This document shows positions 1 to 64,000 of a DNA stretch of 64,000 nucleotides, in pieces (positions within the stretch are counted from its first letter, which is position 1; each line of letters begins with the position of its first letter). The stretch covers positions 1 to 64,000 of the forward strand of contig JAGLZW010000036.1 of assembly GCA_023131225.1 (NCBI GenBank). The letters run 5' to 3'. Under the pieces are notes generated by a model that saw only the letters and a list, made by a program, of their open reading frames with translations, was not told the DNA's origin and searched no databases. The DNA is from Candidatus Bathyarchaeota archaeon (GTDB taxonomy: Archaea > Thermoproteota > Bathyarchaeia > Bathyarchaeales > SOJC01). The translations under genes and the position numbers were made by a program.

Positions 1-622
1 AGTCACTCCAGTAGTTGCCTTCACATCCATTATCCCATGTGTTTGTATCGATTATTCCTGCAACAATTGCTTGAAGAGTGTTACCGATTAGGTTGTTATG
101 GAAAACATCGTTATTGCTGGAAGCGTAGAGGTAGATTCCATAAGTGTTGTTTGAGGCGGTGTTGCCAGTAATCGTGTTGCTGCTGGAATCGTAGAGGCTG
201 ATTCCACGAAAGTTGTTGGAGGCGTTGTTACCAGTAAGAGTGTTATTGCTGCTGGAATCGTAGAGGAAGATTCCATAGGTGAAGTTTGTGACTTCTACGT
301 TCTTGAGCGTTACGTTGCTTCTGCTACGTAGACTTATTCCAGTTCCTGTGCCTGCGCCCTGCACCGAGTAGCCTGCTCCATCAACCACAATGTTATTCCT
401 CTCTATTACAATGAAATCGTTAATTGTGCCAGTGAAGGTGTAGGTGACATTGTCTGCAGTGGTTATGTTTGCTGTTGGAGGGTCAATACTTCCATCGGCT
501 CTAATGTAGATGGTTCCACTCGTTTTAACTGGTTGAATGTTAAACGTTAAGGCTAATGTGCCAACTAGAAGCAGAATCAGCATAGCTATAGAGAATGAAA
601 AAGCGTATGTTGCTCTTCTCAT
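1..622 (-). CDS. NosD-like right-handed beta-helix surface protein, partial (3' end outside window)
   Basis: The frame is open from an ATG at 620-622 to the window edge, so only about 207 N-terminal residues are visible. The start is preceded by a GGGAGAAAGA ribosome site. A signal peptide (MRRATY then a long hydrophobic run) is followed by SGTIYIRADGSIDPPTA, then by repeating units of the type GI-LYDSSSN-TITGN-ASNN, the pattern of NosD/CASH parallel beta-helix proteins (periplasmic copper-binding-like repeats). The last visible residues, NYWSD, also recur in this family. The 17-residue leader module and the upstream DNA are nearly identical to those of the dockerin protein starting at 8792. 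It is probably an exported, cell-surface protein. Whether it ends in a dockerin pair like its neighbours cannot be seen here. Confidence 0.85.
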   Translation of the reverse strand, partial: MRRATYAFSFSIAMLILLLVGTLALTFNIQPVKTSGTIYIRADGSIDPPTANITTADNVTYTFTGTINDFIVIERNNIVVDGAGYSVQGAGTGTGISLRSRSNVTLKNVEVTNFTYGIFLYDSSSNNTLTGNNASNNFRGISLYDSSSNTITGNTASNNTYGIYLYASSNNDVFHNNLIGNTLQAIVAGIIDTNTWDNGCEGNYWSD

Positions 623-658
623 TCTTTCTCCCTACACTAATACCTTGCAACATCACAC

Positions 659-689
659 TATTATCGTTTTTGAAAGAAAGTTCTATTTC
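659..689 (-). promoter_or_regulatory. Conserved upstream element of the beta-helix gene (copy 1)
   Basis: A 31-bp block beginning 37 bases upstream of the ATG at 622 matches 8825-8855, upstream of the dockerin gene, at 30 of 31 positions. Read on the minus strand it contains CAAAAACGATAATA, which could serve as a BRE/TATA-type promoter core. The same spacing relative to two related starts suggests a shared promoter or a duplicated 5' region. Confidence 0.5.
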
Positions 690-770
690 GATGAATGCAC
701 AAACACGCAAAGGGAAAGTTGCTGTGGCTAGCTTGGAACGCTTGGTAACAAACTAGAACATATCCAAAGG

Positions 771-850
771 AAAAAATGGGGAGTTGCGGGGAAAAGAAAT
801 TGGGAGATATCACCCGAGTGGGGGAGGTTCAAATCTCACCCCGCCCGCCA
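771..850 (+). repeat. Dispersed GC-rich hairpin repeat, copy A (tRNA-like 3' end)
   Basis: The copy opens with the family signature AAAAAATGGGGAGTTGCGGGG and contains an imperfect GGGAGATATCACCC inverted repeat. It closes with GGTTCAAATCTCACCCC followed by GCCCGCCA, which looks like a tRNA T-arm plus acceptor end with CCA. GCGGGG at 786-791 can pair with CCCCGC near the end. No anticodon arm is present, so it is not a normal tRNA. Related copies start at 1369, 8863 and 9486, and on the minus strand at 20437. Confidence 0.55.
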
Positions 851-861
851 TTGCTAATTTT

Positions 862-1329
862 TCAGAACCGCGCTGCTCTATCAGAATCCTTGTCTTGGGT
901 ATTTGTGTTCTTGTTATGTTTTCTTTTTGCCAAGCCCCGCTGCATTTCTTCGCAGCGCGCGTACCATAAGGTCTCATAATCCTTTTGAGACACAACTCTA
1001 TTTTTCAGGTCCGCTATAGTGTGAATCCCGTCTTCCTTGCACCATCTCACACAGATTTCATAAGCATCCCAATCAAGTTCCTCGTCTTCCCAGTATACTG
1101 GAACTTCGGGAAAGTCACGCAGGAAAGCAGCAAATGCCCTAGTATGACCGTCAACAAAAACGATTTCATTTCCGAGTTTCTTAATTGGTATAGGTTCAAT
1201 TATCTCAGGGTTTGCAGAATCAAACGTCTTCATTATTTCAGATAATTTTTCAGAACTTATGTATAATTGACTCGGTTGTATCTTGTTGAGCTTCATCATG
1301 GATGTCTTGGTCATTAGATCCACAGCCAT
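862..1329 (-). CDS. ParB/sulfiredoxin-like nuclease-fold small protein
   Basis: A 155-residue protein with the ParB N-terminal-like signature FVDGHTRAFAA at about residues 57-67, preceded by IEPIPIKKLGN and followed by VPVYWEDEELDW. This D-G-H/N-R pattern is typical of ParB-like ATP/CTP-binding domains; some stand-alone archaeal versions have unknown roles. The C-terminal 40 residues are highly charged (RKHNKNTNTQDKDSD) and end 12 bases short of hairpin repeat copy A, so the tail may be poorly conserved. Internal ATGs at M6, M11 and M12 are alternative starts; none has a convincing ribosome site. It stands alone between two surface-protein genes on the same strand. The function is unknown. 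Confidence 0.7.
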   Translation of the reverse strand: MAVDLMTKTSMMKLNKIQPSQLYISSEKLSEIMKTFDSANPEIIEPIPIKKLGNEIVFVDGHTRAFAAFLRDFPEVPVYWEDEELDWDAYEICVRWCKEDGIHTIADLKNRVVSQKDYETLWYARCEEMQRGLAKRKHNKNTNTQDKDSDRAARF

Positions 1330-1368
1330 AGTTTATTAGAAGTCTAAAATAAATGGATGCTGTTCATG

Positions 1369-1400
1369 AAAAAAATGGGAAAGTTGCGGGAGACATCTCC
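1369..1400 (+). repeat. Dispersed hairpin repeat, copy B
   Basis: Contains AAAAAAATGGGAAAGTTGCGGGAG followed by a perfect GGAGA-CA-TCTCC inverted repeat. It lacks the tRNA-like 3' part of copies A and C. It lies between the ParB-like gene start and the 3' end of the first dockerin gene. Confidence 0.5.
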
Positions 1401-1481
1401 ACTGCTAACATAGAAAAGCATTGTCGTCGCTTTCTCCGCTTCTACGTTGTCTTCTTGTTAAGCAAAAAGACAGAGTTATGG

Positions 1482-4400
1482 TTACCAGCTTTCCCCGTAG
1501 TTTCCAGCTGCAGCCACGATGTCAAAAATGTCTATATCACCATCACCATCTATGTCGTAGTTTGGATTGTACCCAGGGTCACTTACCTTAGATCCGTAGG
1601 CACCAGCCATCGCCACAATGTCGAAAATATCCACGTCGCGATCGCCGTCGACATCACCGGGAATCGTCACGAACACCCAAGCGTCGCCTAACTCGTTGTC
1701 AGCAACATCTATCTCCCCAAAAACTACGTCTGCTGCGGCACTTATGTTGTAGCTTCCCTTGGAAGAGCCAGTCCACTGTAATGTGAACGTGGTGACGTTA
1801 TTCCTGGCAAGCGCAACGAATTGCTTCCCGATGGTGGTTGCGTTTGCGCAGACGGTTACGTTGAAGGTTTCGATCCACATTCCCTCGTTTCCAACCTTAA
1901 CGGTGAGATTGATTGCATAACCCTCGGGCACTACAAACTTCGGGTAGTGAAGGCTGATGACTGCTACGTCATGGATTGGCAGAGGAGACAAGGCGACTTG
2001 CATTGTCGTCTCCGCTTGACTGTAAACTGAGGCGTTTTCTTCTGAGGTCACGTAGTTTGCCTTCTCCACGGTGATAGTGTAGTTTCCCGGGAGAATCTCG
2101 GCGAAGGACACAATCCCATTTGACGTGACGCCGCGCCTAACATAGGGACCAATGACATAGATGTTGTCGACACGGACCGCTGTGGTTCTTCTTTCTCCCC
2201 AACCTTCTGCATAGTCCGCCGATGCTTGGAGGTGAAACATGACTTCGTTTGGCAAAGTTTCTCCATACTTGTCAAAGTAGTCCGCGGCTACGTTTCGCTC
2301 GAAATGCACCTCGTCTCCTGGGTTAACAGTGTAGTTCATGCCGCCGAAATCTCCAGTCGTTGAGAACCCATAGGACACCCATCTGGATGTGTTTGCAGCA
2401 TTGTAGACGATGATTATGAAGTAGGAATGGCCGACGCCGCCGCTTCCCTGAATGTCGTCGAATTTCAATGTTGCGCCAAGAGTGGGGGCCCCGTCTCTGT
2501 TGAAGGTTCGATTCACTGCGGCATCAACCCTCCAGGGGGAAGCCCAAGCATCGGAGTCTGCGTAGAACCTTGCACTGTAAGATTCTGAAAGCGCGCTGGC
2601 GTCGGAGACTATGCTGCTATTCCAAGTTCCTGGGGGAAGGCTTCCGCTTTGTGCACTGTTAGATGAATAGTAGAAACTCCACCCACTGAAGCTTCCGTTT
2701 TCGAAGTTTTCTCGAAAAGCTTGTTTAGACGTGACGGTTATGGCTGCGGCGTTTACCGGCTCGTCTGTTATTTCGTCGGTTATGTTAATCTCCAACATTC
2801 CAGTGATGGTCGCGAGGTTGATCGAAACGTTTGTGGTTGAGGCTGGGTTTACGACGATTGGCTGGGATGTGTTTTCGTAGCCAAACTTGCTTGCGTTGAG
2901 TGTGTAGTTGCCTTGGTACAGAAACGGAATGGTGAAGGTTCCATTCTCGTTGCTTTGTGTTGCAACGAATGGTGTACTCGTGTTGCCGCTTACGTTGATT
3001 TCCACTCCGCCTAACGGGTTTCCGGATGACTCGTCGACAACCAAGCCTGATACTGACCCTGACCACATTCGATCTGCATGGTCAATCACGTCCCGTTGCA
3101 AGTCCATGATTTCCAGAACTTCAAGCTGCGTGTAGTTGCCGGCGGATTTCACGTCGCCAATGGTCACGTTCAACGCAGTGACGCTAGTTTCATACTTGGT
3201 CAGCAGAACGTCGGGAACAAGCCCGACAAGTTCTTCGTCAACCAAGAGTTCCGCTTGAACTATCGAGTCCATTGCATCCACGAATGTTGCAGGCTCCGTG
3301 TATGCCGTCTCATTCATGGCTGCCGCTGCGGCCAAATCCGAAACTAGGAAGCCATTCGAAGTTCCGTAAGTGAAGCCCAGAGATCGAAAGCTAGAGTTCG
3401 TGAAGGCCAATATCCACCGCCTTCCAACGCTCGAGTCAACTATCTCCGCGGTCGTAAAGGCGACGTTATTCTCCTCCGAAACTTCTGGAACCAACTGAAG
3501 GCCATCCACCTGAACAATGAAGGCCAACGTTTTGTTTTCCATGCTTGGAGGAATCGGATAGAAGAAGAGAAGGAGTTGGCTGCTTCGTGCTAGTAGGGCA
3601 CTTACCGGTTCTGTGCCTATGAGGATGGAACTCGCAATTAGAATGGAAACATTGCCATATGCAGGCACCGTCGGCATACCCTCATAAAGCCACAGGCTTA
3701 CAGAAGTTGGCGGGGAGACAACACCACCGTCATTGGACACTGTTACGAGAATTTCCGCTTCCAATGATTGATAGAGACCAAGGTACCCTGGGAGAAATCC
3801 TGGTCCGCTCCCTCTAAACCACTCCCCAACGACGTTCAAGTCGGGCAGCCGCGATGCAACGGCCACCATGGCCTTGACGGATAGTGGAGTTCCAACCACG
3901 TTAATGTACCATGGAGACAGGTCGGGGAAGATCAGTGAGAACTCGAAGCTTTCATATTCATTCTCAGCTTCGAATGTTGCAGGCAGCGAGAGTGTGGTTG
4001 ATACGTTTCCATTGGCAAAGTCTGCCTGAGTAACGGGTATGGTTTTCGCCAACGTCCCATTCTCAAAATGAACCTCCATTGTCGTGTCTGGAATGGTATA
4101 GCCCGGAGGCGGGTTAACAACCACGTGCCTTACGGGAAGCGTGGCCTCAAATGTGAATCCTGGGGTGGCAGAGATTGGCGGTGAAGGCCCAACATCGAAA
4201 ATGGGCAGGCCGTAACCTCCCACTCCAGGGCCCCCTCCAGGAATGAATAATCGTGACATCTGGTAGTCCGTGTCGTCTGAATCGTCCGCGTTAACTGGAA
4301 TGTTGTCCCCTGCACTGCTAATAGGGGTCCAGAGAGGAAGTGTCCACCACCACGACACGCCCAGTATGGAGAACCCTATCATCGGTGCAATTTCGACGAC

Positions 4401-5180
4401 ATAGTCGACTTCGTAGTTAAGATTGTATGCCCCGAAGTCAACGTAGCCGTCTTGGGAAGTGTAAATGTCGGTGTCTTTGATGTTGAACTGTGGACTGTAT
4501 GCGTTGCCGAGCACAATTCCATGGCTTCCGACATCGTTAGCCGTGGCATAGGGATCGTTTTCATAATAGTCTCCCCAAATCTCGTACCCATAGATTCTGT
4601 AGCGCGCTTCAATCCCTATTTGAACGTCAAGGATTTCCCTTATTCCGATGGAAGCCTTGAACGTCTCAGCTGAAGTTAACACTGATTCTCCTTGAAGGGG
4701 AGGAGTGAAGTCTCCCTCAAAGTTGAAACCCGTGTCAAAATCCCCAACTCCAACCTTCCCTGTGACGCATTCCGGTCCATAAGGGTCGTATGTCACTGAA
4801 AGGTTGAACCCGAACACATACTCGAATTCCAAACCTTCCCCGTTGTACGGTTCCGCGGCCATCTCAACCTCGTTCGTAGTGAAAGGCTCGATGCAAGTAT
4901 CATAGCGCGCCTTGATCTTGGTGGGCAACCGAATGTAACATCGACCTAGACTTAAATACACAGTTCCGGAAAGCTTTCCTCGATAGCCGCCCAAATCTTT
5001 ACTGAAACTCTTCTTCCATGTGGGATTGTCTAGGTACACCTTCTCAAAGACAACATTGTCCTCAAATTCCTCCACATTTTCGACGAAGCCTCCACCTTCC
5101 GCAGGTTTAACAAGCACAAGGGAACCAGACAAGAAACTTGCCAAAAGCACACCTATGAGAACTAGACTCTTCGCCCCCAT
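1482..5180 (-). CDS. Giant secreted dockerin protein (CARDB / carboxypeptidase-regulatory-like domains)
   Basis: A 1232-residue protein. Residues 1-30 are a signal peptide. The first half is an unrecognised extracellular region with a CARDB-like segment (LNVVGEW to about 600). Around residue 707 a carboxypeptidase-regulatory-like beta sandwich begins (SGLVVDESSGNPLGGVEI). A second such domain starts near 800 and is interrupted at about 823-1010 by an inserted LamG/CBM-like beta-jelly-roll region (ENFENGSFSGWSFYYSS), then resumes with GIVSFAEILPGNYTITVEK. A CARDB domain follows (about 1067-1170). The last 60 residues are two dockerin repeats with the calcium-loop patterns GDVDGDRDVDIFDIV and YDIDGDGDIDIFDIV, ending NYGESW. 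Many N-x-S/T sequons fit an exported archaeal glycoprotein. A cohesin partner is expected from the family but none is seen in the window. Confidence 0.9.
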   Translation of the reverse strand: MGAKSLVLIGVLLASFLSGSLVLVKPAEGGGFVENVEEFEDNVVFEKVYLDNPTWKKSFSKDLGGYRGKLSGTVYLSLGRCYIRLPTKIKARYDTCIEPFTTNEVEMAAEPYNGEGLEFEYVFGFNLSVTYDPYGPECVTGKVGVGDFDTGFNFEGDFTPPLQGESVLTSAETFKASIGIREILDVQIGIEARYRIYGYEIWGDYYENDPYATANDVGSHGIVLGNAYSPQFNIKDTDIYTSQDGYVDFGAYNLNYEVDYVVEIAPMIGFSILGVSWWWTLPLWTPISSAGDNIPVNADDSDDTDYQMSRLFIPGGGPGVGGYGLPIFDVGPSPPISATPGFTFEATLPVRHVVVNPPPGYTIPDTTMEVHFENGTLAKTIPVTQADFANGNVSTTLSLPATFEAENEYESFEFSLIFPDLSPWYINVVGTPLSVKAMVAVASRLPDLNVVGEWFRGSGPGFLPGYLGLYQSLEAEILVTVSNDGGVVSPPTSVSLWLYEGMPTVPAYGNVSILIASSILIGTEPVSALLARSSQLLLFFYPIPPSMENKTLAFIVQVDGLQLVPEVSEENNVAFTTAEIVDSSVGRRWILAFTNSSFRSLGFTYGTSNGFLVSDLAAAAAMNETAYTEPATFVDAMDSIVQAELLVDEELVGLVPDVLLTKYETSVTALNVTIGDVKSAGNYTQLEVLEIMDLQRDVIDHADRMWSGSVSGLVVDESSGNPLGGVEINVSGNTSTPFVATQSNENGTFTIPFLYQGNYTLNASKFGYENTSQPIVVNPASTTNVSINLATITGMLEINITDEITDEPVNAAAITVTSKQAFRENFENGSFSGWSFYYSSNSAQSGSLPPGTWNSSIVSDASALSESYSARFYADSDAWASPWRVDAAVNRTFNRDGAPTLGATLKFDDIQGSGGVGHSYFIIIVYNAANTSRWVSYGFSTTGDFGGMNYTVNPGDEVHFERNVAADYFDKYGETLPNEVMFHLQASADYAEGWGERRTTAVRVDNIYVIGPYVRRGVTSNGIVSFAEILPGNYTITVEKANYVTSEENASVYSQAETTMQVALSPLPIHDVAVISLHYPKFVVPEGYAINLTVKVGNEGMWIETFNVTVCANATTIGKQFVALARNNVTTFTLQWTGSSKGSYNISAAADVVFGEIDVADNELGDAWVFVTIPGDVDGDRDVDIFDIVAMAGAYGSKVSDPGYNPNYDIDGDGDIDIFDIVAAAGNYGESW

Positions 5181-5522
5181 TCCAGACCCCTCTCCACCTG
5201 TTCAAACATACTCATGAAACTGATATTTGAACTAATCGCTCGAGTGACCTTGGCACCAAGCTTCAAGCTTCACAGATTCTACCTTCAGCACGCATGCAGG
5301 TTTGACCTCCTGATCTACGGACATATGATAGGCTTCGCGCGTTCGTCAAAGTTTGCGGGGAGCTTTTCTATCTCCTCTTTCCTCCCCTTCGCTTTCCTTT
5401 TAGAATAGCAGGGCGCTGCTACTCACTACGGGGAAAGCTGGTGGTCACAGGAGAGTGGAGACCCGCTACAATTTTGTATCGAGTACCCACGTTCCTGATT
5501 TTTCTACAAGTTGTTTTGTGGG
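5181..5522. other. Intergenic region between the two dockerin genes, with an inverted orphan dockerin tail
   Basis: It holds the upstream region of the 5180 gene (GGTGGAGAGGGG ribosome site just before its ATG). It also holds a short plus-strand fragment at 5414-5446 that reads A-A-T-H-Y-G-E-S-W, like the C-termini of both dockerin proteins but in the opposite direction. No intact gene was seen. Confidence 0.6.
5426..5442 (+). repeat. 17-bp inverted copy of the dockerin gene 3' end
   Basis: CTACGGGGAAAGCTGGT here is the exact reverse complement of 1484-1500, the last codons of the 1482-5180 gene. The two copies therefore flank that gene as inverted repeats about 3.9 kb apart. In the matching frame the preceding codons also resemble the dockerin tail, so this looks like a relic of another dockerin gene. 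Confidence 0.55.
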
Positions 5523-8500
5523 CTACCAGCTTTCACCATAGTGTCCTACTGCGGCTACTATGTCGTAGATGTCTACGTCTCCATCACCGTCCAAGTCGCA
5601 GTTGGCGTCGTATTCCGGGTCGCTCTCGCTTGAGCCATAGGCACCAGCCATTGCCACGATGTCGAAAATATCAATGTCCCCATCACCATCTACATCTCCA
5701 CGGGCATGCCAATCGCAAAATGAAGCTTCGACTTCAGAGGTGTTTGCGCTGAATGTTCGGTTGACTCCCAGCTCAATGAGGCCAGTGAAGCTTTCTTCCA
5801 CTGTTGTGGTTTCATTTATCGCGTAAATCATGTTGAATGTGTAGTTGCCATTCCCTGTTCCTGCTAGCTTTGATCTGAAGCTCTCTCCAAAGACGTTAGG
5901 AACCAAAACCCACTCTGGTTCACTGTCAGGACCCGAATAGTATGCTCCAGGAATCTCCACGTCAATGCCACCAGTTCCGTTCACTCCAACATGTTTCCCT
6001 TGGGGATCATAAACGTGGATGTCAACAGGACTAAACGCTATAAAAAGCAGGTCACTAGGAAGAAGGGTTATCCTGAAGGTAGTGACAGCTGCCGCTCCAT
6101 AAATCGAATCTTTCACCCTAGCCATCCAAGGCTTGGGCACAATCCAAGTTTCGGGCATCATCCACTCTGTTGTCAACTGGGAAGTGAATAATCCTTCAGA
6201 ACTGGTTTGGGTCGAGATCTCCAGATCGTCTACCCAATAGCCAAAAGGGTTTCTAATCTGGATGACTATAGCACTTGAAACTAGGGGACTCCCAGAGCCT
6301 TTCCACTCGAAGTCACCTGAGAAAGTGATGTGAGGACTGATCATCCAGTAGCTTTCTTTGTCCGTAGCCATGTTGGCTGATATTTTCCATGAAGGTATAG
6401 CTGGCTGCTGGCAGACTTGCTGGCATATCTCATCGAGTCCTCCTTGGGGTCCAAGGTCATCTTTAATGCTTATGTAGTGGAAGAGGGCAAAACCATCCGC
6501 TTTGTTGACTCGTCCAGAATCAACAGCTTGTGCAACCTCATCCACAGTCACCCCATGTATCAGCTCTCCATTTTCGTCTGTATAGTTGAAGGCTTGAATT
6601 ACTGGAACAACATAAGGACTATAGACAAGACTTCTGAAGTATGTTGTTCTTTCCCCCACAAACGACGGAGGTTCTGGGTCAACCTCAGGAGGGGTAGTTG
6701 CATGATAAGTCATTGGCATAATAACGTCAACATGTCTTGAAATATTAACATAATCTTGTGCAACACCAGATTTAGTATCACCAATGTTCCAAGAATATAC
6801 ATCTGCAGATAGAATATGTTGTGGGAATGCTGTTCTTATGTCAGAAACGAAGTCAACAATTATTTGTTGAACAATCTTTTTGTATACATCATCAGCGTTT
6901 TCATCTGTTCTTATGTAATCGAGGTTGATGCCTGCCACGTTGTAGTTATCAAGAATCTCCGATAGAATGCTAAAGAAATAGCTTTGCACTGCCGGGCTTT
7001 CAGGTTGCACAAACTCTACTACAGTCTTTCCTTCTCCAGCCAGTTGTATTGGCAAATTAAGTCCTTCTGTAACTATCCCTAAATAGTCCGCAAAAACTGG
7101 AATCCAAGCATGGACTTCCAATTGCTTTTCATCAGCCTTTCCCAAAAGATACTCCATTGGATCAAAAGGCAACAATTCTTGAAAAGGTCCATACACCAAA
7201 TCGGGATACAACAAGCTAGGATACATGAGTATCCCACTTGCATAGCCTGGGTCTTCGTATCCTATGCCTTGGCTTTCAAGGTTGGGGTCAAATGAAGTTC
7301 TATCATCCTTGAATCCAACGAAAATTGTATTCATGTTATTGTCGCTAAGGTTTCCAACAAGCCAATCTATCGCTTGTTTAGCTGCTGGTTCAGAAACGCT
7401 TGTTTGCCCTGTTTCTGATATGCCAAATAACTGACTTAGTCTTACGAAAACTCCTCTTGGCTCTCCAATCTCCGGAACAGTTGAATGCGCACGCACGCGC
7501 ACCAGCCAAGCACCCGCAGGTGTGAAAGTATCAGTATATCCTATCACTGCTGCTCCACCATCATATGTGCTACACAAATCGTTAGTGTAATCATTTCCTG
7601 CGCCACCTACGACTTCATCTGATATGATGTACCCCTCATCATCTGTTTTTATCAACCAAATATCCTGATCTTCCCCTGGGACCGCTGTCGAGGCAGCTAT
7701 GAAGTATCCACCACTGTCCGTTTGGAAGACTGCGCTGCCAGAATCATATGAGCTTCTCGCGAATGTCTGTTCCCAGAGTTGGATTCCTGAAGAATCGAGT
7801 TTGAGCAGCCAAACATCCTTACTTCCTGGGTTTGTGCCTGTGACAATGAAGCCATCGTCAGATGTTCGCTTGATGCATGCTGCATAGGCGAAATCCTGAT
7901 AAGGAAGCCCATAACTGCGTGCCCACAAGATACCATACGTCTTGCTGAGACACACTACCCGAGTGCCCAAAAATTGCGCTTCTCCTGCAACTACGAAGTT
8001 GCCATCTGAGGTCTCTTCAACAGAATAGGCAATATCCCTCATGCTTCCAGCGTCATAGGTCATATGGCCTCCAGAGCCCGTGATCTTGATGAAATAATCG
8101 AACATTTTGTTAGTGTAGTCCTCATAGGTTTGTTGAGTGCCCACTATCACTTCATGTCCATCAGAGGTTGCTATCACGCAGTAAGCTGTATCATCATATA
8201 GCCCTCCCCGGGTCTCCGCGGACACCCTGTAGCCCTGGGAATTGGTCGTAACAATATAGACATCACGTTGCTCATTGTATGGCGGGCGAGAGTAGGCATG
8301 CTTGGTGGTATATCCCGCCAAGACGTAGCCGCCATCCGCCTTCACCGCCACTGAATAGGCAACATCATTTCTATGTTCACCGCCATCATAAGTCCTGCTC
8401 CATTGAAGATTCCCTTGCGCGTCAACTTTGACCAACCACATGTCAAGTCCATTACCCTGTACATGAGCGTGACCAGCCATTACATAGCCTCCGTCTGACG

Positions 8501-8792
8501 TCTGCTTCACAGAGTTGAGCGTATTCCCGTAGGTCCTGTTCCATTCCACGCTCGACAGCAGTGTAGAGGCTATTGCTGAGTGTGAGGCTCCAGCAATCCT
8601 CGTGTTATGGGATCCAATCGAGAAGGGGGAGAAACATGAGCTTGAAATTGGAGCAGTTGGCGGATCGATGCTCCCATCAGTCCTAATATATATGGTTCCA
8701 GATCCTTCAACGGTCTGAATATTTAATGCTAGAGTCAACATGCTTGTTAAAAGCAGTGTCACTATTATTCCTGAAGCAATTCTTCTCAACAT
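5523..8792 (-). CDS. Giant secreted protein: seven-repeat beta-propeller, TIM-barrel glycosidase-like domain, C-terminal dockerin pair
   Basis: A 1089-residue protein. The signal peptide (1-30) is followed by SGTIYIRTDGSIDPPTA, shared with the protein at 1-622. Residues 80-435 carry seven units of the type TSDGGYVMAG, consistent with a seven-bladed propeller. Residues 440-790 resemble the GHL10/DUF187 family of putative TIM-barrel glycosyl hydrolases: RGVFVRLSQ, LEVHAWIPVF, VAGINLDYIR, ILSADVYSW and MPMTYH are spaced as barrel strands, with acidic candidates in GINLDYIR and SADVY. Beta-sandwich regions follow. Residues 1030-1089 are two dockerin repeats (GDVDGDGDIDIFDIV, CDLDGDGDVDIYDIV), ending HYGESW. 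It is likely surface or secreted and may bind or cleave polysaccharide; activity is inferred only from the fold pattern. Confidence 0.88.
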   Translation of the reverse strand: MLRRIASGIIVTLLLTSMLTLALNIQTVEGSGTIYIRTDGSIDPPTAPISSSCFSPFSIGSHNTRIAGASHSAIASTLLSSVEWNRTYGNTLNSVKQTSDGGYVMAGHAHVQGNGLDMWLVKVDAQGNLQWSRTYDGGEHRNDVAYSVAVKADGGYVLAGYTTKHAYSRPPYNEQRDVYIVTTNSQGYRVSAETRGGLYDDTAYCVIATSDGHEVIVGTQQTYEDYTNKMFDYFIKITGSGGHMTYDAGSMRDIAYSVEETSDGNFVVAGEAQFLGTRVVCLSKTYGILWARSYGLPYQDFAYAACIKRTSDDGFIVTGTNPGSKDVWLLKLDSSGIQLWEQTFARSSYDSGSAVFQTDSGGYFIAASTAVPGEDQDIWLIKTDDEGYIISDEVVGGAGNDYTNDLCSTYDGGAAVIGYTDTFTPAGAWLVRVRAHSTVPEIGEPRGVFVRLSQLFGISETGQTSVSEPAAKQAIDWLVGNLSDNNMNTIFVGFKDDRTSFDPNLESQGIGYEDPGYASGILMYPSLLYPDLVYGPFQELLPFDPMEYLLGKADEKQLEVHAWIPVFADYLGIVTEGLNLPIQLAGEGKTVVEFVQPESPAVQSYFFSILSEILDNYNVAGINLDYIRTDENADDVYKKIVQQIIVDFVSDIRTAFPQHILSADVYSWNIGDTKSGVAQDYVNISRHVDVIMPMTYHATTPPEVDPEPPSFVGERTTYFRSLVYSPYVVPVIQAFNYTDENGELIHGVTVDEVAQAVDSGRVNKADGFALFHYISIKDDLGPQGGLDEICQQVCQQPAIPSWKISANMATDKESYWMISPHITFSGDFEWKGSGSPLVSSAIVIQIRNPFGYWVDDLEISTQTSSEGLFTSQLTTEWMMPETWIVPKPWMARVKDSIYGAAAVTTFRITLLPSDLLFIAFSPVDIHVYDPQGKHVGVNGTGGIDVEIPGAYYSGPDSEPEWVLVPNVFGESFRSKLAGTGNGNYTFNMIYAINETTTVEESFTGLIELGVNRTFSANTSEVEASFCDWHARGDVDGDGDIDIFDIVAMAGAYGSSESDPEYDANCDLDGDGDVDIYDIVAAVGHYGESW

Positions 8793-8824
8793 TCTCTCCC
8801 TAAAGCAAAATATACCTTAGACAG

Positions 8825-8855
8825 TATTATCGTTTTTGGAAGAAAGTTCTATTTC
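8825..8855 (-). promoter_or_regulatory. Conserved upstream element of the dockerin/propeller gene (copy 2)
   Basis: Begins 33 bases upstream of the ATG at 8792 and matches 659-689 at 30 of 31 bases. Both copies sit between a hairpin repeat and a surface-protein start, so the whole upstream block appears duplicated. On the minus strand CAAAAACGATAATA is a plausible promoter core. Confidence 0.5.
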
Positions 8856-8862
8856 AGCTAAG

Positions 8863-8928
8863 AAAAAATGGGGGTTTTGCGGGAGACATCTCCCTTGTGG
8901 GGAGGGTTCTAATCTAACCCCCGCACCA
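8863..8928 (+). repeat. Dispersed hairpin repeat, copy C (tRNA-like)
   Basis: Starts AAAAAATGGGGGTTTTGCGGGAG, contains the perfect GGGAGA-CA-TCTCCC inverted repeat, and ends GGGTTCTAATCTAACC then CCCGCACCA. GCGGGAG and CCCCCGC can pair as an acceptor-like stem (6 of 7) followed by ACCA. The interior is only about 32 nt and lacks an anticodon arm. It lies between the divergent 8792 and 8996 genes. Confidence 0.6.
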
Positions 8929-8995
8929 AGGTCGCAAAACTATTTAGATGTCTGTCAAGCTATTTGCTCGACGTATATTTGGGAGCTGAGATGAG

Positions 8996-9430
8996 ATGCG
9001 GTTCAGAGTTGCGATGGTTTTGTTGGAAGGGGGGAGGATTTTGGTTGCTAATCATTTTGATGGAAGTGAGTCCTACTGGGTGTTGCCGGGAGGTGCCTTA
9101 GAGAACGGGGAAACATTGGAGGAATGTGCCATTCGTGAGGTGAAGGAAGAAACTGGTTTGAAAACCAAAGTCAAGAAACTCCTATTTGTTGATGAAGGAC
9201 TTTCTGAAGATAGGCATGTGGTGGTGACCAACATCACATTTTTGGGCGAAATAATCGGTGGAAAACTAAATCCCAAGCCTGAAGGATACTTTAGAGAAGC
9301 ACGGTTTATTGACGTTAATCAACTGGATGAGATCAACTTCTATCCGAGAATCACCGCGAAGCTGCTTAAAGAGGCGTACTCAAATAACTTCAAGATAGAA
9401 ACAAAATACTTCTTTCACAAATACAAGTGA
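8996..9430 (+). CDS. Nudix hydrolase
   Basis: A 144-residue protein with a complete Nudix box starting at GGALENGE (about residues 32-54): G-x5-E-x7-R-E-V-x-E-E-T-G-L, which binds the divalent metal for pyrophosphate hydrolysis. The WVLPGG motif immediately precedes it. The length fits a single-domain MutT-type enzyme that hydrolyses nucleoside diphosphate derivatives; the substrate cannot be read from the sequence. The ATG at 8996 is preceded by GGGAGCTGAG; another ATG at 8991 is out of frame. It is a single gene, transcribed away from the dockerin gene. Hairpin copy D lies just downstream. Confidence 0.9.
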   Translation: MRFRVAMVLLEGGRILVANHFDGSESYWVLPGGALENGETLEECAIREVKEETGLKTKVKKLLFVDEGLSEDRHVVVTNITFLGEIIGGKLNPKPEGYFREARFIDVNQLDEINFYPRITAKLLKEAYSNNFKIETKYFFHKYK

Positions 9431-9485
9431 GCTACTTCTTATCTGTCTTTTTCGCAGATGTGTTCATAGCCTCTACTTATTTTAG

Positions 9486-9532
9486 AAAAATGGGGAGTTG
9501 CGGGAGATGTCTCCAGCCTAGCTGGAAACCGC
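9486..9532 (+). repeat. Dispersed hairpin repeat, copy D
   Basis: AAAAATGGGGAGTTGCGGGAG is followed by two adjacent hairpins, GGAGA-TG-TCTCC and CCAGC-CTA-GCTGG, closed by GCGG (9500-9503) pairing with CCGC (9529-9532). The three-stem layout with a changed second hairpin suggests structure is retained. It lies between the Nudix and thioredoxin genes. Confidence 0.55.
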
Positions 9533-9666
9533 TATTTTCACTCGGTTTTCCTCGTTTTGGTTAGGTATGCAGTTACCTATTTGCCTTTCCTCAAGTAGAG
9601 CGATTTCGTCTTCGTCACGAAAATGACTCAAGTCTCCGAGTTGAGAGAGAATTTGGGTAATTCGGA

Positions 9667-10059
9667 ATGTTCAAGGGCATAGTAGAGACAAACGCATCGA
9701 ACTGGAAAGAGGAGGTTCTAGACTCAAACGATTTAATTATTGTTGAGTTTTGGCATCCACAATGTCCCTACTGCAAGATGGTTAAGCCGGTTTATGTTGA
9801 ACTTCCAAAGGAGCTTGTAGGCAAGCTGAAATTCGCGAAATTCGATGTCATGAAGAACCTAGAGAGCCAAGAGCTTGCTGCCAAATATGGTATAATGGGT
9901 ACACCTACTTTGAAGTTCTTCTGTCAAGGAAAACCTGTTCAAGACATTGTAGGTGTACTGACGAAGGATTATCTGCGCCAAGGAATAGAATTCGCGATCA
10001 AAAAACACCGCGAATGTGCAGAGAAGAGCACGCCTTTAAATCTGCCCTACATAAGCTGA
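9667..10059 (+). CDS. Thioredoxin-family protein
   Basis: A 130-residue thioredoxin fold. The active site reads FWHPQCPYCKMVKP at about residues 29-42, giving a CPYC redox pair, and the cis-proline loop is GTPTLKFF. The rest follows the family (FDVMKNLESQELAAKYGIMGTPT). The C-terminal extension ends with another Cys (RECAEKS). It is likely a cytosolic disulfide reductase; the CPYC motif is more typical of glutaredoxins than of classical CGPC thioredoxins, so its redox potential may differ. There is no obvious operon partner; the next gene on this strand starts 400 bases away. Confidence 0.9.
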   Translation: MFKGIVETNASNWKEEVLDSNDLIIVEFWHPQCPYCKMVKPVYVELPKELVGKLKFAKFDVMKNLESQELAAKYGIMGTPTLKFFCQGKPVQDIVGVLTKDYLRQGIEFAIKKHRECAEKSTPLNLPYIS

Positions 10060-10159
10060 TTCAAGAACTGTTGAAAGAACCTGCAGTTTGCGAAGGCATG
10101 ACCACAATGAATAGAAATGGCTATCTCCACTCAGCTTTTTTCGGTATGTTTCAGTGTTG

Positions 10160-10339
10160 TTACTCTGAAGCGAGAACTAATCGTTCCGAACCCACATCAA
10201 CTTCAACAATCTTACAGTTTTCTATTGTCTTAGTAATACCTAAGACGTCTTTTAGCAGCACCTTGTTTCCCTCATGCTTAACGTAGACTGCGTCTCTGTA
10301 AACGATTTCTTTATTCAGAAACACTGTGAATTCGCACAT
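10160..10339 (-). CDS. CooT-type small nickel-binding protein
   Basis: A 59-residue protein that starts MCEFTVFLNKE and ends VEVDVGSERLVLASE. It matches the CooT / COG1532 family: a tiny beta-barrel dimer in which Cys2, next to the initiator Met, ligands Ni2+, with central ENCKIVEVDV near the end. In bacteria CooT assists nickel delivery to CO dehydrogenase; in archaea many stand-alone members exist without a tested function. Its position directly upstream of, and divergent from, a corrinoid-protein gene suggests a link to C1/CODH metabolism, which is inference. It is too short for usual gene-length cut-offs. Confidence 0.8.
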   Translation of the reverse strand: MCEFTVFLNKEIVYRDAVYVKHEGNKVLLKDVLGITKTIENCKIVEVDVGSERLVLASE

Positions 10340-10467
10340 GTTCTAAACCGTTCATGGTAGAATGAGAAAACTAATATAAGTCTTGTCGCTACGTGCAACG
10401 ACTAGAAGTTGAAAAGACTAATAATCCTAAGTAGTTATGCAGACTTCATGCTTGGTGAGGTTAAAGA

Positions 10468-11130
10468 TTGAGTAAGAAGGTCCTGGAAGAACTGAAAGAC
10501 GCTGTTGTTGTTGGTAACATGAAAAAGGCAAAAGAAATTGCCAAACAGATAACAAACCAAGGAATCTCAGTCAATACGGCCTTAGACACACTAATGAAAG
10601 CCATGAAAACTGTTGACGAACGTTACGAAAGAAGGGAATACTTCGTTATTGACGTTGCGTCTTCTGCCTCAGCGATGCGGGAAGCTTTCAAAGTTCTTGA
10701 GCCATATTTAGAGGTTGAACCCGCCACAGTGAAAGGGAAAATCGTTATTGGCTCGTTGAAAGGAAACATTCAAGGCTTAGGAAAAGACATCGTAGCCGCG
10801 ACACTTCAATCAGCAGGTTTCCAAGTTATCAATTTAGGCGAAGATGTCGCTCCTAAGGACTTCGTAAAGGCTGTAGTTCGTGAAGAAGCACAGATTATAG
10901 CAATTTCTATCTCTATGGAAGAAACAATCCCATACCTAAAAGTAGTAGTGGACATTTTGAAAAAAGAAAACCTACGAGATAAAATAAAAGTGATAATAGG
11001 AGGCAACACGGTTTCCGAACAGACATGCAGAGAGTATGAGCTTGATGCTTACGCAGTTGACGCGCAAGACTGCTTGAAAAAAGTCAGGGCTTTACTCACT
11101 AAAAGATTTTGTAAAGCGGATGGTTCTTGA
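10468..11130 (+). CDS. Corrinoid (B12-binding) methyltransferase protein, MtbC/MtmC-like, lacking the Co-ligand His
   Basis: A 220-residue protein with the two-domain plan of methyltransferase corrinoid proteins: a helical cap (1-88) and a Rossmann-like B12 domain (90-215). The family motif at the start of the B12 domain is normally GDxHxxG, where His is the lower axial cobalt ligand. Here residues 99-105 read G-N-I-Q-G-L-G, so Asp is Asn and His is Gln. Later landmarks are also altered: SISMEET where SALLTT is usual, and GGNT for GGAP. It may bind cobalamin without a protein His ligand, or have lost cobalamin. TTG start with GGTGAGG eight bases upstream. Its 3' end overlaps the opposing MtrH-like gene by 32 bases. 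Confidence 0.85.
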   Translation: MSKKVLEELKDAVVVGNMKKAKEIAKQITNQGISVNTALDTLMKAMKTVDERYERREYFVIDVASSASAMREAFKVLEPYLEVEPATVKGKIVIGSLKGNIQGLGKDIVAATLQSAGFQVINLGEDVAPKDFVKAVVREEAQIIAISISMEETIPYLKVVVDILKKENLRDKIKVIIGGNTVSEQTCREYELDAYAVDAQDCLKKVRALLTKRFCKADGS

Positions 11131-12025
11131 CCAGCGGTTTGGTTCCGAAACGTTTCATAGCATAGTAAGCAATTATTGCGTCGTTCACAGCACACGCAGG
11201 AATCATGTTCTTGGCTTGTTTTATTGGTCCATAGATGAGGAAGTCTGCGCCCCAACACTGAGCAATTGTGTGCGCAGATGCGTTAGATGCCGCAAAGCCC
11301 TCTTTTAAAACTGAACCTTTCAAAGCCTGTTTCCAAGAGTATGTTGCGTTTGCGGGTGAACAACCAGCAGGATATCCTAGTTGTTTCTTCACAAGTTTGA
11401 TAGCCTCTGCAGCGTAAGAGATACTAGGCACATCGAAAACTATTGTATCTATAAGGATTTTTTCCACCTTTGCTTTTTTCGCCATGCCAAGCAGTCCGAC
11501 ATATTCTGTCGAACCTTCCAGTATGCTGATTCTGCCCTCGGGAGAGTAATCGAATTCGTTGAATGCCATCACTACTGCCGCATTGACGCCAGTGTCTTTG
11601 ATGGCTACTAATTCGTTTTGTGAGGTTTTAGGCGTAATTCCGTTGAATATCACGTATTTCTCAAGGCCAAGGTGTTTAACAGTATCTAAAGCCGCTATTC
11701 TCGTCTCTGGATTAGCACCGTCAATTAGAAAAGGAGTATTTGTTTGCTCCGAAACGAATGCAATGTATCTCCTTATCGCTTCTGGATACATTGCCATAAT
11801 GTCTAGAAAGTGGGGCACCCCGCTTTTCTCAGAAATTGTCTCAGCAAGTCTGATCCATTTTAAAACTGCTTTTTTGTCAAAACTGCCGTCTCTGTGGTTA
11901 GAAACTTCTGGCATGCCTTTATAGAAGATGTTGCCGATTAGAACGGTAGGCAATTCTCCAGGCTGTCCACCGATTCTGAAGTTGTTGATTCGGTAGATTT
12001 TCTGTTTTGTTTCTAGCGTGAACAG
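11099..12025 (-). CDS. MtrH-family tetrahydromethanopterin methyltransferase-like protein
   Basis: About 308 residues. MtrH landmarks are present: IGGQPGELPTVLIGNIFYKG near the N-terminus, NHRDGSFDK, and the TIM-barrel strands FLIDGANPETR, YVIFNGITP and ILIDTIVFDVPS. In methanogens MtrH moves methyl groups between tetrahydromethanopterin and a corrinoid. Stand-alone MtrH proteins pair with corrinoid proteins in methylotrophic systems. Family N-termini begin about 24 residues before the first conventional start (TTG at 11953). The matching position is a CTG at 12025 preceded by GGGTGA, so I place the start there; the TTG is the conservative alternative. It converges on the corrinoid-protein gene and overlaps it, which may matter for regulation. 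Confidence 0.85.
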   Translation of the reverse strand: MFTLETKQKIYRINNFRIGGQPGELPTVLIGNIFYKGMPEVSNHRDGSFDKKAVLKWIRLAETISEKSGVPHFLDIMAMYPEAIRRYIAFVSEQTNTPFLIDGANPETRIAALDTVKHLGLEKYVIFNGITPKTSQNELVAIKDTGVNAAVVMAFNEFDYSPEGRISILEGSTEYVGLLGMAKKAKVEKILIDTIVFDVPSISYAAEAIKLVKKQLGYPAGCSPANATYSWKQALKGSVLKEGFAASNASAHTIAQCWGADFLIYGPIKQAKNMIPACAVNDAIIAYYAMKRFGTKPLVKNHPLYKIF

Positions 12026-12406
12026 TTTTGTTTCACCCTATCACTGTACAGCTGTGCTTTCAGCATTAATTATAGTGCATTCACATTTTAAATCTCGCTT
12101 GCGCGCACAAGCGAAGGCATTCACAAATCTACACAAATAACTGTCCTTCACACTCGTCAGCTAAGGCCTTCTCAAACTCGATGCATGCATGCAGCGGCTT
12201 CGACTGAATATGCATTGTTATTCAATGGCCTTCATCCACAAAGTAGTATCCCCAATAGGGTGTTACCCAAATATAGATAGCCCCAACCGTATTGATCGGC
12301 TTTGCATGCTAAGGCTATTACTCTGCCTGTGCTATCCTTCTAGTTTTCAGAGCTTCTTGCTTAAATGTGCTGGTTGAGCGTGACTCATTCGTCAATCATT
12401 AACATA
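12026..12406. other. Intergenic region with one hairpin
   Basis: The only clear structure is TCGCTTG (12095-12101) and CAAGCGA (12108-12114) around a six-base loop, upstream of the MtrH-like gene on its strand. No convincing coding sequence was seen. Confidence 0.5.
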
Positions 12407-12691
12407 TTACACGGGTTTGAATGTTGATTCTTTTGGCTTTGCTTTAAGCTTAGCTGGCACGTCAATTGTTCTTACGATATTCTGGCTTCGAATCAGGTAT
12501 ATTGGCATTCCATCAGGGTTGCACTTCTTAAGTCGTTTCACGCCATTCAAGACTAGCTTGACCTTCAGAGTTGTCCCATCAGAAAGCTTGTATGTGTTCC
12601 AATATTCTTGCTCATCTGTGAAATCAACTTCAGTTCCTTCAGCTAAATCCCTTTGAGTTATCCTTATTCCAGGTGGTTGACCTCTACTCAA
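12407..12691 (-). CDS. Conserved-looking small hypothetical protein
   Basis: A 94-residue protein with no domain I recognise. It reads like a compact beta-rich archaeal protein: WNTYKLSDGTTLKVKLVLNG, then DGMPIYLIRSQNIVRTIDVP, with a basic tail KLKAKPKESTFKPV. Composition and absence of low-complexity sequence support a real gene, and the opposite-strand frame looks like a shadow. No neighbour shares its strand closely. Confidence 0.6.
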   Translation of the reverse strand: MSRGQPPGIRITQRDLAEGTEVDFTDEQEYWNTYKLSDGTTLKVKLVLNGVKRLKKCNPDGMPIYLIRSQNIVRTIDVPAKLKAKPKESTFKPV

Positions 12692-13077
12692 TTATATTCA
12701 CACAACCTAAATTAAGTTCAATGCCATTAAACGCAGTTTAAACCTATAAATGTTTTTGAAATATAGCAAACCTACTTCAATAACATGAACAACCAAAGCA
12801 AATGGAATTCTTAGTCTGAAAAATGGGAGGTAAGGAGCTCTCCACCTTAACTGAAGATACGATTCTTGAAATACTATTCTCCACACCCAGCATGCTAGTA
12901 AAGCGTGCATGCATAGTCCTTCAATAGCAAGCACGATAATAAAACTTATATTCAACGTAATCTTCCTTCAACACCACTAGCTTACCAGAACAACACCATG
13001 TAACAGGTAAGTCGCAACACTCCTTGCGTGGTTTCCATTTTGGTGGCTAGCACCGCATTAAGGGACGAACCGTACAG
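12692..13077. other. Intergenic region with a diverged hairpin-repeat copy
   Basis: GAAAAATGGGAGGTAAGGAG at 12818-12837 followed by CTCTCC resembles the AAAAATGGGGAGTTGCGGGAG family, with GGAGA-like pairing. An 82-residue minus-strand frame (12707-12955) is hydrophobic but has no ribosome site or family pattern, and I do not call it. Confidence 0.35.
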
Positions 13078-13212
13078 ATGTCGAGATGGTTTACAGAAAA
13101 AGCGAGAATACAAGGAAAACAGCTACTAAGATTTGGTGAAAAAAGCCAGCAACATCAGATGGCTTTTGAGCAGGAAATCCTGTTAAAGAGGAAAAGGAAC
13201 TCGAAGTTATGA
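13078..13212 (+). CDS. Small basic hypothetical ORF
   Basis: A 44-residue frame, MSRWFTEKARIQGKQLLRFG then a Lys/Arg-rich end. It overlaps the next small ORF (13209) at TATGA and could be part of a coupled series leading to the OB-fold gene. I do not recognise it. Length and composition alone give weak support. Confidence 0.25.
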   Translation: MSRWFTEKARIQGKQLLRFGEKSQQHQMAFEQEILLKRKRNSKL

Positions 13213-13376
13213 TTAGCGGCATTGGAAGTCACGAAGACGAAACAGCAAGAATGCAAGGATTTCAATTTTTTGTGCTTAAATCCAAGACCAGAGAAAGATT
13301 AATGGTCAAAATAGCCAAGGCCAACAGAGAATTCGCCCTAGCGGAAAAAATAAATGATACGGGAGGAGAAAAATGA
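13209..13376 (+). CDS. Small hypothetical protein, translationally coupled to the OB-fold gene
   Basis: A 55-residue charged protein (MISGIGSHEDETARMQGFQF ... FALAEKINDTGGEK). Its TGA overlaps the ATG of the OB-fold gene (ATGA at 13373-13376), and the ribosome site GGGAGGAG of that gene lies inside its last codons. This is the usual layout of a real archaeal operon. The frame stays open upstream to 13170 (AGNPVKEEKELEV), so the start could be earlier or the pair 13078/13209 could be one frameshifted gene. The function is unknown. Confidence 0.5.
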   Translation: MISGIGSHEDETARMQGFQFFVLKSKTRERLMVKIAKANREFALAEKINDTGGEK

Positions 13377-13663
13377 AAATAAAGGATTTAACAAATGGAT
13401 TGAAGCGAGTAGACGTGGAAGCAAAAGTCCTTGAAAAAACCGCAACGCGCGAAGTCATGTCTAGATACAAAAACGAAACATTACGCGTAGCAACGGTGAT
13501 TATAAGCGACGACACTGGACAAATAAAACTAACATTATGGAACGACCAAATCGAAGAAGTCAACGAAAACGACACAGTTAAAATCGAAAATGGCTACGTA
13601 ACCTCGTTCCGCGGAGAAATCCAACTCAACGTCGGTAAATATGGACAATTAACGGTGATGTAA
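13373..13663 (+). CDS. Single OB-fold nucleic-acid-binding protein (SSB/RPA-like)
   Basis: A 96-residue protein matching the single-OB-fold archaeal SSB/RPA group: VEAKVLEKTATREV, then VATVIISDDTGQIKLTLWND, then NDTVKIENGYVTSFRGEIQLNVGKYG. The DDTGQIKLTLWND strand is diagnostic for this family, which coats single-stranded DNA or binds RNA. It lacks the acidic C-terminal tail of crenarchaeal SSB, so it may be an accessory OB protein rather than the main SSB. It is coupled to the preceding small ORF and followed 53 bases later by the TRAM protein gene, probably in one transcript. Confidence 0.85.
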   Translation: MKIKDLTNGLKRVDVEAKVLEKTATREVMSRYKNETLRVATVIISDDTGQIKLTLWNDQIEEVNENDTVKIENGYVTSFRGEIQLNVGKYGQLTVM

Positions 13664-13716
13664 CTTCGAAACCTTGTGCCAAAATGTCTATTAATGAATT
13701 GAAAAGAGGTGAAAGA

Positions 13717-14157
13717 ATGCAGTATGGAAAGAGTGGAAGAAGAGGCGGCAGTAACTTCGGTCCTGGACGTTTTCCTCCGAAACCAGTTGAAATAGGAAAA
13801 GAGTATGACGTTGAAATCCTAGAGATTAGTCGCCGAGGCGAAGGAATAGCGCGAATCAAAGGTTTAGTATGCTTCGTGCCAAACACGAAACAGGGTGACC
13901 ATGTGAGAATACGCATAACCAGTATAAGCAGAAGATTTGCTGAAGCAGAGGCAGTCGGAGAGGCAGAAGAGAAACCTGTCGAGGCAGAGACAGAGGCAGT
14001 TACAGAGGAAATTGAAACAACAGAGACCGCTGAAGCAGAAGCGGTTGAAGAAGCAGAAGAGAAACCTGCAGAGGCAGAGACAGAGGTAGATACAGAGGAA
14101 AGCGAAACAGTTGAGACAACTGCAGAAGGCGAATCCACGGAAGAAGAAACCGAATAA
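13717..14157 (+). CDS. TRAM-domain protein with acidic duplicated tail
   Basis: 146 residues from the ATG at 13717, chosen for its GAGGTGA ribosome site; an upstream in-frame ATG at 13684 is weaker. Residues 20-75 are a TRAM beta-barrel (VEIGKEYDVEILEISRRGEG ... VCFVPNTKQGDHVRIRI), a general RNA-binding module; small TRAM proteins act as RNA chaperones in archaea. The remaining ~70 residues are almost all Glu/Ala/Thr/Val and consist of two ~30-residue copies of EAEAV-x-EAEEKP-x-EAETE. The direct repeat is also visible in the DNA. A strongly acidic tail on an RNA chaperone could tune RNA release; this is inference. Confidence 0.85.
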   Translation: MQYGKSGRRGGSNFGPGRFPPKPVEIGKEYDVEILEISRRGEGIARIKGLVCFVPNTKQGDHVRIRITSISRRFAEAEAVGEAEEKPVEAETEAVTEEIETTETAEAEAVEEAEEKPAEAETEVDTEESETVETTAEGESTEEETE

Positions 14158-14195
14158 GAAAAACACGACAGACTACGACGTTCAATTTTGCAATA

Positions 14196-14203
14196 TTTTT
14201 TTT
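14196..14203 (+). terminator. T-run terminator after the OB-fold/TRAM operon
   Basis: Eight consecutive T on the plus strand about 40 bases after the TRAM stop codon, overlapping the stop codon of the opposing tdh gene. Oligo-T runs terminate archaeal transcription. Confidence 0.45.
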
Positions 14204-15269
14204 ACCATTTAGGCTCTAAGATAATCTTCGCGGCTTTTTTTGAGTTAATTAACTCGATGCCTTCCTCTACATCCTCCATGGCAAGTTTGTGCGAAATTAT
14301 GGACGCAATCTTATTTCTAAACTCTGAATTAGAGAGTAAACCCTTGACTTGATGCCAAGTTTGGAACATGCGTCTGCCAGAAATGCCATACACCGTTGCC
14401 GCCTTGAATATCATGGCATCGTTGAAATCAAACATGACTGATGTATCGAAGAGTCCTAGCAAGGAAACTCTTCCACCAGGCGTTAGTATCTCGAAGGCTT
14501 GCTTCAAAGCCATCGGAGATCCTGACATTTCTAAAGCAACATCGACGCCGTTTCCATCGGTTTCGGTAAGTATTCTCTGAGGAATGTTCTCGCCTTCCTC
14601 TCTGGCGCTAAGAACCAAGTCTGCCCCCATTTTCGTGGCTAAATCCATGCGCATTTTGTTTAAGCCACCTGCAGTGGCGAAAATTTTTGCCGCGCCCAAC
14701 GTCTTAACGACAGCAATAGCCATCAATCCGATTGGGCCGCAGCCTAAGACAGCCACGTTTTTTCCAGCAATGTCTTCAATATTGTCCTTCGGCAAGGCTG
14801 TTTGAACGGCGTTTCCCAAGGGTTCCTGGATGGATGCAACTGCTGGATCAAGTTTCGGGTCGTTTTTCCACGCGTTTCTCTCGGGTAAGGCAACGTACTC
14901 CGCAAATACGCCGTCTCTGTCAACACCTAATATTTCCATATGTCGACAAACGTGCATGCGGTCGGTTTGACATTGATAGCAAGTGCCATCTACTATGTGT
15001 GTCTCTGCAGATACAAAGTCGCCAAGCTTTACACTGGTTACATCTACGCCTACATCTACAACCTCACCGCAAAACTCGTGTCCAAATATTAATGGGATTT
15101 TCCTCATTCGTTCCTGTGCCCACTTATTCCAATCCCAAATATGAACATCTGTGCCACATATTGAAGCGATTTTAACTTTTACAAGAACTTCGCTTCTTTC
15201 AATCTTCGGAATGTTCACAGTAGTGACTTCTGCGCCAGGTGCTCGTTTTGTCTTAACAACAGCATACAT
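14202..15269 (-). CDS. tdh: L-threonine 3-dehydrogenase (Zn, MDR family)
   Basis: A 355-residue medium-chain dehydrogenase. It has catalytic-zinc residues in ASICGTDVHIWDW and FGHEFCGEVV, the NAD motif VAVLGCGPIGLMAIAV, and archaeal TDH signatures LGVDRDGVFAEYVALPERNAWKN and QEPLGNAVQTAL. It oxidises L-threonine to 2-amino-3-ketobutyrate with NAD+. The structural zinc loop reads VDGTCYQCQTDRMHVC: three of the usual four cysteines, with Asp at the first position. The length is normal for the family. No kbl (CoA ligase) gene is nearby. Confidence 0.92.
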   Translation of the reverse strand: MYAVVKTKRAPGAEVTTVNIPKIERSEVLVKVKIASICGTDVHIWDWNKWAQERMRKIPLIFGHEFCGEVVDVGVDVTSVKLGDFVSAETHIVDGTCYQCQTDRMHVCRHMEILGVDRDGVFAEYVALPERNAWKNDPKLDPAVASIQEPLGNAVQTALPKDNIEDIAGKNVAVLGCGPIGLMAIAVVKTLGAAKIFATAGGLNKMRMDLATKMGADLVLSAREEGENIPQRILTETDGNGVDVALEMSGSPMALKQAFEILTPGGRVSLLGLFDTSVMFDFNDAMIFKAATVYGISGRRMFQTWHQVKGLLSNSEFRNKIASIISHKLAMEDVEEGIELINSKKAAKIILEPKW

Positions 15270-15408
15270 AATTTTTCATCTCTCCGTATACATACATGTT
15301 GGCATGAAGCTTGAGAGAAATAATCCATTTAGTTTTTATGCTAAAAAACTTATCTAAAACAAGCTCATTCAACCTACTACACATCGCCAAAACTGGAGAA
15401 AAAACATC

Positions 15409-16527
15409 TTGAAGCTCGGCTTTCTTATAAACCCCATTGCGGGCATGGGTGGAAAAGTCGGATTAAAAGGGACAGATGGCGTCTTCGAAAAAGCCGTTGA
15501 GATGGGAGCGAAACCTATTGCCCCTGAAAGAGGAATGGAGTTTTTGAAAAAACTGAAAGAACTTGGACTAAATCAGAGAATCCAATTAGTAACATGCCCA
15601 GCCACAATGGGCGAAGAAGTGATTCATTCTACGAGTCTGGAAGCTGACATATTGCCAATGAAAATAACAGCCAGAACAACAGCAGAAGACACCAAAAAGG
15701 CGGTAAGGTTGATGGCTGAGTGCAAGGTCAACCTCATTCTATTTGTAGGTGGCGATGGCACGGCAAGAGACGTTCTAGACGCGTTATCCGGTTTAGACTC
15801 CGTACCAGTTCTGGGTATTCCGTCTGGCGTAAAAATGTATAGCGGGATATTTGCCATCAATCCTGAAGATGCAGCCTACATCATTGAGGCCTTTCTTAAA
15901 CAAGAAACCCAACTCGCAGACTTTGAGATAATGGACGCAGATGAGGCAGTCATCAGAAGTGACCGTTTCAACATTCGTCTCTATGGCTTTCTAAAAGGGC
16001 CTTTCTTGCCTATGCGCATTCAAGGAAGCAAACAGGTATCGCCAGAGACGTTAGATGAGCATGAAAATCAACTGGCTGTCGCTCGTTTCATAGTTGAAGA
16101 GATTGGTCCTGAAGCGACATGTATCCTCGGCCCAGGCACCACCATAAAATGTGTAGCGGACTTTCTGGGGGTGGAAAAAACTCTCCTTGGAGTTGACATC
16201 TACCACAAAGGCAGAGTGGTAAAGGATGTTAATGAGCGGATATTGATGAAAGAAATAGACGATTGGCAGAGCACGTGGATTGTTGTTTCCCCGATTGGGA
16301 GACAAGGAATCTTGTTCGGGCGAGGTAATCAGCAGATTAGTCCGAGAATTATTAGACTTGTTGAAAAAGAGAAGATTATCGTGTTGGCGACCAGAAGCAA
16401 AATTCGAAGCATTGAAGGAGGAGTTTTGAGAGTCGACACTGGTGATGCGCAAGTGGATAAGATGCTCAGAGGATACATAAAAGTAGCAACGGACTATCGC
16501 GAATGGAGACTATTACGGATCAGATAA
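15409..16527 (+). CDS. ATP-NAD kinase-family protein (COG3199)
   Basis: A 372-residue protein with the diacylglycerol/NAD-kinase GGDGT signature in ILFVGGDGTARDVLDAL and GIPSGVKMYSGIFAI, typical of the COG3199 archaeal/bacterial NAD-kinase-like group. The N-terminus KLGFLINPIAGMGGKVGLKG is also characteristic. It probably phosphorylates NAD or a related substrate; the exact substrate of this branch is uncertain. TTG start with GGAG ten bases upstream. It ends two bases before the stop codon of the converging apgM gene. Confidence 0.85.
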   Translation: MKLGFLINPIAGMGGKVGLKGTDGVFEKAVEMGAKPIAPERGMEFLKKLKELGLNQRIQLVTCPATMGEEVIHSTSLEADILPMKITARTTAEDTKKAVRLMAECKVNLILFVGGDGTARDVLDALSGLDSVPVLGIPSGVKMYSGIFAINPEDAAYIIEAFLKQETQLADFEIMDADEAVIRSDRFNIRLYGFLKGPFLPMRIQGSKQVSPETLDEHENQLAVARFIVEEIGPEATCILGPGTTIKCVADFLGVEKTLLGVDIYHKGRVVKDVNERILMKEIDDWQSTWIVVSPIGRQGILFGRGNQQISPRIIRLVEKEKIIVLATRSKIRSIEGGVLRVDTGDAQVDKMLRGYIKVATDYREWRLLRIR

Positions 16528-16529
16528 AA

Positions 16530-17777
16530 TTAGGAGCCTGCCATCTCAGCTTTTCCAAGCAAGTTGACAAGTATAGGCATCAAGTCTTGCCCTCTGATTC
16601 GACCAAGTCCTCCTTTTGCACATGCCCTTTCACCGAACTCTTTAACATAATCTGTACGGACGTCAGGTCCCATAATCGCAACAGGCACTGGCTCACCGCT
16701 GTGCGCCCTCTTTATCGACGAAGTTGTATGATCCGCAGTCACCACAATAAACGTCTCGTCCATATCAACATTTTTTATGATGTGACCAACCAACGCATCC
16801 ACTTTTTCAATCATCTCTATTTTCTTCTCAGGCTTGCCATCGTGACTTGCAAGATCTGTAGCTTTTACATGAACAAGCACAAAATCGTAGGATTGCAAAG
16901 CCCGTACTGCCGCTCTTGCCTTAGCAATGACATCAGTTTCATACGTTCCCGTAGCTCCTGGAGCCAAAATCAAACGCATCCCAGCAGTCTTACAAACACC
17001 TTTTACAAGAGGCACGGCTGCGATTGCTGCTGGACGAATTCCATAAAGAAGGGCAAGTGGGTCAATCTCAGGTAGCTGTCCAATGCCTCTACAAAGAATC
17101 ATGTTAGCGGGCAGTAATCCTTTCTTCTTTCTTTCTCTGTTCACCGGATGATTTTTCAGCGCTTCGTGGAATTGACGTGTGAGCTTATTTAGAATGTCCG
17201 CAGTGTTTTTTGCTTCTCTACTTCCTTCAAGGGGACGAGCATTTGAGACTTTGACTCCGGTTTTATGGGGATCGGTGTCAGAAACCATGACGGACAGGTT
17301 TGGTCCGCTGAGGCGCAGTATTGCGCGATGTTGAACGGTGTTTCTAAACAGCACGCCACCTACTTGGGGTGGGTCTGCTCGAAGTGAATCCTCAATGGCA
17401 ACTGTCAACTTCGCTGCATCATCGTTCTCTATTCTTCCCGCTCTTCTATCTATTACCTTGAGCTCCTCGTCGACAGTGGCAAAGTTGCATCGAAAAGCTA
17501 AGTCGTTTGGAAGAATGTCTATTTCTGAGCCAATTGCTTCTAATGCACCCCTTCCAGTGTAAACTTCTATTACATCGTAGCCCAGTAGAGCAAGGTGAGC
17601 TGTGTCGCTTCCTGGAGGAATGCCTGGTGCTATGACATCTATCATGCCGCAGATGCCAAACTCTGCTACCCGATTGAGGGACGGTTTTTTAGCTGTTTCT
17701 AACGGGGTTTTGGCGTTTAGTTCTTTGAGGGGAACATCCGCCATTCCATCTGCGATAATGAGAACGACCTTCATCAA
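16530..17777 (-). CDS. apgM: 2,3-bisphosphoglycerate-independent phosphoglycerate mutase, archaeal type
   Basis: A 415-residue alkaline-phosphatase-superfamily enzyme that interconverts 3- and 2-phosphoglycerate. Metal-binding and catalytic motifs are visible: IIADGMADVPL at the N-terminus, PPGSDTAHLALLGYD, HVKATDLASHDGKPEKK and VTADHTTSSIKRAHSGEPVP. The length is standard for ApgM (about 410). It serves glycolysis/gluconeogenesis and connects to the glycerate 2-kinase (46067), which produces 2-phosphoglycerate. Starts MMKVV; the second ATG is an equal candidate. Confidence 0.95.
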   Translation of the reverse strand: MMKVVLIIADGMADVPLKELNAKTPLETAKKPSLNRVAEFGICGMIDVIAPGIPPGSDTAHLALLGYDVIEVYTGRGALEAIGSEIDILPNDLAFRCNFATVDEELKVIDRRAGRIENDDAAKLTVAIEDSLRADPPQVGGVLFRNTVQHRAILRLSGPNLSVMVSDTDPHKTGVKVSNARPLEGSREAKNTADILNKLTRQFHEALKNHPVNRERKKKGLLPANMILCRGIGQLPEIDPLALLYGIRPAAIAAVPLVKGVCKTAGMRLILAPGATGTYETDVIAKARAAVRALQSYDFVLVHVKATDLASHDGKPEKKIEMIEKVDALVGHIIKNVDMDETFIVVTADHTTSSIKRAHSGEPVPVAIMGPDVRTDYVKEFGERACAKGGLGRIRGQDLMPILVNLLGKAEMAGS

Positions 17778-17859
17778 CAGGCAACCCTATCCCCCTATTA
17801 TTTTCTCGGCATAATTAGAGTTGCTGTTCTCCTTTGATTATAAGGTGTGTGTTTGAAAG

Positions 17860-17865
17860 AAAAAA
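17860..17865 (-). terminator. Short T-run downstream of the SEC-C gene
   Basis: Six T on the minus strand about 35 bases after the stop codon of the 17899-17994 gene. A weak candidate archaeal terminator. Confidence 0.25.
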
Positions 17866-17898
17866 GGTGTGATATGCTTCTTGGCTATTTTTGTGTGC

Positions 17899-17994
17899 TT
17901 ATTCTCCGCAACATTCTTTATACTTCTTTCCGCTTCCACAATTACATGGATCGTCAGGTTCGGGTTTTGCTTTTTTAGATCCACAACAAGACAT
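17899..17994 (-). CDS. 31-residue SEC-C zinc-motif microprotein
   Basis: The ORF starts MSCCGSKKAKPEPDDP and finishes with CNCGSGKKYKECCGE. The last part is a full SEC-C motif (C-x-C-x8-C-C), the Zn-binding module found at the C-terminus of SecA and in many small proteins. An additional CC pair sits at the N-terminus. Nothing but the motif and a short charged linker is present, so it is a stand-alone zinc finger. Similar tiny SEC-C proteins occur across prokaryotes without assigned roles. It is transcribed in the same direction as apgM and the phosphatase gene. Confidence 0.75.
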   Translation of the reverse strand: MSCCGSKKAKPEPDDPCNCGSGKKYKECCGE

Positions 17995-18102
17995 TTTGTT
18001 TTTCACCTTGCTTTCTAGTTTATTTTCTAAACTATTTTAACTTATCGTTTTTACACACGTACAATGTATGAAACATGCGTTGCGAGCTCTCTTGTCATTT
18101 TT

Positions 18103-18501
18103 TTATAGTGAATTGGTCAACTCTGCAACCTTATCTTTGATCTGATTGAATATCTTCCCAGTGTATCCATGGGGTAAAAAGTACGGATCGTCAATGTTCC
18201 ACACAACAATTTTGCTTGCACATTGTGGGCACTTGTTCAAGATGCTTTCTTTGTGTTTAGGCTTCATAGCTACGATAAGATCGTAGTTCCCAAGTTCTTT
18301 CTCATCTAAACTCTCGGGGGCACGCTTCAGATATTCTTGAGCGTTTTCTTTTGCTAAATATGTTTTTGCAACTTCAGATATTGGAATTGCTGGATCCGTC
18401 CCTGCAGAGTTTACCTCGACTTCTGGCTTGGACTTCTTCAGTAAAGCTTCTGCTACGGGACTCCGATAAGCATTTCCCGAGCACACAAACAAAATTTTCA
18501 T
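18103..18501 (-). CDS. Low-molecular-weight protein tyrosine phosphatase / arsenate-reductase-like
   Basis: A 132-residue LMW-PTP fold. The P-loop is VCSGNAYRSPVAEALL (C-x5-R-S) at residues 6-21, and the general-acid Asp is in DDPYFLP near residue 106. It dephosphorylates phosphotyrosine or, in related members, reduces arsenate. The resolving cysteines of arsenate reductases are not placed as in ArsC: the only others are the CPQC pair, which might bind metal. Phosphatase is the better reading. It appears to be a single gene. Confidence 0.85.
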   Translation of the reverse strand: MKILFVCSGNAYRSPVAEALLKKSKPEVEVNSAGTDPAIPISEVAKTYLAKENAQEYLKRAPESLDEKELGNYDLIVAMKPKHKESILNKCPQCASKIVVWNIDDPYFLPHGYTGKIFNQIKDKVAELTNSL

Positions 18502-18601
18502 ACAAATCCCGTTGGCGTAAGTTTCTAACGTATAGACTGACTCAAGGCTTTATAAATTCCGCAATTCTTCCTTCTGCTTAGGGAGTTCTAGAACGAGAAA
18601 C

Positions 18602-19108
18602 TTAGTGGGTTCTGCTTTCTATAGCTTCCTCAAAGCCCAGAGGCTTGCTAGGCGTTATTACATAATTTCTTCGGTCTGTCTTGATAATAAGACCGTCTCT
18701 GAAGTTCGTTATAGTTAGGAATGCTCTTCCAAGGCCTGGAATGTGATAGTACCCACCATGAAAGCTGGCACCGAAAAGCCTGATGCCGAAAGGTATGAGT
18801 ATCTTCTCAACCGACTTCACGGATTTTAGAGGTATAGTCTTGCTTCCGCCTATGAGTATGGTAGTCTTTATGATGAGTTCGTCATCTGTTAAGATGTATC
18901 TGGTTCGGTAGAGCGACACTAATATCATTAGCATAATCACCCCTACAAAAGCTGAAACGATTGATGCCACTATTCCAAAAATAACTTCCATTGGTGTGAA
19001 AAAAGCAGCGTAAACGAAAAACACTGTTATTGTCAAAATGAAAAGAGTTAGAATCCAATATGCCAAGGCTGTGGTCTTAGAAACTTCGGGTTTGTTGATG
19101 ATGTTCAT
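18602..19108 (-). CDS. Membrane protein with bacterial-type PH domain
   Basis: 168 residues. Two transmembrane helices (about 15-38 and 43-66) are followed by a PH-like beta-domain (RYILTDDELIIKTTILIGGS ... IPLKSVKSVEKI). This is the bPH/YdbS-like arrangement of paired small membrane proteins of unknown function. It starts 20 bases after the next gene (19128) and is co-transcribed with it. Confidence 0.7.
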   Translation of the reverse strand: MNIINKPEVSKTTALAYWILTLFILTITVFFVYAAFFTPMEVIFGIVASIVSAFVGVIMLMILVSLYRTRYILTDDELIIKTTILIGGSKTIPLKSVKSVEKILIPFGIRLFGASFHGGYYHIPGLGRAFLTITNFRDGLIIKTDRRNYVITPSKPLGFEEAIESRTH

Positions 19109-19127
19109 CTTAAATGAGCAACTTAGC

Positions 19128-19760
19128 CTATTTCTCTAGTGACTTTCTTATCTTGCGCAGTTCTGCAAGTATCTGCTGGTCTATGTCTTTTACAGGTTTG
19201 ACTTCAGCTTCTGCCTTAACTGCTTCAGGCTTCATTCCTTTAACAAATTTCATTACAACATCTTTTACCTCTTCGAAATTCTTTATTCCAAAGATAACTG
19301 CTTCTGCAGCTTTTCCACCACTGCTACTTGTTCCCGAGAAACCCGCAGTTTGAATTGAGAGTTTGCCTAATCCAAAATGCCTAGAAATTGGGCCTTGGTA
19401 GAGGCTAACGTTAGTTATACGATTGTAAGGCACAAAACTCTCAGTTTTCCACCATACCCCTCTTGAAATCGCGATCTTGTCATCTTCCAAAACATAGCAT
19501 ATTGAAGAATGAAACTTGGGAATCCAATACAACGTGATTGCAACAGCAACAAGAATAGGAACAAAGAATGAAAAGGCAATCATAATTCCAGCTTCTATCC
19601 ATGAAAGCATGATGAACGCAACAACCGGGATCATCCACCAAAGAAAACCGCCTAATAACACGATCGCAAGATAAACCTGATAAAGCGTCTTCAGCTCAAC
19701 ATCTGCCCCGAATTCCGTTTCAACAACCACACTAACACATCCAAGTAAGAATGCGCTCAT
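19128..19760 (-). CDS. YdbS-like membrane PH-domain protein (bPH2)
   Basis: 210 residues: two adjacent transmembrane hairpins (about 28-50 and 57-80), then a bPH2 domain with the signature YVLEDDKIAISRGVWWKTESFVPYNRITNVS and GLGKLSIQTAG, a short Ser/Gly-rich loop and a charged C-terminal helix (DIDQQILAELRKIRKSLEK). It forms a two-gene operon with 18602. Family members are membrane-associated with unknown biochemical role; bacterial ydbST is linked to antimicrobial-peptide resistance. Internal GTG codons near residue 10 are alternative starts. Confidence 0.78.
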   Translation of the reverse strand: MSAFLLGCVSVVVETEFGADVELKTLYQVYLAIVLLGGFLWWMIPVVAFIMLSWIEAGIMIAFSFFVPILVAVAITLYWIPKFHSSICYVLEDDKIAISRGVWWKTESFVPYNRITNVSLYQGPISRHFGLGKLSIQTAGFSGTSSSGGKAAEAVIFGIKNFEEVKDVVMKFVKGMKPEAVKAEAEVKPVKDIDQQILAELRKIRKSLEK

Positions 19761-19834
19761 CTACGCTTTAACTTTTAGTCAATTTCCTCTATTGCATAGA
19801 CTGGGGTAAAAAAAGCCAGTTATGGGACAATGTA

Positions 19835-19922
19835 TGGCGCGGGGTGCGGGATTCGAACCCGCGCGGCCCGATGGACCACAGGCTTAGCAGGCCTGCCCCC
19901 TACCAGGCTAGGGCAACCCCGC
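19835..19922 (-). tRNA. tRNA-Ser(GCT)
   Basis: On the minus strand: acceptor GCGGGGT/ACCCCGC (7 bp), D-arm with CCTGGTAGG, anticodon stem CAGGC/GCCTG with loop CTGCTAA (anticodon GCT), a long variable arm GGTCC-ATC-GGGCC typical of serine tRNA, T-arm GCGGGTTCGAATCCCGC, discriminator G and an encoded CCA. No intron. It reads Ser AGC/AGU codons. The first 15 or so bases are duplicated in direct orientation at 22228-22242. Confidence 0.95.
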
Positions 19923-19924
19923 AA
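19910..19924 (+). repeat. 15-bp direct repeat, tRNA-Ser copy
   Basis: AGGGCAACCCCGCAA covers the 5' end of tRNA-Ser on the opposite strand and two flanking bases. An identical copy lies at 22228-22242, 2318 bases away. Confidence 0.6.
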
Positions 19925-20406
19925 AGGTAACCCTACTTCACTTTCTCGCAAATCCCTGAAAGACTGCTCAACAACTTTATGGCATGTGTTATTTTTGTCT
20001 TTTGCGTTTGTGGACTTGCGTTCGTCCCTAACTTCTGGAGAATATTAGTATCTTTTTTGCACATGGAATTTGTCTCTAAAATACACTTAATGGAAAATCC
20101 GAATATCCCTAGGCTATTACTCAAAGTTTTCTCAGCCAGAAATAGTGACGCAATTAAGCCAAAAATATGAGTATTCGCGCCGTAGGGTTTACCATAATTT
20201 TTAGAGTTGGGACAGGTAGCAGCCAGAGTTACAGAGTATGAAGAACCATGCAGGGGTTTTGGTGAATATTGTGAACAGGTATGAGAGATCTATCGGCAGG
20301 ATTCGAATACGTAACGGAAATGGAAGGTTACAGACTGTTCCGAAAACGAAAATAGCCCAAAGATATTGTGAGTTCGTATATGGATACATTTACATCTTTA
20401 GACAGT

Positions 20407-20437
20407 GGAGATGTCTCCCGCAAACCCCCCGTTTTTT
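20407..20437 (-). repeat. Dispersed hairpin repeat, copy E
   Basis: On the minus strand AAAAAACGGGGGGTTTGCGGG runs into GGGAGA-CA-TCTCC. It is the only copy in this orientation and outside the first 13 kb. It lacks the tRNA-like 3' part. Confidence 0.5.
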
Positions 20438-20467
20438 CCACAAGCCATAAAAACTGAAGAAAAGATG

Positions 20468-20481
20468 CACGTGCGCACGTG
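20468..20481. repeat. Perfect 14-bp palindrome
   Basis: CACGTGCGCACGTG is its own reverse complement. It lies about 120 bases upstream of the frameshifted thioredoxin-like gene. It could be a dimeric protein-binding site; no other evidence. Confidence 0.35.
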
Positions 20482-20596
20482 ATACAACTCACAATATTTC
20501 ATTTTCTTCATTTTAACACAAATATATGTACCAAAAAAGATTTTTCACGCAAAAACTTAAGTCAAACAATTATCAAACTAGTTTTGGTTAAGAACA

Positions 20597-20927
20597 ATGG
20601 AAAAAATTAAGATTTATGTGCACAGCTTCAACATTTCTACTCTCGACTTTGTTGACAAAGAAGGAGCCCAGCACGCCTGCGCCCAAGCAGGAAGTACCGC
20701 ATTCTCAGGTCTGAAACATTATCCAAGCTCTATGGATAACCGCTATTTTTCTGACAAAGAGAGAAACGCTCTTACTGCTGTAGAGAATTTTTGCAGAAAA
20801 AGGGTTCTTAACGAAAATAAGGTTGAGGTTAAAGGGTTTAACGAATCTTCCCACGATCTCATTTCAAGAAAAAGTGGTTCACGGCGTTGCCACAGAAGAT
20901 GCCTTGGAAAAACTTGTAACAACATAG
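20597..20927 (+). pseudogene. Frameshifted thioredoxin/glutaredoxin-like protein
   Basis: The first frame gives MEKIKIYVHSFNISTLDFVD ... FCRKRVLNENKVEVKG. At about 20832-20840 (AAAGGGTTT) the coherent reading moves by one base: the other frame continues LTNLPTISFQEKVVHGVATE then DALEKLVTT and a stop at 20925-20927, which is the standard cis-Pro loop and last helix of a thioredoxin-like fold. Without the shift the first frame runs on as a basic, unlikely sequence to 21109. A one-base insertion in the gene (or a sequencing error) is the simplest reading. No CxxC pair is present. Intact homologues would be expected to be about 110-130 residues. Confidence 0.6.
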
Positions 20928-21069
20928 CATATGCGCGCACGGGCGTCAGCAGCAAGAATACGCGGAGCCAAATAAAATTTGGACGATACTCGTCACACAC
21001 ATCCACCAAACCTTCCAATACTACTATAAAGAATAAACGTCCCAAACATTTCACGGAGAACCCGATCAA

Positions 21070-22182
21070 TTGGGCAAATGCCAAATCTGTAACACTCGCT
21101 CACCTTTAATTTCAGCTCAATTAGGCATTTGCCTAAACTGCATCCGTTTAAAACCAGAAAAAGCTTTACAAAAAAGCAGCCAAATCCACGCCGAAACCCG
21201 ACAAGCCTTCAATTTACCGGCAAAACCGCCACAAACACCCAACGGCATTCAATGCGGCCAATGCGCCAACAAATGCAAAATAGCCGAAGGACAGAAAGGA
21301 TATTGCGGTCTTGTGGAAAACCAAGAAGGCAAGCTAAGACGCCACGGCGGAACACGCGAAAAGGGCATACTACAATGGTACTACGACCCGCTGCCGACAA
21401 ACTGCGTCTCATGGTGGTTCTGTCCAGGATGCACAGGTGCGGGCTATCCAAAATACGCCTACAAACCAAAAGCAGAAATAGGCTACTCGAACCTCGCTGT
21501 TTTCTACGGCAGCTGCAGCACAGACTGCCTCTTCTGCCAAAACTGGCACTACCGCAACCTAGCCCAAAAACGCAAACCCACAATTTCAGCCCAACAGCTA
21601 GCATCAAAAGTTAATGGAAAAACATCATGTATCTGTTTCTTTGGAGGCGACCCGTCTACCCAAATGCCCCACGCCCTAAAGACCAGCCAAACTGCCCTAA
21701 GAGAAGCTTCAGACAAAAACAAGATACTACGTATCTGTTGGGAAACAAACGGTCGAATGCTCCCAAACTATGCACAACAAGCCGCAGAGCTTTCGCTGAA
21801 AAGCGGCGGAAACATGAAATTCGACCTAAAAACATGGAACGAAAACCTCAACAAAGTGCTGTGCGGAACATCAAACAAAGCAACTCTCGAAAACTTCCAA
21901 AAAATAGGCAAAAAATACTATAATCAAAGACCGGAACTCCCTATTCTGACCGCTAGCACCCTGCTAATACCCGGCTACGTGGACACCCAAGAAGTTGAAG
22001 GCATTGCCAAATTTATTGCAGAGATAAGCCCCCAAATTCCTTACACACTTCTAGCTTTCTATCCAGCATACATACTAAACGATTTGCCAACCACAAGCAG
22101 AAAACACGCCCACAACTGCTACATCACCGCGAAAAAACACTTAAATAACGTAAGAATAGGCAACATACACCTACTTTCGTAG
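21070..22182 (+). CDS. Radical SAM protein, pyruvate-formate-lyase-activating-enzyme-like
   Basis: A 370-residue protein. The N-terminal ~75 residues hold zinc-ribbon-like cysteine pairs (CQIC ... CLNC, then CGQCANKC ... CGL). The radical SAM cluster motif is CSTDCLFC (C-x3-C-x2-C) near residue 155, within FYGSCSTDCLFCQNWHYRN, as in the PflA-like / AmmeMemoRadiSam-associated family. GGDPSTQ (SAM-binding GGE-like motif) and WETNGRM follow. It probably generates a 5'-deoxyadenosyl radical to modify a protein or small molecule; the substrate is unknown and no MEMO1/AMMECR1 partner is seen here. TTG start with GGAG upstream. Its start lies about 140 bases after the frameshifted gene. Confidence 0.85.
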   Translation: MGKCQICNTRSPLISAQLGICLNCIRLKPEKALQKSSQIHAETRQAFNLPAKPPQTPNGIQCGQCANKCKIAEGQKGYCGLVENQEGKLRRHGGTREKGILQWYYDPLPTNCVSWWFCPGCTGAGYPKYAYKPKAEIGYSNLAVFYGSCSTDCLFCQNWHYRNLAQKRKPTISAQQLASKVNGKTSCICFFGGDPSTQMPHALKTSQTALREASDKNKILRICWETNGRMLPNYAQQAAELSLKSGGNMKFDLKTWNENLNKVLCGTSNKATLENFQKIGKKYYNQRPELPILTASTLLIPGYVDTQEVEGIAKFIAEISPQIPYTLLAFYPAYILNDLPTTSRKHAHNCYITAKKHLNNVRIGNIHLLS

Positions 22183-22536
22183 GATTCTATCCTACTTTCG
22201 TTCTTTCTTCACACACAATACGCGCGCAGGGCAACCCCGCAATTATCCGCCCTAACTCATATTTGCTCTACCTAGTCGCTTTCCGTAGTCTACTCCAGCC
22301 ACTCATTCACACGATTTATAGTCTGTATTATTTTTGTGTTTCGAGAACAAAAGCTTACGATACACATGGTAAAGTCAAAGCTACCTTGTTCTGCTGTTCT
22401 AGGTTTCAGAGTGACTGTTTTCGCTCACGTGTTTCACAACTTCTAGAAGTATCTCTCAAAGAGAAGAAAGCAAAATAGATGAAAGTTCGATCGTTGAAAG
22501 TAATAGAATCAAATAAGGAAAGAAAAGAGGAAGTTT
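22183..22536. other. Intergenic region with tRNA-Ser 5'-end copy
   Basis: Holds the second 15-bp direct repeat at 22228-22242. A 71-residue plus frame (22263-22478) has no ribosome site or family pattern and is not called. Confidence 0.45.
22228..22242 (+). repeat. 15-bp direct repeat, distal copy
   Basis: AGGGCAACCCCGCAA, identical to 19910-19924 at the 5' end of tRNA-Ser, in the same orientation. The rest of the tRNA is absent, so this is not a second gene. It could be one end of an integrated segment or chance. Confidence 0.45.
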
Positions 22537-25500
22537 CTATTGCTCAGTTTTCTTCGGCGGGGGTTTCTTTTTCTTTTTTATGGCAAAGATGACGACAATC
22601 GCAACGATAGCTACAATGACGCAAGTTATCGAAGCTAGGAACCAGATTTGAGTCCAGAATGGTGATGGTTGTCCAAAGAGAGCCCATATGCTGAAGTGGT
22701 TGACAACAGCCCACACATAATGCTCGTCTGTGTTTATGTGACTTTCAACTGGAATCCACTTGCCTTCCGTGGCGTTCCAATAATGGATCTGCAATGAGCT
22801 TTCGTCCAGCCCTAATTCGGACAGTTGCTCAAGCGTATAGTATATGCGTATGGTGGCATTTACAGCGACGTCTGTTTCGTTGGCAATGATTTCTACATAG
22901 TTACTTAAAGCCTTGAGCGTACCTGGTGGGGGTTCCACATTTTCCGGTAAGGTTGTTACATTTCTTATGGCTATTTCGACAGGCTTGTCGATCTCGGTGA
23001 TTATGAGTTTAGACGAAGTTTTATTCATGGCATCAATTATGAATGGGTTTGTAGCGTTAACAGTCTCTGGATTAGTAATGGTCCCAGTTGTTTGAGAGCC
23101 CTCTATTGATAGATTTATGGTATAGACTCCGCTGTAACTGACGATTAGGGATTTTGTTGTCGAGACCTCCAGGTAAGTAGCCGTGATGTTGTATTCTCCG
23201 TAGGGCATGTATGCATAGTCTACAGCAAAAGTCGTTGTATATCCGAAGTCGTCGGTTGTTAGCGACATATAGAGTGTTCCGTTTGGCCAATACACTTCCA
23301 CAGTTACATTTTGTACGGGGTCGCCCACTTGATCAACTACAAGTACTCTTGCAGTGTATGTTTGCGGTTCAATTTTGAATATTAAATCTTTGATGTTGCT
23401 GATTGATTCGTTATACCAAATCATGTAGCTGTTGTTAGGACCTGTTTCATTAGGCGTCGGTACGCTTCCAGTGCTGATTAAAGTGACAGCATGGGTAACA
23501 TTGTTTCCTCCCTCAACTATCAGTTTAAGCTGTTCTCCTGAACTTGGGAATGGATAATCAGCTGTGAGGTTGAAGAAGCGTTCAAGTTTGAATTGAGTGG
23601 GGTCGGAATCAACGGGGTCTATTGGCGGCGTTAGAGTTAAGTCGTCAAAATCGACTGTAAGAGACGTGTTGCCATAGTTGAAGTTCATCTGGAGTTTGTT
23701 GATGTCGATCGTTGTTTGGTTGAGGAATACTAGCTGCCAAGGTAGCGACTCTACTCCAGTCATTATTTTAAGGAGATTCATCATGACTTGTTTTATGTGG
23801 TTGATTTCAGCGGTGAGATCTCCCTCGATCACATATGTTGATTCGAAATGCACTATGCCGTTTTGGTAAGACATCGACTCATTGTAGGATTCCATTGAGC
23901 AATATGTCGTGTTTAGTAGCAACTCTACGAAAGGTTTGATCTCTAGGGGTGCCACGTCCGGCAATAGAGCAGCGATCTCATCCCAATACTCTGACAAGTT
24001 TGAGGTAGCAGTTAGGTTTACCTGAAATTCCTTGTTTGTACTCGAGTATTCGAGCTTGACTGAAGCGTCTTTTAGCATTGAAAACGTATGATTTAACAAT
24101 TGTAAGGGGATCTCTGGAGGGATGGACATTGGTGGAATATACATAGATGGAATCGGCGGGTATAACATGAGGTTTCCGATATAAGGTATACATGTTACAA
24201 CCTTTCCTATCAAACTCGTATGTGGAACCAGCCAAGGATCTGGACTTGGGTTGTTGTCTCCTTTCGTCTTGAAATACCACTCGCCTGTAGTAGTGTTGAA
24301 GAATTTGTCTACTGCTCTATGTACAACTATGACGTTCGGATCTGACGGTTTGTAGAATGCGATGATGTCACCAGTTTCATTGTTAGCTACGATTTGACTT
24401 GGGTCTGCAATGCTTTCAACTCGTACTATGTCGCCAACCAGCAGAGTGGGGTCCATAGACATACCAGCTACTGCAAAGTATCTGGCCTCTGGCGCAGCAA
24501 GGTATTCTACTAATGATCTTAGATCATAGGCGAATGTTAACGATAAAGAAACTTGTTTTGAACTGACTGTGTATGCCACTTGGAAAGAGAGGGTATCAAC
24601 GGAGGACAGAGTTGCGTTTAACAACGGACATAGCATCATGTTTTGGGCAGGTCCTGACATAATGAACGCCAATGCCTTGATAAAGTTGCCATGTACGGTC
24701 GCGTTGAATGTTACATCTGCGCTGGTGGTTCCATAGGTTGGGGTTGTGGTGAACTGAGTGCATTCAAACAAGCCCATTGTCATATTGTATAAGGAGTGTG
24801 GACCTGTTTCTGGAAGGGTGCTGTTTATTTCTAGAAGCCATTCGTCTAGCGTTGTCTTGTTGAGGGGGAATTGTGGGAAAGGCAGAGGTAACTCAAAGGA
24901 CATGACATCATAAATGAAAGTGATATCACTCATCAGGTTTAGGTCGGTTTGGTTTCCCTGAAACTCTATGTTTATGTCGCCTAATGGAAACCCTGATACC
25001 ATGTGAAACGTGATCGTTCCTTGAGCTACATTGTTAGAGTATTCTCCGACTGCGGAAATGTCGGTAATGTTGAACGGAAACGTTGAAGCAATGTAGGAAG
25101 GCAACGCTGTCAGGAAATCTAGTTGAAGGTTGAAAATTCCATCGGAATACGTCCCGGTTATTGCAACATCTGTAGTGTTGAAGGGATACTCTGCAGCAAT
25201 TCCGGCGGGCAGAGTCATCGTAGCATTAAGTTCGCTTTGAACATTCCCTTCAGAATATGTTTCAAGGATAGAGACTATAGTTGAGTTGAAGGGAAATTCG
25301 GACGCTTCTTTCGGCGGAATTTCCATAATGTAGTCTGCTGATGCCACTACTAAGCCGCCGTCTTTGGTGATTCCTATTACTCCTTGCATTGTGGGACCAG
25401 TGTTCGGACTGTTGACTTCTGACACAACCATGTCAGAGTAATCTAACGCTCCTGCTAACGTTACGGTGCCATTTGGATAGACGATGAACCTTGCTTCTAC

Positions 25501-25986
25501 GTCCTTAAAGGGAGCGTCAAACTCGGTATATGAGTATTCTCTTGAAAGCGGTACATTATATATGGTGTGAGGAATGTATGGATAATCTACTGTGGTGTCC
25601 AACCTTATCTCAGAAATGTTCAACGGGTTAATGCTTGAAGCGTAGATTGTGGGTCCGTAGAGACTAACGTTAACAACATTTATGCCCGTTTCGAAATAGG
25701 CAGATTCCGAGCGGCCCTCGATAAATAATTGCTGATAGCTCTCACTTATTAGGTTGTACACTTTGACATCATACCAACCCGGATCGCTAACATTAAACTC
25801 CACTCCTATTTGCAAAAGGTCGAATTTCCCATCGCCGTCCTTGTCCACTCCCTCATCATAAACATTGCCAGTAAGGCTGGCTCTTGGGCTCTCAGCGCCT
25901 GCAAAGGGTATCCGCATCAACGACAATGACAGAATCGTAAGAAGAAACGTGACAGTGAGCACATTCCGTATGGATATTCTTATCAT
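22537..25986 (-). CDS. Giant membrane-anchored ectodomain protein with an internal signal-peptidase-I (S26) domain
   Basis: 1149 residues. Signal peptide 1-31; C-terminal transmembrane helix (about 1108-1132) and a Lys/Pro-rich cytosolic tail (KKKKKPPPKKTEQ). Residues 228-335 are three tandem ~35-residue units built on EFPFNSTIV / EYPFNTTDV / TFPFNITDI. Residues 503-605 are a signal peptidase I domain: VAGMSMDPTLLVGDIVRVES with Ser510, VIVVHRAVD with His556 and YFKTKGDNN with Asp577, the Ser/His/Asp set of archaeal and ER-type enzymes. A Greek-key-like domain (ARVLVVDQVGDPVQNVTVEV) lies near 890. N-x-S/T sequons are abundant. Normal signal peptidases are about 150-200 residues, so this is a fusion. 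It may process exported or surface proteins. It is divergent from a MacB-type transporter with a shared palindromic promoter region. Confidence 0.88.
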   Translation of the reverse strand: MIRISIRNVLTVTFLLTILSLSLMRIPFAGAESPRASLTGNVYDEGVDKDGDGKFDLLQIGVEFNVSDPGWYDVKVYNLISESYQQLFIEGRSESAYFETGINVVNVSLYGPTIYASSINPLNISEIRLDTTVDYPYIPHTIYNVPLSREYSYTEFDAPFKDVEARFIVYPNGTVTLAGALDYSDMVVSEVNSPNTGPTMQGVIGITKDGGLVVASADYIMEIPPKEASEFPFNSTIVSILETYSEGNVQSELNATMTLPAGIAAEYPFNTTDVAITGTYSDGIFNLQLDFLTALPSYIASTFPFNITDISAVGEYSNNVAQGTITFHMVSGFPLGDINIEFQGNQTDLNLMSDITFIYDVMSFELPLPFPQFPLNKTTLDEWLLEINSTLPETGPHSLYNMTMGLFECTQFTTTPTYGTTSADVTFNATVHGNFIKALAFIMSGPAQNMMLCPLLNATLSSVDTLSFQVAYTVSSKQVSLSLTFAYDLRSLVEYLAAPEARYFAVAGMSMDPTLLVGDIVRVESIADPSQIVANNETGDIIAFYKPSDPNVIVVHRAVDKFFNTTTGEWYFKTKGDNNPSPDPWLVPHTSLIGKVVTCIPYIGNLMLYPPIPSMYIPPMSIPPEIPLQLLNHTFSMLKDASVKLEYSSTNKEFQVNLTATSNLSEYWDEIAALLPDVAPLEIKPFVELLLNTTYCSMESYNESMSYQNGIVHFESTYVIEGDLTAEINHIKQVMMNLLKIMTGVESLPWQLVFLNQTTIDINKLQMNFNYGNTSLTVDFDDLTLTPPIDPVDSDPTQFKLERFFNLTADYPFPSSGEQLKLIVEGGNNVTHAVTLISTGSVPTPNETGPNNSYMIWYNESISNIKDLIFKIEPQTYTARVLVVDQVGDPVQNVTVEVYWPNGTLYMSLTTDDFGYTTTFAVDYAYMPYGEYNITATYLEVSTTKSLIVSYSGVYTINLSIEGSQTTGTITNPETVNATNPFIIDAMNKTSSKLIITEIDKPVEIAIRNVTTLPENVEPPPGTLKALSNYVEIIANETDVAVNATIRIYYTLEQLSELGLDESSLQIHYWNATEGKWIPVESHINTDEHYVWAVVNHFSIWALFGQPSPFWTQIWFLASITCVIVAIVAIVVIFAIKKKKKPPPKKTEQ

Positions 25987-26001
25987 TTATTTCACCATGC
26001 A

Positions 26002-26018
26002 ACCCTATATTATAGGGT
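26002..26018. promoter_or_regulatory. Perfect palindrome in the divergent promoter
   Basis: ACCCTATA-T-TATAGGGT, 8-bp arms around one base. On the minus strand its core TATAATATA is centred about 24 bases before the ATG at 25986, the expected TATA position for a leaderless transcript. It ends 3 bases before the TATA box of the opposite gene. It could be a symmetrical repressor site controlling both genes. Confidence 0.55.
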
Positions 26019-26020
26019 GC

Positions 26021-26030
26021 TTATATAAAA
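26021..26030 (+). promoter_or_regulatory. TATA box of the ABC transporter operon (leaderless)
   Basis: TTATATAAAA is centred about 28 bases before the ATG at 26054, with no ribosome site between. That spacing indicates a leaderless mRNA and decides the start of the permease gene. Confidence 0.6.
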
Positions 26031-26053
26031 TTAAGCTTAAAATAAGCCAAACA

Positions 26054-27238
26054 ATGGAAGACAGTACCATGCGAGTTACAGGAATGTGTTTAAGAAATCT
26101 TTTTCGCAGACGACTTAGATCTTCACTTTGTGTTATCGGCGTTGCTTTGGCCGTCACGTTTGTTGTAGCTGTGGGGGCATCTACCACAAGATACATGGCA
26201 GTCATTAAAGAAATGAACATGTTCTTTAATGGTAAGGTTGTTGTCGTCGCTAGGGACGTAATTGTCATCCAAGCATTCCCGATTGGAGGGGTCATTCCGG
26301 AAAGTGTGGTTGACAAGTTGAACGCTATGGACGGAGTCGAAACAGTTGTGCCAATGTTGTTCAATCTCGACTTCGCACTGGCGGGTGACGCTCAACCTTT
26401 TCCGCTCAATGTTACGATCGGAGTGCCTGTGGGAAACTGGTCAGTGTTAGTAGGTTCGACGCCGTTGAAAAACGGAGGTTGGCCTTCAGCGGAATCTAGT
26501 GACAAAGTGGTGGTAGGGCCTTCTTTAGCAGACTTGTACAATTTAACCGTTGGCTCAACAATTATAATAAAAGACCACAAGTTGGAAGTTTCGGGAATCA
26601 TGGAAACACATTCTGTGTTTCTATCTCGCACAATTATAATGCCTCTCGAATCAGCTCAAGAAATATACAGATATCCTATGCAGATCAACATGGCGATCGT
26701 CTCATCAGATGAAGAGGCAGATGAGAGAGAACTAGCTGATAGAATTGAGAAAGAAATCAGCTATGTAATGGCGTTATCTGATGATGAAAGAAAAGAAATA
26801 ATTGAACCTATCATTAGCGAGGTCGAAACATGGAATATTGGGATACAAAGCATTCTTTTCTTCATGAGCGTGATACTTGTGACCGTGGTAGCAATGATGA
26901 ATGTTTCTGAGAGACGGAAAGACTTCGCCACATTGATTGCAATCGGAGCCTCTAGAGGCTTTATCATTCGTATAGTGATTACTGAAACCTTTCTTATAGG
27001 TTTACTTGGGGGTCTTATTGGACTGCTGTTTGGCACGGTCGGTGCATTTTGGCTAGGCAGCATCTATGCCGATGTCCCAATTGCATTATTCTTTCCTAAC
27101 GTCTTAGAAGTTGTTCCGTTCTCCTTTATGATTGAGATTCTAGCGTCCACAATCGTTGTTAGTTGCGTTGCAGGCATTATACCAGCTATAACGGCTGCTA
27201 GAATGAAGATTTCGGAGGTTTTGAGGGCTGAGTATTGA
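26054..27238 (+). CDS. MacB/FtsX-type ABC transporter permease
   Basis: 394 residues from the ATG at 26054, chosen from the TATA spacing; an internal ATG at 26069 is possible, and the longer open frame back to 25865 would run into the divergent gene. MCLRNLFRRRLRSSLCVIGVA leads the first transmembrane helix, followed by a ~230-residue extracytoplasmic MacB_PCD-like domain, then three C-terminal helices with the FtsX core (RRKDFATLIAIGASRGFIIR, SEVLRAEY at the end). It belongs to the MacB/LolCE class that couples ATP hydrolysis to mechanical work on exported or membrane substrates. It overlaps the ATPase gene by four bases. The neighbouring S26 protein may be its substrate or partner, which is inference. 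Confidence 0.88.
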   Translation: MEDSTMRVTGMCLRNLFRRRLRSSLCVIGVALAVTFVVAVGASTTRYMAVIKEMNMFFNGKVVVVARDVIVIQAFPIGGVIPESVVDKLNAMDGVETVVPMLFNLDFALAGDAQPFPLNVTIGVPVGNWSVLVGSTPLKNGGWPSAESSDKVVVGPSLADLYNLTVGSTIIIKDHKLEVSGIMETHSVFLSRTIIMPLESAQEIYRYPMQINMAIVSSDEEADERELADRIEKEISYVMALSDDERKEIIEPIISEVETWNIGIQSILFFMSVILVTVVAMMNVSERRKDFATLIAIGASRGFIIRIVITETFLIGLLGGLIGLLFGTVGAFWLGSIYADVPIALFFPNVLEVVPFSFMIEILASTIVVSCVAGIIPAITAARMKISEVLRAEY

Positions 27239-27903
27239 TTGTCAGGACATTTGAGTTGACACGGAAGTTTCATCTCGGCTCATCTACAATTGTGGCGGTG
27301 AATAAGGTAAACTTAGTAATCAAAGGATCCGCCTTGACGTCTATTGTCGGTCCCTCTGGTTCAGGTAAAACCACACTCCTTCATTTGATAGGGCTGAACG
27401 ACAATCCGACCGCGGGAAAAGTGTTCTTCGCAGACAAAGACACCTTCCTCATGAGTGATAAAGAAAAGAGAAGAACTCGACTCTTCAACATCGGTTTTAT
27501 CTTCCAAACCTTTAACTTGTTGCCCACGCTCACTGCCTTAGAAAACGTGGAGTTGCCGATGGCGTTAGCTAAGATCTCGCACAAGATGCAGAGAAAAATG
27601 GCTGTTCGACTTCTTGATGAGGTAGAGCTCACAACTCGGCTTAACCATCGTCCCAAGGAATTAAGTGCTGGTGAAAGACAACGAGTTGCAATTGCTCGAG
27701 CTCTCGCAAACGATCCTTCACTTATTCTCGCCGATGAACCAACTGGCGAATTAGACTCGGAAACGGGGATTAAGATCATACAGTTGCTTTTAGATTTATG
27801 TAGAAAACGTAAAACAGCGGTGGTTGTAGCGACGCATGATGAAAAGATAATTAAAGTAGCAGATGCGGTTCACAAAATTCGTGACGGCTCAATAGTCGAT
27901 TAG
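27235..27903 (+). CDS. ABC transporter ATP-binding protein (MacB/LolD type)
   Basis: 222 residues with Walker A GPSGSGKTTLLHLIG (about 41-55), Q-loop FIFQTFNLLPTLTALENVELP typical of the LolD/MacB group, signature ELSAGERQRVAIARAL, Walker B LILADEPTGELDSETG and H-loop VVATHDEK. The signature Ser-Ala-Gly differs slightly from the common LSGGQ. TTG start overlapping the permease stop codon (TTGA), so the two genes are translationally coupled. It energises the adjacent FtsX-like permease. Confidence 0.93.
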   Translation: MIVRTFELTRKFHLGSSTIVAVNKVNLVIKGSALTSIVGPSGSGKTTLLHLIGLNDNPTAGKVFFADKDTFLMSDKEKRRTRLFNIGFIFQTFNLLPTLTALENVELPMALAKISHKMQRKMAVRLLDEVELTTRLNHRPKELSAGERQRVAIARALANDPSLILADEPTGELDSETGIKIIQLLLDLCRKRKTAVVVATHDEKIIKVADAVHKIRDGSIVD

Positions 27904-28187
27904 AATTTGTAGGTACTTTTGGATTTCCTGTCAGCATTATGAAGAAAATTGCAAGTCGAATTGAAGCGCATTAGAGGATAGTAAATATACTCTGCATTCT
28001 CAGTCTCTAGATTAGCAGATGTTACTTTTTTTGGAAGCAGCTTGCACCTTGTTGAACATAAACCGAAAAAGGGAGATACGATTCGTTTTTGTTTTTGGCT
28101 ATTCCATCTTGAAGTAGTCACTTATCCTAATTGGATGAAGTCAGAAGTTTTATTACTCAGCTATCGCTTTCTTTGAAACCGCTTGAC

Positions 28188-28676
28188 ATGGTGAGACTTT
28201 TGCAGATTCTGATTGTTTATGATTCAAAGACTGGGCATACGGAGAAAATGGCTTTTGCGGTTGCTGAGGGTGTGAAAGAGGCTGGCGGCGTTGATGTTGT
28301 GGTGAAGAATGTGGATAAAACGACTAGTGAGAATTTGTTGAAAGCTGATGGAATTATTGTCGGGTCGCCTACTTACTACGGTCAAATGTCCAGCAAAGTC
28401 AAGGCCATGTTTGATGAGTCGGTTAAGATTCATGGAAAATTGGAAGGTAAGGTGGGTGCAGCCTTCACAAGTTCTGGCGGCGTCGCCAGTGGCGCTGAGA
28501 CCACCATCATTTCAATTTTGGAAGCTATGCTTATTCACGGAATGGTTATTCAAGGGCGATCCCATGCTGAGCATTACGGCGCCGCTGCAGTTGGAAAGCC
28601 GAAGGAACGAGAAGAAGAAAGATGCAGAGAGTTAGGCAAGATGGTTGCTGACCTTGTCCTGAAACTAAAGCCTTGA
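28188..28676 (+). CDS. Flavodoxin / WrbA-like NAD(P)H:quinone reductase-family protein
   Basis: 162 residues from the ATG at 28188, which places QILIVYDSKTGHTEKMA at the N-terminus as in flavodoxins; a TTG at 28131 would add 19 poorly patterned residues. The FMN-phosphate loop is SKTGHTEK, the second loop GSPTYYGQMSSKVKAMFD, and the third AAFTSSGGVASGAETT, which is the WrbA/flavodoxin-2 pattern. It binds FMN and probably reduces quinones or serves as an electron carrier. It is a single gene, followed by tRNA-Val. Confidence 0.85.
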   Translation: MVRLLQILIVYDSKTGHTEKMAFAVAEGVKEAGGVDVVVKNVDKTTSENLLKADGIIVGSPTYYGQMSSKVKAMFDESVKIHGKLEGKVGAAFTSSGGVASGAETTIISILEAMLIHGMVIQGRSHAEHYGAAAVGKPKEREEERCRELGKMVADLVLKLKP

Positions 28677-28744
28677 GCATTCGGAAAACATTCCTACAAA
28701 CTTAAATAATCCTCAAACAGATTTTTGGTTTATTCGCAAACAGG

Positions 28745-28821
28745 GGGCCGGTCGTCTAGCTCGGTAGGACATTGGCTTTACGAGCCAAAGGTCGCTGGTT
28801 CAAGTCCGGCCCGGCCCACCA
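28745..28821 (+). tRNA. tRNA-Val(TAC)
   Basis: Acceptor GGGCCGG/CCGGCCC, D-arm with AGCTCGGTAGG, anticodon stem TTGGC/GCCAA with loop TTTACGA (anticodon TAC), T-arm GCTGG-TTCAAGT-CCGGC, discriminator A and encoded CCA. 77 nt, no intron. A TATA-like TTAAATAAT lies about 40 bases upstream. It reads GUA valine codons. Confidence 0.93.
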
Positions 28822-28887
28822 TAACAAGCCTTGCACAAAAAAGCACAAATACTCGACCGCATATTCACAGTAAAAGAGCGGAGAACG

Positions 28888-29082
28888 ATGCCCACAGAGA
28901 TTACGGATACGGAAAAATTTGTAGAGCTAAGCGAACGCGCGGCTTACTGCGCTATAAAAAGGCTACCGAGAACAGTAAAATTAAAACTCCGCACGCCAAG
29001 ACTGCTTTACACGTTGAAGATAGATCCAACAAAAGCAGAAGAAATTATAAAGAAACTGCACTGCGAGATTCGGGAACTCTAA
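28888..29082 (+). CDS. rpl38e: Ribosomal protein eL38
   Basis: 64 residues from the ATG at 28888, chosen because GGAG precedes it and MPTEITDTEKFVELSERAAY matches the eL38 N-terminus; the open frame runs further upstream to 28831. The C-terminal RTPRLLYTLKIDPTKAEEII is the conserved eL38 core (SRYLYTL-D-KA in eukaryotes). It is a protein of the large ribosomal subunit. Among archaea eL38 is mostly found in TACK and Asgard lineages, which bears on the organism. It is encoded 67 bases after tRNA-Val, probably from the same region of transcription. Confidence 0.85.
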   Translation: MPTEITDTEKFVELSERAAYCAIKRLPRTVKLKLRTPRLLYTLKIDPTKAEEIIKKLHCEIREL

Positions 29083-29175
29083 TTTTACGCCAAATTAAGA
29101 GCCACGCTACTTATTGATCGTTCATAATTCTTATCAGATTCAGAACGTTAACATACAGCGATTTGGGTGAATCTC

Positions 29176-29397
29176 ATGGTAGAAGTTGAAGACGCTCAAG
29201 ATATTGCAATTAGTTTTGTTAAGGACAAGAGAAATGTGGAAGATGTTAGAGTGGTCATAACAGAACAGAAAGATGGAGTTTGGATAGTCATAGGGACATG
29301 TCCCATAAACCTATGTGGACATCCTTGGAGAGAAAATTTCGAAATAAAAATAAATCAAAAAGGCAAAATAACGGCTTCAAGTTTCAAGCTGATGTAG
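29176..29397 (+). CDS. Small hypothetical protein
   Basis: 73 residues starting MVEVEDAQDIAISFVKDKRN, from the ATG with GGGTGA seven bases upstream (a GTG at 29167 is less likely). A beta-rich middle (DVRVVITEQKDGVWIVIGTC) is followed by NLCGHPWRENFEIKINQKGK. The pattern resembles small cystatin-like/PepSY-like folds with a C-x5-C pair, but I do not recognise a family. Clear ribosome site and regular composition support a real gene. Confidence 0.6.
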   Translation: MVEVEDAQDIAISFVKDKRNVEDVRVVITEQKDGVWIVIGTCPINLCGHPWRENFEIKINQKGKITASSFKLM

Positions 29398-29427
29398 GCA
29401 AGTAATGGTTTAAGGACCAGCGAACAT

Positions 29428-30255
29428 TTAATTCCAGATCAAAACTATGAAGCTAGCAAACAAACCGAACAACACAGAGAAAGGCAACCCTGGAAACATC
29501 CCTTTCTTCTCCACCATTTTGAAGGACAAAAAGGAACCCAATAGCACCCCAAACATTGCAGCAACACAAGCCTCCCAGCCAAAACTCAAAAAAACCCGGC
29601 TGACCAGCATTGAATAGAATGTCAAATCGCCAAGCCCTACGTAAATGTTTTTGAAGGAGAAACTGGCCCCAGGCAAATGCTCTAAACCTTTCGCAGCAAT
29701 CTTACCCACAGGACCACGGAAAACAGCAACTACGTCATAAATAGCCAGTAACAATAGAATCAAGACTGCACTAAACAAAGGAATAGAAGCTCCCAACAAT
29801 GCTCCAGTGGCTCCTCCAAATATAAGAATGATAATCGCATGAAACTTGCCCTTTCTCAAAAAAACCTCTAGAACAAAAAATGCAGTCGTTAGAATAGTCA
29901 AAACAAAAATCACCGCCGAAGAGACTTCTATGTCTAAAATCATGAGAACAAGTTCAAAATAAAGGATCGCAAGAAGGAATGTGAGGACGGAAAACGCTAG
30001 ACCCATTAAAAGACGGAGGAAACGATGTACACCACGCTTCAAGAGAAAATATATCATGGTAGCACCGAACCCTGCTGCAAGAACAAAAATCATTGCGTTA
30101 AATAGTGGTCCATACCCCGTCTCAGGAAATACCGTTGTAGGGGTCAATTCTACTTTGGATTCCAAGAACAAGAACGTACACAGAACGCTAACAAGCAAGC
30201 TTGCAAATATGGGTGCAATGTAAATAGGGGTTGCTTTAAACTCTTTTTCAGCCAT
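29428..30255 (-). CDS. Presenilin/signal-peptide-peptidase homologue (intramembrane aspartyl protease)
   Basis: 275 residues with about nine hydrophobic segments. Catalytic motifs of family A22 are present: IYDVVAVF with Asp174, VGLGDLTFYSML with Asp210 (GxGD), and the PALP-like FPGLPFSV at 254-261. The two Asp residues sit in consecutive transmembrane helices as in the characterised archaeal presenilin homologue PSH. It cleaves membrane-spanning peptides, for instance leftover signal peptides. This would complement the S26 domain of the 22537 gene functionally, but no genetic link is visible. Confidence 0.88.
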   Translation of the reverse strand: MAEKEFKATPIYIAPIFASLLVSVLCTFLFLESKVELTPTTVFPETGYGPLFNAMIFVLAAGFGATMIYFLLKRGVHRFLRLLMGLAFSVLTFLLAILYFELVLMILDIEVSSAVIFVLTILTTAFFVLEVFLRKGKFHAIIILIFGGATGALLGASIPLFSAVLILLLLAIYDVVAVFRGPVGKIAAKGLEHLPGASFSFKNIYVGLGDLTFYSMLVSRVFLSFGWEACVAAMFGVLLGSFLSFKMVEKKGMFPGLPFSVLFGLFASFIVLIWN

Positions 30256-30356
30256 AGCGTCTGACCTGCCTACTCACAATTCTAAAACCAGCGAATAACA
30301 CTTTCTACACAATAAAGAGAAAAAAAGGGAGGTTCAGTAACAGTGCTGAAAAAGCA

Positions 30357-30983
30357 TTATTTCTTGATAATAAATGATTTCCCTTTCTTGATAATTACAG
30401 ATTTGCCATTATTCGTGCAAACCACTCCGCTTGGGCTTTTCAGAACAACATTGTTTCTATTTGACACGAAAACTATGTCCATCGCCTTGTAAACCAACTT
30501 GGAGCCTTTAGCCACAAGAGTATCTAGATGGCCACCCTCATTTAAAAAGGCAAATATGAACCCATAATCTTCGTCGGAACATCGACGCCTATGCATTCTA
30601 TCTTTAAAAAATTGATCAAGTAAATCTTCTGCTTTAGTCACGAATTCTCGGCGGTTTTCATATCCCCTTTCTGCCAAATCTTCGTCAGTTGCTGTAGTGA
30701 GGCTTTGCTGTGGTTCTTTTGTGTCTCCCAGCATCAAGAAGGGTTCGTTGATTTCTTTCTCGACAGATTTGCCGATAGCGCCCTTTTCAGTTTCAACTAT
30801 GGTGTCAAGGATTAGTTTGCCGTGTCCATGAAATATGTAGCCTTTTTGTTGGTCGTTTAGTTCTATTGGAAGAGCCAACGTTTCTTTCCCGATTTTTATT
30901 ATGCCTTTTTCTGTTTGCCACAGCGTTATGTCTTCAGATGTTTTTGAAATTGTGTCGCCTAGTTGATAGTCTCGCCAAATCAT
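30357..30983 (-). CDS. Hypothetical protein in operon with an ArsR-like regulator
   Basis: 208 residues without a recognised domain or transmembrane segment. The N-terminal half is beta-rich and ends IGKSVEKEINEPFLMLGDTK; a charged helix follows (LAERGYENRREFVTKAEDLLDQFF). The tail has two short near-repeats, GKSVIIKKGKSFIIKK. The layout (stable soluble half, helical linker) could be a ligand-sensing partner. Its ATG overlaps the stop codon of the regulator gene (ATGA), so both are made together and probably act together. Confidence 0.65.
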   Translation of the reverse strand: MIWRDYQLGDTISKTSEDITLWQTEKGIIKIGKETLALPIELNDQQKGYIFHGHGKLILDTIVETEKGAIGKSVEKEINEPFLMLGDTKEPQQSLTTATDEDLAERGYENRREFVTKAEDLLDQFFKDRMHRRRCSDEDYGFIFAFLNEGGHLDTLVAKGSKLVYKAMDIVFVSNRNNVVLKSPSGVVCTNNGKSVIIKKGKSFIIKK

Positions 30984-31540
30984 TCGTGGTTCCTTCTTTC
31001 AAGAAATCTGGTGACTCTTCGCGCCATTTTGTATGCGGTTCGACCTGGCATAGTGATGAGGTAGCGTCCTCTGACTTTTTCTTGAACTACTAGCCCTGCT
31101 TCTTCAAGCACGTTGAGGTGGCTTGAAAGCGTGCTCGTGGTTATCTCTGAAAGTTTCTCTTGCATCTCATTAATGTATTTTCCACCGCTCATAAGTTCAC
31201 TTAATATCCTCAGTCTGTGCTCGTGACCTAGTGCACTCATAACCTCAGCCACTTTGGGAAGACTAGCTTCTATTTCATCCTCGCGTCTATATGGTTCTGT
31301 GCGTGCGTGTATCCTGACGCCTCGAGGACCAATGAATATAGATTTTTCAAGTTCGCCGTGTATGCCTTCTGCAACGCCTTCCATAACATCTTCGACGTAG
31401 TCGTGAACACGGTTACCAACATCTATGTATATGCCTCGGCTTTTTTTTCGTCCTCTTTCGGTAATGCCTTTAAGTTCTTCTTTGAGAACTGACATTTCTT
31501 CTTTGAGTTTTTTCATTTCTTCTTTTAAGTCCTCAGACAT
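30980..31540 (-). CDS. ArsR-type winged-helix regulator with N-terminal coiled coil
   Basis: 186 residues from the ATG at 31540, chosen for its GGTGAG site; the frame extends 32 residues further upstream without a good site. Residues 1-37 form a coiled coil (EEMKKLKEEMSVLKEELKGI). A middle region (GNRVHDYVEDVMEGVAEGI) is unassigned. The winged helix at about 100-180 reads SALGHEHRLRILSELMSGGK ... TTSTLSSHLNVLEEAGLV then GRYLITMPGR, the ArsR/HTH_5 pattern. No metal-binding cysteines are present. It probably represses its own operon. A TATA-like TTTATATTTATC lies upstream near 31607-31618. Confidence 0.82.
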   Translation of the reverse strand: MSEDLKEEMKKLKEEMSVLKEELKGITERGRKKSRGIYIDVGNRVHDYVEDVMEGVAEGIHGELEKSIFIGPRGVRIHARTEPYRREDEIEASLPKVAEVMSALGHEHRLRILSELMSGGKYINEMQEKLSEITTSTLSSHLNVLEEAGLVVQEKVRGRYLITMPGRTAYKMARRVTRFLERRNHE

Positions 31541-31668
31541 TCGATTCTCACCATAACTAGTTTCACATTTGTCAAATTTAATTCTAAAAACATCTAATAG
31601 AAACCGATAAATATAAACTTTACTATATACATACACGCTGGCTATATTTTATTCGTTAGTTCTTACCT

Positions 31669-32940
31669 TCAAACAGTAAACCTGTCGCCTGCCTTTGGCA
31701 CTATAGCTTTTAAACCTACCTTCTTCTTCACCCATCTGGCAAATCGTTCACAGTTCCCTTCAGCACCATGAACTGCAAACACGGCAGGATTACCTTCCAA
31801 ATTCTTTACAACCTCTCGAAGTTGACTGGCGTCACAATGAGAAGAGAAATCGAAATGTTCCACTTGAGCCTCAACTTTACGCATTTTACCATCGATTACA
31901 CACATTCCCTTTTCCAACAGTTCATGCCCTGGTGTGCCCGGTATTTGATAGCTGACAAGGAAAACAGCGTTGCGAGTTTTCTTGCCTAACTTTGAAATGT
32001 AGAAAGCGGCTGGACCACCTTTTAACATGCCTGCTGGTGAAATAATTACGCCTGGTTTTTTAGGTGCGGTTCTGCGATCTCTCCATCCATCTACCCACAT
32101 GGCCCCGTGAACAGCGTCCATAAAAAGGCGTGGATCACGCAGAAATTCTGTGTTGGCCATCATTACACGGTTAGCTGCTCTAGCCATACCGTCTATAGTT
32201 ATTGGATATTCAAAGTGGTGTGCTGCAAGAATGCAGGCGATTTCTTGTGAGCGTCCGATGCTGAAAGCGGGAACGAGAACTGTGCCGCCTTTTTCTACAA
32301 CATCAATAACATGAGCGATAAAATTCTTCTCCAATTCCAGCCGTTCAGTATGGTCTTCGTCTGCATAGGTTGTTTCAATTATTATAGCGTCAAGTTCTCC
32401 ATAGTTATTGTCTGCAGATGATAAAAGCTGGGTTTTAGAGGTGTTAAAATCGCCTGTGAATAGAATCCGCTTGCCTTCCGCTTCTAAAAGAATTTGAGCG
32501 CTCCCAGGAACGTGTCCAGCGTCGAGAAGTTGGAAACTTATGTCGCCAACAGTTTTATTCTCCCTGTAAATTGGGTAGACACAATTTTGCATCATATATT
32601 TTAATTCAAGATACTCAAAAGGGAGATAATAGCCTGAAAGATGAATAAAATCTTTAATCAGAAGTTGCACTAACTCCAAAGTCAAGCGAGTTGAAAAAAG
32701 CGGCTTCTTATCTTGTATGTAAAAAATAGGTAGCGCTCCAGAATGGTCAAGATGACAATGCGTTAATACAAGCGCATCCACATCTTTAGGAGCAATATGC
32801 ATAGGAAAACCAGGCTCGTGACCCATCATAACTCCATGATCCAACAAAACCTGCGTTTTGCCAGTCTTTACCGCTATTGCTGTTCTGCCAACTTCACGAG
32901 CACCGCCAAGAAACCTAATTTCTAAGGGAAATTCTCTCAC
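31669..32940 (-). CDS. Metallo-beta-lactamase / beta-CASP ribonuclease
   Basis: 423 residues. MBL metal motifs: LTHCHLDHSGALP (motif II), LDAGHVPGSAQIL and FTGDFNTSKT; the beta-CASP part has motif A in IIIETTYADEDH, motif B in FDFSSHCDASQL and motif C in AVHGAE. There are no KH domains, so it resembles the shorter archaeal group (aCPSF2-like) rather than aCPSF1. It processes or degrades RNA. It is followed ten bases later on the same strand by nothing else; upstream neighbours 32950 and 33568 run in the same direction with gaps of about ten bases, so all three are likely co-transcribed. Confidence 0.9.
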   Translation of the reverse strand: MREFPLEIRFLGGAREVGRTAIAVKTGKTQVLLDHGVMMGHEPGFPMHIAPKDVDALVLTHCHLDHSGALPIFYIQDKKPLFSTRLTLELVQLLIKDFIHLSGYYLPFEYLELKYMMQNCVYPIYRENKTVGDISFQLLDAGHVPGSAQILLEAEGKRILFTGDFNTSKTQLLSSADNNYGELDAIIIETTYADEDHTERLELEKNFIAHVIDVVEKGGTVLVPAFSIGRSQEIACILAAHHFEYPITIDGMARAANRVMMANTEFLRDPRLFMDAVHGAMWVDGWRDRRTAPKKPGVIISPAGMLKGGPAAFYISKLGKKTRNAVFLVSYQIPGTPGHELLEKGMCVIDGKMRKVEAQVEHFDFSSHCDASQLREVVKNLEGNPAVFAVHGAEGNCERFARWVKKKVGLKAIVPKAGDRFTV

Positions 32941-32949
32941 CTTCTATCC

Positions 32950-33555
32950 TTATTTACTAATTTCCGCACGAGCAGCGACAGCTTTGACGGATCCCTTTCG
33001 GATAGCGTTTAGAACGCCTTCAACAGTCGGCTGCGCTTCTACTTCTGTGAATACGGTCCACATTTCCTTTACATTATGAGCATCTGTTCCAGCAACTCCG
33101 GGCAAGTTTTTTGCCCTTGCCAATTCTTGGGCCTGCATGTTTTCTTTTGGTGTTGCAGTAGGATTTAAGACTTCGATGGCGTGGGCGTCAATGTTCATGG
33201 CTGAATCGCCAATGCCCAAGGAACGATACGGATGAGGTATTACAATTACTCCATCTGTTGCCTTTGCGAACTCGATAGTGGAGTTTAGTGTCAGTGGATA
33301 TTCTGGCTTTTCTTCGACACCTAAAATAACTATGTCTCCCTGATTTGTGCTTATCTCGATTCCGGGCAGAATCACTAAATCTTCATAGACGCTGGCAAGT
33401 TTACGAACTGTAAAATAGCCCTCTAAGGTGTTATGGTCGGTGATTGCCACGCCTTTAATAAGAGGGTGCGCGTGCAACTGGTCTACGATAAGTTTTGGGC
33501 TAATTGTAGAGTCACTTGAAAAAACTGTATGAAGATGTAAGTCTACTCCAAACAT
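32950..33555 (-). CDS. PHP-domain metallo-phosphoesterase
   Basis: 201 residues: a complete PHP domain with DLHLHTVFSSDS, VAITDHNTLEG, ILPGIEISTNQGDIVILG, VIVIPHPYRS and GVAGTDAHN. The His/Asp/Glu set binds a trinuclear metal centre. Stand-alone PHP proteins hydrolyse nucleotides or nucleic-acid 5' ends (RNase AM / TrpH-like); the substrate is unknown here. It sits between the beta-CASP RNase and TgtA genes, with about ten bases on each side, which suggests an RNA-related role. Confidence 0.88.
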   Translation of the reverse strand: MFGVDLHLHTVFSSDSTISPKLIVDQLHAHPLIKGVAITDHNTLEGYFTVRKLASVYEDLVILPGIEISTNQGDIVILGVEEKPEYPLTLNSTIEFAKATDGVIVIPHPYRSLGIGDSAMNIDAHAIEVLNPTATPKENMQAQELARAKNLPGVAGTDAHNVKEMWTVFTEVEAQPTVEGVLNAIRKGSVKAVAARAEISK

Positions 33556-33567
33556 GCGATTTTTCTC

Positions 33568-35184
33568 TCAAACTACGGGTTTTTGAAGGGTTTCTACAAT
33601 GTTGCTGAGAACGTTCTCGTTCAATGTTTCTTTTACATCAAACACGGTTAGTGATAAATCTTTTCTATTGATGCGCTCGCAAGCTGCTGAAACTTTACCT
33701 TTCCAAGCCAAGTCTTCAACCAAGACCACCTTTTCGTAAGAAGATGCAGCAATGAAATTTTTGACTTGTTCAGCTACATATTTGATGGTTTCAAGGTCCA
33801 TCGGTGTCGCAATTTCATGTTGAGATAAAGGATACATTTCATCAAGCTCTAACGGAATTACGCCAAATGGTGCTGCGTAGATACATATGTGAAACGCAGT
33901 ATGGTTTCCAAGCAGTTTCTGCTCCATCTTTTTAATTAGGCTTTTTACTTCTTTAGCTTTATGGAAAGGCTTTTTGGAGAGTTGGGGTAACAACACAAGA
34001 ATCTTAGCTTTTTCTGGTGGTGAATATCTCTCCTCAAACAGCTTCTTATACCGTAAAACCTCCGGTCGCATAAGCCCTAAGTTACTGAAAAAGAAAAGCC
34101 CGCTCTTTTTAGTTGCTGGACCGTAGCGCTCTATGTAATTCTCATATTTCTTGAGTCGTTTTAAGGCTTGAAGCAAAGCAGGATGTGCATGGACCCTTGC
34201 TTCCAAGTGTTCCCATAGTCGACCTTCAACAATGGCTTGTTTTACACGTTTTAGCTCCGCAAAACTTGCGTACAGGTTGTGCTTTGCCAAAGCCTCTTGT
34301 TTCTCTTTCTGTGGCATTTGCGTCATGTCTTTTGGAGTGAATCTTGTACAGATTGGACAGGAACAGGGGAAATATTGGAGCCTGCTAAGTCTGCTAGTTC
34401 CATATTCTGTCATGTAGCGGTCTTGTCTTGCAAAGATTGCGTAAGCAGCTGAATCGAATATGTCACATCCTAAAGCTACAGCTAGTGCAAACATGAAAGG
34501 GTGGCCTGCACCGAAAAGATGTAAGGGCCTTTGCAAAGGCATGTTCATCTTTGCTGTCAGAATCATGTCAACCAATGTGTCAAAAATGTACTGTTTCATG
34601 ATTGTAGTAGGGCTCCCTAAGGCGTGAATTTGAAAGGGTAACCTGCCTACTTGCTTAGCTGAATAAGCAACTAGGTCAAGATGCTGTCCACCTTGTATTG
34701 GAGCAACCCACAGGACATCATCTCGCGTTTTAATTTTTGCCAGTTGGTTAGCACGCTTTATTGTTTCATCAACTGTTTGTTTTGCATGTTCTCTTGTCGT
34801 GTGCCAGCTTGTTGGTATGTCCAAGATAGTAGCGATATCTGTGGAAATTTGTTCTTGGTAACGCACAATTTCTGCAGGGCTAACATCGATTTCTCCATAG
34901 ACAAGAATTTGATAGGCTCCAGAGTCAGTCATGATCACGCCGTCGAAATCTAGGAGTTTATGTACTCCATTTTCCGTGATTTCTTCGCCCGTTTGTTTCT
35001 TTAAAATGTACGCGTTTGTTATCAATGCTTTGCAGCCAAACTCTTTGCTCATAGTTTTCGGTGAGATTGGTTGAATAGCTGGGTTTATCACCGGCAGCAA
35101 AATGGGTGTTTCAATAGTCCCACTTTTAGTTTTTATCCTACCTAGCCTAGCAAGCATATCTCTATGGCGTACTTCAAAGCTCAT
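33568..35184 (-). CDS. tgtA: tRNA-guanine(15) transglycosylase (archaeosine synthesis)
   Basis: 538 residues. The TGT barrel contains ALITNAYIL, VIMTDSGAYQILVYG (catalytic-Asp region), WVAPIQGG and HLFGAGHPFMFALAVALGCDIFDSAAYAIFA, with the zinc site CSCPICTRF. The C-terminal part (about 340-538) is the TgtA C2-like region with YSPPEKAKILVLLPQLSKKP. The enzyme exchanges guanine-15 in the tRNA D-loop for preQ0, the first step to archaeosine. A PUA domain found in some TgtA enzymes is not evident at this length. Upstream it is divergent from PAC2. Confidence 0.95.
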   Translation of the reverse strand: MSFEVRHRDMLARLGRIKTKSGTIETPILLPVINPAIQPISPKTMSKEFGCKALITNAYILKKQTGEEITENGVHKLLDFDGVIMTDSGAYQILVYGEIDVSPAEIVRYQEQISTDIATILDIPTSWHTTREHAKQTVDETIKRANQLAKIKTRDDVLWVAPIQGGQHLDLVAYSAKQVGRLPFQIHALGSPTTIMKQYIFDTLVDMILTAKMNMPLQRPLHLFGAGHPFMFALAVALGCDIFDSAAYAIFARQDRYMTEYGTSRLSRLQYFPCSCPICTRFTPKDMTQMPQKEKQEALAKHNLYASFAELKRVKQAIVEGRLWEHLEARVHAHPALLQALKRLKKYENYIERYGPATKKSGLFFFSNLGLMRPEVLRYKKLFEERYSPPEKAKILVLLPQLSKKPFHKAKEVKSLIKKMEQKLLGNHTAFHICIYAAPFGVIPLELDEMYPLSQHEIATPMDLETIKYVAEQVKNFIAASSYEKVVLVEDLAWKGKVSAACERINRKDLSLTVFDVKETLNENVLSNIVETLQKPVV

Positions 35185-35259
35185 CTTATTGGATCCGCCA
35201 AAACATGCTTTAATATCCCTACTATATTTCTTTATACTTGTTTAGGAGAGGGGAAGAGC

Positions 35260-36012
35260 ATGGTATGTATCGTTTCATCGTGGGAAAAACCGGAGCTAAG
35301 AGATCCTGTTTTAATAGAGGGCTTGCCGGGCATTGGATTTGTTGCTAACATAGCTGCTTTACATCTTATTCGGGAGTTGAAGGCAAACCTCTTTGCTGAA
35401 ATCCGCTGCTCTTCCTTTCAAGACTTTGCTGTTACTGCTGAAAAAGGACAAACCCGCTATCCCATTAATGAGCTGTATTATTGCAAGGGGACAGAGGGGG
35501 AACGTGATCTTATTATTCTTTACGGGAACACACAAGCATTGACCACAACAGGGCAATACGAGCTTTGTGGGCGTATTTTGAATGTATCTGAAGAACTTGG
35601 CTGCCGCTCCGTGATAACTCTGGGCGGCTTGAAAATAGCGCAGGAAGTTGAAAAACCAAAACTTTACTTCGCCGCCACCGACAAGGAAACCGCGAGCGAA
35701 CTGTTAGAGAGAGGTGTCGAAATTATTAGAGGCCAGATTTTCGGAGTTGCAGGGCTTCTAGTAGGAATTGGGAGATTGAAAGGTTTCCGCGGCTTTTGTC
35801 TATTAGCTGAGACTTTAGGGCTCTATCCAGATAGTGTTGCCACTCATGAGGCTCTAAATGTACTTTGTAGCATGCTTGATTTGAAAGTCAACCTTGACAA
35901 TTTAGATGATACTGTGAAAGTCACACGAGGTCTTTTGGAAAACTTTGGCTTACTTGAACGTTCCATAAAAGAAAGAAAAAAAGAGGAATCTCAATTTCGC
36001 TGGGTTGTCTAA
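35260..36012 (+). CDS. PAC2-family protein (proteasome-assembly-chaperone-like)
   Basis: 250 residues from the ATG at 35260, chosen for the strong GGAGAGGGG site; the frame is open further up but would overlap tgtA. RDPVLIEGLPGIGFVANIAA is the PAC2 signature, followed by the conserved central pattern LIILYGNTQALTTTGQYEL and VITLGGL. Archaeal PAC2 proteins are trimeric and ATP-grasp-associated in some genomes; their role in proteasome assembly is inferred from eukaryotic PAC2. A TATA-like TATATTTCTTTATAC lies just upstream. Its 3' end overlaps the opposite SmAP3 gene by four bases. Confidence 0.85.
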   Translation: MVCIVSSWEKPELRDPVLIEGLPGIGFVANIAALHLIRELKANLFAEIRCSSFQDFAVTAEKGQTRYPINELYYCKGTEGERDLIILYGNTQALTTTGQYELCGRILNVSEELGCRSVITLGGLKIAQEVEKPKLYFAATDKETASELLERGVEIIRGQIFGVAGLLVGIGRLKGFRGFCLLAETLGLYPDSVATHEALNVLCSMLDLKVNLDNLDDTVKVTRGLLENFGLLERSIKERKKEESQFRWVV

Positions 36013-36431
36013 GCTTTCATTTCGCTTAGAAACTGCTCATATACCTTCTGCACACGCTCAGCTGCTGGTCCAGTTCCCTCTGCAATACCCTTCTCTGTGA
36101 TCTTGATTTTCTCCATTACCCAGATGAACCCCTTATCCTCGTAAAGCCTAACCATGGTCGGAAACACTTTTTCCAAACGTTTTGCAAGGGCTTTCAAGTC
36201 AAAGGGCTTTTCAACTGCAAATATTTTGGCTACAACGTTACCATTTATTACAACTCTGTGCAATGTTTGACCCTTTTCGTCTTTTGCTTCTGATAAGCAG
36301 AGGTTCATGTTGTCTGGGTTTATTCCGATGAGAGTCCCACTATAGGATTTGCCGTTGACGGTTGCTACTGTGATTTTCTTGTCAAGTAAAGTGGCCACTT
36401 CGTTGAAAAATCTTCTTTGAGCTGCTGACAA
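36009..36431 (-). CDS. Sm-like archaeal protein, SmAP3 type
   Basis: 140 residues. An Lsm fold covers residues 8-75: KKITVATVNGKSYSGTLIGI (Sm1) and HRVVINGNVVAKIFAVE (Sm2, with the NG in place of the usual RG). A C-terminal alpha/beta domain (about 76-140: FDLKALAKRLEKVFPTMVRL ...) is what distinguishes SmAP3 from ordinary Lsm proteins. SmAP3 forms high-order rings; its RNA partners are not well defined. It is separated by 50 bases from glmU on the same strand. Confidence 0.85.
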   Translation of the reverse strand: MSAAQRRFFNEVATLLDKKITVATVNGKSYSGTLIGINPDNMNLCLSEAKDEKGQTLHRVVINGNVVAKIFAVEKPFDLKALAKRLEKVFPTMVRLYEDKGFIWVMEKIKITEKGIAEGTGPAAERVQKVYEQFLSEMKA

Positions 36432-36480
36432 TGTATTCTACCTTCTTTATTCCGCGGTGATATTATAACTCTGCACCTTT

Positions 36481-37782
36481 TTAGGATTTTGATATTTCAG
36501 AACCTATTTGCAGCTTTTTGCGTTGTTCGTGTTCTTGTTTTAGCGTAACTATAGTGTTTGAAGGCACATCTCGATGCAACACGACATCAGGGCCTATCCA
36601 GCAATTGTTGCCCACCTTCACTCCAGGCATAAACAACGTGTTTATACCGGTTTTGACGTTGTCACCGAGTATAACGCCGAGTTTTCTTCTTCCGGTGTCC
36701 ACAACTTTGTCTTTAACCTTCATTTTTATTGATTTACCGTCGAAACGATAGTTGGCGATTGTGGTTCCTGCTCCGAAGTTGCAGTTTTCACCTATTATAC
36801 TATCGCCTACGTAGGATAAATGGCCAATATGGCTTCTATCCATGATTATGCTGTTCTTTATTTCACACGCATTTCCGATTTTTACTTTTTGGCCAATACT
36901 AGTGAAAGAGCGTATGAAGCAGTTTGGTCCTATGTCACTGTCCTTGCCTATGAAGACTGGCCCTTCAATGTATGCTCCAGAGCGGATTCTCGCACCTTCT
37001 TCAACAACCGCAGGACCTATTAAATGAACTGCATCCTCAATTTGCCCCTCTATCTTTGACTTTGCCTTTTCAAGGACCCAACAGTTAGCTTCAAACAAAT
37101 CCCAAAGCAGCCCCACATCAAACATTTCGTTGCTCGAAAGCTTCGCAGCTGCAACCCTGCGTTCTTCTTTCAGAAAGAGCGAAAAAGAATCGGTTATCTC
37201 TAACTCTCCTCTTGGAGATGGTTTTGTATGCCTAATTGCTTCGAAGATTTCTGTTGAAAGAACATATACGCCAGCGTTTGCTAGGTTAGTTGGGGCTTCG
37301 TCTCGGCGAGGCTTTTCTACAATACTCTTGACATAAGTATTCTCAAGTTCTACTATACCATAGTGTTCAGGATTTTCAACAGGGACAACCCCTATAGTAA
37401 CCACAGGTTTCTCTTTTTCATGCGTCAGGAGTACTGTGCTTATCACGTTGGAAGTTGTTAACCAGTCGCCGTATGTCAAGAGGAAGCTTTCTTTCACGAA
37501 AGGTTCAGCGAAGCTTGTAGCGTCTGCAGTGCCCTTAAGCTGTTTCTGAACCGCATATTCGAATTTCATCTTGTATTTCGATCCGTCTCCTAAATAGTGT
37601 TGAAGGTGTTCTGCCATGTAGTTAACGATGAAAACGATTTCGTTTATTCCCGCGTGTTTGAGAGTGGTCAGCACGTGATCTATTATTGGTTTCCCACCGA
37701 CTGGAACGAGATGTTTAGGGCGTGTAAGGGTAAGTGGGTGCAGACGTGTTCCTTTTCCCGCAGCTAGAATTACGGCTTTCAT
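36481..37782 (-). CDS. glmU: Bifunctional sugar-1-phosphate nucleotidylyltransferase/acetyltransferase (archaeal GlmU-type)
   Basis: 433 residues. The N-terminal nucleotidyltransferase has VILAAGKGTRLHPLTLTRPK and metal/sugar residues in LLTYGDWLTT. The C-terminal left-handed beta-helix has hexapeptide repeats (IGPNCFIRSF, IGNACEIKNS, IGENCNFGAGT, VGNNCWIGPD) as in archaeal GlmU/ST0452, which acetylates glucosamine-1-phosphate and makes UDP-GlcNAc. Its start overlaps the glmM stop codon by four bases, so mutase and transferase are made together for glycan precursor synthesis. Confidence 0.92.
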   Translation of the reverse strand: MKAVILAAGKGTRLHPLTLTRPKHLVPVGGKPIIDHVLTTLKHAGINEIVFIVNYMAEHLQHYLGDGSKYKMKFEYAVQKQLKGTADATSFAEPFVKESFLLTYGDWLTTSNVISTVLLTHEKEKPVVTIGVVPVENPEHYGIVELENTYVKSIVEKPRRDEAPTNLANAGVYVLSTEIFEAIRHTKPSPRGELEITDSFSLFLKEERRVAAAKLSSNEMFDVGLLWDLFEANCWVLEKAKSKIEGQIEDAVHLIGPAVVEEGARIRSGAYIEGPVFIGKDSDIGPNCFIRSFTSIGQKVKIGNACEIKNSIIMDRSHIGHLSYVGDSIIGENCNFGAGTTIANYRFDGKSIKMKVKDKVVDTGRRKLGVILGDNVKTGINTLFMPGVKVGNNCWIGPDVVLHRDVPSNTIVTLKQEHEQRKKLQIGSEISKS

Positions 37783-39143
37783 CGAGTTGCCTCCTTGACC
37801 AGTTTACTCATAAGTCTTATGGCTTTTTTCATAATTGTTTCTGCCGTTTTTCTGTTTTCAGTCTCCACTGTTATGCGCATCATGGGTTCTGTTCCTGAAG
37901 GTCTTATCAGAAGCCAGCCTTGTTTCAAGGTTAAGCGGAATCCATCTACTTTTAATTGTTCTTTGGCACCGGAAAAGACTACAGGCAAGGCTTCGTATAC
38001 TTTTTTCATTACAGCGAGTTTTACAGAATTTGGGCATGTAACATTCTGTCTTAACAACGGATATCGCGGCGTTTCGGAAATGAAGTATGATAGGGGTTGA
38101 TTCGCTTCTTCCAGAGTTTGGAGCAGTAGGATTGATGAGAGGATGCCATCTGGGCAGTAGTGGTAATTCGGATGTATCCATGCACCACAGGGCTCGCCTC
38201 CGAAAGTCGCGTTGTGTTGTTTTACAGCTTCTGCGATGTTTATGTCGCCCACCTTTGTTCTAACGACTTTTCCGCCTTCCGCTTCGATCATCTTTTCGAT
38301 ACACATTGAAGCCTCTACATGCGTTACTATTGTCTTATTTTTTTGCCATTTTATTGCATAAGCAGCGTAGGCGGCAAAAATCTGGTCTGGCGGTGTCATA
38401 CGCCCTTTTTCATCTATCGTTACCATTCTGTCTCCATCTCCGTCATACGCTATTCCCAAGTCAGCCTTTAGGTTTCTAACAATCTTGCACAGTGGCTTCA
38501 GCGACTCTTCGTTTGGTTCGGCACCTCTTCCCGGAAAATATCCGTCTGGCTGTGAGTTAATAGCGGTGACGCTACAATTTAACTGACGAAGCATTTTAGG
38601 TGCAAGTTGGCTGGTGGCTCCGTTGCCAGGGTCTATGACTAATTTCCACGATTTTTTGAGTACGACGTTTTTCGTTATCATCTCGACGTATTGTTGGGTT
38701 TCGTCTATTGTAATGGTTTTGCCTATGTTTTGCCAGGCTGTTAGTTCAAATCGTTGTTTGGCGATTAGTTTTTCAATTTGGTTTTCTTGGGTTTCATTAT
38801 AGGCTGTTGTATCCGGGTTGTAGAGTTTGATACCATTATATTCCGGGGGGTTGTGGCTAGCGGTAATCATTACCCCGGCGTCGGCTTTCGTTTTTTTTGT
38901 AAGGTAAGCTAGGACGGGTGTTGGAATTATACCTTGTTGTATAGTGGTGGCACCACAGGCTGTTATGCCGGCTGTTAATGCGTATTGTAACATGAGGGAT
39001 GTTGTGCGCATGTCGTGAGCCGTTAGGATCGTTCTTGCTTTTGTATTAGTGACCAAGGCTTGTCCGACTTGGAGAGCCAGTTGTGGTGTTATAGTTATGT
39101 TAGCCTTGCCTCTTATGCCGCTTGTTCCAAAGAGCTTTGCCAA
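37779..39143 (-). CDS. glmM: Phosphoglucosamine mutase (phosphohexomutase family)
   Basis: 454 residues with the four-domain phosphohexomutase plan: LFGTSGIRGKANITITPQLA at the N-terminus, the phospho-Ser loop VMITASHNPPEYNGIK, the metal loop AYDGDGDRMVTID, the sugar loop FGGEPCGAWI and the phosphate site IRPSGTEPMMRI. It converts glucosamine-6-phosphate to the 1-phosphate (or acts on related hexose phosphates). Overlap with glmU and the archaeal context favour GlmM over phosphomannomutase. It is divergent from the epimerase gene. Confidence 0.92.
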   Translation of the reverse strand: MAKLFGTSGIRGKANITITPQLALQVGQALVTNTKARTILTAHDMRTTSLMLQYALTAGITACGATTIQQGIIPTPVLAYLTKKTKADAGVMITASHNPPEYNGIKLYNPDTTAYNETQENQIEKLIAKQRFELTAWQNIGKTITIDETQQYVEMITKNVVLKKSWKLVIDPGNGATSQLAPKMLRQLNCSVTAINSQPDGYFPGRGAEPNEESLKPLCKIVRNLKADLGIAYDGDGDRMVTIDEKGRMTPPDQIFAAYAAYAIKWQKNKTIVTHVEASMCIEKMIEAEGGKVVRTKVGDINIAEAVKQHNATFGGEPCGAWIHPNYHYCPDGILSSILLLQTLEEANQPLSYFISETPRYPLLRQNVTCPNSVKLAVMKKVYEALPVVFSGAKEQLKVDGFRLTLKQGWLLIRPSGTEPMMRITVETENRKTAETIMKKAIRLMSKLVKEATR

Positions 39144-39318
39144 GCGTTTTCCCTGCCTTCTGGTGTTTGCCGTGGGGGTTTATAGTGTTTGTGTGTCCGT
39201 GACGCTTGGACTGGACTATTCTACTAAGCCCAAAATATCGATGGTTGCTTTTACCATGCGCGTATATACTCGACTTGTTTATATTCCGCATCTCACAAAT
39301 TCCTGCAAAGGTGAAAGC

Positions 39319-39717
39319 ATGATCATTGGATTAGACCATGTTGGGATAGCTGTGAACAGAATGGACGATGTTTTACCCATCTATAAACAGCTCCTAGGAT
39401 TGAAACTAGAGAAGTTGAAAGATGCTGAGCAACACAAGATTAAAGCAGCTTTCTTGGCTGTTGGAGAAACAAGTATCGAGTTGATAGAGCCCTTGGACAA
39501 GGAAAGTCCAGTGTCGAAATTCTTGGAAAAGCGAGGTCAAGGAATACATCACATAGCGTTCAGGGTTAATAACATAGAAAAAATGCTTGAACAACTAAAG
39601 GCCAAAGGCATAGTTTTGATTGACGAGAAGCCTAGAACCGGTATCGAAGGAGGAAAGATAGCGTTTCTACATCCCAAAAGCACTGGAAACGTCTTAATAG
39701 AGCTGTGTGAACGCTAA
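39319..39717 (+). CDS. mce: Methylmalonyl-CoA epimerase
   Basis: 132 residues from the ATG at 39319 with an AAAGGTGA site; the longer frame back to 39049 overlaps glmM. It is a vicinal-oxygen-chelate fold with the metal ligands in LDHVGIAVN, ETSIELIEPL, GIHHIAFRV and NVLIELCER (H, E, H, E) and the typical SPVSKFLEKRGQGIHH segment. It interconverts R- and S-methylmalonyl-CoA between carboxylase and mutase. The biotin ligase gene overlaps its end, linking it to the carboxylase side. The mutase gene is 17 kb away in this window. Confidence 0.93.
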   Translation: MIIGLDHVGIAVNRMDDVLPIYKQLLGLKLEKLKDAEQHKIKAAFLAVGETSIELIEPLDKESPVSKFLEKRGQGIHHIAFRVNNIEKMLEQLKAKGIVLIDEKPRTGIEGGKIAFLHPKSTGNVLIELCER

Positions 39718-40516
39718 ATTCAAAATGTCCAGCCAAAGTACGCCAGAGCCACTCGAAATTCAACACACAATCCTTGATTACAAAATCTATTATTATGACA
39801 ACGTGTCTTCTACAAATGATATAGCTAAAGAAATCGCGAAAAAAGGCGGCGAAGAGAAGATAGTGATTCTTGCCGAAACACAAACATATGGAAAGGGCAG
39901 ACTTGGAAGACGGTGGATTTCTCCAAAGGGAGGAATCTGGTTTTCAGTAATATTGCGACCCAGAATGACTCCAAAAGAAGCTTTGAAGCTGACTTTTATA
40001 GCTTCATCAGCTGTTGCAAAAGCAATCAAGAAAATGTCTGGGTTGAAGATTGAGGTCAAATGGCCAAACGATGTTCTTGTTAATAGTAAAAAAATCTGCG
40101 GAATTTTAACCGAGACAAGCGTCAAAGAGGATTTGATTGAATTTGCGGTTGTGGGAGTTGGAATAAACGCGAACATAGATTTGGAAGTGTTCCCCAGCCG
40201 TCTACGGGGCAAAGTAACGTCTTTGAAGCATGAGTTGGGCTACAGGATAAGAAGAAGGGCGTTAACAAGAAGCATCTTGCAAAACTTTGAACATCATTAC
40301 AAGCGTCTGCAACAGGGACAATGGAATATCTTGCGGCAAGAATGGAAAAGCATGGCAGCCTTTCTCGGTGAACAAGTGGAGGTTACTAATTCTAGCGAGG
40401 TTTTTGTGGGAAAGGCATGGGACTTGGATGAAGATGGTGCTCTTATCATTAGGCTTGAGAATGGCACTTTGAAAAAAATTGTGGTGGGCGATGTAATGGT
40501 GAGAAAACATCCTTAG
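39707..40516 (+). CDS. birA: Biotin-[acetyl/propionyl-CoA carboxylase] ligase
   Basis: 269 residues. The biotin-protein ligase catalytic domain shows YYYDNVSSTNDIAKE, the biotinyl-AMP loop TYGKGRLGRRWISPKGGIWF and the lysine-containing VKWPNDVLVNSKKICGILTE, then VVGVGINAN. The C-terminal SH3-like domain follows (GKAWDLDEDGALIIRL). No N-terminal DNA-binding domain is present, so it is a ligase but not the Bir repressor. GTG start inside the epimerase gene; an ATG at 39725 is the alternative. Its substrate is probably the carrier protein at 45505. It overlaps the cysS stop codon by four bases. Confidence 0.92.
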   Translation: MNAKFKMSSQSTPEPLEIQHTILDYKIYYYDNVSSTNDIAKEIAKKGGEEKIVILAETQTYGKGRLGRRWISPKGGIWFSVILRPRMTPKEALKLTFIASSAVAKAIKKMSGLKIEVKWPNDVLVNSKKICGILTETSVKEDLIEFAVVGVGINANIDLEVFPSRLRGKVTSLKHELGYRIRRRALTRSILQNFEHHYKRLQQGQWNILRQEWKSMAAFLGEQVEVTNSSEVFVGKAWDLDEDGALIIRLENGTLKKIVVGDVMVRKHP

Positions 40517-41931
40517 CCAATTTTGCGTTTTTTTCTCCATTTTACGCCTTCAGGTGTGTCCTCTATGATTATGCCCATTTTTCGCAGTTTATCTCGAATG
40601 GCGTCAGAGGTTTCCCATTTCTTATGCTTCCTTGCCTCTTCTCTCTTCTTAATCAACTCCTCGACTTCTTCGGGCAACTTCGCCTCTTTCCGACTCCAAA
40701 AATCACTTGAGACTCCTAGGACTTTGTCAAAGTCCAACATCAAATCTTTCACTTGCTTCGCTCCTGCCTGACCTAGCTTCCTCTGGTCGATCAATATGTT
40801 TACCTCTTTCACGAGGTTGAATACTGCTGCGAGAGCTTTGTTTATGTCCAAGTCGTCATCCATCGCATCTTCGAAATCTTTTCTCGCCTTTTCAATTGAT
40901 TCTTTGATTTTTTCGTGACCAACACCGTTTTTGACATCTTCAAGTCTTTCCAAGAAATCGTAGAGTCGCTGTAAAGCGTTTTTAGCTGCTTCCAAGCCCT
41001 CAAAAGTAAAGTGAAGCTGTTTCCTGTAGTGAGTTGACATTAGCAAGTATCTTATAGCCAATGGGTCGTATCCCATGCGCATTAAATCTCGCAATGTGTA
41101 GAAGTTCTTGAGGGATTTACCCATTCTTTCACCTTTAATAAGCAAGTGTTCGTTATGCACCCAATAATTGACAAACTTTTTGCCAGTCACTGCTTCGCTT
41201 TGGGCAATTTCGTTTTCGTGGTGGGGAAACACGTTGTCAACTCCACCCGTATGAATATCCAAGGTTTCACCCAAGTATTTCATCGACATGGCGGAGCATT
41301 CAATGTGCCATCCTGGTCTGCCTTTGCCCAGCTTTGTTTCCCAAAAAACATCGCCATCGTCTAGGTCCCAAGCTCTCCAAAGAGCGAAATCACTTGCCTG
41401 CTCTTTGCCATATTCGTCAACTTTGACCCTTGCTCCAACTTTGAGTTCTTTAAGTTTCATTTTGGACAGTTTGCCATAGTCTTTGAATTTGGAGATTTTA
41501 TAGTAGATTGAGTTGTCTTCGCCTCTGTAGCCGTAGCCTTTCTCCATCAAAATTCTAATCAATCTAACCATTTCATCTATGTGCTCGGTGGCTCTTGGAA
41601 CAAATTGGGGTTTTTCAATGTTCAGCATCTGCAGGTCTTCAAAGAACGCGTCGATATACTTCTGAGTATACTTTTCTAGAGGCAATCCTTCTCTTTGCAT
41701 GCCTTGGATAGTTTTGTCATCTACGTCGGTGAGGTTCATCACGTGCTTCACGTCGAAGCCTCGATGTTCCAGCCAACGTCTCAGCAAATCCACAAACACG
41801 TATGCCCTAAGATTACCTATGTGTGCATAATCATACACGGTTAACCCGCATGAATACATGCGAACTTTGCCCTCTTCGAGAGGCTTGAACACCTCTTTTT
41901 TTCGGGTCATTGTGTTGTAGAATCGCAGCAT
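40513..41931 (-). CDS. cysS: Cysteinyl-tRNA synthetase
   Basis: 472 residues from the ATG at 41931 (MLRFYNTMTRKKEVFKPLEE); a TTG seven codons earlier is possible. The class I signatures are YDYAHIGNLRAYVFVDLLRR (HIGH equivalent HIGN) and KGERMGKSLKN (KMSKS equivalent RMGKS), with zinc-binding Cys/His in YSCGLTVYD, GWHIECSAM and HHENEIAQSEA. The DALR-like helical domain is at the C-terminus. It charges tRNA-Cys directly, so this organism need not rely on the SepRS/SepCysS route. Confidence 0.95.
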   Translation of the reverse strand: MLRFYNTMTRKKEVFKPLEEGKVRMYSCGLTVYDYAHIGNLRAYVFVDLLRRWLEHRGFDVKHVMNLTDVDDKTIQGMQREGLPLEKYTQKYIDAFFEDLQMLNIEKPQFVPRATEHIDEMVRLIRILMEKGYGYRGEDNSIYYKISKFKDYGKLSKMKLKELKVGARVKVDEYGKEQASDFALWRAWDLDDGDVFWETKLGKGRPGWHIECSAMSMKYLGETLDIHTGGVDNVFPHHENEIAQSEAVTGKKFVNYWVHNEHLLIKGERMGKSLKNFYTLRDLMRMGYDPLAIRYLLMSTHYRKQLHFTFEGLEAAKNALQRLYDFLERLEDVKNGVGHEKIKESIEKARKDFEDAMDDDLDINKALAAVFNLVKEVNILIDQRKLGQAGAKQVKDLMLDFDKVLGVSSDFWSRKEAKLPEEVEELIKKREEARKHKKWETSDAIRDKLRKMGIIIEDTPEGVKWRKKRKIG

Positions 41932-41996
41932 CAAGTGTCGCCATATTTTCAAAGAGGTTCTGAAAGTTATGTTTTTCTATGTTTGGTTGGTGAAGC

Positions 41997-42007
41997 AAAT
42001 ATATATC
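41997..42007 (+). promoter_or_regulatory. TATA-like box upstream of the carboxyltransferase gene
   Basis: AAATATATATC lies about 40 bases before the TTG start at 42045, leaving room for a short leader with GGTGG as ribosome site. Position and sequence fit an archaeal promoter. Confidence 0.4.
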
Positions 42008-42044
42008 TGAAGGGAATAGTGTAGCAATTCCTTGGTGGACTAGT

Positions 42045-43610
42045 TTGTCGACTCGTGAACCTACAGTGAAAGAGAAGATTCAGCGAATGCGTAAGCTGCG
42101 GGAAAGGGCGAAGCTTGGAGGCGGAAAAAAACGGATAGAAAAGCAACATAAGCAAGGTAAGCTTACTGCAAGAGAAAGAATTGACTTGCTTTTAGACCCT
42201 GGCAGCTTCGTAGAACTTGACCCTTTTATCGTTCACCGATGCACTGATTTTGGAATGGCTGAAAGAAAAATTTCTGGAGACGGCGTGGTAACGGGATATG
42301 GGACAATCAACGGGCGGTTAGTCTACGTTTTTTCCCAAGATTTCACAGTGTTCGGTGGCTCCTTAGGAGAAATGTTTGCTAAAAAGATGTGCAAGTTAAT
42401 GGACTTAGCTATGAAAACAGGCGCGCCAATCATAGGATTGAATGACAGCGGCGGCGCAAGAATCCAAGAAGGAGTTGCAAGCCTTGCAGGCTACGGCGAC
42501 ATATTCTTCAGAAACGTGATAGCTTCGGGTGTTATTCCCCAAATTTCTGCTGTTATGGGTCCTTGTGCAGGCGGAGCAGTTTACTCGCCAGCCATGACCG
42601 ATTTTATCATCATGGTGAAAGATACAAGTCACATGTTTATTACTGGACCAGAAGTCATCAAGACAGTCTTAGGGCAAGAAGTTGATTTTGAAGAATTGGG
42701 TGGCGCCTTGACCCACATGCAGACGAGCGGCGTTTGTCATTTCATGGCTGACAACGAACAGGAATGCATCGAACTCATTAGAAGACTTCTCAGCTACCTA
42801 CCTTCCAACAACATGGAAGACCCCCCTATCGAAGAAACTGGCGATGACCCAAACCGCATTGACGAGAGCTTGGAAGAAATTGTGCCAGACGATCCAGACA
42901 AACCATACGACACAAAAGAAATAATAGCCACAGTCATGGACAACGGGGAATTCTTGGAAGTTCAGCCTCTTTGGGCGCCAAACATAGTAGTAGGCTTTGC
43001 AAGATTGAATGGACGTTCAATAGGAATCGTGGCAAACCAGCCAAAATACTTCGCGGGCACCTTAGACGTAAAATCTTCAACCAAAGCAGCAAGATTCATA
43101 CGGTTCTGCGACGCCTTCAACATTCCAATCATCACCTTCGAAGATGTCCCCGGCTTTCTACCAGGCATAGACCAAGAACATGGCGGAATAATACGCCACG
43201 GCGCAAAACTACTCTTCGCCTACTGCGAAGCCACGGTACCAAAAATCACTGTCATAATTCGCAAAGCATATGGAGGGGCATATGATGTCATGGGCAGCAA
43301 ACACTCCGGCGCAGACATAAACTACGCCTGGCCATCTGCAGAAATCGCTGTTATGGGTCCAGCAGGAGCAATCAACATCATTTTCAGGAAAGACATAAAA
43401 AAATCGAAGGATTCAAAGAAGAGGAAGAAAGAGTTAGCGATGGAATACCGTGAGAAGTTTGCGAATCCCTATATTGCTGCAGAGAAAGGCTATATTGACG
43501 ACATCATAGAGCCGTCACAGACAAGACCTAAACTCATCAGTGCCCTAGAAATGCTGGTCACTAAGCGTGAGTCGCGACCACCTAAGAAACATCCAAACAT
43601 TCCTCTTTGA
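42045..43610 (+). CDS. pccB: Acyl-CoA (propionyl/acetyl-CoA) carboxylase carboxyltransferase subunit
   Basis: 521 residues, two crotonase-like halves. [35 protein letters not shown] and [12 protein letters not shown] are from the first half; the second half has [11 protein letters not shown]-type [35 protein letters not shown] and YIDDIIEP. It transfers CO2 from carboxybiotin to propionyl- or acetyl-CoA; archaea often use one enzyme for both. TTG start after GGTGG. The partner carrier (45505) and pycB-like gene (43958) follow on the same strand, but no biotin carboxylase gene is in the window. Confidence 0.93.
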
Positions 43611-43957
43611 AAATGCGAATGCTGCTTTCTAATGCCCTACAACGTCTATCCGTGAGAGTCTTGATTCTCTGGAACAACCGTGTTTTGTTCGGTTATTCTT
43701 CGCTTCTGAAATTTAATCAATTGATATGAAGGTTTCTATCCGATTTTTCAAGAAAAAAGTTTGGCATTAACTCAATCTCCAATACAAGCTCTAAAAATGG
43801 CATTATGATTAGAAGCAAGGCTATAACTTTAAGGCTATGTGGTAAAACTTCGTTTCTTTTTTTATTTAATCTCGAAATTTCCTATGCCAAAAGAGTAAGT
43901 TAAAATATTAGCCTAGGATTGTAACTAATCTTCAATACCATTCAAGCGGGATTTCTC
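43611..43957. other. Intergenic region
   Basis: AT-rich. No gene, repeat or clear RNA element was seen; a promoter for the 43958 gene is expected in the last 60 bases (AAATATTAGCC near 43902). Confidence 0.4.
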
Positions 43958-45502
43958 TTGGCTAGAACCGTCAAAATAACCGACACAACCTTCAGAGACG
44001 CCCATCAGTCCTTAATGGCAACTCGCATGAGAACCGAATCCATGGTTCCCATAGCCGAAAAAATAGACCAAGTGGGATTCTTTTCTCTCGAAGTTTGGGG
44101 AGGCGCCACCTTCGACGTCAGCATCCGCTACTTAAACGAAGATCCTTGGGAACGCCTTCGTACACTGAAGAAACACGTTCAAAAAACGCCCCTGCAGATG
44201 CTTCTGCGGGGACAAAACTTGGTAGGCTACCGAAACTACCCCGACGATGTTCTAATCAAGTTTATAAAAAAAACCGCAGAAAACGGCATAGACATATTCC
44301 GCATCTTCGACGCCTTAAACGACACTCGCAACCTAGAAATCGCTATAAAAACCGTTAAAAAAGTCGACGCCCACGCTCAAGGCTCATTGTGTTATACTAT
44401 AAGCCCTGTCCATACAACAGATTACTACTTGAAAGTAGCCAAGCGTTTAGCCGAGCTTGACTGCGACTCAATATGCGTCAAAGACATGGCGGGCATGCTC
44501 ATGCCCCAAAAAGCCTATGAACTTGTTTCAGCCTTGAAGAAGGAAGTCGGCTTACCAGTTCACATGCACTGCCACAGCACTAGCGGCACGGTTATGATGA
44601 CCTACTTACGTGCTTGCCAAGCTGGAGCCGACATTCTAGATGCCGCTTTCTCGCCTTTAGCTGGGGGCACGTCACAACCGCCCGTTGAAAGCATAGTAGC
44701 CGGATTAAAAGATACTGAGTATGATACAGGACTTGACATGGAATTATTAGTCGAGATTGCTGAATACTTTCGTGGTTTGCGAGAAAAATATTACGACCCC
44801 CTCCGCTTGATTAGCCCCTTAGCCGAAAGAGTAGACACGTCTATCCTAAAGCATCAGATTCCCGGAGGAATGTTTTCTAACTTAATTTCGCAGTTAAAGG
44901 AACAAAACGCCCTCGACGAGCTTGACATGGTTTTAAAGGAGGTTCCACATGTTCGAGAAGAGCTGGGATATCCGCCTCTTGTTACCCCTACCAGTCAACT
45001 GGTTGGGACACAAGCTGTTTTTAACGTTTTATCGGGTGAACGCTACAAGATCGTGTCTAAGGAAGTGAGAAATTACGTAAAAGGATTCTACGGGAAACCG
45101 CCCGCACCGATAAATAAGAAGATAAAGAAAAAGATAATTGGCGATGAAAAACCAATCAAATGCCGCCCAGCAGACCTGCTTAAATCGGAACTTGGCAAAA
45201 TATCCAACAAGATTAAGCCCTACATACAAAGCGAAGAAGACGAACTGACTTATGCCTTGTTCCCAAAAGTCGCGGCAGATTTCTTCAAAAAAAGGGAAGC
45301 AAAAAGAAAAGAAAAAGATGCGGCTTTAACTCCAGAACAACAGGAACTAGAAGAAATTGCAGCGCTGTCAGTAGCAGTCGCAGCATTTCTGAAAAGCACT
45401 CATGAGGTGAAAGCAGTGATTCCAATCAGAAAAGCTGGAATGGAAAGACTTTCACCATGGGTTTTGTCAGCTAGACAAAAACTAGTCAGACAAGGTGGCT
45501 GA
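43958..45502 (+). CDS. pycB: Pyruvate carboxylase subunit B-like / oxaloacetate decarboxylase alpha-like carboxyltransferase
   Basis: 514 residues. The DRE-TIM carboxyltransferase domain has ITDTTFRDAHQSLMATRMRT, FFSLEVWGGATFDVSIRYLN, CVKDMAGML and MHCHSTSGT (metal-binding H-x-H). The PYC/OADA domain follows (HQIPGGMFSNLISQLKEQNA, TPTSQLVGTQA). The C-terminus (EIAALSVAVAAFLKSTHEV ... LSPWVLSARQKLVRQ) resembles the cytosolic tail of OadG-type subunits (EIAAI-x-AAI-AA ... W-x-AGR). It transfers carboxyl groups between biotin and pyruvate/oxaloacetate. The carrier gene starts three bases after its stop. The direction (carboxylase or decarboxylase) cannot be read; no membrane beta subunit is present. 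Confidence 0.88.
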   Translation: MARTVKITDTTFRDAHQSLMATRMRTESMVPIAEKIDQVGFFSLEVWGGATFDVSIRYLNEDPWERLRTLKKHVQKTPLQMLLRGQNLVGYRNYPDDVLIKFIKKTAENGIDIFRIFDALNDTRNLEIAIKTVKKVDAHAQGSLCYTISPVHTTDYYLKVAKRLAELDCDSICVKDMAGMLMPQKAYELVSALKKEVGLPVHMHCHSTSGTVMMTYLRACQAGADILDAAFSPLAGGTSQPPVESIVAGLKDTEYDTGLDMELLVEIAEYFRGLREKYYDPLRLISPLAERVDTSILKHQIPGGMFSNLISQLKEQNALDELDMVLKEVPHVREELGYPPLVTPTSQLVGTQAVFNVLSGERYKIVSKEVRNYVKGFYGKPPAPINKKIKKKIIGDEKPIKCRPADLLKSELGKISNKIKPYIQSEEDELTYALFPKVAADFFKKREAKRKEKDAALTPEQQELEEIAALSVAVAAFLKSTHEVKAVIPIRKAGMERLSPWVLSARQKLVRQGG

Positions 45503-45504
45503 GT

Positions 45505-46059
45505 GTGCCCGAATACAACATAATGATTGAAAACAGGGCCTATAGAGTGGAGCTTGTCAAAAGAGAGGGTGAACAGCTGTTTAAGGCAAAGGTCAACGAC
45601 AAGCCAGTTGAACTGAAATTAGAGAAAAGCGAAACAGGTGCCACCTCGCCTTTTACTCTTGATGTTGGAGAGAAAACATATCGGGTTGAACTGGAAAAAA
45701 TTAACAGACGTTCACCTTTTACTTTGAAAGTTAACAACGCGCTTTTTAAGGCTCAACTTATGGAACCTGCTAAGAGAATGGCTGCTCAAACACCTACCGT
45801 GCAAGTCGTGGCAAGAGCTGAAAGACGTCGAGGAACAGTTGTTGAGGAAGGGGCTGTGGTGTCCCCTATGGCTGGAAGAATTGTCTCAGTCAAGGTAAAG
45901 AAAGGCGATGTTGTAAAAGCTGGCGATGTAGTTTGCATTCTTGAGGCAATGAAAATGGAAAACGAAATCACGGCTACAAAGGCTGGGAAGGTTCAGGAAG
46001 TAAATGTTGCAGAAGGAACTCCAGTAAACGACGGAGAAATTTTGATCATAATAAAATAG
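45505..46059 (+). CDS. Biotin carboxyl carrier protein
   Basis: 184 residues. The C-terminal biotinyl domain (about 110-184) has the biotin-accepting Lys in ILEAMKMENEI and VVSPMAGRIVSVKVKKGDVV. The N-terminal region holds two similar segments, ENRAYRVELVKREGEQLFKA and GEKTYRVELEKINRRSPFTL, an internal duplication of a beta domain. GTG start three bases after the pycB-like stop. It carries carboxybiotin between partners; both carboxyltransferases (42045, 43958) could use it. Confidence 0.92.
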   Translation: MPEYNIMIENRAYRVELVKREGEQLFKAKVNDKPVELKLEKSETGATSPFTLDVGEKTYRVELEKINRRSPFTLKVNNALFKAQLMEPAKRMAAQTPTVQVVARAERRRGTVVEEGAVVSPMAGRIVSVKVKKGDVVKAGDVVCILEAMKMENEITATKAGKVQEVNVAEGTPVNDGEILIIIK

Positions 46060-46066
46060 CTGCTGG

Positions 46067-47449
46067 TTATTTTATTGATATAATGACTGAAATGTCATTG
46101 ACGTTGGTTCTTGTAAGACCTGTGAAAATGAGGTCGTCCAGTTTTGAGAAGAAATTGAAGGAGTCGTTGTTTGCAAGAAAGTTTTTAGCATTCAACCCTT
46201 GTTCTTGAGAGCGGATTATGGTTTTTCCGTCTGCTAAGGCGCCTGCTGCTTCTGTTAGTCCCTCTATGCCGTCGGTGCTGAAGGAAGCAATAACAACTCC
46301 GTTCATGTCCGAAATATTCAAGGCTGCACTTAACGCAATTTCTTGATTTCTCCCGCCCTTCCCGTCTCCAACAACAGTAACCGTTGTTTCTCCGCCAGCA
46401 ACAATTCCACAAGGTTTAGGTAACGGATGTCCAGAAGCCCCAACCTCTTTTGCTATAGAGGCTAATACTGTTCCCACATGTCTTGCTTCGCCTTCAAGAG
46501 AAGCCGTGAGAAGGAGCGAACGTAAACCCATTTTTTGAATCTTGTTGCAGACAGCTAAAGTTGCCGAGCGATTATTTCCAACAACAACGTTGTAGACTTT
46601 ACTAAACACCTTGTCTCCTTTCTTAGGTGTTTCCGCGATCAAATCTTTCTGCCCCTCAACAAGCACGGTTCTAACGGATTGCGGCATGTTCGCCCATAGA
46701 CTGTATCGTCTCATGATTTCTATCGCGTCGGCAAAAGTGGTCGAGTCGGGAACGGTGGGACCTGATGCGATGAAATCTAAAGGATCGCCTATTACGTCTG
46801 ATAATATAAGGTTGACAATTGTGGCGGGATATGCCTTTTTTGCCAGCCAACCCCCTTTAAAAGCTGAAATATGCTTCCGCACGGTGTTAACCTCATTTAT
46901 TGTGGCACCAGACTTCAACAACGCCTCGGTAACTTGCCGTTTGTCGTTGAGAGTTATTTTGCCTCTGGGCAGCGGCATCAAACTCGACCCGCCCCCTGAA
47001 ATTAAACAGATGATTAAATCGTTTTTCTCAGCTTGGCTGACAAGATTCAACATTTTTTCTGCGCCTTTCATTCCCGCGTCGTCAGGAATCGGGTGGCTAG
47101 CCTCTTGAAACTTGATTCTGCGAGTTTTATAGGGGCCACTGTTGTGGGGAACGTTAACGATTCCGCTTGATATTCGATTTCCAAGAACTGACTCCAGAGT
47201 CTCAGCCATCTTTCCGCTTGCCTTTCCACCTCCAACAACATAGATGCGATGAAACTTTTGTAAACCAAATCTGTGCTGACCGATTCTTAATGTGCTGCCT
47301 TTCACCGTGACCTTTGACTTGATTATCTCTTCGGGGTCTGCTGCTTCCAACGCTGCTTCTAAAGCTTCTAGGGCCAGTTTTCGAGCTTTTCTGTCAAGCT
47401 TGGATTTCGCGTTTTCTATGAGAGTCTTTTTGTTTTTGATTATTACCAT
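46067..47449 (-). CDS. Glycerate 2-kinase (MOFRL family)
   Basis: 460 residues, GckA/TtuD type: RIYVVGGGKASGKMAETLE, NVPHNSGPYKTRRI, ASHPIPDDAG, CLISGGGSSLMPLP, LSDVIGDPLDFIASGPTVPD and the C-terminal MOFRL domain with VAGGETTVTVVGDGKGGRNQ and ASFSTDGIEGLTEAAGA. It phosphorylates D-glycerate to 2-phosphoglycerate, which ApgM/enolase can use. It lies next to, but divergent from, a D-2-hydroxyacid dehydrogenase that could supply glycerate. Confidence 0.92.
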   Translation of the reverse strand: MVIIKNKKTLIENAKSKLDRKARKLALEALEAALEAADPEEIIKSKVTVKGSTLRIGQHRFGLQKFHRIYVVGGGKASGKMAETLESVLGNRISSGIVNVPHNSGPYKTRRIKFQEASHPIPDDAGMKGAEKMLNLVSQAEKNDLIICLISGGGSSLMPLPRGKITLNDKRQVTEALLKSGATINEVNTVRKHISAFKGGWLAKKAYPATIVNLILSDVIGDPLDFIASGPTVPDSTTFADAIEIMRRYSLWANMPQSVRTVLVEGQKDLIAETPKKGDKVFSKVYNVVVGNNRSATLAVCNKIQKMGLRSLLLTASLEGEARHVGTVLASIAKEVGASGHPLPKPCGIVAGGETTVTVVGDGKGGRNQEIALSAALNISDMNGVVIASFSTDGIEGLTEAAGALADGKTIIRSQEQGLNAKNFLANNDSFNFFSKLDDLIFTGLTRTNVNDISVIISIK

Positions 47450-47536
47450 AGCTCTTTCGCCAGTGTTTATATTCTTTAGTCAGTAAACGTAATAAATTTG
47501 ACAGTGCTATTTGAAGAAACATTGAGGCGTTTGATA

Positions 47537-48538
47537 ATGCAGAAACCTAGAGTATACGTTACCAGAGAATTGCCAGAAAGAGGATTGCATATAATAAAAG
47601 AACGATTTGACGCGGAAATTTGGCCTGAATACGCTCCGCCGCCAAAAGAAGTGATTATTGAAAAAGCCGCTAAAGTTGACGCGTTAGCCACACTATTGTC
47701 AGATAAGATAGACGCAGAAGTGTTTGACGCAGCACCTAACCTTAGAATCGTTTCTCAACTTGCTGTCGGATTTGACAACATCGACGTAAAAGAAGCTACA
47801 AAACGGGGAATCTATGTTACCAATACTCCGGGCGTGTTAACCGAGACCACCGCCGACTTCGCTTGGGCGCTTCTAATGGCTGCAGCGAGAAGAGTTGCCG
47901 AAGCTGACAGATATGTTCGTGCTGGAAAGTGGAAAGTTGGGTGGCATCCTGCTATGCTTCAAGGTAGAGATGTTTATGGCGCAACTTTAGGAATCGTTGG
48001 TTTGGGAAGAATTGGCTCATCCATCGCAAAAAGAGCTAGAGGGTTCGACATGAAAGTTCTCTATTACGATGTGATTCGCAGACAAGACCTTGAAAAGGAG
48101 CTAAAAATAGAGTACGTAGAAATCGACACGCTGCTACAAAAAGCAGACTTTGTAACAATTAACGTCCCGCTGCTTAAAGCCACATACCATCTAATAGACG
48201 AGAAAAAACTCAGACTAATGAAGAAAACAGCCATCCTAATTAACAATGCAAGAGGACCAGTCATTGACGAAAAAGCACTTTATAAGGCCCTGAAGGAAGG
48301 ATGGATTGCTAGTGCTGGCTTAGACGTTTTTGAGCAAGAACCCACACCACAAAGTAATCCGTTGTTAACACTTGAGAATGTAATCGTGGCACCCCACATA
48401 TCCAGCGCTAGCTTTGAGACACGGTCAAGAATGTCAGAAATGGTGGCTGAGAACCTAGTAGCCTTTTTTGAAAGCAGAATTCCTCCAAACCTCGTGAACA
48501 AGGACGTTGTGGGAATCAAAAAGCCTGGTCAAAAATAG
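47537..48538 (+). CDS. D-2-hydroxyacid dehydrogenase (glyoxylate/hydroxypyruvate reductase)
   Basis: 333 residues from the ATG at 47537 (GAGGCG upstream); a start 13 codons earlier is possible. NAD(P)-binding LGIVGLGRIGSSIAKRARGF, catalytic Arg in INNARGPVIDEKAL, Glu in LDVFEQEPTPQSNPLL and His in APHISSAS are the D-isomer-specific set. Sequence style (MQKPRVYVTRELPERGLHII) is that of archaeal glyoxylate reductase / hydroxypyruvate reductase. Divergent neighbour 46067 is glycerate 2-kinase, so a glyoxylate/hydroxypyruvate to glycerate to 2-phosphoglycerate route is plausible. Confidence 0.9.
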   Translation: MQKPRVYVTRELPERGLHIIKERFDAEIWPEYAPPPKEVIIEKAAKVDALATLLSDKIDAEVFDAAPNLRIVSQLAVGFDNIDVKEATKRGIYVTNTPGVLTETTADFAWALLMAAARRVAEADRYVRAGKWKVGWHPAMLQGRDVYGATLGIVGLGRIGSSIAKRARGFDMKVLYYDVIRRQDLEKELKIEYVEIDTLLQKADFVTINVPLLKATYHLIDEKKLRLMKKTAILINNARGPVIDEKALYKALKEGWIASAGLDVFEQEPTPQSNPLLTLENVIVAPHISSASFETRSRMSEMVAENLVAFFESRIPPNLVNKDVVGIKKPGQK

Positions 48539-48601
48539 CCTAACACACCTCTTCTTATCACGTTCTTTCGATTATCAATGAGAAAAAGAGAAAATGAGGG
48601 T

Positions 48602-48892
48602 TTATTGGAGTATTTTGTAGACCGTGTCACCTTCTCTCACACGGTCATCCACTTTCAATCCGAAGCTTTGCCCTGCCTCAGCTTTTTCCACGCTTTCATG
48701 TTCTATTTGCATCGAATTGACGGTTTGTTCAACCTTCGTTGTCATACCCTTTATGAGAATACGATCTCCCACGGAAAGCGTGTCGCTCAACTCGACAACA
48801 GCTACGCTTATTTTCGTGAAGTAATGAATCACAATGCCAACTTCCTTAATCTCGTGTTCACCCAACTCTCTTCCACCTAACAAAGCAGACAA
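48602..48892 (-). CDS. Translation-elongation-factor-like small protein (EF-Tu domain-2-like)
   Basis: 96 residues: a single beta-barrel like EF-Tu domain 2 (VGIVIHYFTKISVAVVELSD ... GDRILIKGMTTKVEQTVNSM and AEAGQSFGLKVDDRVREGD). There is no G domain, so it is not a GTPase. Such small proteins are common in archaea and are often next to U32-type peptidases or alone; their role is unknown. A TTG at 48862 with GGTGG upstream (MGEHEIKEVG) is an alternative start. Confidence 0.8.
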   Translation of the reverse strand: MSALLGGRELGEHEIKEVGIVIHYFTKISVAVVELSDTLSVGDRILIKGMTTKVEQTVNSMQIEHESVEKAEAGQSFGLKVDDRVREGDTVYKILQ

Positions 48893-48961
48893 TATAACAG
48901 AATAGCCACAGCTAAATATAACTTACCAAACCTTCCCTATCAAACATGCGGAGAGATTAAC

Positions 48962-50101
48962 ATGGACTTCAGCCTCAATCAAGAACAGGAAATACTCAGA
49001 AAAACAATACGCAGCTTTGCTGAAAAGGAACTTGCGCCAAAAGCTTCTGAAATCGAGGGTAAAGGCGAGTTCCCGCGTGACATTATTGAGAAAATGGCGA
49101 ATCTAGGGCTCATAGGAATCGTAATTCCTGAAAAATACGGCGGCTCTCCTATGGGGCACCTAGCGCGTGTAGTAGCTATAGAAGAGATTTCGCGGGTTCA
49201 CCCTTCTATGGGACTGTTTCTTCAAGCAACACCCATGGGTCTCTGGACAATACTCCGCTTCGGAAGTGATAAACAAAAACTCAGATATATTCCGCCCGTG
49301 GTCAAGGGAGAAGAAATCATGTGTATGGCAGTCACTGAACCCACAGGTGGTTCAGATCCCACAGCAATTAGAACCGTAGCCAAAGGCGACGGAAATGAAT
49401 ACGTGATTAACGGAAGCAAGTGCTTCGTCACAAACGGAGGCGTAGCAGACAGTTGTGTTTTCGTTGCCAAAACGGGGCATAAATCGGGAAGCCTCAGCGT
49501 TTTTGTGGTTGAGAAAGGAACACCGGGCTTCAAGTGTGGAACAAGAGAGAAGCATATGGGTTTTCAAAGCATGGAAATTACTGAATTGTTTTTTAAAGAT
49601 TGCCGAATTCCTAAAGAGAATCTTATTGGCAGAGAAGGAGATGGGCTGAAAGCCGCACTTGCATCAATTTCTGAAATTGGCAGAATAGGTAACGCAGGTG
49701 TAGCCTTAGGAATCGCAGAAGCTGCTTACGAGACAGCGTTACAATTTGCTATGGAAAGACGATTGTACGGGAACCCGATTTTTCAGCTTCAAACTATTCA
49801 GTTTATGCTTGCAGACATGGATGTTGAAATTGAGGCTGCAAGATGGTTGGCCTATTATGCGGCGTGGCTCTTGGATCACGGAAAAACAGGTAGAGAAATT
49901 GCCAAGGAGATTGCGAGAGCGAAGCTTTACACGGCTGAAGTTGCCAGAAAAACTGCTGTTAACGCAGTTCAAATTCACGGAGCTTATGGAACATTGCCTG
50001 AGTTCAAAGCGATATGTTATCTGCTAGACTCTCTAGAAACAATTGCGGCGGGCGGAACAAGCGAAATAATGCGCATAATAATAGCGCGGAACTCACAATA
50101 G
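48962..50101 (+). CDS. Acyl-CoA dehydrogenase
   Basis: 379 residues with all three domains. MDFSLNQEQEILRKTIRSFA is the N-terminus, MAVTEPTGGSDPTAI and KCFVTNGGVAD are the FAD loops, and VNAVQIHGAYGTLPEFKAIC and AAGGTSEIMRIIIAR end the fold; the Glu in LPEFKA lies where the catalytic base is found. It oxidises short acyl-CoA esters to enoyl-CoA using FAD. No electron-transfer flavoprotein genes are nearby. It may feed propionyl-CoA or branched-chain degradation together with the methylmalonyl genes, which is inference. Confidence 0.93.
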   Translation: MDFSLNQEQEILRKTIRSFAEKELAPKASEIEGKGEFPRDIIEKMANLGLIGIVIPEKYGGSPMGHLARVVAIEEISRVHPSMGLFLQATPMGLWTILRFGSDKQKLRYIPPVVKGEEIMCMAVTEPTGGSDPTAIRTVAKGDGNEYVINGSKCFVTNGGVADSCVFVAKTGHKSGSLSVFVVEKGTPGFKCGTREKHMGFQSMEITELFFKDCRIPKENLIGREGDGLKAALASISEIGRIGNAGVALGIAEAAYETALQFAMERRLYGNPIFQLQTIQFMLADMDVEIEAARWLAYYAAWLLDHGKTGREIAKEIARAKLYTAEVARKTAVNAVQIHGAYGTLPEFKAICYLLDSLETIAAGGTSEIMRIIIARNSQ

Positions 50102-50229
50102 CTGGAAATACATGGCAAGCACGAATTTTTTCTTATGTACGCGAGAGCAAGATACTTCACGAGGTATACCCCAGTCCACCGTGTACATAAAAAGGGAAAA
50201 AGGGTTGGAACAACTTTGGCCCACATTCA

Positions 50230-50538
50230 TCACGGAGCTAGACTTGTTCCTTTTCTGCTTTGGTTTCTGTCTTGACATCTATATTGTTCTAAACTCGGTG
50301 TGCAGTTGCATTCACAATCTGGTGTTCTCAACCTGTCTCTAATATGGTCTCTTGTCTGAAGCATGCCACCATCACATTCGCAGTCTTTAGTCCTCAGTCT
50401 ATCTCTGTCCTGTGCTTGAAGCAAATCGCCATCGCTAGTTCCGTTAACGTGGGCTTGAATTGGTGTAGCCAGCAAAGCGATTGATACGGCACCTAGCACT
50501 AGAGCCATTCCTACAATCATTTTCATTTTACCTCTCAT
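50230..50538 (-). CDS. Small secreted Cys-rich protein with duplicated motif
   Basis: 102 residues. Signal peptide 1-29 (MRGKMKMIVGMALVLGAVSI ... PIQA). The mature part has two copies of a unit DRDRLRTKDCEC / RDRLRTPDCEC, followed by N-C-T and another C in YRCQDR. Cysteines come as C-x-C pairs, suggesting metal binding or disulfides. I do not recognise a family. It is divergent from a membrane-anchored winged-helix gene (50675), with an inverted repeat between them, so the two may be a regulated pair. Confidence 0.65.
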   Translation of the reverse strand: MRGKMKMIVGMALVLGAVSIALLATPIQAHVNGTSDGDLLQAQDRDRLRTKDCECDGGMLQTRDHIRDRLRTPDCECNCTPSLEQYRCQDRNQSRKGTSLAP

Positions 50539-50614
50539 TATTTTCCACCTCCATTTTTTTGCTTACAAGAAAACAATGGTTCTCGCGTGGTTTAGATGGT
50601 TGGTGTAACAAAAC

Positions 50615-50631
50615 GTTTCAGATTTTGAAAC
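50615..50631. promoter_or_regulatory. Inverted repeat in the divergent promoter region
   Basis: GTTTCA (50615-50620) and TGAAAC (50626-50631) around five bases, directly before a TATA-like CCTTATAAAC that would serve the gene at 50675. It could be an operator for the adjacent winged-helix protein. Confidence 0.4.
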
Positions 50632-50674
50632 ACCTTATAAACAGCTTTTCTTCTTCATATTCTATGAGTGAAAC

Positions 50675-51184
50675 ATGCGTTCTAAGACTTTGATTTCTAT
50701 TTTAACAGTTGCACTTGTTGTCAGTGTTCTTGGTTTTTTCATTTTCGCATTTGAAGGAGGACTTGGCGGAAGAGGTCACGGAATGGCCCCAGAGGTTCCA
50801 CAGTCTTTTTGGCTTGTTATGTTTGCTGTACCACTTGTCATAGCAGTGTCGGTGTTAGGATATTCTTTAATCTTTCCAGAACTTAACATAGAGAAAACGA
50901 AGGAAAAAACTTCGCGACGAACTGTGGAAAAAGGAGAACCCGTCCTTGATGCCATTTTGCGAGTTTTGAATGAAGATGAGAAAAAAATAATAGAAACTCT
51001 GGTTGCGGAAGGTGGCACGATGTTACAGAAAGATATTCGTTGGAAAACTGGTCTGTCTCGAGTAAAGACCCATAGGATACTCTTTAGGTTAGCTGGAAGA
51101 GGGATTGTCTCGGTCGAGAAGTATTACAACACAAACAAAATAGTCTTGGCAAGCTGGCTTATGAAGGAAAAGAAAGAATCTTAA
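50675..51184 (+). CDS. Membrane-anchored winged-helix transcription regulator
   Basis: 169 residues. Two transmembrane helices at about 5-27 and 43-66 flank a short loop (EGGLGGRGHGMAPEVPQ). A charged linker leads to a MarR-like winged helix at 95-165: EDEKKIIETLVAEGGTMLQK, DIRWKTGLSRVKTHRILFRL and GRGIVSVEKYYNTNKIVLAS. Membrane-tethered winged-helix proteins of this layout are frequent in archaea; targets are unknown. A T-run follows the gene. The divergent Cys-rich secreted protein is a candidate target. Confidence 0.85.
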   Translation: MRSKTLISILTVALVVSVLGFFIFAFEGGLGGRGHGMAPEVPQSFWLVMFAVPLVIAVSVLGYSLIFPELNIEKTKEKTSRRTVEKGEPVLDAILRVLNEDEKKIIETLVAEGGTMLQKDIRWKTGLSRVKTHRILFRLAGRGIVSVEKYYNTNKIVLASWLMKEKKES

Positions 51185-51190
51185 CTCTTG

Positions 51191-51199
51191 TTTTTTTTT
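51191..51199 (+). terminator. T-run terminator
   Basis: Nine consecutive T seven bases after the 50675 gene, in its direction. Confidence 0.5.
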
Positions 51200-51387
51200 G
51201 TCACAGAGCGCGCCACAGGGTGGAGAGACCTTATCAAACAGGATATATGTGCTTTTCTGCATCTTCCCTTTTTTTCAAATTAGGCAGCGCTATTGTCGCA
51301 AAGCTTGTCCTTGCTACAGTTTGTTCTGATGTTCAACTTTGCAAACTCATTATTTAATATTTTTCACTGATATAAATATTTAAATCG

Positions 51388-52410
51388 ATGTTTTTAGATA
51401 TACATTCAAACGCTTGGCAAGATGGTTTAACGTACATGATACTCCCACTCATCCTTTTGGCGCTTGGTTTAGTGGGTCTTTTTTTGGGTTCGCAACTATC
51501 CGTAAGAGGTTTTGAGAACATAGCACGCCACTTCGGACTCTCTCATCTGTTCATAGGGTTAACGATAGTAGCCATAGGAACCTCTTTGCCAGAAATAGCG
51601 GTCAGTGTAGTAGGAGCCATAGATATACTTGCGGGTGCTGAAATGGCTGCGGTTTCTGGTATCGTGGTCGGCAACAAAATCGGTTCTTACATCAACCAAG
51701 TCACCATAATTATGGGTATCGTAGGGCTTGCTGGAGCAATGTCCATAACCAAACGGGAACTGAAGAGGGAGGGAACCATGCTAATTCTGTCCATAATTCT
51801 CTTTGCTCTAGTCGCCTTGGACTTGAAAATAACTCCTCTGGAAGGAGTTGTTGTCACACTCGCTTATCTGCTATACTTCATTTACCTCGTCAAACAAGAA
51901 GTACACCCTTCCAAATCAACCCCTAAAGTAGAAAAAGAAAAACCAGAAATGCACCTCGTCAAAGATCTCTTGATGATCCTCATTGGGATGGGTATTCTCC
52001 TTTTGGCTGCAGAATTTGTTGTTGAAGGAAGTGTTCAACTGGCTGAGTTATGGCATGTCCCCCCTTCTGTTGCGGGGGTGCTAATAGTTGGCTTAGGCAC
52101 AGGTTTGCCAGAACTCACAATCGCCATAATCGCCTTGCGGAGAGGCGCAGCAGGCATAGCGGTGGGCGACATGGTTGGGAGCAACATCTGCGACATCCTC
52201 TTCTCTTTGGGTGCAGGGGCCATGATCTCCGGGTTTACAGTTAATCCTGTGCTGTTATGGTTTGACATTCCCTTCATGTTCCTGGTAGCTTTTCTTGTGA
52301 TAGGTTTGTTTTTGAGGAATATGCGACTTGAAAGGAAGGAGGCGCTGGTGCTCATACTCGTTTACGTGTCTTATGTGTTTTTGAAACTGACGTTTTTCAT
52401 GGGAGGTTAG
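51388..52410 (+). CDS. Cation/calcium antiporter (CaCA family, NCX-like)
   Basis: 340 residues, about ten transmembrane helices in two inverted halves. The alpha repeats are visible: VAIGTSLPEIAVSVVGAIDI with GIVVGNKIGSYINQ, and GLGTGLPELTIAIIALRRG with GDMVGSNICDIL. They hold the ion-binding Glu and Asn residues. A cytosolic loop with Lys/Glu lies in the middle (KQEVHPSKSTPKVEKEKPEM). It exchanges Ca2+ (or another cation) for Na+ or H+. The next gene starts directly after the stop codon with its ribosome site inside this gene. Confidence 0.92.
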   Translation: MFLDIHSNAWQDGLTYMILPLILLALGLVGLFLGSQLSVRGFENIARHFGLSHLFIGLTIVAIGTSLPEIAVSVVGAIDILAGAEMAAVSGIVVGNKIGSYINQVTIIMGIVGLAGAMSITKRELKREGTMLILSIILFALVALDLKITPLEGVVVTLAYLLYFIYLVKQEVHPSKSTPKVEKEKPEMHLVKDLLMILIGMGILLLAAEFVVEGSVQLAELWHVPPSVAGVLIVGLGTGLPELTIAIIALRRGAAGIAVGDMVGSNICDILFSLGAGAMISGFTVNPVLLWFDIPFMFLVAFLVIGLFLRNMRLERKEALVLILVYVSYVFLKLTFFMGG

Positions 52411-52683
52411 ATGGAGAGGAGGAAGAGAGACATCTTGATAAAGACCGAGAAAACAAAGCAACTATTGATGAACACGATATTAAGATTGCTGGAGCAACAC
52501 GGAGGACTAACCTGTTTTGAACTGACATATCGAATGAAATTTTGTGAGGGCGGCACGACAACCAACTATGACAGGAGAAGAATCGTTAGGTATCTGCTGT
52601 TACTGAGGAATTTAGATAAAGTCGAGTTCGATAAGACAACTAAGATTTGGAGTCTAAGGTGGCTTAAACGGGCGGTTAGATAG
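52411..52683 (+). CDS. Small winged-helix-like protein
   Basis: 90 basic residues: TKQLLMNTILRLLEQHGGLT, CFELTYRMKFCEGGTTTNYD, RRRIVRYLLLLRNLDKVEFD then KTTKIWSLRWLKRA. Helix-turn-helix pattern with a short wing, resembling small archaeal winged-helix DNA-binding proteins. GGAGG ribosome site inside the antiporter gene. It begins with no gap after the antiporter, so it probably regulates or belongs to that operon. Confidence 0.7.
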   Translation: MERRKRDILIKTEKTKQLLMNTILRLLEQHGGLTCFELTYRMKFCEGGTTTNYDRRRIVRYLLLLRNLDKVEFDKTTKIWSLRWLKRAVR

Positions 52684-52687
52684 AAAC

Positions 52688-52897
52688 ATGATAAAATTAT
52701 TGGAAAGGCCTGATGTAGTTGCTATTTCCGTAATAACATCGCTCTCCTTGGCACTCTTAGCCTATAACCATCTGATTATTGGATTCCTCGACTACAGCTT
52801 GCTTTTCCTATGCATCGTCATTCTATGCATTATCTACCTACTTGCTTTTATCTTAGCATTAGCTCTTTCAAATTCCTCGCGAGGAGGGGTCAAGTGA
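52688..52897 (+). CDS. Small membrane protein
   Basis: 69 residues with two transmembrane helices (about 9-30 and 34-60) and a short basic end (SNSSRGGVK). No family is recognised. It starts four bases after the winged-helix gene and its last codons carry the GGAGG site and GTG start of the next gene, so it is part of a tight operon. Confidence 0.6.
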   Translation: MIKLLERPDVVAISVITSLSLALLAYNHLIIGFLDYSLLFLCIVILCIIYLLAFILALALSNSSRGGVK

Positions 52898-53082
52898 AAA
52901 AGAAACTTACTATCACACATCTTTGGATGTTTGCTTGCGTTGCTTACGGATCCGCTATCATCATGGCTTTCCAAGGAAGGATTGTAGGCTCTATTCTTTC
53001 TGCAGTGTTGTGTCTGTCGCTGTTGACTTGCACAAGGTGGGTGAGAGACAACGGAGAAGTTGAAATTCGGCGTTCTGAATGA
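52894..53082 (+). CDS. Small membrane protein, coupled to the preceding one
   Basis: 62 residues from a GTG that overlaps the previous stop codon (GTGA), with GAGGAGG upstream. Two hydrophobic segments (LWMFACVAYGSAIIMAF, GSILSAVLCLSLLTC) then a charged tail RWVRDNGEVEIRRSE. Size and spacing suggest a partner of 52688; together they could form a small membrane complex linked to the antiporter. The function is unknown. Confidence 0.55.
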   Translation: MKKKLTITHLWMFACVAYGSAIIMAFQGRIVGSILSAVLCLSLLTCTRWVRDNGEVEIRRSE

Positions 53083-53373
53083 TAGGTTAAGTAGCGGTAG
53101 CAAATGGCACTAGCCTCGAGTGACACGGCTGAAAACCAATGAGCCCAGAGGATTTTACACATTCAAACTTCCTAAGAGAAGAAAGAAATGAATAACAAGA
53201 GCGTCTAAATATCAACCTTTACCAAAACCCGACACTTACTAGTGACCAACAGAGAAAGACGCGCGCGAACCTGCGATTAGAGACATATGAAAATTTATAT
53301 TAAGCTAAACGTACTGCTATAATCCAAATGAGTGCGGAAGATGAAAACACCGTCTTCTCAACGTGGTTGACGC

Positions 53374-53973
53374 ATGATAGAACGCGTTAAAACTTTCTTC
53401 CGGAGAACTAGACAGTATATACAGATTACGCAAATGACCCCTATTGCTAGAAGATACTTTATCAAGGACGGTTTTGACGGCTCAATGACCATGCTGGGTA
53501 TTATTATAGGCTTTTGGAGCGTGGGAGTCACAAAGCCTGAAATAATCGTCACCGCGGGGTTAGGGGCATGTCTAGCTATGGGGATATCCGGCCTTTTCGG
53601 CGCCTACATGACTGAAAAAGCTGAGAGACAGAGACAGCTTAAAACGCTCGAGGCTGCCATGCTCACCGATCTCAGCGGCTCAATACACAATGATGCTTCT
53701 GACTTTGTTTCTATGTATGCCGCATTTATTGATGGTTCATCACCTGTATTGACGGGGGTGATTTCTCTTGTCCCCTTCATTCTCGCGTTGACGGGAACGT
53801 TTCTCATCGGGGACGCTTACATTGTCTCGGTCATTCTCACCTTAATCACATTGTTTTCTTTAGGCCTTTATCTGGGGAGAATCGCGAAGGCGAACATTTT
53901 GTTATACGGCGCCCAGATGGTTGCCATCGGAATAGTCACAGTAGCCATATTCCTTCTACTAAGCGCCATTTAA
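53374..53973 (+). CDS. VIT1/CCC1-family transporter
   Basis: 199 residues with about five transmembrane helices. YFIKDGFDGSMTMLGIIIGF is the typical first helix of VIT family proteins; EKAERQRQLKTLEAAMLTDL is the cytosolic metal-binding-like region. Family members move Fe2+ or Mn2+ out of the cytosol in exchange for H+. It is shorter than plant VIT1 (about 250) but similar to archaeal VIT-like proteins. It is a single gene. Confidence 0.8.
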   Translation: MIERVKTFFRRTRQYIQITQMTPIARRYFIKDGFDGSMTMLGIIIGFWSVGVTKPEIIVTAGLGACLAMGISGLFGAYMTEKAERQRQLKTLEAAMLTDLSGSIHNDASDFVSMYAAFIDGSSPVLTGVISLVPFILALTGTFLIGDAYIVSVILTLITLFSLGLYLGRIAKANILLYGAQMVAIGIVTVAIFLLLSAI

Positions 53974-54336
53974 CCTTTCTACTGACCAAATCGCCTTCAA
54001 TCGCCTTCAAGTCACCCAAATTTTGAGACCACAAAAGCCGGGACAACATGTACGACTTGTAGCAAACAAAAGTGCCTAATCGCCTTAAGTTGATGTTTTT
54101 TGATGAGCTTTCCTCTGACAGCAACTTTTCTAGATAAACACGGCGCGAATAAAAGATAAAGCCAGAGTTAGATGTTAAAGGCTGTAACCGAATTGGTTGT
54201 TCAGACAGAGGCGCAAACGTCGCCATCATTTAAATATCTAATACCGATGAATATTTTTAAAGAATAAATATTATGTAATTTCATAAGTGCATGAAACGAT
54301 AATGGAGGAAAACAGAGTACGCCTAAACCCCTCAAA
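53974..54336. other. Intergenic region with direct and inverted repeats
   Basis: AATCGCCTTCA occurs twice in tandem near 53988-54010 and a related TAATCGCCTTAA near 54076. An inverted repeat precedes the next gene (see 54250). No gene was seen. Confidence 0.4.
54250..54272. promoter_or_regulatory. AT-rich inverted repeat before the ArsR-like gene
   Basis: AATATTT (54250-54256) and AAATATT (54266-54272) separated by nine bases, about 65 bases before the 54337 start. It could be an operator or simply the TATA region. Confidence 0.3.
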
Positions 54337-54906
54337 ATGAGTGTTTGCATCGTAGATGCCCCCGACAAGATCCGATTACTCGCCGACTTCACGCGAACGG
54401 AAATTCTACAGCTACTGTGCGAACATCCCATGACAGAGGCTCAACTCTCCGACGAACTCGGTCTGACAAGAGCCGCGATTGGCTATCACCTCAAGCTGCT
54501 GATGAAGGCCCAACTCATTTACTTAGAAAGAGTTGAGCCCGAGGAACATGGCATCTTACAGAAATTCTACAGCCCTGTAGCGGCTTTCTTCATAGTAAAC
54601 TGCGATCATATACCAAAGGATGTTAAGAGATTCTTTATACAGATGCAGATTGTGAATCTAAGAGGAATCTTCATCGCTTTCCAGCTGCAACACCGTTTCT
54701 TTGGCGTCTCACCCGAGACCCTTGAAAAGTTGGCTCTGATGATGCTCAAGCAACTTGAGAATACCGGCCGAAAATACTCAAAAGAGGGCCCAGTAGAAAA
54801 CGCTGAGACCCTAAAAGTAAAGATATACGCCGAAGCCCTCAGAGTCCTTACTAAACAAGACGAGTGGCACGCCCTATTCAGAAAGTCCAGAGAACCTAAA
54901 CTTTAG
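54337..54906 (+). CDS. ArsR-like winged-helix transcription regulator
   Basis: 189 residues. The winged helix (about 8-75) reads DKIRLLADFTRTEILQLLCE, MTEAQLSDELGLTRAAIGYH and LKLLMKAQLIYLERVEPEEH. A helical C-terminal domain follows (FFIQMQIVNLRGIFIAFQLQ) and could mediate dimerisation or ligand sensing. No thiol metal site is evident. It is a single gene, and its target is unknown; the inverted repeat at 54250 suggests autoregulation. Confidence 0.85.
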   Translation: MSVCIVDAPDKIRLLADFTRTEILQLLCEHPMTEAQLSDELGLTRAAIGYHLKLLMKAQLIYLERVEPEEHGILQKFYSPVAAFFIVNCDHIPKDVKRFFIQMQIVNLRGIFIAFQLQHRFFGVSPETLEKLALMMLKQLENTGRKYSKEGPVENAETLKVKIYAEALRVLTKQDEWHALFRKSREPKL

Positions 54907-55028
54907 AGAACTCTGCGCGGCGCTCGCACATTAAGCGGAACGCCTACAAAATTTGCGTAGCATCTTGCCAAATGTAAACGTTAAATAGTTTATTGCTTTT
55001 AGTAGTCTTCTCTGGAGAGAGAACGGGA

Positions 55029-56201
55029 ATGTCTTCAATATTTGCGAGAAGAATGCAAGATCTAGGCACAGAAACCGCATTTGAGGTGCTTGCAAAAGCT
55101 AAAGCCTTAGAAAAACAAGGTCGCGAAATAATCCACCTCGAAATTGGTGAGCCAGACTTTGATACACCTAAAAATATCAGAGACGCAGCAACAAAAGCCA
55201 TGAACTCCGGCTATACGCATTATGTTCCTGCCGCTGGAATTCCTGAACTGAGAGAAGCCATAGCAGAACACATCTCAGAAACAAGACACATTACAGTAAA
55301 CCCTGAAGAAGTTGTTGTGACACCTGGCGCCAAGCCAATAATATTCTTCGGCATACTGGCTTGCGTCGAAATAGGTGACGAAGTGATGTATCCAAACCCG
55401 GGGTTTCCAATATATGAATCTCTGATAAAATTCATCGGCGCGAAACCAGTGCCCATGCCACTGAAAGAAGAAAACGATTTTGCAATAGACACAGTGGACA
55501 CATTGGAAAAAATCTCAGACAAAACCAAGATGATTATTCTTAACTTTCCAGAAAACCCCACAGGCGGCGTGTTAACAAAAGAGAACTTGGAAACTATCGC
55601 TGACAAAGTCAAAGACAGAGACGATTTGATTATAGTTTCAGATGAAATGTACAGTCGGATGATTTACGAAGGTGAGCATAGAAGCATTGCTTCACTTCCA
55701 GGAATAAAAGACAAAACAGTGATAATAGACGGGTTCTCAAAAACATACGCTATGACTGGGTGGCGACTGGGTTACGGAGTTATGCCAAAGAACCTGGCAG
55801 AAAAAATCACGCAGCTCATGATAAACTCTAACTCTTGCACTTGTGCTTTCTCACAGATGGCGGGCGTCGAAGCTTTACGTGGTCCTCAAGATGAGGTAAA
55901 AAGGATGGTGGAAGAGCTAAAGCGAAGACGCGAAGTCATAGTATCTGGCTTAAACAGAATAGAGGGCATAACCTGCAAGAAACCTCAAGCTACGTTCTAT
56001 GTCTTCCCAAACGTGAAAGAAGTAAACATGGACAGCCGAAAACTACCGGACTTTCTGCTTAATAAGGCAGGCGTGGCCACGTTGTCAGGCACGGCTTTCG
56101 GCGAGTATGGCGAAGGCTACATGCGATTCTCATTTGCCAACTCTATTCCTAACATCGAAAAAGCCTTGACACGGACAGACGAAGCACTTCAAACTCTCTA
56201 A
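55029..56201 (+). CDS. Pyridoxal-phosphate aspartate aminotransferase (class I/II)
   Basis: 390 residues from the ATG at 55029 (GGAG upstream, MSSIFARRMQDLGTETAFEV); the frame opens 12 codons earlier. Substrate-binding and PLP motifs: IIHLEIGEPDFDTPKNIRDA, VTPGAKPII, LNFPENPTGGVL, VSDEMYSRMIYEG and the Schiff-base Lys in DGFSKTYAMTGWRLGYG. Final arginine in YMRFSFANS. It transfers amino groups between aspartate (or a related amino acid) and 2-oxoglutarate. It is followed by a T-run terminator. Confidence 0.92.
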   Translation: MSSIFARRMQDLGTETAFEVLAKAKALEKQGREIIHLEIGEPDFDTPKNIRDAATKAMNSGYTHYVPAAGIPELREAIAEHISETRHITVNPEEVVVTPGAKPIIFFGILACVEIGDEVMYPNPGFPIYESLIKFIGAKPVPMPLKEENDFAIDTVDTLEKISDKTKMIILNFPENPTGGVLTKENLETIADKVKDRDDLIIVSDEMYSRMIYEGEHRSIASLPGIKDKTVIIDGFSKTYAMTGWRLGYGVMPKNLAEKITQLMINSNSCTCAFSQMAGVEALRGPQDEVKRMVEELKRRREVIVSGLNRIEGITCKKPQATFYVFPNVKEVNMDSRKLPDFLLNKAGVATLSGTAFGEYGEGYMRFSFANSIPNIEKALTRTDEALQTL

Positions 56202-56208
56202 ACTCTTC

Positions 56209-56215
56209 TTTTTTT
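56209..56215 (+). terminator. T-run terminator
   Basis: Seven T about eight bases after the aminotransferase stop codon. Confidence 0.45.
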
Positions 56216-56436
56216 ATCGGCTCTCACTAGATGACCAGCAAACAGTTAGCTATTTAGATGAAGCGCTCTTTGTTTTCTAGAAACTTAATTGAATATTTTT
56301 CCCATTAGCATCGAACGTTGTAGGAAAAATTTCTCTGTTGGACTTTCGCTTCTTCAACTAACGCCGTATATATGTTCTTAGCGGTTCTTTCCTTTAATTT
56401 CCCTTCTGCGCCCTCTTCATAGCTTATCGAAATTGA

Positions 56437-58119
56437 CTAGAAAATAGTTAATGGCTTGTATTCACCATAAACTTCCCGCAGAACGTCGCATATTTCACCT
56501 ACTGTAGCATATTCCTTAACAGCCACTAAGATAGGTGGCACAAGGTTTTCTGTTTCCTCTTCAGCCAAATGACGCAAAATTTCAAGAGCGTCCCTAACTT
56601 TTCGGTTGTTCCTTTCCTTTTTCACGCGGCTCAACCGTTCAACCACTTTCATTTCAATAGCAGAGTCAACCCGCAAAAGCTTGATAGGCACTTCCTCTTC
56701 AGTTATGAATTCGTTTACACCAACAATTGTGCGGTCTTTTTTCTCAACTTCTCTTTGGTATTTGTAGGCACTTTCTATAATTTCACGCTGCATGTAACCT
56801 TTTTCTATGGTGTTCACCGCGCCTCCCTGTCGGTCGATTTCCTCAATGTAGCGCATAGCATCTTCCTCAATCTGAGTGGTTAAAGCCTCAATGCAATAGC
56901 TTCCAGCAGTTGGATCAACAGTGTCCGCAACACCACTTTCGCAGGCAATAATTTGCTGTGTGCGCAGAGCGACAGTTACAGCCTTTTGACTTGGTAATGC
57001 GTATGCTTCGTCGAAACTGTTGGTGTGCAAGCTTTGTGTTCCGCCGAGCACTGCTGCAAGGGCTTGAAGTGCAACGCGAACGATGTTGTTGTGGGGTTGC
57101 TGTGCAGTTAACGCCACGCCGCTCGTCTGTATGTGGAAGCGCAATTGCCAAGATGAAGGCTTTCCAGCTCCGAATCTTTCTCGCATTATACGCGCCCATA
57201 ATCGCCGAGCAGCTCGAAATTTGGCGATTTCTTCAAGAAAATTGTTGTGACATGCAAAAAAGAAGGAGAGCCTTCTGGCAAAGTTGTCTACGTTCAAGCC
57301 ACGGTCAATTGCCGCTTGCACGTAAGCGATGCCATTAGCAAGAGTGAAGGCAACTTCCTGAACCGCTGTTGCGCCTGCCTCGCGAATGTGGTAACCACTT
57401 ATGCTTATCGTGTTCCAGCGGGGCATGTTCTTGCTACAGTATTCGAAAATGTCCGTGACGAGTTTCATGCTTGGTTTAGGAGGGTAAATGTACATGCCAC
57501 GAGCCACGTATTCTTTGAGAACGTCGTTTTGAACGGTGCCACCTAGGGTCGACGGGGAGACCCCTTGTTTTTGTGCTATGGCGACGTACATGGCCAGAAG
57601 CACTGCGGCGGGCGCGTTTATCGTCATGCTCGTCGATACTTTATCTAGGGATATCTCTTCAAACAAGAGCTCCATTTCCTTCAATGTGCCAACGCTTACC
57701 CCTACTTTTCCAACTTCACCCAGCGCCAGAGGATGATCACAGTCCAATCCAATCTGTGTAGGAAAGTCAAAAGCCACGCTTAAGCCAGTCTGGCCCTGAT
57801 GAAGCAAGTATCTAAAACGCTGATTTGTCTGCTCTGCTGTCCCAAACCCCGCGTATTGCCGCATAGTCCAAAATCGAGCACGATACATTGTTGGATAAAC
57901 ACCGCGAGTATAAGGGTATTCACCTGGAAAGCCTAAATCTTGAATGTAGTCCAAGTCTTTTGCTTCAAGGGGAGTATAGAGTCTTTCAACTGTGATGTTT
58001 GAGCTGGTCCGAAACTTGTTCTTTCTTTCTGGAAGACGCGTCAGAGTTTTTTCTACCGTCTCCTTTTCCCATTTCTCCTTTTTCCCTTTGAGATATTCGG
58101 AATCTTGCGGGTTCGTCAA
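56437..58119 (-). CDS. mcmA1: Methylmalonyl-CoA mutase large subunit (catalytic domain only)
   Basis: 560 residues. The TIM-barrel substrate domain is complete: [58 protein letters not shown] and [19 protein letters not shown]. The B12-binding domain of one-chain mutases is absent, as in archaeal two-subunit enzymes where a ~140-residue small subunit carries cobalamin. That small subunit is not in the window. It interconverts methylmalonyl-CoA and succinyl-CoA, completing the route from propionyl-CoA with the genes at 39319 and 42045. TTG start with GGTGA upstream. Confidence 0.93.
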
Positions 58120-58251
58120 TCTGGTTTCACCGCTCTATTGCCATTATATTCTAATGTTCTTAGATTGATATGTTATTGTTCCTTATTGTATATTCTTGAT
58201 GCCTTGTAGTTTGTGTTTGGAATTTGGGGCGTAAGGATGCTGGACTACGTC

Positions 58252-59643
58252 CTAGGTTTTTCCGGTTATTTTCATTTTTTCGGCTCTTATTATGGGGCTT
58301 TGAACGGATGGTATTCCCCATGACTCGAGGATTTTGAACTCTCTGCTTATGCCAGAGATGTTCTTCATAAGTTCGTATGAGTTGCCTGAAATCATAGTTC
58401 CAATAAGAGGATGCTTTATTTCTCCATTTTCAATCAAGAAACCTTGCTTAACGCTGCCAGAGAAGTTACCGTTACTGAGCTCTGTATTACCTGAGAAGCG
58501 CCCTACAAGGACTCCTTTATCAACCTCTTCGATGAGCTGCTCTTTTGTCCAGTCGCCTGATTTTATGATAAGGTTGCTGGGAATCAATTGTGGAGGAGAT
58601 TCGAATGGTAACGATGGAACAAAGAATAAACCTAGTCGCCTTCTTGAAGCGTTGCCTGTGCTTTCTGTTCCTTCTTTCTTTGAGGTGTAGGTGTTGAATA
58701 GGAAGTTCTTCAAAACTCCTTTCTCCAGAATCGACGTTCTCTTTCTTGGATTACCCTCGTCGTCAAAAGTCTTGGTCATCATCCCTCCTTCCAGTAGACC
58801 ATCATCGATTACATTCAGTTGTGGAACCGCCAGTTCGCTTCCAATCTTTCCCTTAAGAGGACTTGCATTTCGTTGGACATTATCGCTCCTGACGCCGAAG
58901 GCTAAGGTCCCGCCTATCAGTTCTGCCGCTGGAGCGAAATCTAAAATAACGGTACCTTCGAAGGAATCTATTTTTTTGGCCCCAAACTGCTTCACTGCTT
59001 TTTCAGCAAAAGTTGTTCCGATCTTTTCAACGTTTAGATCTAGTTGGCGTGAGTAGCCCTCTTCTGCTACGAAAGATGTTACTTCACCATTTTCTCTCGC
59101 TAGACCTGATATAAAGACTCCCATAAATGTTCCTTCTTCAACCACATCTACGCCCTCAGTATTTGCCAAAGCCTCCTCTTCGACTCGAATTTCCATTCCA
59201 CCCATATCAGCTCTCACTCGTTGATCATAATTCAATGCTGTATCAAGCATGTTTTTCGTCATTTCTACAGCGTTTTCAACTTGAAAATCCACAATTCTCT
59301 TGTCGTAGATTCCTTCAGCTTTCAGGAAAGGTTTCGGATGTGGTAGGATATTGTTGGGGTCAGGAATACTGGCTTTAGCTATGTGGTAGGCGTTTTCAAC
59401 TATTTGTTTGACTTTTTTTTCTGCCAGCTTGTCGATATGCGAGAAGCCACATGCATTATCTCTTATTATTCTAATCCCGACTCCGCCAATTTCTTGGACA
59501 GATTCATTGGAGATGGCGCCCTGTTCAACATGGACCATGATGCTTTTCTGTTTTAGCACGTATGCTTCAGCAGCGTCAGCCCCAAGTTTTCGGGCGTATC
59601 GAACAGCTTTTTCTGCAATTATTGAGACTTCCATTTTCATCAC
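58252..59643 (-). CDS. TldE/PmbA-family metalloprotease-like protein
   Basis: 463 residues, TldE/PmbA type: RYARKLGADAAEAYVLKQKS, GVGIRIIRDNACGF, SFEGTVILDFAPAAELIGGT, GNASRRRLGLFF, and C-terminal GRFSGNTELSNGNFSGSVKQ. PmbA/TldE lacks the HEXXH metal site of TldD and forms a heterodimer with it that degrades unfolded peptides and matures some RiPPs. Its start overlaps the stop codon of the TldD gene by four bases. Confidence 0.9.
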   Translation of the reverse strand: MMKMEVSIIAEKAVRYARKLGADAAEAYVLKQKSIMVHVEQGAISNESVQEIGGVGIRIIRDNACGFSHIDKLAEKKVKQIVENAYHIAKASIPDPNNILPHPKPFLKAEGIYDKRIVDFQVENAVEMTKNMLDTALNYDQRVRADMGGMEIRVEEEALANTEGVDVVEEGTFMGVFISGLARENGEVTSFVAEEGYSRQLDLNVEKIGTTFAEKAVKQFGAKKIDSFEGTVILDFAPAAELIGGTLAFGVRSDNVQRNASPLKGKIGSELAVPQLNVIDDGLLEGGMMTKTFDDEGNPRKRTSILEKGVLKNFLFNTYTSKKEGTESTGNASRRRLGLFFVPSLPFESPPQLIPSNLIIKSGDWTKEQLIEEVDKGVLVGRFSGNTELSNGNFSGSVKQGFLIENGEIKHPLIGTMISGNSYELMKNISGISREFKILESWGIPSVQSPIIRAEKMKITGKT

Positions 59644-61019
59644 ACTCCGCCGAAAAGCATTTTGCAGCGTACAGTTGGACCTCCAGCGTCCACTTTGGCT
59701 ATCTGCATCTTTCCACAGTAACCTCTTCCCAACTCAAGGCTGAAATCTTTGCCCAATGCATCTACACTCTTCAGCACATCATAAGCACTGCCAGAAATAG
59801 TTACTCCTCTGAAAGATTCTCCAATCTCTCCGTTACGTATTTTGCAGGCTTCTTGAACGCCAAACATAAACTCAGCGTTGCTGTCAGCTTGCCCACTGCC
59901 AGAACCGAATAGAACAAGTCCGTCCTTCGTATCTTGAATTATTTCTTCTCTATCCCAATCTCCCGCTTCAATATACGTTGCCCTCATTCTAATCAAAGGT
60001 ATATCACGGTAATTCCATGCCCGGCTATTACCTGTTGGCTCCACGTTGAATTTGGCAGCAGTTTCTCGGCTGTGTAAATAGCTTTTCAAAACGCCTTTCT
60101 CTATAACTACCGTCTTTTTCCCTTCTACTCCCTCATCATCGAAGGGAACCCAACCCGCACACCAAGGAATCGTGCCATCGTCAACCAATGTTACCATGTC
60201 ACTTGCCACCTTTTCTCCAATCTTTCCAGTTGCTGCGGTGCCAGAGATCACCAAGTCTGCTTCAACAGTATGCCCTATAGCTTCGTGACTCAACAAGCCT
60301 ACAAGTTCAGGATCTAAAATAGCCACATGCGTACCAGAGGGTACAACTTTTGCTGAAAGCAATCTTACAGCTCTTTCGCAGGCCCTCTTAGCCATTGCCT
60401 GAGGGTCTTTTGACCTAAAAATCTCCCATCCTCCTGTACGACACACTCCTTCGAAGACTTCAGTCATAACCCCGCCCTTTTTGGCAATCACCATCATAAA
60501 AAGCTCGGGTTTAACATCAAAAAGGTAACAATCAGAGCCTTCAGAATTTATGTAGCGTTTTTCTACCAAATTCTCATCGTACCTGACTGATGTTGAAGCT
60601 ATCTCGTTTGAATATTCTGTTATGAACTTGTCGAGTTCAAGTACAAGTTTGATTTTCTCTTCAAGAGAATGATCTTTTGGGTCATCTTTTACTTCTGCCA
60701 CTGCTTTTATTTTTGTTGCCTTAGCGGTGGCGAGTTCGCTCTTTGTAGTCTTTGCTGGTGCTGAGCTTACGGCTAGTCTCACAGCTTCTTCAACCTGATG
60801 AAGAAGGGTCGCTCGGTCAAGCAAGCTTGTAACAGCGAATCCCCAACTCCCATTCTTCAACGCTCTAATCCCATAACCTTCCAAAACACCTGAAGTAGCA
60901 CTATCTAACTCGCCTTTCTTGACATTTGCCATCGTTCTTGATCGCTTTTGGTATCTTACCTCTACGAAGTCAGCGCCTCGTGATAAGCCGTGGTTAATTA
61001 GAAATTGTAAATCCTCCAT
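59640..61019 (-). CDS. TldD-family metalloprotease
   Basis: 459 residues. LVGLLSHEAIGHTVEADLVI contains the HEAIGH zinc site (H-E-x-x-x-H), the catalytic signature of TldD. Other family parts: GYGIRALKNGSWGFAVTS, RNMRATYIEAGD-type RMRATYIEAGDWDREEIIQD and GSGSGQADSNAEFMFGVQEA. It is the active partner of TldE (58252). The complex cuts unstructured peptides. It is divergent from the chelatase-like gene (61183), with 160 bases between starts. Confidence 0.92.
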   Translation of the reverse strand: MEDLQFLINHGLSRGADFVEVRYQKRSRTMANVKKGELDSATSGVLEGYGIRALKNGSWGFAVTSLLDRATLLHQVEEAVRLAVSSAPAKTTKSELATAKATKIKAVAEVKDDPKDHSLEEKIKLVLELDKFITEYSNEIASTSVRYDENLVEKRYINSEGSDCYLFDVKPELFMMVIAKKGGVMTEVFEGVCRTGGWEIFRSKDPQAMAKRACERAVRLLSAKVVPSGTHVAILDPELVGLLSHEAIGHTVEADLVISGTAATGKIGEKVASDMVTLVDDGTIPWCAGWVPFDDEGVEGKKTVVIEKGVLKSYLHSRETAAKFNVEPTGNSRAWNYRDIPLIRMRATYIEAGDWDREEIIQDTKDGLVLFGSGSGQADSNAEFMFGVQEACKIRNGEIGESFRGVTISGSAYDVLKSVDALGKDFSLELGRGYCGKMQIAKVDAGGPTVRCKMLFGGV

Positions 61020-61182
61020 TTTTGAATCCTCGCCTTTCTTATTTCTACATGACTTAATTTAAGTCTAATCTCAGGCTCTTGCAGCAAGATATACAAAAAA
61101 GCTGTCTTGAGAGTTGCAAGATTGCAGGTTAGGTTACAGCTTATATCATTCCGCGTTCCTTAAATTAAGGGGAGAATAACAG

Positions 61183-63609
61183 TTGCAACGTAGGGTTCTG
61201 TTTCCCTTCACAGCCATAGTTGAACTGGATAAGTTGAAACTTGCCATGATAATCAACGCGGTCAACCCGAATATTGGCGGATTGCTGATTCGAGGACCAA
61301 AAGGCTCTGGCAAAACCACTGCTGTTCGAGCCTTAAGGGATGTTTTGCCAAAAATACAAGTGGCGAAAGATTGCACCTTCAACTGCAACCCCTCTGACTC
61401 GTCTAATATGTGCGAGAAATGCAGTGCAACCTACCAAAAAAGCGGAAAATTCCAGATAGAGGAAAGAGAGATGAGGGTAGTTGATCTCCCTCTGGGCGCA
61501 ACAGAAGACCGCGTGGTTGGAAGCTTAGACATTGAAAAAGCCATAAAACATGGCGTAGAAGCCTTAGAACCCGGCATTTTGGCAGAAGCAAACCAGAACA
61601 TACTCTACGTAGACGAAATCAACCTCTTACCCGACCACATCGCAGACGATTTGCTCGATGCTGCCGCAACCGGATGGAACGTCGTTGAAAGAGAAGGAAT
61701 CTCAGTAAGCCACCCCTCACGTTTCATTTTCATAGGAACAATGAACCCCGAAGAAGGGCAACTCCGCCCTCAACTCTTGGACCGTTTTCCACTATCCGTT
61801 ACTGTCAAAAGAATAGCGTCAGTAGAAGGAAGAATGAACGTTGTGAGGCGAAACCTGGAGTTCGAAGCAGACCCAGAAGTTTTTCTTAAAAAATATGAAC
61901 CCGTGCAAGACGAATTGAATAATAGAATTGCACAAGCACGAAATATGCTTCCTGACGTTGTGATGCCTGAGAAACTCCTCGAAGCAGTATGCAAGACTTG
62001 TTTAGATTTGAAGGTTGACGGTTTAAGACCCGACATAGTCATCAGCAAGGCAGCCACTACACTTGCCGCTTTTGAAGGTAGAAAGGAAGTCTCATTAGAG
62101 GACATTCTCATCGCCTCAGAACTTGCCCTGAGCCATCGTACAAGAGAAGGTGGATTCCTCGAACCAGCAACACCAGAAGAAATTAAAGAAGCACTCCTCA
62201 CCACAGCAAAAGCCGTGGGCTATAATCCATCGAAAACCGAAGAAAAAACCCAAAAGGAAGGCAGCGCGGAAGGAAAGAAAAAGAAGAGGAAAGAGGGGCG
62301 CGCTATTGTCTTTATCAAAGGCGATGTGAGCAAGAAGCTTGAAGAATTCTTAGAAAAGAACAAAGGGTTATTCGAAGCTTGGAAAAGATTGTCGCGGTTT
62401 TTTGCTACTATAAATAGACTGTTTGGCCAAGTGATATTTGCTTTTGGGCGGAGGGTCAAAAAACAGGTCAAAGACATTCCAAGCGTGAAGGCTGTGGCAA
62501 AAAGCGACAAACCTCTCAAAGCGGATGACAAAGACGAAGGAAAGCAGGTTTTTCTGAAGAAAATGAAGGGAATACCATCAGTCAGCCACGCAGCAAAAAC
62601 TCCTAAGCTAAAAAAAGGATTTTCTCTTTTTAAAATCTTCAAAGGTTCAACGAAGGATTCAGGCGTCCTTTCAAAACTATCTTTCAAAGTAAAGAAAACA
62701 AGTAAGGCTACAAGTAGTTTCGCAGGCAAAAGAGCAGAAGCTATAACGACGCTCGGTCGAGGCAGAACTAGTGGATGGAGATTGCCCCATGGCAAACCCC
62801 GAGATATACATCTTCCAGCCACCATCCGAGCGGCGGCGAGAAAACAAAAGCACAAAAAGAAAAGTCTCGAAACCGCCCTCGACATAAACCTTCAAGATAT
62901 TCGTGAAAAGCTAAGGCGTTACAAAGCACCTATGACAATAATTTTTGTTCTAGATTTGAGTGGCTCCATGATGCTTAGCATCGACTCTATAAAAAAAGCT
63001 ATACTAAAGTTGCATGGAGATGCTTACCGTTACAGAGATCGCGTTGGAATTGTAGCATTGAAAGATACTGGAGCTGTTGTGGCTCAACATCCCATCACAA
63101 ACCTGAGAGTTGTGGCTAACAAGCTTTTAGGACTGAAAATCAGTGGATACACGCCTCTTGCTGCTGGAATGCTCAAAGCATGGGAAGTTCTAAAAGAATC
63201 GAAAAGACGTGCCCCTTCCACAATACCTGCTATGATCGTTATCACTGATGGAGGTGCTAATGTGCCCTTGGTGAGAAGCTTAGAGACTGGCGAAGTTCGA
63301 TCCATAGAAGAAAAGCGCATAATAGTTCGAGAATACGAAGGTCTTGCCGTTCACGACGCGTTGTCCGTTTCCAAGATGATAAGAAAAGAAGGAATTCACA
63401 CGATAGTAATCAACACCAACCCTCACATGTACGGTCGAGAAACATACGGCTTTGCAGTAACTGAACTTATAGCCGCCCATACAAACGGAAAGCTTCACAC
63501 AGTGGGCAGACTAGCTAGTGAACCGGAACTAGTTGAGAGAATTATAGAAAAAATAGGGGAGGATCAGCGCTTAATTGCGCATGAAGCATCTCCAACAGGG
63601 TTTGACTAA
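61183..63609 (+). CDS. AAA+/VWA magnesium-chelatase-like protein (ChlI-ChlD fusion)
   Basis: 808 residues. Residues 1-345 are a ChlI-type AAA+ domain: Walker [15 protein letters not shown] (38-51), Walker [41 protein letters not shown], and a four-Cys insert (C64, C68, C77, C80). Residues 350-560 are a basic low-complexity linker with many Lys ([14 protein letters not shown]). Residues 580-770 are a VWA domain with MIDAS DLSGSM at 591-596 and TPLAAG, ITDGGAN. Such fusions insert metals (Mg, Co, Ni) into tetrapyrroles or act on other proteins; no cobaltochelatase CobN or porphyrin genes are seen here. TTG start after GGGGAG. It overlaps the opposite gene by four bases. Confidence 0.9.
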
Positions 63610-64000
63610 GCTTCAAGTTTCGCTATTTTTCGATCAAACACCTTTCTTAACATCGAAATTGGCAAGTACCCGTTTGCTGTAATGGTGTCGTGGAAAAATC
63701 TCTCGTTGTACTTTTCGCCCATTTTCTGCTTTACTTCCTCTAGCAACTGCAGTATCAGATGTTTGCCTAGGAGGTATGAGAGAGCATAGCCTGGCGTTTG
63801 CGTATAGCGACGTACCTCTGCAACAGCACCCTCCTTTGACATTCCAGCCTCTTTCATCAACATGTCGACAGCTTCATCGAAACTCATCTCGCCACGTGAC
63901 AACCCAACGTCTACAATCATCCTTACCGCACGCCAGATCACATCATTGATTTGTACAAGCTTGGATTCCAAGCTTGTTACGTACCCATGTTCCATCATCA
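63606..64000 (-). CDS. DUF885-family protein, C-terminal part (5' end outside window)
   Basis: About 131 residues are visible and the frame continues through the right edge. [20 protein letters not shown] is the signature of the C-terminal region of DUF885 proteins (predicted zinc carboxypeptidase-like, related to M32/M2 folds), followed by [20 protein letters not shown] then the end. Full-length members are about 550-600 residues with an HEXXH motif, which would lie outside. It probably acts as a peptidase; inference from family. Confidence 0.8.

Follow-up and report, generated by a model that had tools for sequence, protein, structure and literature searches.

The gene at 10,468-11,130 (forward strand) of the window, which is the whole 64,000-nucleotide stretch of Bathyarchaeia DNA analysed here, raises the question of what a protein with cobalamin-binding domains can do when the histidine normally found beneath the cobalt is missing. 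The gene encodes 220 amino acid residues from a TTG start codon. An in-frame TAA lies just 5' of the start, and the sequence GGTGAGG at 10,454-10,460 of the same strand, 7 nt 5' of the TTG, is likely to be the ribosome-binding site. According to Pfam, the helical cap (B12-binding_2, PF02607) covers residues 5-78 (1.9e-13, 50.8 bits against a cut-off of 23) and the Rossmann domain (B12-binding, PF02310) residues 90-191 (1.3e-19, 70.7 bits against 32.1), which by the curated cut-offs makes this a two-domain cobalamin-binding protein. Besides these, the protein shows only DUF3347, below its cut-off, and the Pfam scan detects no DNA-binding or signalling domain. No Rfam match at gathering score is found within 8700-13,700, nor any terminator-like site in 11,050-11,200. 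A search of its genome finds no second protein of this sort; the match after it, at E ≤ 1, is part of a B12 domain encoded on a different contig (31% identity over residues 103-185).

The loop and its conservation

The translation gives G99-N100-I101-Q102-G103-L104-G105 (codons 10,762-10,782, forward strand) in place of GDxHxxG, exactly as an earlier note on this DNA had claimed. Among 256 genomes of the class, 23 contain a match (E ≤ 1e-45), with 24 genes in all, and these genomes fall within a single order, where they represent four families. Of 398 genomes drawn evenly from the phylum, six match at E ≤ 1e-42, all among the same 23, and no relative outside the order is found at that threshold; the three nearest records in a scan of public genomes are named Bathyarchaeota. 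The loop reads N-x-Q in 21 of the 24 genes, N-x-H in two (genomes G015 and G021) and C-x-Q in one (G028). Residues were counted in 21 full-length members, leaving out the fragments L022 and L068 and the degenerate L023, and compared with 23 ordinary relatives (DxHxxG) from the same order. Position 100 is Asn in all 21 members and Asp in all 23 ordinary relatives. Position 102 is Gln in 19 and His in two of the members; it is His in all 23 ordinary relatives. The loop codons vary silently (AAC/AAT and CAA/CAG) with constant residues. The dN/dS ratios, calculated from the dN and dS values of the window gene paired with each of three relatives, are 0.11, 0.12 and 0.12; in two further pairs dS is saturated. 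In the tree, the His-less clade is split from the ordinary proteins with a support of 100/100. N-x-Q thus marks a conserved subfamily, and closest homologues that all retain His, which the earlier note had regarded as the sign of a local mutation or sequencing error, are not what is seen. Since the loop is conserved, its codons change silently, dN/dS is 0.11-0.12 and the clade is fully supported, sequence comparison makes a sequencing error or decay very unlikely as the origin of the loop in the window gene.

Three irregular cases were noted. The relative in G028 (L053, 6079-6726) has the decayed loop GCAQRMERD, is not preceded by mch, and no mtrH was found in its genome. In the one-contig genome of G006 the gene is in two pieces (residues 1-87 and 71-214; L051 and L052) separated by about 560 kb, the result of either a rearrangement or an assembly fault. 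Internal stop codons were listed for several relatives; those inspected are ordinary stops that the alignment overruns by a few residues.

Fingerprint, predicted fold and the presumed lower face of the corrin

The canonical fingerprint is spaced DXHXXG-41-42-SXL-26-28-GG (PMC4915002, in excerpt), and the His-less clade keeps this spacing (NxQxxG-41-SxS-28-GG). G99, G105, K106, S147, G178 and G179 are invariant in both the His-less and the ordinary group. The assertion that the fold is otherwise preserved stands overall, with an AlphaFold model and its match to MtmC, and fails at one further point of the B12 fingerprint, as the Leu of SxL (position 149) is Ser in 14, Thr in six and Ala in one of the 21 members. 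All 23 ordinary relatives have T151; the members instead have Glu (10), Asp (five), Lys (two), Ser (two) or some other residue (the remaining two), and this change might disturb binding of the nucleotide tail, which would count against a carrier role. No His is among the positions conserved in at least 95% of the 21 members. The AlphaFold model has a mean pLDDT of 88.1 from an alignment of five sequences only. It gives its top VIA-align score with MtmC (3ezx; Z 26.8, rmsd 2.0, 208 residues), in a list that is no proof that other families are absent, and the first hit by Foldseek is MttC from the MttB-MttC complex. The regulators CarH and AerR, which contain B12 domains, have the same fold. The methylamine and glycine-betaine corrinoid proteins MtmC, MtbC, MttC and MtgC (TIGR02370) resemble the protein in fold and length, but it falls below the NCBIfam cut-offs (TIGR02370, 132.5 of 215.3 bits; MtgC, 137.6 of 370; MtbC, 115.5 of 350), and has NIQGLG where the 23 ordinary relatives have DxHxxG. 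In CobDH, an O-demethylase corrinoid protein of solved structure, the conserved Asp, His and Ser have the numbers 100, 102 and 147 (PMC3727330, in excerpt), as the corresponding positions do here.

B12 proteins without the histidine are already known, namely CFeSP, CmuA and radical-SAM enzymes. Excerpts of PMC13331322 describe the Leu of the SxL loop in MetH as stacking on the His, whereas in OxsB, TsrM and TokK, whose Rossmann B12 domain is base-off and His-off, a residue of that same loop and not a His sits under the cobalt. OxsB has Asn at the position of the MetH Leu and ligates the cobalt through a water, CFeSP has an uncharged or hydrophobic residue at the lower-ligand place, and an absent lower ligand favours Co(I) (same source). 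OxsB, TsrM and TokK differ from the window protein in their fused radical SAM domains and different chemistry. The iron-sulphur corrinoid proteins are a recorded exception to DXHXXG (PMC4915002, in excerpt).

The closest precedent for the loop is CmuA of Methylorubrum extorquens CM4, which has the same cap and Rossmann B12 domains and is 31% identical over residues 4-213. Its loop, RGNTQDIGKN in CM4 and in a second CmuA on plasmid pJM105, contains the same GN-x-Q double replacement; nine other plasmid-borne corrinoid proteins inspected, out of 120 matching records, have D-x-H. The motif of CmuA may well have been remarked upon in older papers. The partner of CmuA, CmuB, belongs to PF02007 (the MtrH family), as does the product of the gene next to the window gene. 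Together CmuA and CmuB pass the methyl group of chloromethane to the corrinoid and on to tetrahydrofolate, with a requirement for B12 (PMC3621897, in excerpt), and so feed a C1-carrier pathway, as the archaeal context would. CmuA differs in its fused URO-D domain, in the use of tetrahydrofolate, in occurring in aerobic bacteria, and in having Asp after the Gln and SxM, neither of which the window protein matches. With the motif columns included, CmuA and the archaeal clade group together with a support of 88/61. When these columns are removed the free tree separates CmuA, and a tree constrained to keep them together is 6.6 log units better (p-AU 0.648). As the B12-dependent CmuA carries the same GNxQ loop, by analogy it is plausible that the archaeal protein binds a cobamide.

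Four cofactor states had been proposed in the earlier note. The best supported is a cobamide without a lower protein ligand, given the retained motif and spacing of the tail pocket, the lack of a conserved His and the loop of CmuA. Base-on cobalamin fits poorly because the pocket for a base-off tail (S147, G178-G179 and the spacing) is intact, and nothing positive speaks for a different cofactor or for a role in regulation alone, though either is conceivable. The cobamide would be held base-off without a His beneath the cobalt; its lower face would be lined by N100, Q102 and S/T149, which probably hold a water molecule or leave the cobalt four-coordinate. The missing ligand would stabilise Co(I) and make re-reduction easier. 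Within the sister pairs G022/G015 and G013/G021, alignment and tree reveal a swap between Gln and His at position 102, which suggests that this side chain still faces the metal. As N100 is fixed, the proton relay through the Asp appears to have been given up in all full-length members. The swap, with N100 retained in the two His-bearing species, could also mean that Q102 itself ligates the cobalt. Amides bind Co(II) poorly, however, and the excerpted literature on cobamide ligation describes no protein in which Gln ligates the cobamide; we regard a Gln-on protein as very doubtful.

The protein could also have lost its corrinoid and now regulate the adjacent MtrH or sense something else. Both ligand residues and T151 are changed, CarH and AerR share the fold, and the G028 loop demonstrates that decay is possible. 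However, few parts of the protein are as well conserved as the loop, in which Asp and His have been replaced by the amides Asn and Gln with no drift. The place in a C1-metabolism operon, the precedent of CmuA and the lack of a detected DNA-binding or signalling domain also speak against such a pseudo-carrier, which we consider quite improbable.

The MtrH-family neighbour and gene order

The MtrH-family methyltransferase gene lies on the reverse strand at 11,099-12,025, convergent with the corrinoid protein gene and overlapping its last 32 nt (11,099-11,130). PF02007 matches at 11,102-11,953 (3.4e-63, 214 bits against a cut-off of 22.8), and the whole-genome search places the match at 11,156-12,007. 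By this cut-off and by the residues conserved throughout the family, the product is an MtrH-family protein. Homology at the N-terminus reaches the CTG codon at 12,025-12,023 (reverse strand), which is preceded by GGTGA; judged by the sequence, translation seems to start there, as in L037, L038 and L042; elsewhere the corresponding start codon is ATG or TTG. In the family of the window's organism (f1), the two genes stand tail to tail in all 11 matching genomes and their 3' ends always overlap, in seven through a shared CTAA/CTAG (loci include L104, L040, L042-L044, L047 and L051). Over all families, 17 of the 23 genomes have an MtrH gene on the opposite strand within 3.5 kb. None was found within the stretch examined in G013, G021, G028, G051, G103 and G105; the contig of G028 ends about 60 bases past the corrinoid protein gene. 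The MtrH proteins linked to the variant are 56-96% identical to that of the window, whereas other MtrH proteins compared reach at most 46%. They keep D51, D78, N104, D169 and N202 (residue 1 being encoded by the TTG at 11,953). K15, conserved in at least 95% elsewhere, is Pro in 14 of the 15 variant-linked proteins, and S105 is changed to Gly or Ala. MtrH would move the methyl group between N5-methyl-tetrahydromethanopterin and the cobalt of the corrinoid protein.

An MtrH-family partner is also found in MtgC systems (NCBIfam MtgA model). Couples of a corrinoid protein and MtrH are known in Bathyarchaeia (Bathy-6, BA1/BA2), with their role left unresolved in the excerpts of PMC7886697, and the MtgABC O-demethylase is described as having no recognised activating enzyme (PMC10989822, in excerpt). 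In these systems the corrinoid protein gene adjoins an MtrH-family gene in Bathyarchaeia, as it does here; the excerpts of the two papers mention no His-less member. In families f6 and f7, six short corrinoid proteins encoded next to MtrH (L069-L074), perhaps of the couple type, retain His, unlike the window protein. Their loops read EPDMHDTAK (EPDMHLTPK in one), and lack the Gly before the motif and the last Gly.

The neighbourhoods of the 23 genomes were compared, with the genes of the G110 operon identified by Pfam. In families f2 (2/2), f4 (3/3) and f6 (6/7), 11 of 12 genomes in total, the corrinoid protein gene closes a row made up of formylmethanofuran dehydrogenase genes (fwdD, B, A, C) and mch. 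In G028 mch is missing from the row, the contig of G015 starts inside fwdA, and fwdD is unmatched in G103. In f6, a second, partial copy of the corrinoid protein gene holds the place at the end of the operon in G111, and in G112 neither fwd nor mch lies beside the gene. In f1, where several contigs end too soon to tell, genes for CODH/ACS are within about 8 kb in five of the 11 genomes and genes for acetyl-CoA synthetase are nearby in four. No methyltransferase-1 gene was seen beside the corrinoid protein gene in the neighbourhoods compared.

On the available sequences we think it rather probable that the protein is a methyl carrier with a base-off, His-off cobamide, which exchanges methyl groups with tetrahydromethanopterin through MtrH. 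It would link the one-carbon pathway of Fwd, Mch and tetrahydromethanopterin to a second methyl partner. The lack of a neighbouring methyltransferase-1, the lack of MttB in the 10 variant-only genomes, the two N-x-H members, the loss of the loop in G028 and the six genomes with no MtrH in the stretch examined count against the carrier reading.

Other genes near the locus were recorded. A thioredoxin gene (9667-10,059, forward strand) lies upstream on the same strand as the corrinoid protein gene, and is upstream in four of the other 10 f1 genomes (G001, G004, G010 and G006) at roughly 40 to 590 nt; thioredoxin is a possible redox partner. In several genomes a membrane protein resembling the substrate component of ECF transporters adjoins the corrinoid protein or mtrH gene (L005 8285-8860, L077 1037-1708, L045 5229-5825 and L050 2078-2665; PF12822 in two of the three scanned). 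The window also contains three very large open reading frames of 1089-1232 codons on the reverse strand (1482-5180, 5523-8792 and 22,537-25,986). By eye, two of them end in dockerin-like DxDGDxDxxD repeats and the third holds a signal-peptidase-like SMDPTL stretch.

Possible sources and destinations of the methyl group

CFeSP (CdhD/CdhE) carries methyl groups on a corrinoid in the Wood-Ljungdahl pathway, and it too has no His ligand. The window protein could be its counterpart, loaded from methyl-tetrahydromethanopterin by MtrH and delivering to acetyl-CoA synthase or to CFeSP, with the loss of His being the same adaptation. The operon with fwd and mch, the CODH/ACS and acetyl-CoA synthetase genes near the f1 loci, and the broken DXHXXG of the iron-sulphur corrinoid proteins (PMC4915002, in excerpt) would agree with this. 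The protein, however, belongs to another family (PF03599 unmatched, E 0.01) and has no Fe-S domain, and both kinds of protein occur in one genome. The window's genome encodes CdhC, CdhD and CdhE (CdhD/E on contig C29), which rules out a replacement of CFeSP there, and most of the 17 variant genomes tested likewise carry CdhD/E and CdhC. G015 (98% complete) and G022 (85%) contain the genes for the corrinoid protein, MtrH, Fwd and Mch, yet the searches turned up neither CODH nor CdhC nor CFeSP in these two genomes. For this reason the protein is unlikely to serve acetyl-CoA synthesis in general, and we hold the CFeSP-like role as such to be unlikely.

The methyl groups might instead be supplied by a substrate methyltransferase whose gene is unlinked, such as an O-demethylase like the MtgB of Bathyarchaeia, and be passed to tetrahydromethanopterin for methylotrophic acetogenesis or methyl oxidation. 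This direction has been proposed or shown for the MtrH-family proteins of MtgA/MtoA systems (PMC10989822 and PMC8630106, both in excerpt), and CmuA and CmuB run in it. It would suit G015 and G022, in which methyl oxidation through Mch and Fwd would be possible without CODH/ACS. The compared neighbourhoods without a methyltransferase-1 do not favour it, nor does the genome-wide search, which among such enzymes covered MttB alone: none of the 10 variant-only genomes, the window's genome included, has MttB at E 1e-10. An MttB-linked methylamine or betaine system is thereby ruled out for the window's own genome. An MtgB of about 300 residues was not recognised in the f7 loci. We treat an unlinked methyltransferase as a real possibility, although we would not expect it to prove right.

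A third destination would be methionine, with MtrH, the carrier and a homocysteine enzyme forming a split methionine synthase. Such a role has been considered for the couples of corrinoid protein and MtrH (PMC7886697), and corrinoid donors have been predicted for MesA-C (PMC7857596; both in excerpt). However, the core methionine synthase domain PF01717 (E 1e-5) is absent from 16 of the 17 variant genomes, with a weak match in G013, and homocysteine S-methyltransferase (PF02574) is absent from all 61 genomes searched. The methionine role was rejected on these grounds, and we consider it most improbable.

The distribution of the activating enzyme RACo was compared as possible support for an easily reduced cobalt. 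RACo is found in one of the 10 genomes that have only the variant, compared with 18 of the 24 that have ordinary two-domain relatives, in 20 of which the ordinary motif was confirmed (Fisher p 0.0015, uncorrected for relatedness). However, it occurs in only seven of 27 genomes with neither protein and is missing from the six genomes with a His-bearing short corrinoid protein beside MtrH. For these reasons, and with relatedness uncorrected, we discount the counts. The sole variant-only match is in the window's genome beside CdhD. A RACo-type gene stands beside cdhD there (G000:C29:24516-28243, L087) and in several genomes of other families; the sister species G001 has CFeSP and no RACo.

Taken at its widest, the proposal is that one order of Bathyarchaeia has built a methylamine-type corrinoid protein without the His into the tetrahydromethanopterin branch (fwdDBAC-mch-gene plus mtrH), as a soluble, ligand-free carrier analogous to CFeSP, drawn from another family and working without ATP-driven reactivation; in this full form we think it unlikely. 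No description of a His-less member of the Bathyarchaeia corrinoid proteins was found in the open-access literature, as excerpted, and an account may exist in print elsewhere. The findings point to a methyl-transfer step, with no prior description found, in the one-carbon pathway of these uncultured archaea, and the GNxQ loop is not confined to CmuA. The protein is a small, stand-alone natural variant in which Asp-His under the cobalt has become Asn-Gln and, at a second site, Leu has become Ser/Thr; it would therefore allow tests, with no mutation of MetH, of what the lower ligand does in methyl transfer and in the reduction of Co(II) to Co(I).

Follow-up and report, generated by a model that had tools for sequence, protein, structure and literature searches.

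A signal peptidase I (S26B) catalytic domain inserted in the exported partner of a MacB-type ABC cassette in a bathyarchaeal genome

In most descriptions, signal peptidases (SPases) are enzymes bound to the membrane, with their own membrane helix contributing to substrate recognition. A preliminary description of the stretch of DNA analysed here (64,000 nucleotides of contig JAGLZW010000036.1 of a Candidatus Bathyarchaeota archaeon, hereafter the window) had placed a signal peptidase I domain at residues 503-605 of a 1149-residue surface protein, which raises the question of what the catalytic core of such an enzyme may be doing in the middle of an exported chain. If active there, it would show the capacity of the SPase fold without the membrane and would provide a natural soluble S26B protease.

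The host protein and its signal peptidase domain

The gene is an uninterrupted 1149-aa open reading frame (ORF) on the minus strand, starting with ATG at 25986 and stopping at 22537, in which the following parts were distinguished.

22537..25986, minus strand: surface protein, exported and C-terminally anchored, carrying the inserted domain (ORF; at least 21 related genomes have a homologue)
25894..25986, minus strand: predicted signal peptide, residues 1-31, ending in PFAGA before ES (hydrophobic segment 9-27; sequence reading)
24511..25884, minus strand: N-terminal host region, residues 35-492, with a D-x-D-x-DG loop and three repeats of ~36 residues (32-39% identity to relatives)
24151..24498, minus strand: inserted signal peptidase I (S26B) catalytic domain, residues ~497-612 (TIGR02228, Sec11A match and predicted fold; absent at the site in 21 relatives)
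23362..24150, minus strand: middle host region, residues 613-875 (aligned to relatives, where it directly follows the N-terminal region)
23092..23361, minus strand: second extra module, residues 876-965, weakly Ig-like (Big_1 E 0.0077, below cut-off)
22585..22641, minus strand: C-terminal transmembrane anchor, residues 1116-1134, then KKKKK (hydrophobic segment)

Hydrophobic stretches were confined to the signal peptide (9-27) and the anchor (1116-1134), so that the chain would be exported, as had been proposed, with its short lysine-rich tail inside. The glycosylation-rich character attributed to it was borne out by 38 N-glycosylation sequons, compared with 12.1 ± 3.1 in 500 shuffles (maximum 20), and the tandem repeats, previously given as 35 residues long, correspond to three units of ~36 residues each between ~229 and ~336, which are common to the host proteins of relatives and variable among them. 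The Ig-like module is missing in the closest relatives (L031, L032, L039 and L042). A model of the whole protein was poor (pLDDT 45) and its structure matches were dismissed as meaningless. The same genome encodes a second large exported protein (L003 on contig C3, an 883-aa frame), whose similarity to the window protein is limited to the C-terminal domain plus the anchor (residues 976-1141 of the window protein).

With respect to the identity of the domain, the NCBIfam model TIGR02228 (sigpep_I_arch) matched residues 491-610 with 67.6 bits, above its cut-off of 51.85 (E 1.1e-18), which agrees with the location given in the preliminary description; the core spans residues ~497-612. The Pfam Peptidase_S26 model stayed below threshold on the host protein (17 bits, cut-off 22.9), and a profile built from the inserted domain and nine canonical SPases retrieved human Sec11A and Sec11C at E ~1e-20 (1.6e-20 for Sec11A). 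Identity between the insert and the canonical SPases of the class, that of its own genome included, was 41-51%. The domain was also modelled alone (131 residues, folded with four relatives), with a mean pLDDT of 72.9 and 83-92 in the core. In a search of the PDB with this model the best 22 matches were all SPases, SPase-like proteins or members of the LexA superfamily, with probabilities of 0.97-1.00 and modest E-values (0.002-0.06), since the alignment behind the model was thin. The predicted fold is thus SPase-like, as the earlier identification anticipated, and the exported, anchored ectodomain does contain an S26B catalytic domain.

The insert covers positions 22-133 of the 158 of TIGR02228, i.e. 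the core between the two membrane helices, with positions 1-21 unmatched. No membrane helix (TM1) directly precedes the catalytic core, residues 28-1115 being devoid of hydrophobic segments; the C-terminal helix is also absent, the sequence that follows the domain is proline-rich, and the anchor lies ~500 residues away. The preliminary description had the domain facing outward. The active site of ordinary type I SPases is likewise on the outer face of the membrane, so that orientation is not what sets this domain apart; the unusual features are the loss of the membrane tethering beside the active site and its mid-ectodomain location.

These features bear on whether the protein could be a second functional signal peptidase, dedicated to a subset of preproteins and brought to the membrane when the ectodomain folds back. 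Archaea can carry two SPases, Haloferax volcanii Sec11a and Sec11b being the precedent (PMC4343526), and the catalytic core and most S1/S3 pocket positions are conserved in the insert (see below). However, both membrane elements on which a signal peptide docks are missing, with a proline-rich sequence rather than a hydrophobic helix after the domain and the anchor so distant, which makes this function very unlikely. In Sec11A, TM1 and the C-terminal helix hold the h-region of the signal peptide in place, specificity is set by the pocket together with a membrane window, and the CTS helix is reported to be necessary for catalysis by the signal peptidase complex (PMC13385932). Since the insert has neither TM1 nor the C-terminal helix, it would not be expected to process membrane-inserted signal peptides as SPases normally do, and our best reading of the sequence is that the domain is not a signal peptidase by function.

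Insertion into the partner of a MacB-type cassette

The host gene is divergent from two genes on the plus strand.

26066..27238, plus strand: MacB/LolCE/FtsX-type (Type VII) ABC permease, the divergent neighbour (MacB_PCD 3.5e-14, FtsX 6.1e-13)
27235..27903, plus strand: LolD/MacB-like ABC ATPase (ABC_tran 1.8e-29; LolD model E 2.1e-67, below its cut-off)

The head-to-head arrangement with a MacB-type transporter, already noticed in the preliminary description, turned out to be a regular one. The host protein faces a permease orthologue in 18 of 20 regions, the other two being cut by contig ends, and the ATPase follows the permease in 17 of those 18; in the eighteenth the contig ends first. 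Of the 13 genomes in the family to which the window genome belongs, 9 have the permease orthologue, and the host protein is present in eight of these nine and in none of the other four; in this family the host gene and the permease have been gained or lost together. On sequence grounds the permease and ATPase are assigned to a Type VII ABC pair, because the permease combines a MacB core domain with an FtsX domain and LolD gives the closest match to the ATPase, while gene neighbourhood suggests that the host protein is their dedicated extracytoplasmic partner. No description of the function of this cassette of surface partner, MacB-type permease and ATPase, which extends over different orders of Bathyarchaeia, was found in the literature.

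Some other traits of these loci are worth recording. The divergent cassette, with its large exported partner, MacB-type permease and LolD-like ATPase, occurs in several Bathyarchaeia families (L057-L076), and in its partners both the copy number of the N-terminal calcium-loop-like domain and the C-terminal domain vary widely. One member of the family of the window genome (L113, in G004) has the permease-ATPase pair without a divergent host gene; there the pair is preceded, on the same strand, by two exported-looking proteins of 259 and 793 aa. The short stretch that separates the divergent surface-protein and permease genes in the window contains a perfect 17-bp palindrome, ACCCTATATTATAGGGT (26002-26018), which occurs only once in the genome even when one mismatch is allowed; it was discarded as a conserved operator between the divergent genes, as it was not found in relatives. 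A gene for a presenilin/SPP-like aspartyl intramembrane protease lies at 29428-30255 on the minus strand (Pfam Presenilin, E 1.6e-12).

Homologues of the host parts of the protein were found across the class Bathyarchaeia, and all 21 relatives that could be aligned on both sides of the insertion lack the SPase domain, their N-terminal region (to ~492) passing through a short linker to the middle region (from ~611); in L032, for example, residues 537 to 549 stand against residues 494 to 621 of the query. The insert occupies a loop between host elements. A search of 257 genomes of the class returned the domain in the host protein of the window genome only (1/257). Five relatives were retrieved in a search of contigs with the host family, all of them metagenome-assembled genomes labelled Bathyarchaeota or Bathyarchaeia, on the very contigs whose host homologues had already proved to be without the domain. 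The same fusion was not found beside MacB genes in relatives, which have the conserved cassette but not the SPase domain known from this genome alone. Among 397 genomes of the phylum, the longest SPase ORF within the best ~150 matches listed was 471 aa, the viral contigs searched contributed no SPases other than bacterial LepB, a His-type enzyme of 129 aa and a fragment, and a narrow literature search gave no published SPase-ectodomain fusion. The absence of the domain at this site in the 21 relatives and its occurrence in one of the 257 genomes indicate by sequence comparison that it is a lineage-specific insertion into the host protein of a conserved cassette. Given that the window genome has one copy each of the permease orthologue and the host protein, the insertion is in the working partner and not in a spare paralogue.

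The fusion was seen in one metagenome-type draft assembly of 50 contigs, with no second example, which raises the question of whether a piece of another SPase gene was misjoined into the host gene during assembly or binning. Such an error would have had to preserve the reading frame at two joins 350 bp apart without introducing a stop. In addition, the insert resembles the remainder of the gene in GC content (0.454, against 0.42-0.44) and in GC3 (0.431, against 0.44-0.48), the membrane helices are exactly what the inserted part lacks, and the insert is 49% divergent from the SPase of the same genome, so that it is not a local chimera. An artefact is therefore extremely improbable. Exactly two SPase loci were detected in the genome, the insert and a separate SPase of ordinary type, which is 195 aa long and has both membrane segments. 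The SPase tree left the insert unplaced on a long branch and so neither supports nor contradicts an origin by duplication of the genome's own gene.

Conservation of the active site

Column conservation was scored over 32 canonical SPases of the class, and the catalytic positions of the insert are as follows.

24457..24459, minus strand: Ser510, nucleophile, in a G-M-S-M-D-P-T-L motif (invariant in the 32 canonical SPases; aligns with Sec11A Ser56)
24319..24321, minus strand: His556, general base (invariant, 32/32)
24256..24258, minus strand: Asp577, in the GDNN motif (invariant, 32/32)
24238..24240, minus strand: Asp583, more likely the triad Asp, at the position of Sec11A Asp122 (30/32; Sec11A alignment)

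The Ser, His and Asp residues previously read as archaeal/ER-type motifs are thus in place at 510, 556 and 577, in columns that do not vary among the canonical enzymes. The assignment of Asp577 to the triad has to be revised. In the alignment to Sec11A, whose Asp residues are numbered by our own count, Asp577 corresponds to Asp116 and Asp583 to Asp122, the second Asp of box E. By its +6 spacing, Asp583 is also the equivalent of Asp148 of the Methanococcus voltae SPase, listed in a review as crucial together with Ser52 and His122 (PMC4343526). Based on the Sec11A alignment and this spacing, Asp583 is more likely than Asp577 to be the catalytic Asp.

The insert keeps 28 of the 31 near-invariant columns (conservation of 85% or more among canonical SPases), whereas in the variable columns it is identical to the SPase of its own genome in 26 out of 76 (Fisher P 9e-8). 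This retention, despite a branch of 1.57 changes per column leading to the insert in the SPase tree, argues that the catalytic core has been under selection for most of its history, with the shares before and after insertion not separable. Decay of the domain was consequently rejected as the simplest explanation. The earlier argument from intact catalytic residues holds to that extent, although activity itself may have been lost.

The three changed near-invariant columns are Ser to Gly508, Val to Ala543 and Ile to Val554. Gly508, which differs from all 32 neighbouring SPases, is at the position of the oxyanion residue Ser88 of E. coli; the active SPase SpsB of Staphylococcus aureus has Gly34 there, with a water replacing the hydroxyl (PMC4704075). 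Ala543 corresponds to Val84 in the S3 pocket of Sec11A (PMC13385932), so a change in side-chain preference at this pocket is possible. Most of the S1/S3 pocket positions of Sec11A are conserved, with Val52, Met57, Phe61 and Val95 corresponding to Val506, Met511, Leu515 and Val555.

These data are relevant to the possibility that useful catalysis has been lost and the domain serves as a peptide-binding or structural module, as SipA does in streptococcal pilus assembly. SipA, a non-catalytic SPase fold (PMC4049620), was also among the fold matches of the domain, and the substitutions at the oxyanion and S3-pocket positions, the long branch and the lack of the CTS helix needed by Sec11 would all fit such a role. 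Yet SipA has Asp48 at the nucleophile position and is missing the catalytic Lys (PMC12984324), while Ser510, His556, Asp583 and Asp577 are all kept here along with the great majority of near-invariant columns, and Gly at position 508 is compatible with activity, as seen in SpsB. We consider a non-catalytic module rather unlikely on balance.

Possible role of the inserted protease

Our preferred explanation, held tentatively and with somewhat less than even confidence, is that the soluble S26B core inserted in the Type VII partner is a working, membrane-distal protease of A-X-A-type specificity that serves the ABC system. In a lineage of Bathyarchaeia, the SPase catalytic core without its two flanking membrane helices would have been inserted in a loop of the exported partner, where it may function as an endoprotease held off the bilayer. 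Its substrates would then be small-residue (A-X-A-like) sites in surface or transporter-presented polypeptides instead of membrane-inserted signal peptides. The absence of the CTS helix and the presence of Gly508, unlike in the neighbouring SPases, count against an active enzyme.

MacB-type transporters convert the use of ATP into movement outside the membrane (PMC5985334). FtsEX drives a hydrolase via EnvC (PMC7668044, PMC11491553), and YbbAP presents substrates to TesA (PMC12646458). By analogy, ATP-driven movement of the MacB-type permease may set the position of the protease relative to its substrate. A stricter version, an ATP-gated extracellular protease in which the MacB-type pair moves the partner protein and cleavage of surface or exported polypeptides by the SPase core is limited to the transporter cycle, is quite unlikely; if true, a protease would be an integral part of a Type VII system, and the SPase core would have become independent of the membrane.

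Alternatively, the domain might be self-processing, cutting the chain that carries it or another copy of the protein, and in this way mature or shed the ectodomain. LexA-fold proteases cleave themselves, and members of this superfamily are among the fold matches; moreover, the domain is in the middle of a single-pass protein and has no membrane helices with which to present a signal peptide. On the other hand, the whole-protein model, with its low pLDDT, is too poor to place any site near Ser510, and the single fused sequence among the class genomes leaves no relative with which to compare cleavage sites. Self-processing is, in our opinion, unlikely.

In comparison with known systems, the insert shares with archaeal type I SPases and Sec11 (MEROPS S26B, TIGR02228) the fold, the Ser-His-Asp residues, the GDNN motif and most pocket positions; it differs in lacking TM1 and the C-terminal helix, in being located mid-chain in a 1149-aa ectodomain, and in having Gly508 in place of the oxyanion-side Ser and Ala543 in place of the S3-pocket Val. 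Like FtsEX-EnvC-amidase and YbbAP-TesA, the locus combines a MacB-type permease, a LolD-like ATPase, an adjoining gene for an exported partner and a hydrolase outside the membrane; unlike them it is archaeal and known from its genes alone, and its hydrolase is a protease domain that is part of a huge anchored partner and is restricted to one lineage. With SipA of Streptococcus pyogenes it has in common an SPase fold outside general signal-peptide removal, but SipA has lost the catalytic residues that the insert retains. What is new in this case is that the head-to-head cassette with a MacB/LolCE-type permease and a LolD-like ATPase is regular and the SPase domain a lineage-specific addition to it, and a protease domain added in one lineage may be a clue that the cassette handles exported polypeptides.

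Fusion of an SPase to another large domain is likewise found in Thermoproteota SPases of ~400-470 aa (L105-L108, L110 and L112). These differ from the protein described here in that the fusion is to a polytopic membrane domain and is not an insertion in an ectodomain, and therefore a membrane helix still precedes their SPase core. The multi-TM N-terminal domains of these six proteins look alike and present an E-x-x-R-like motif.
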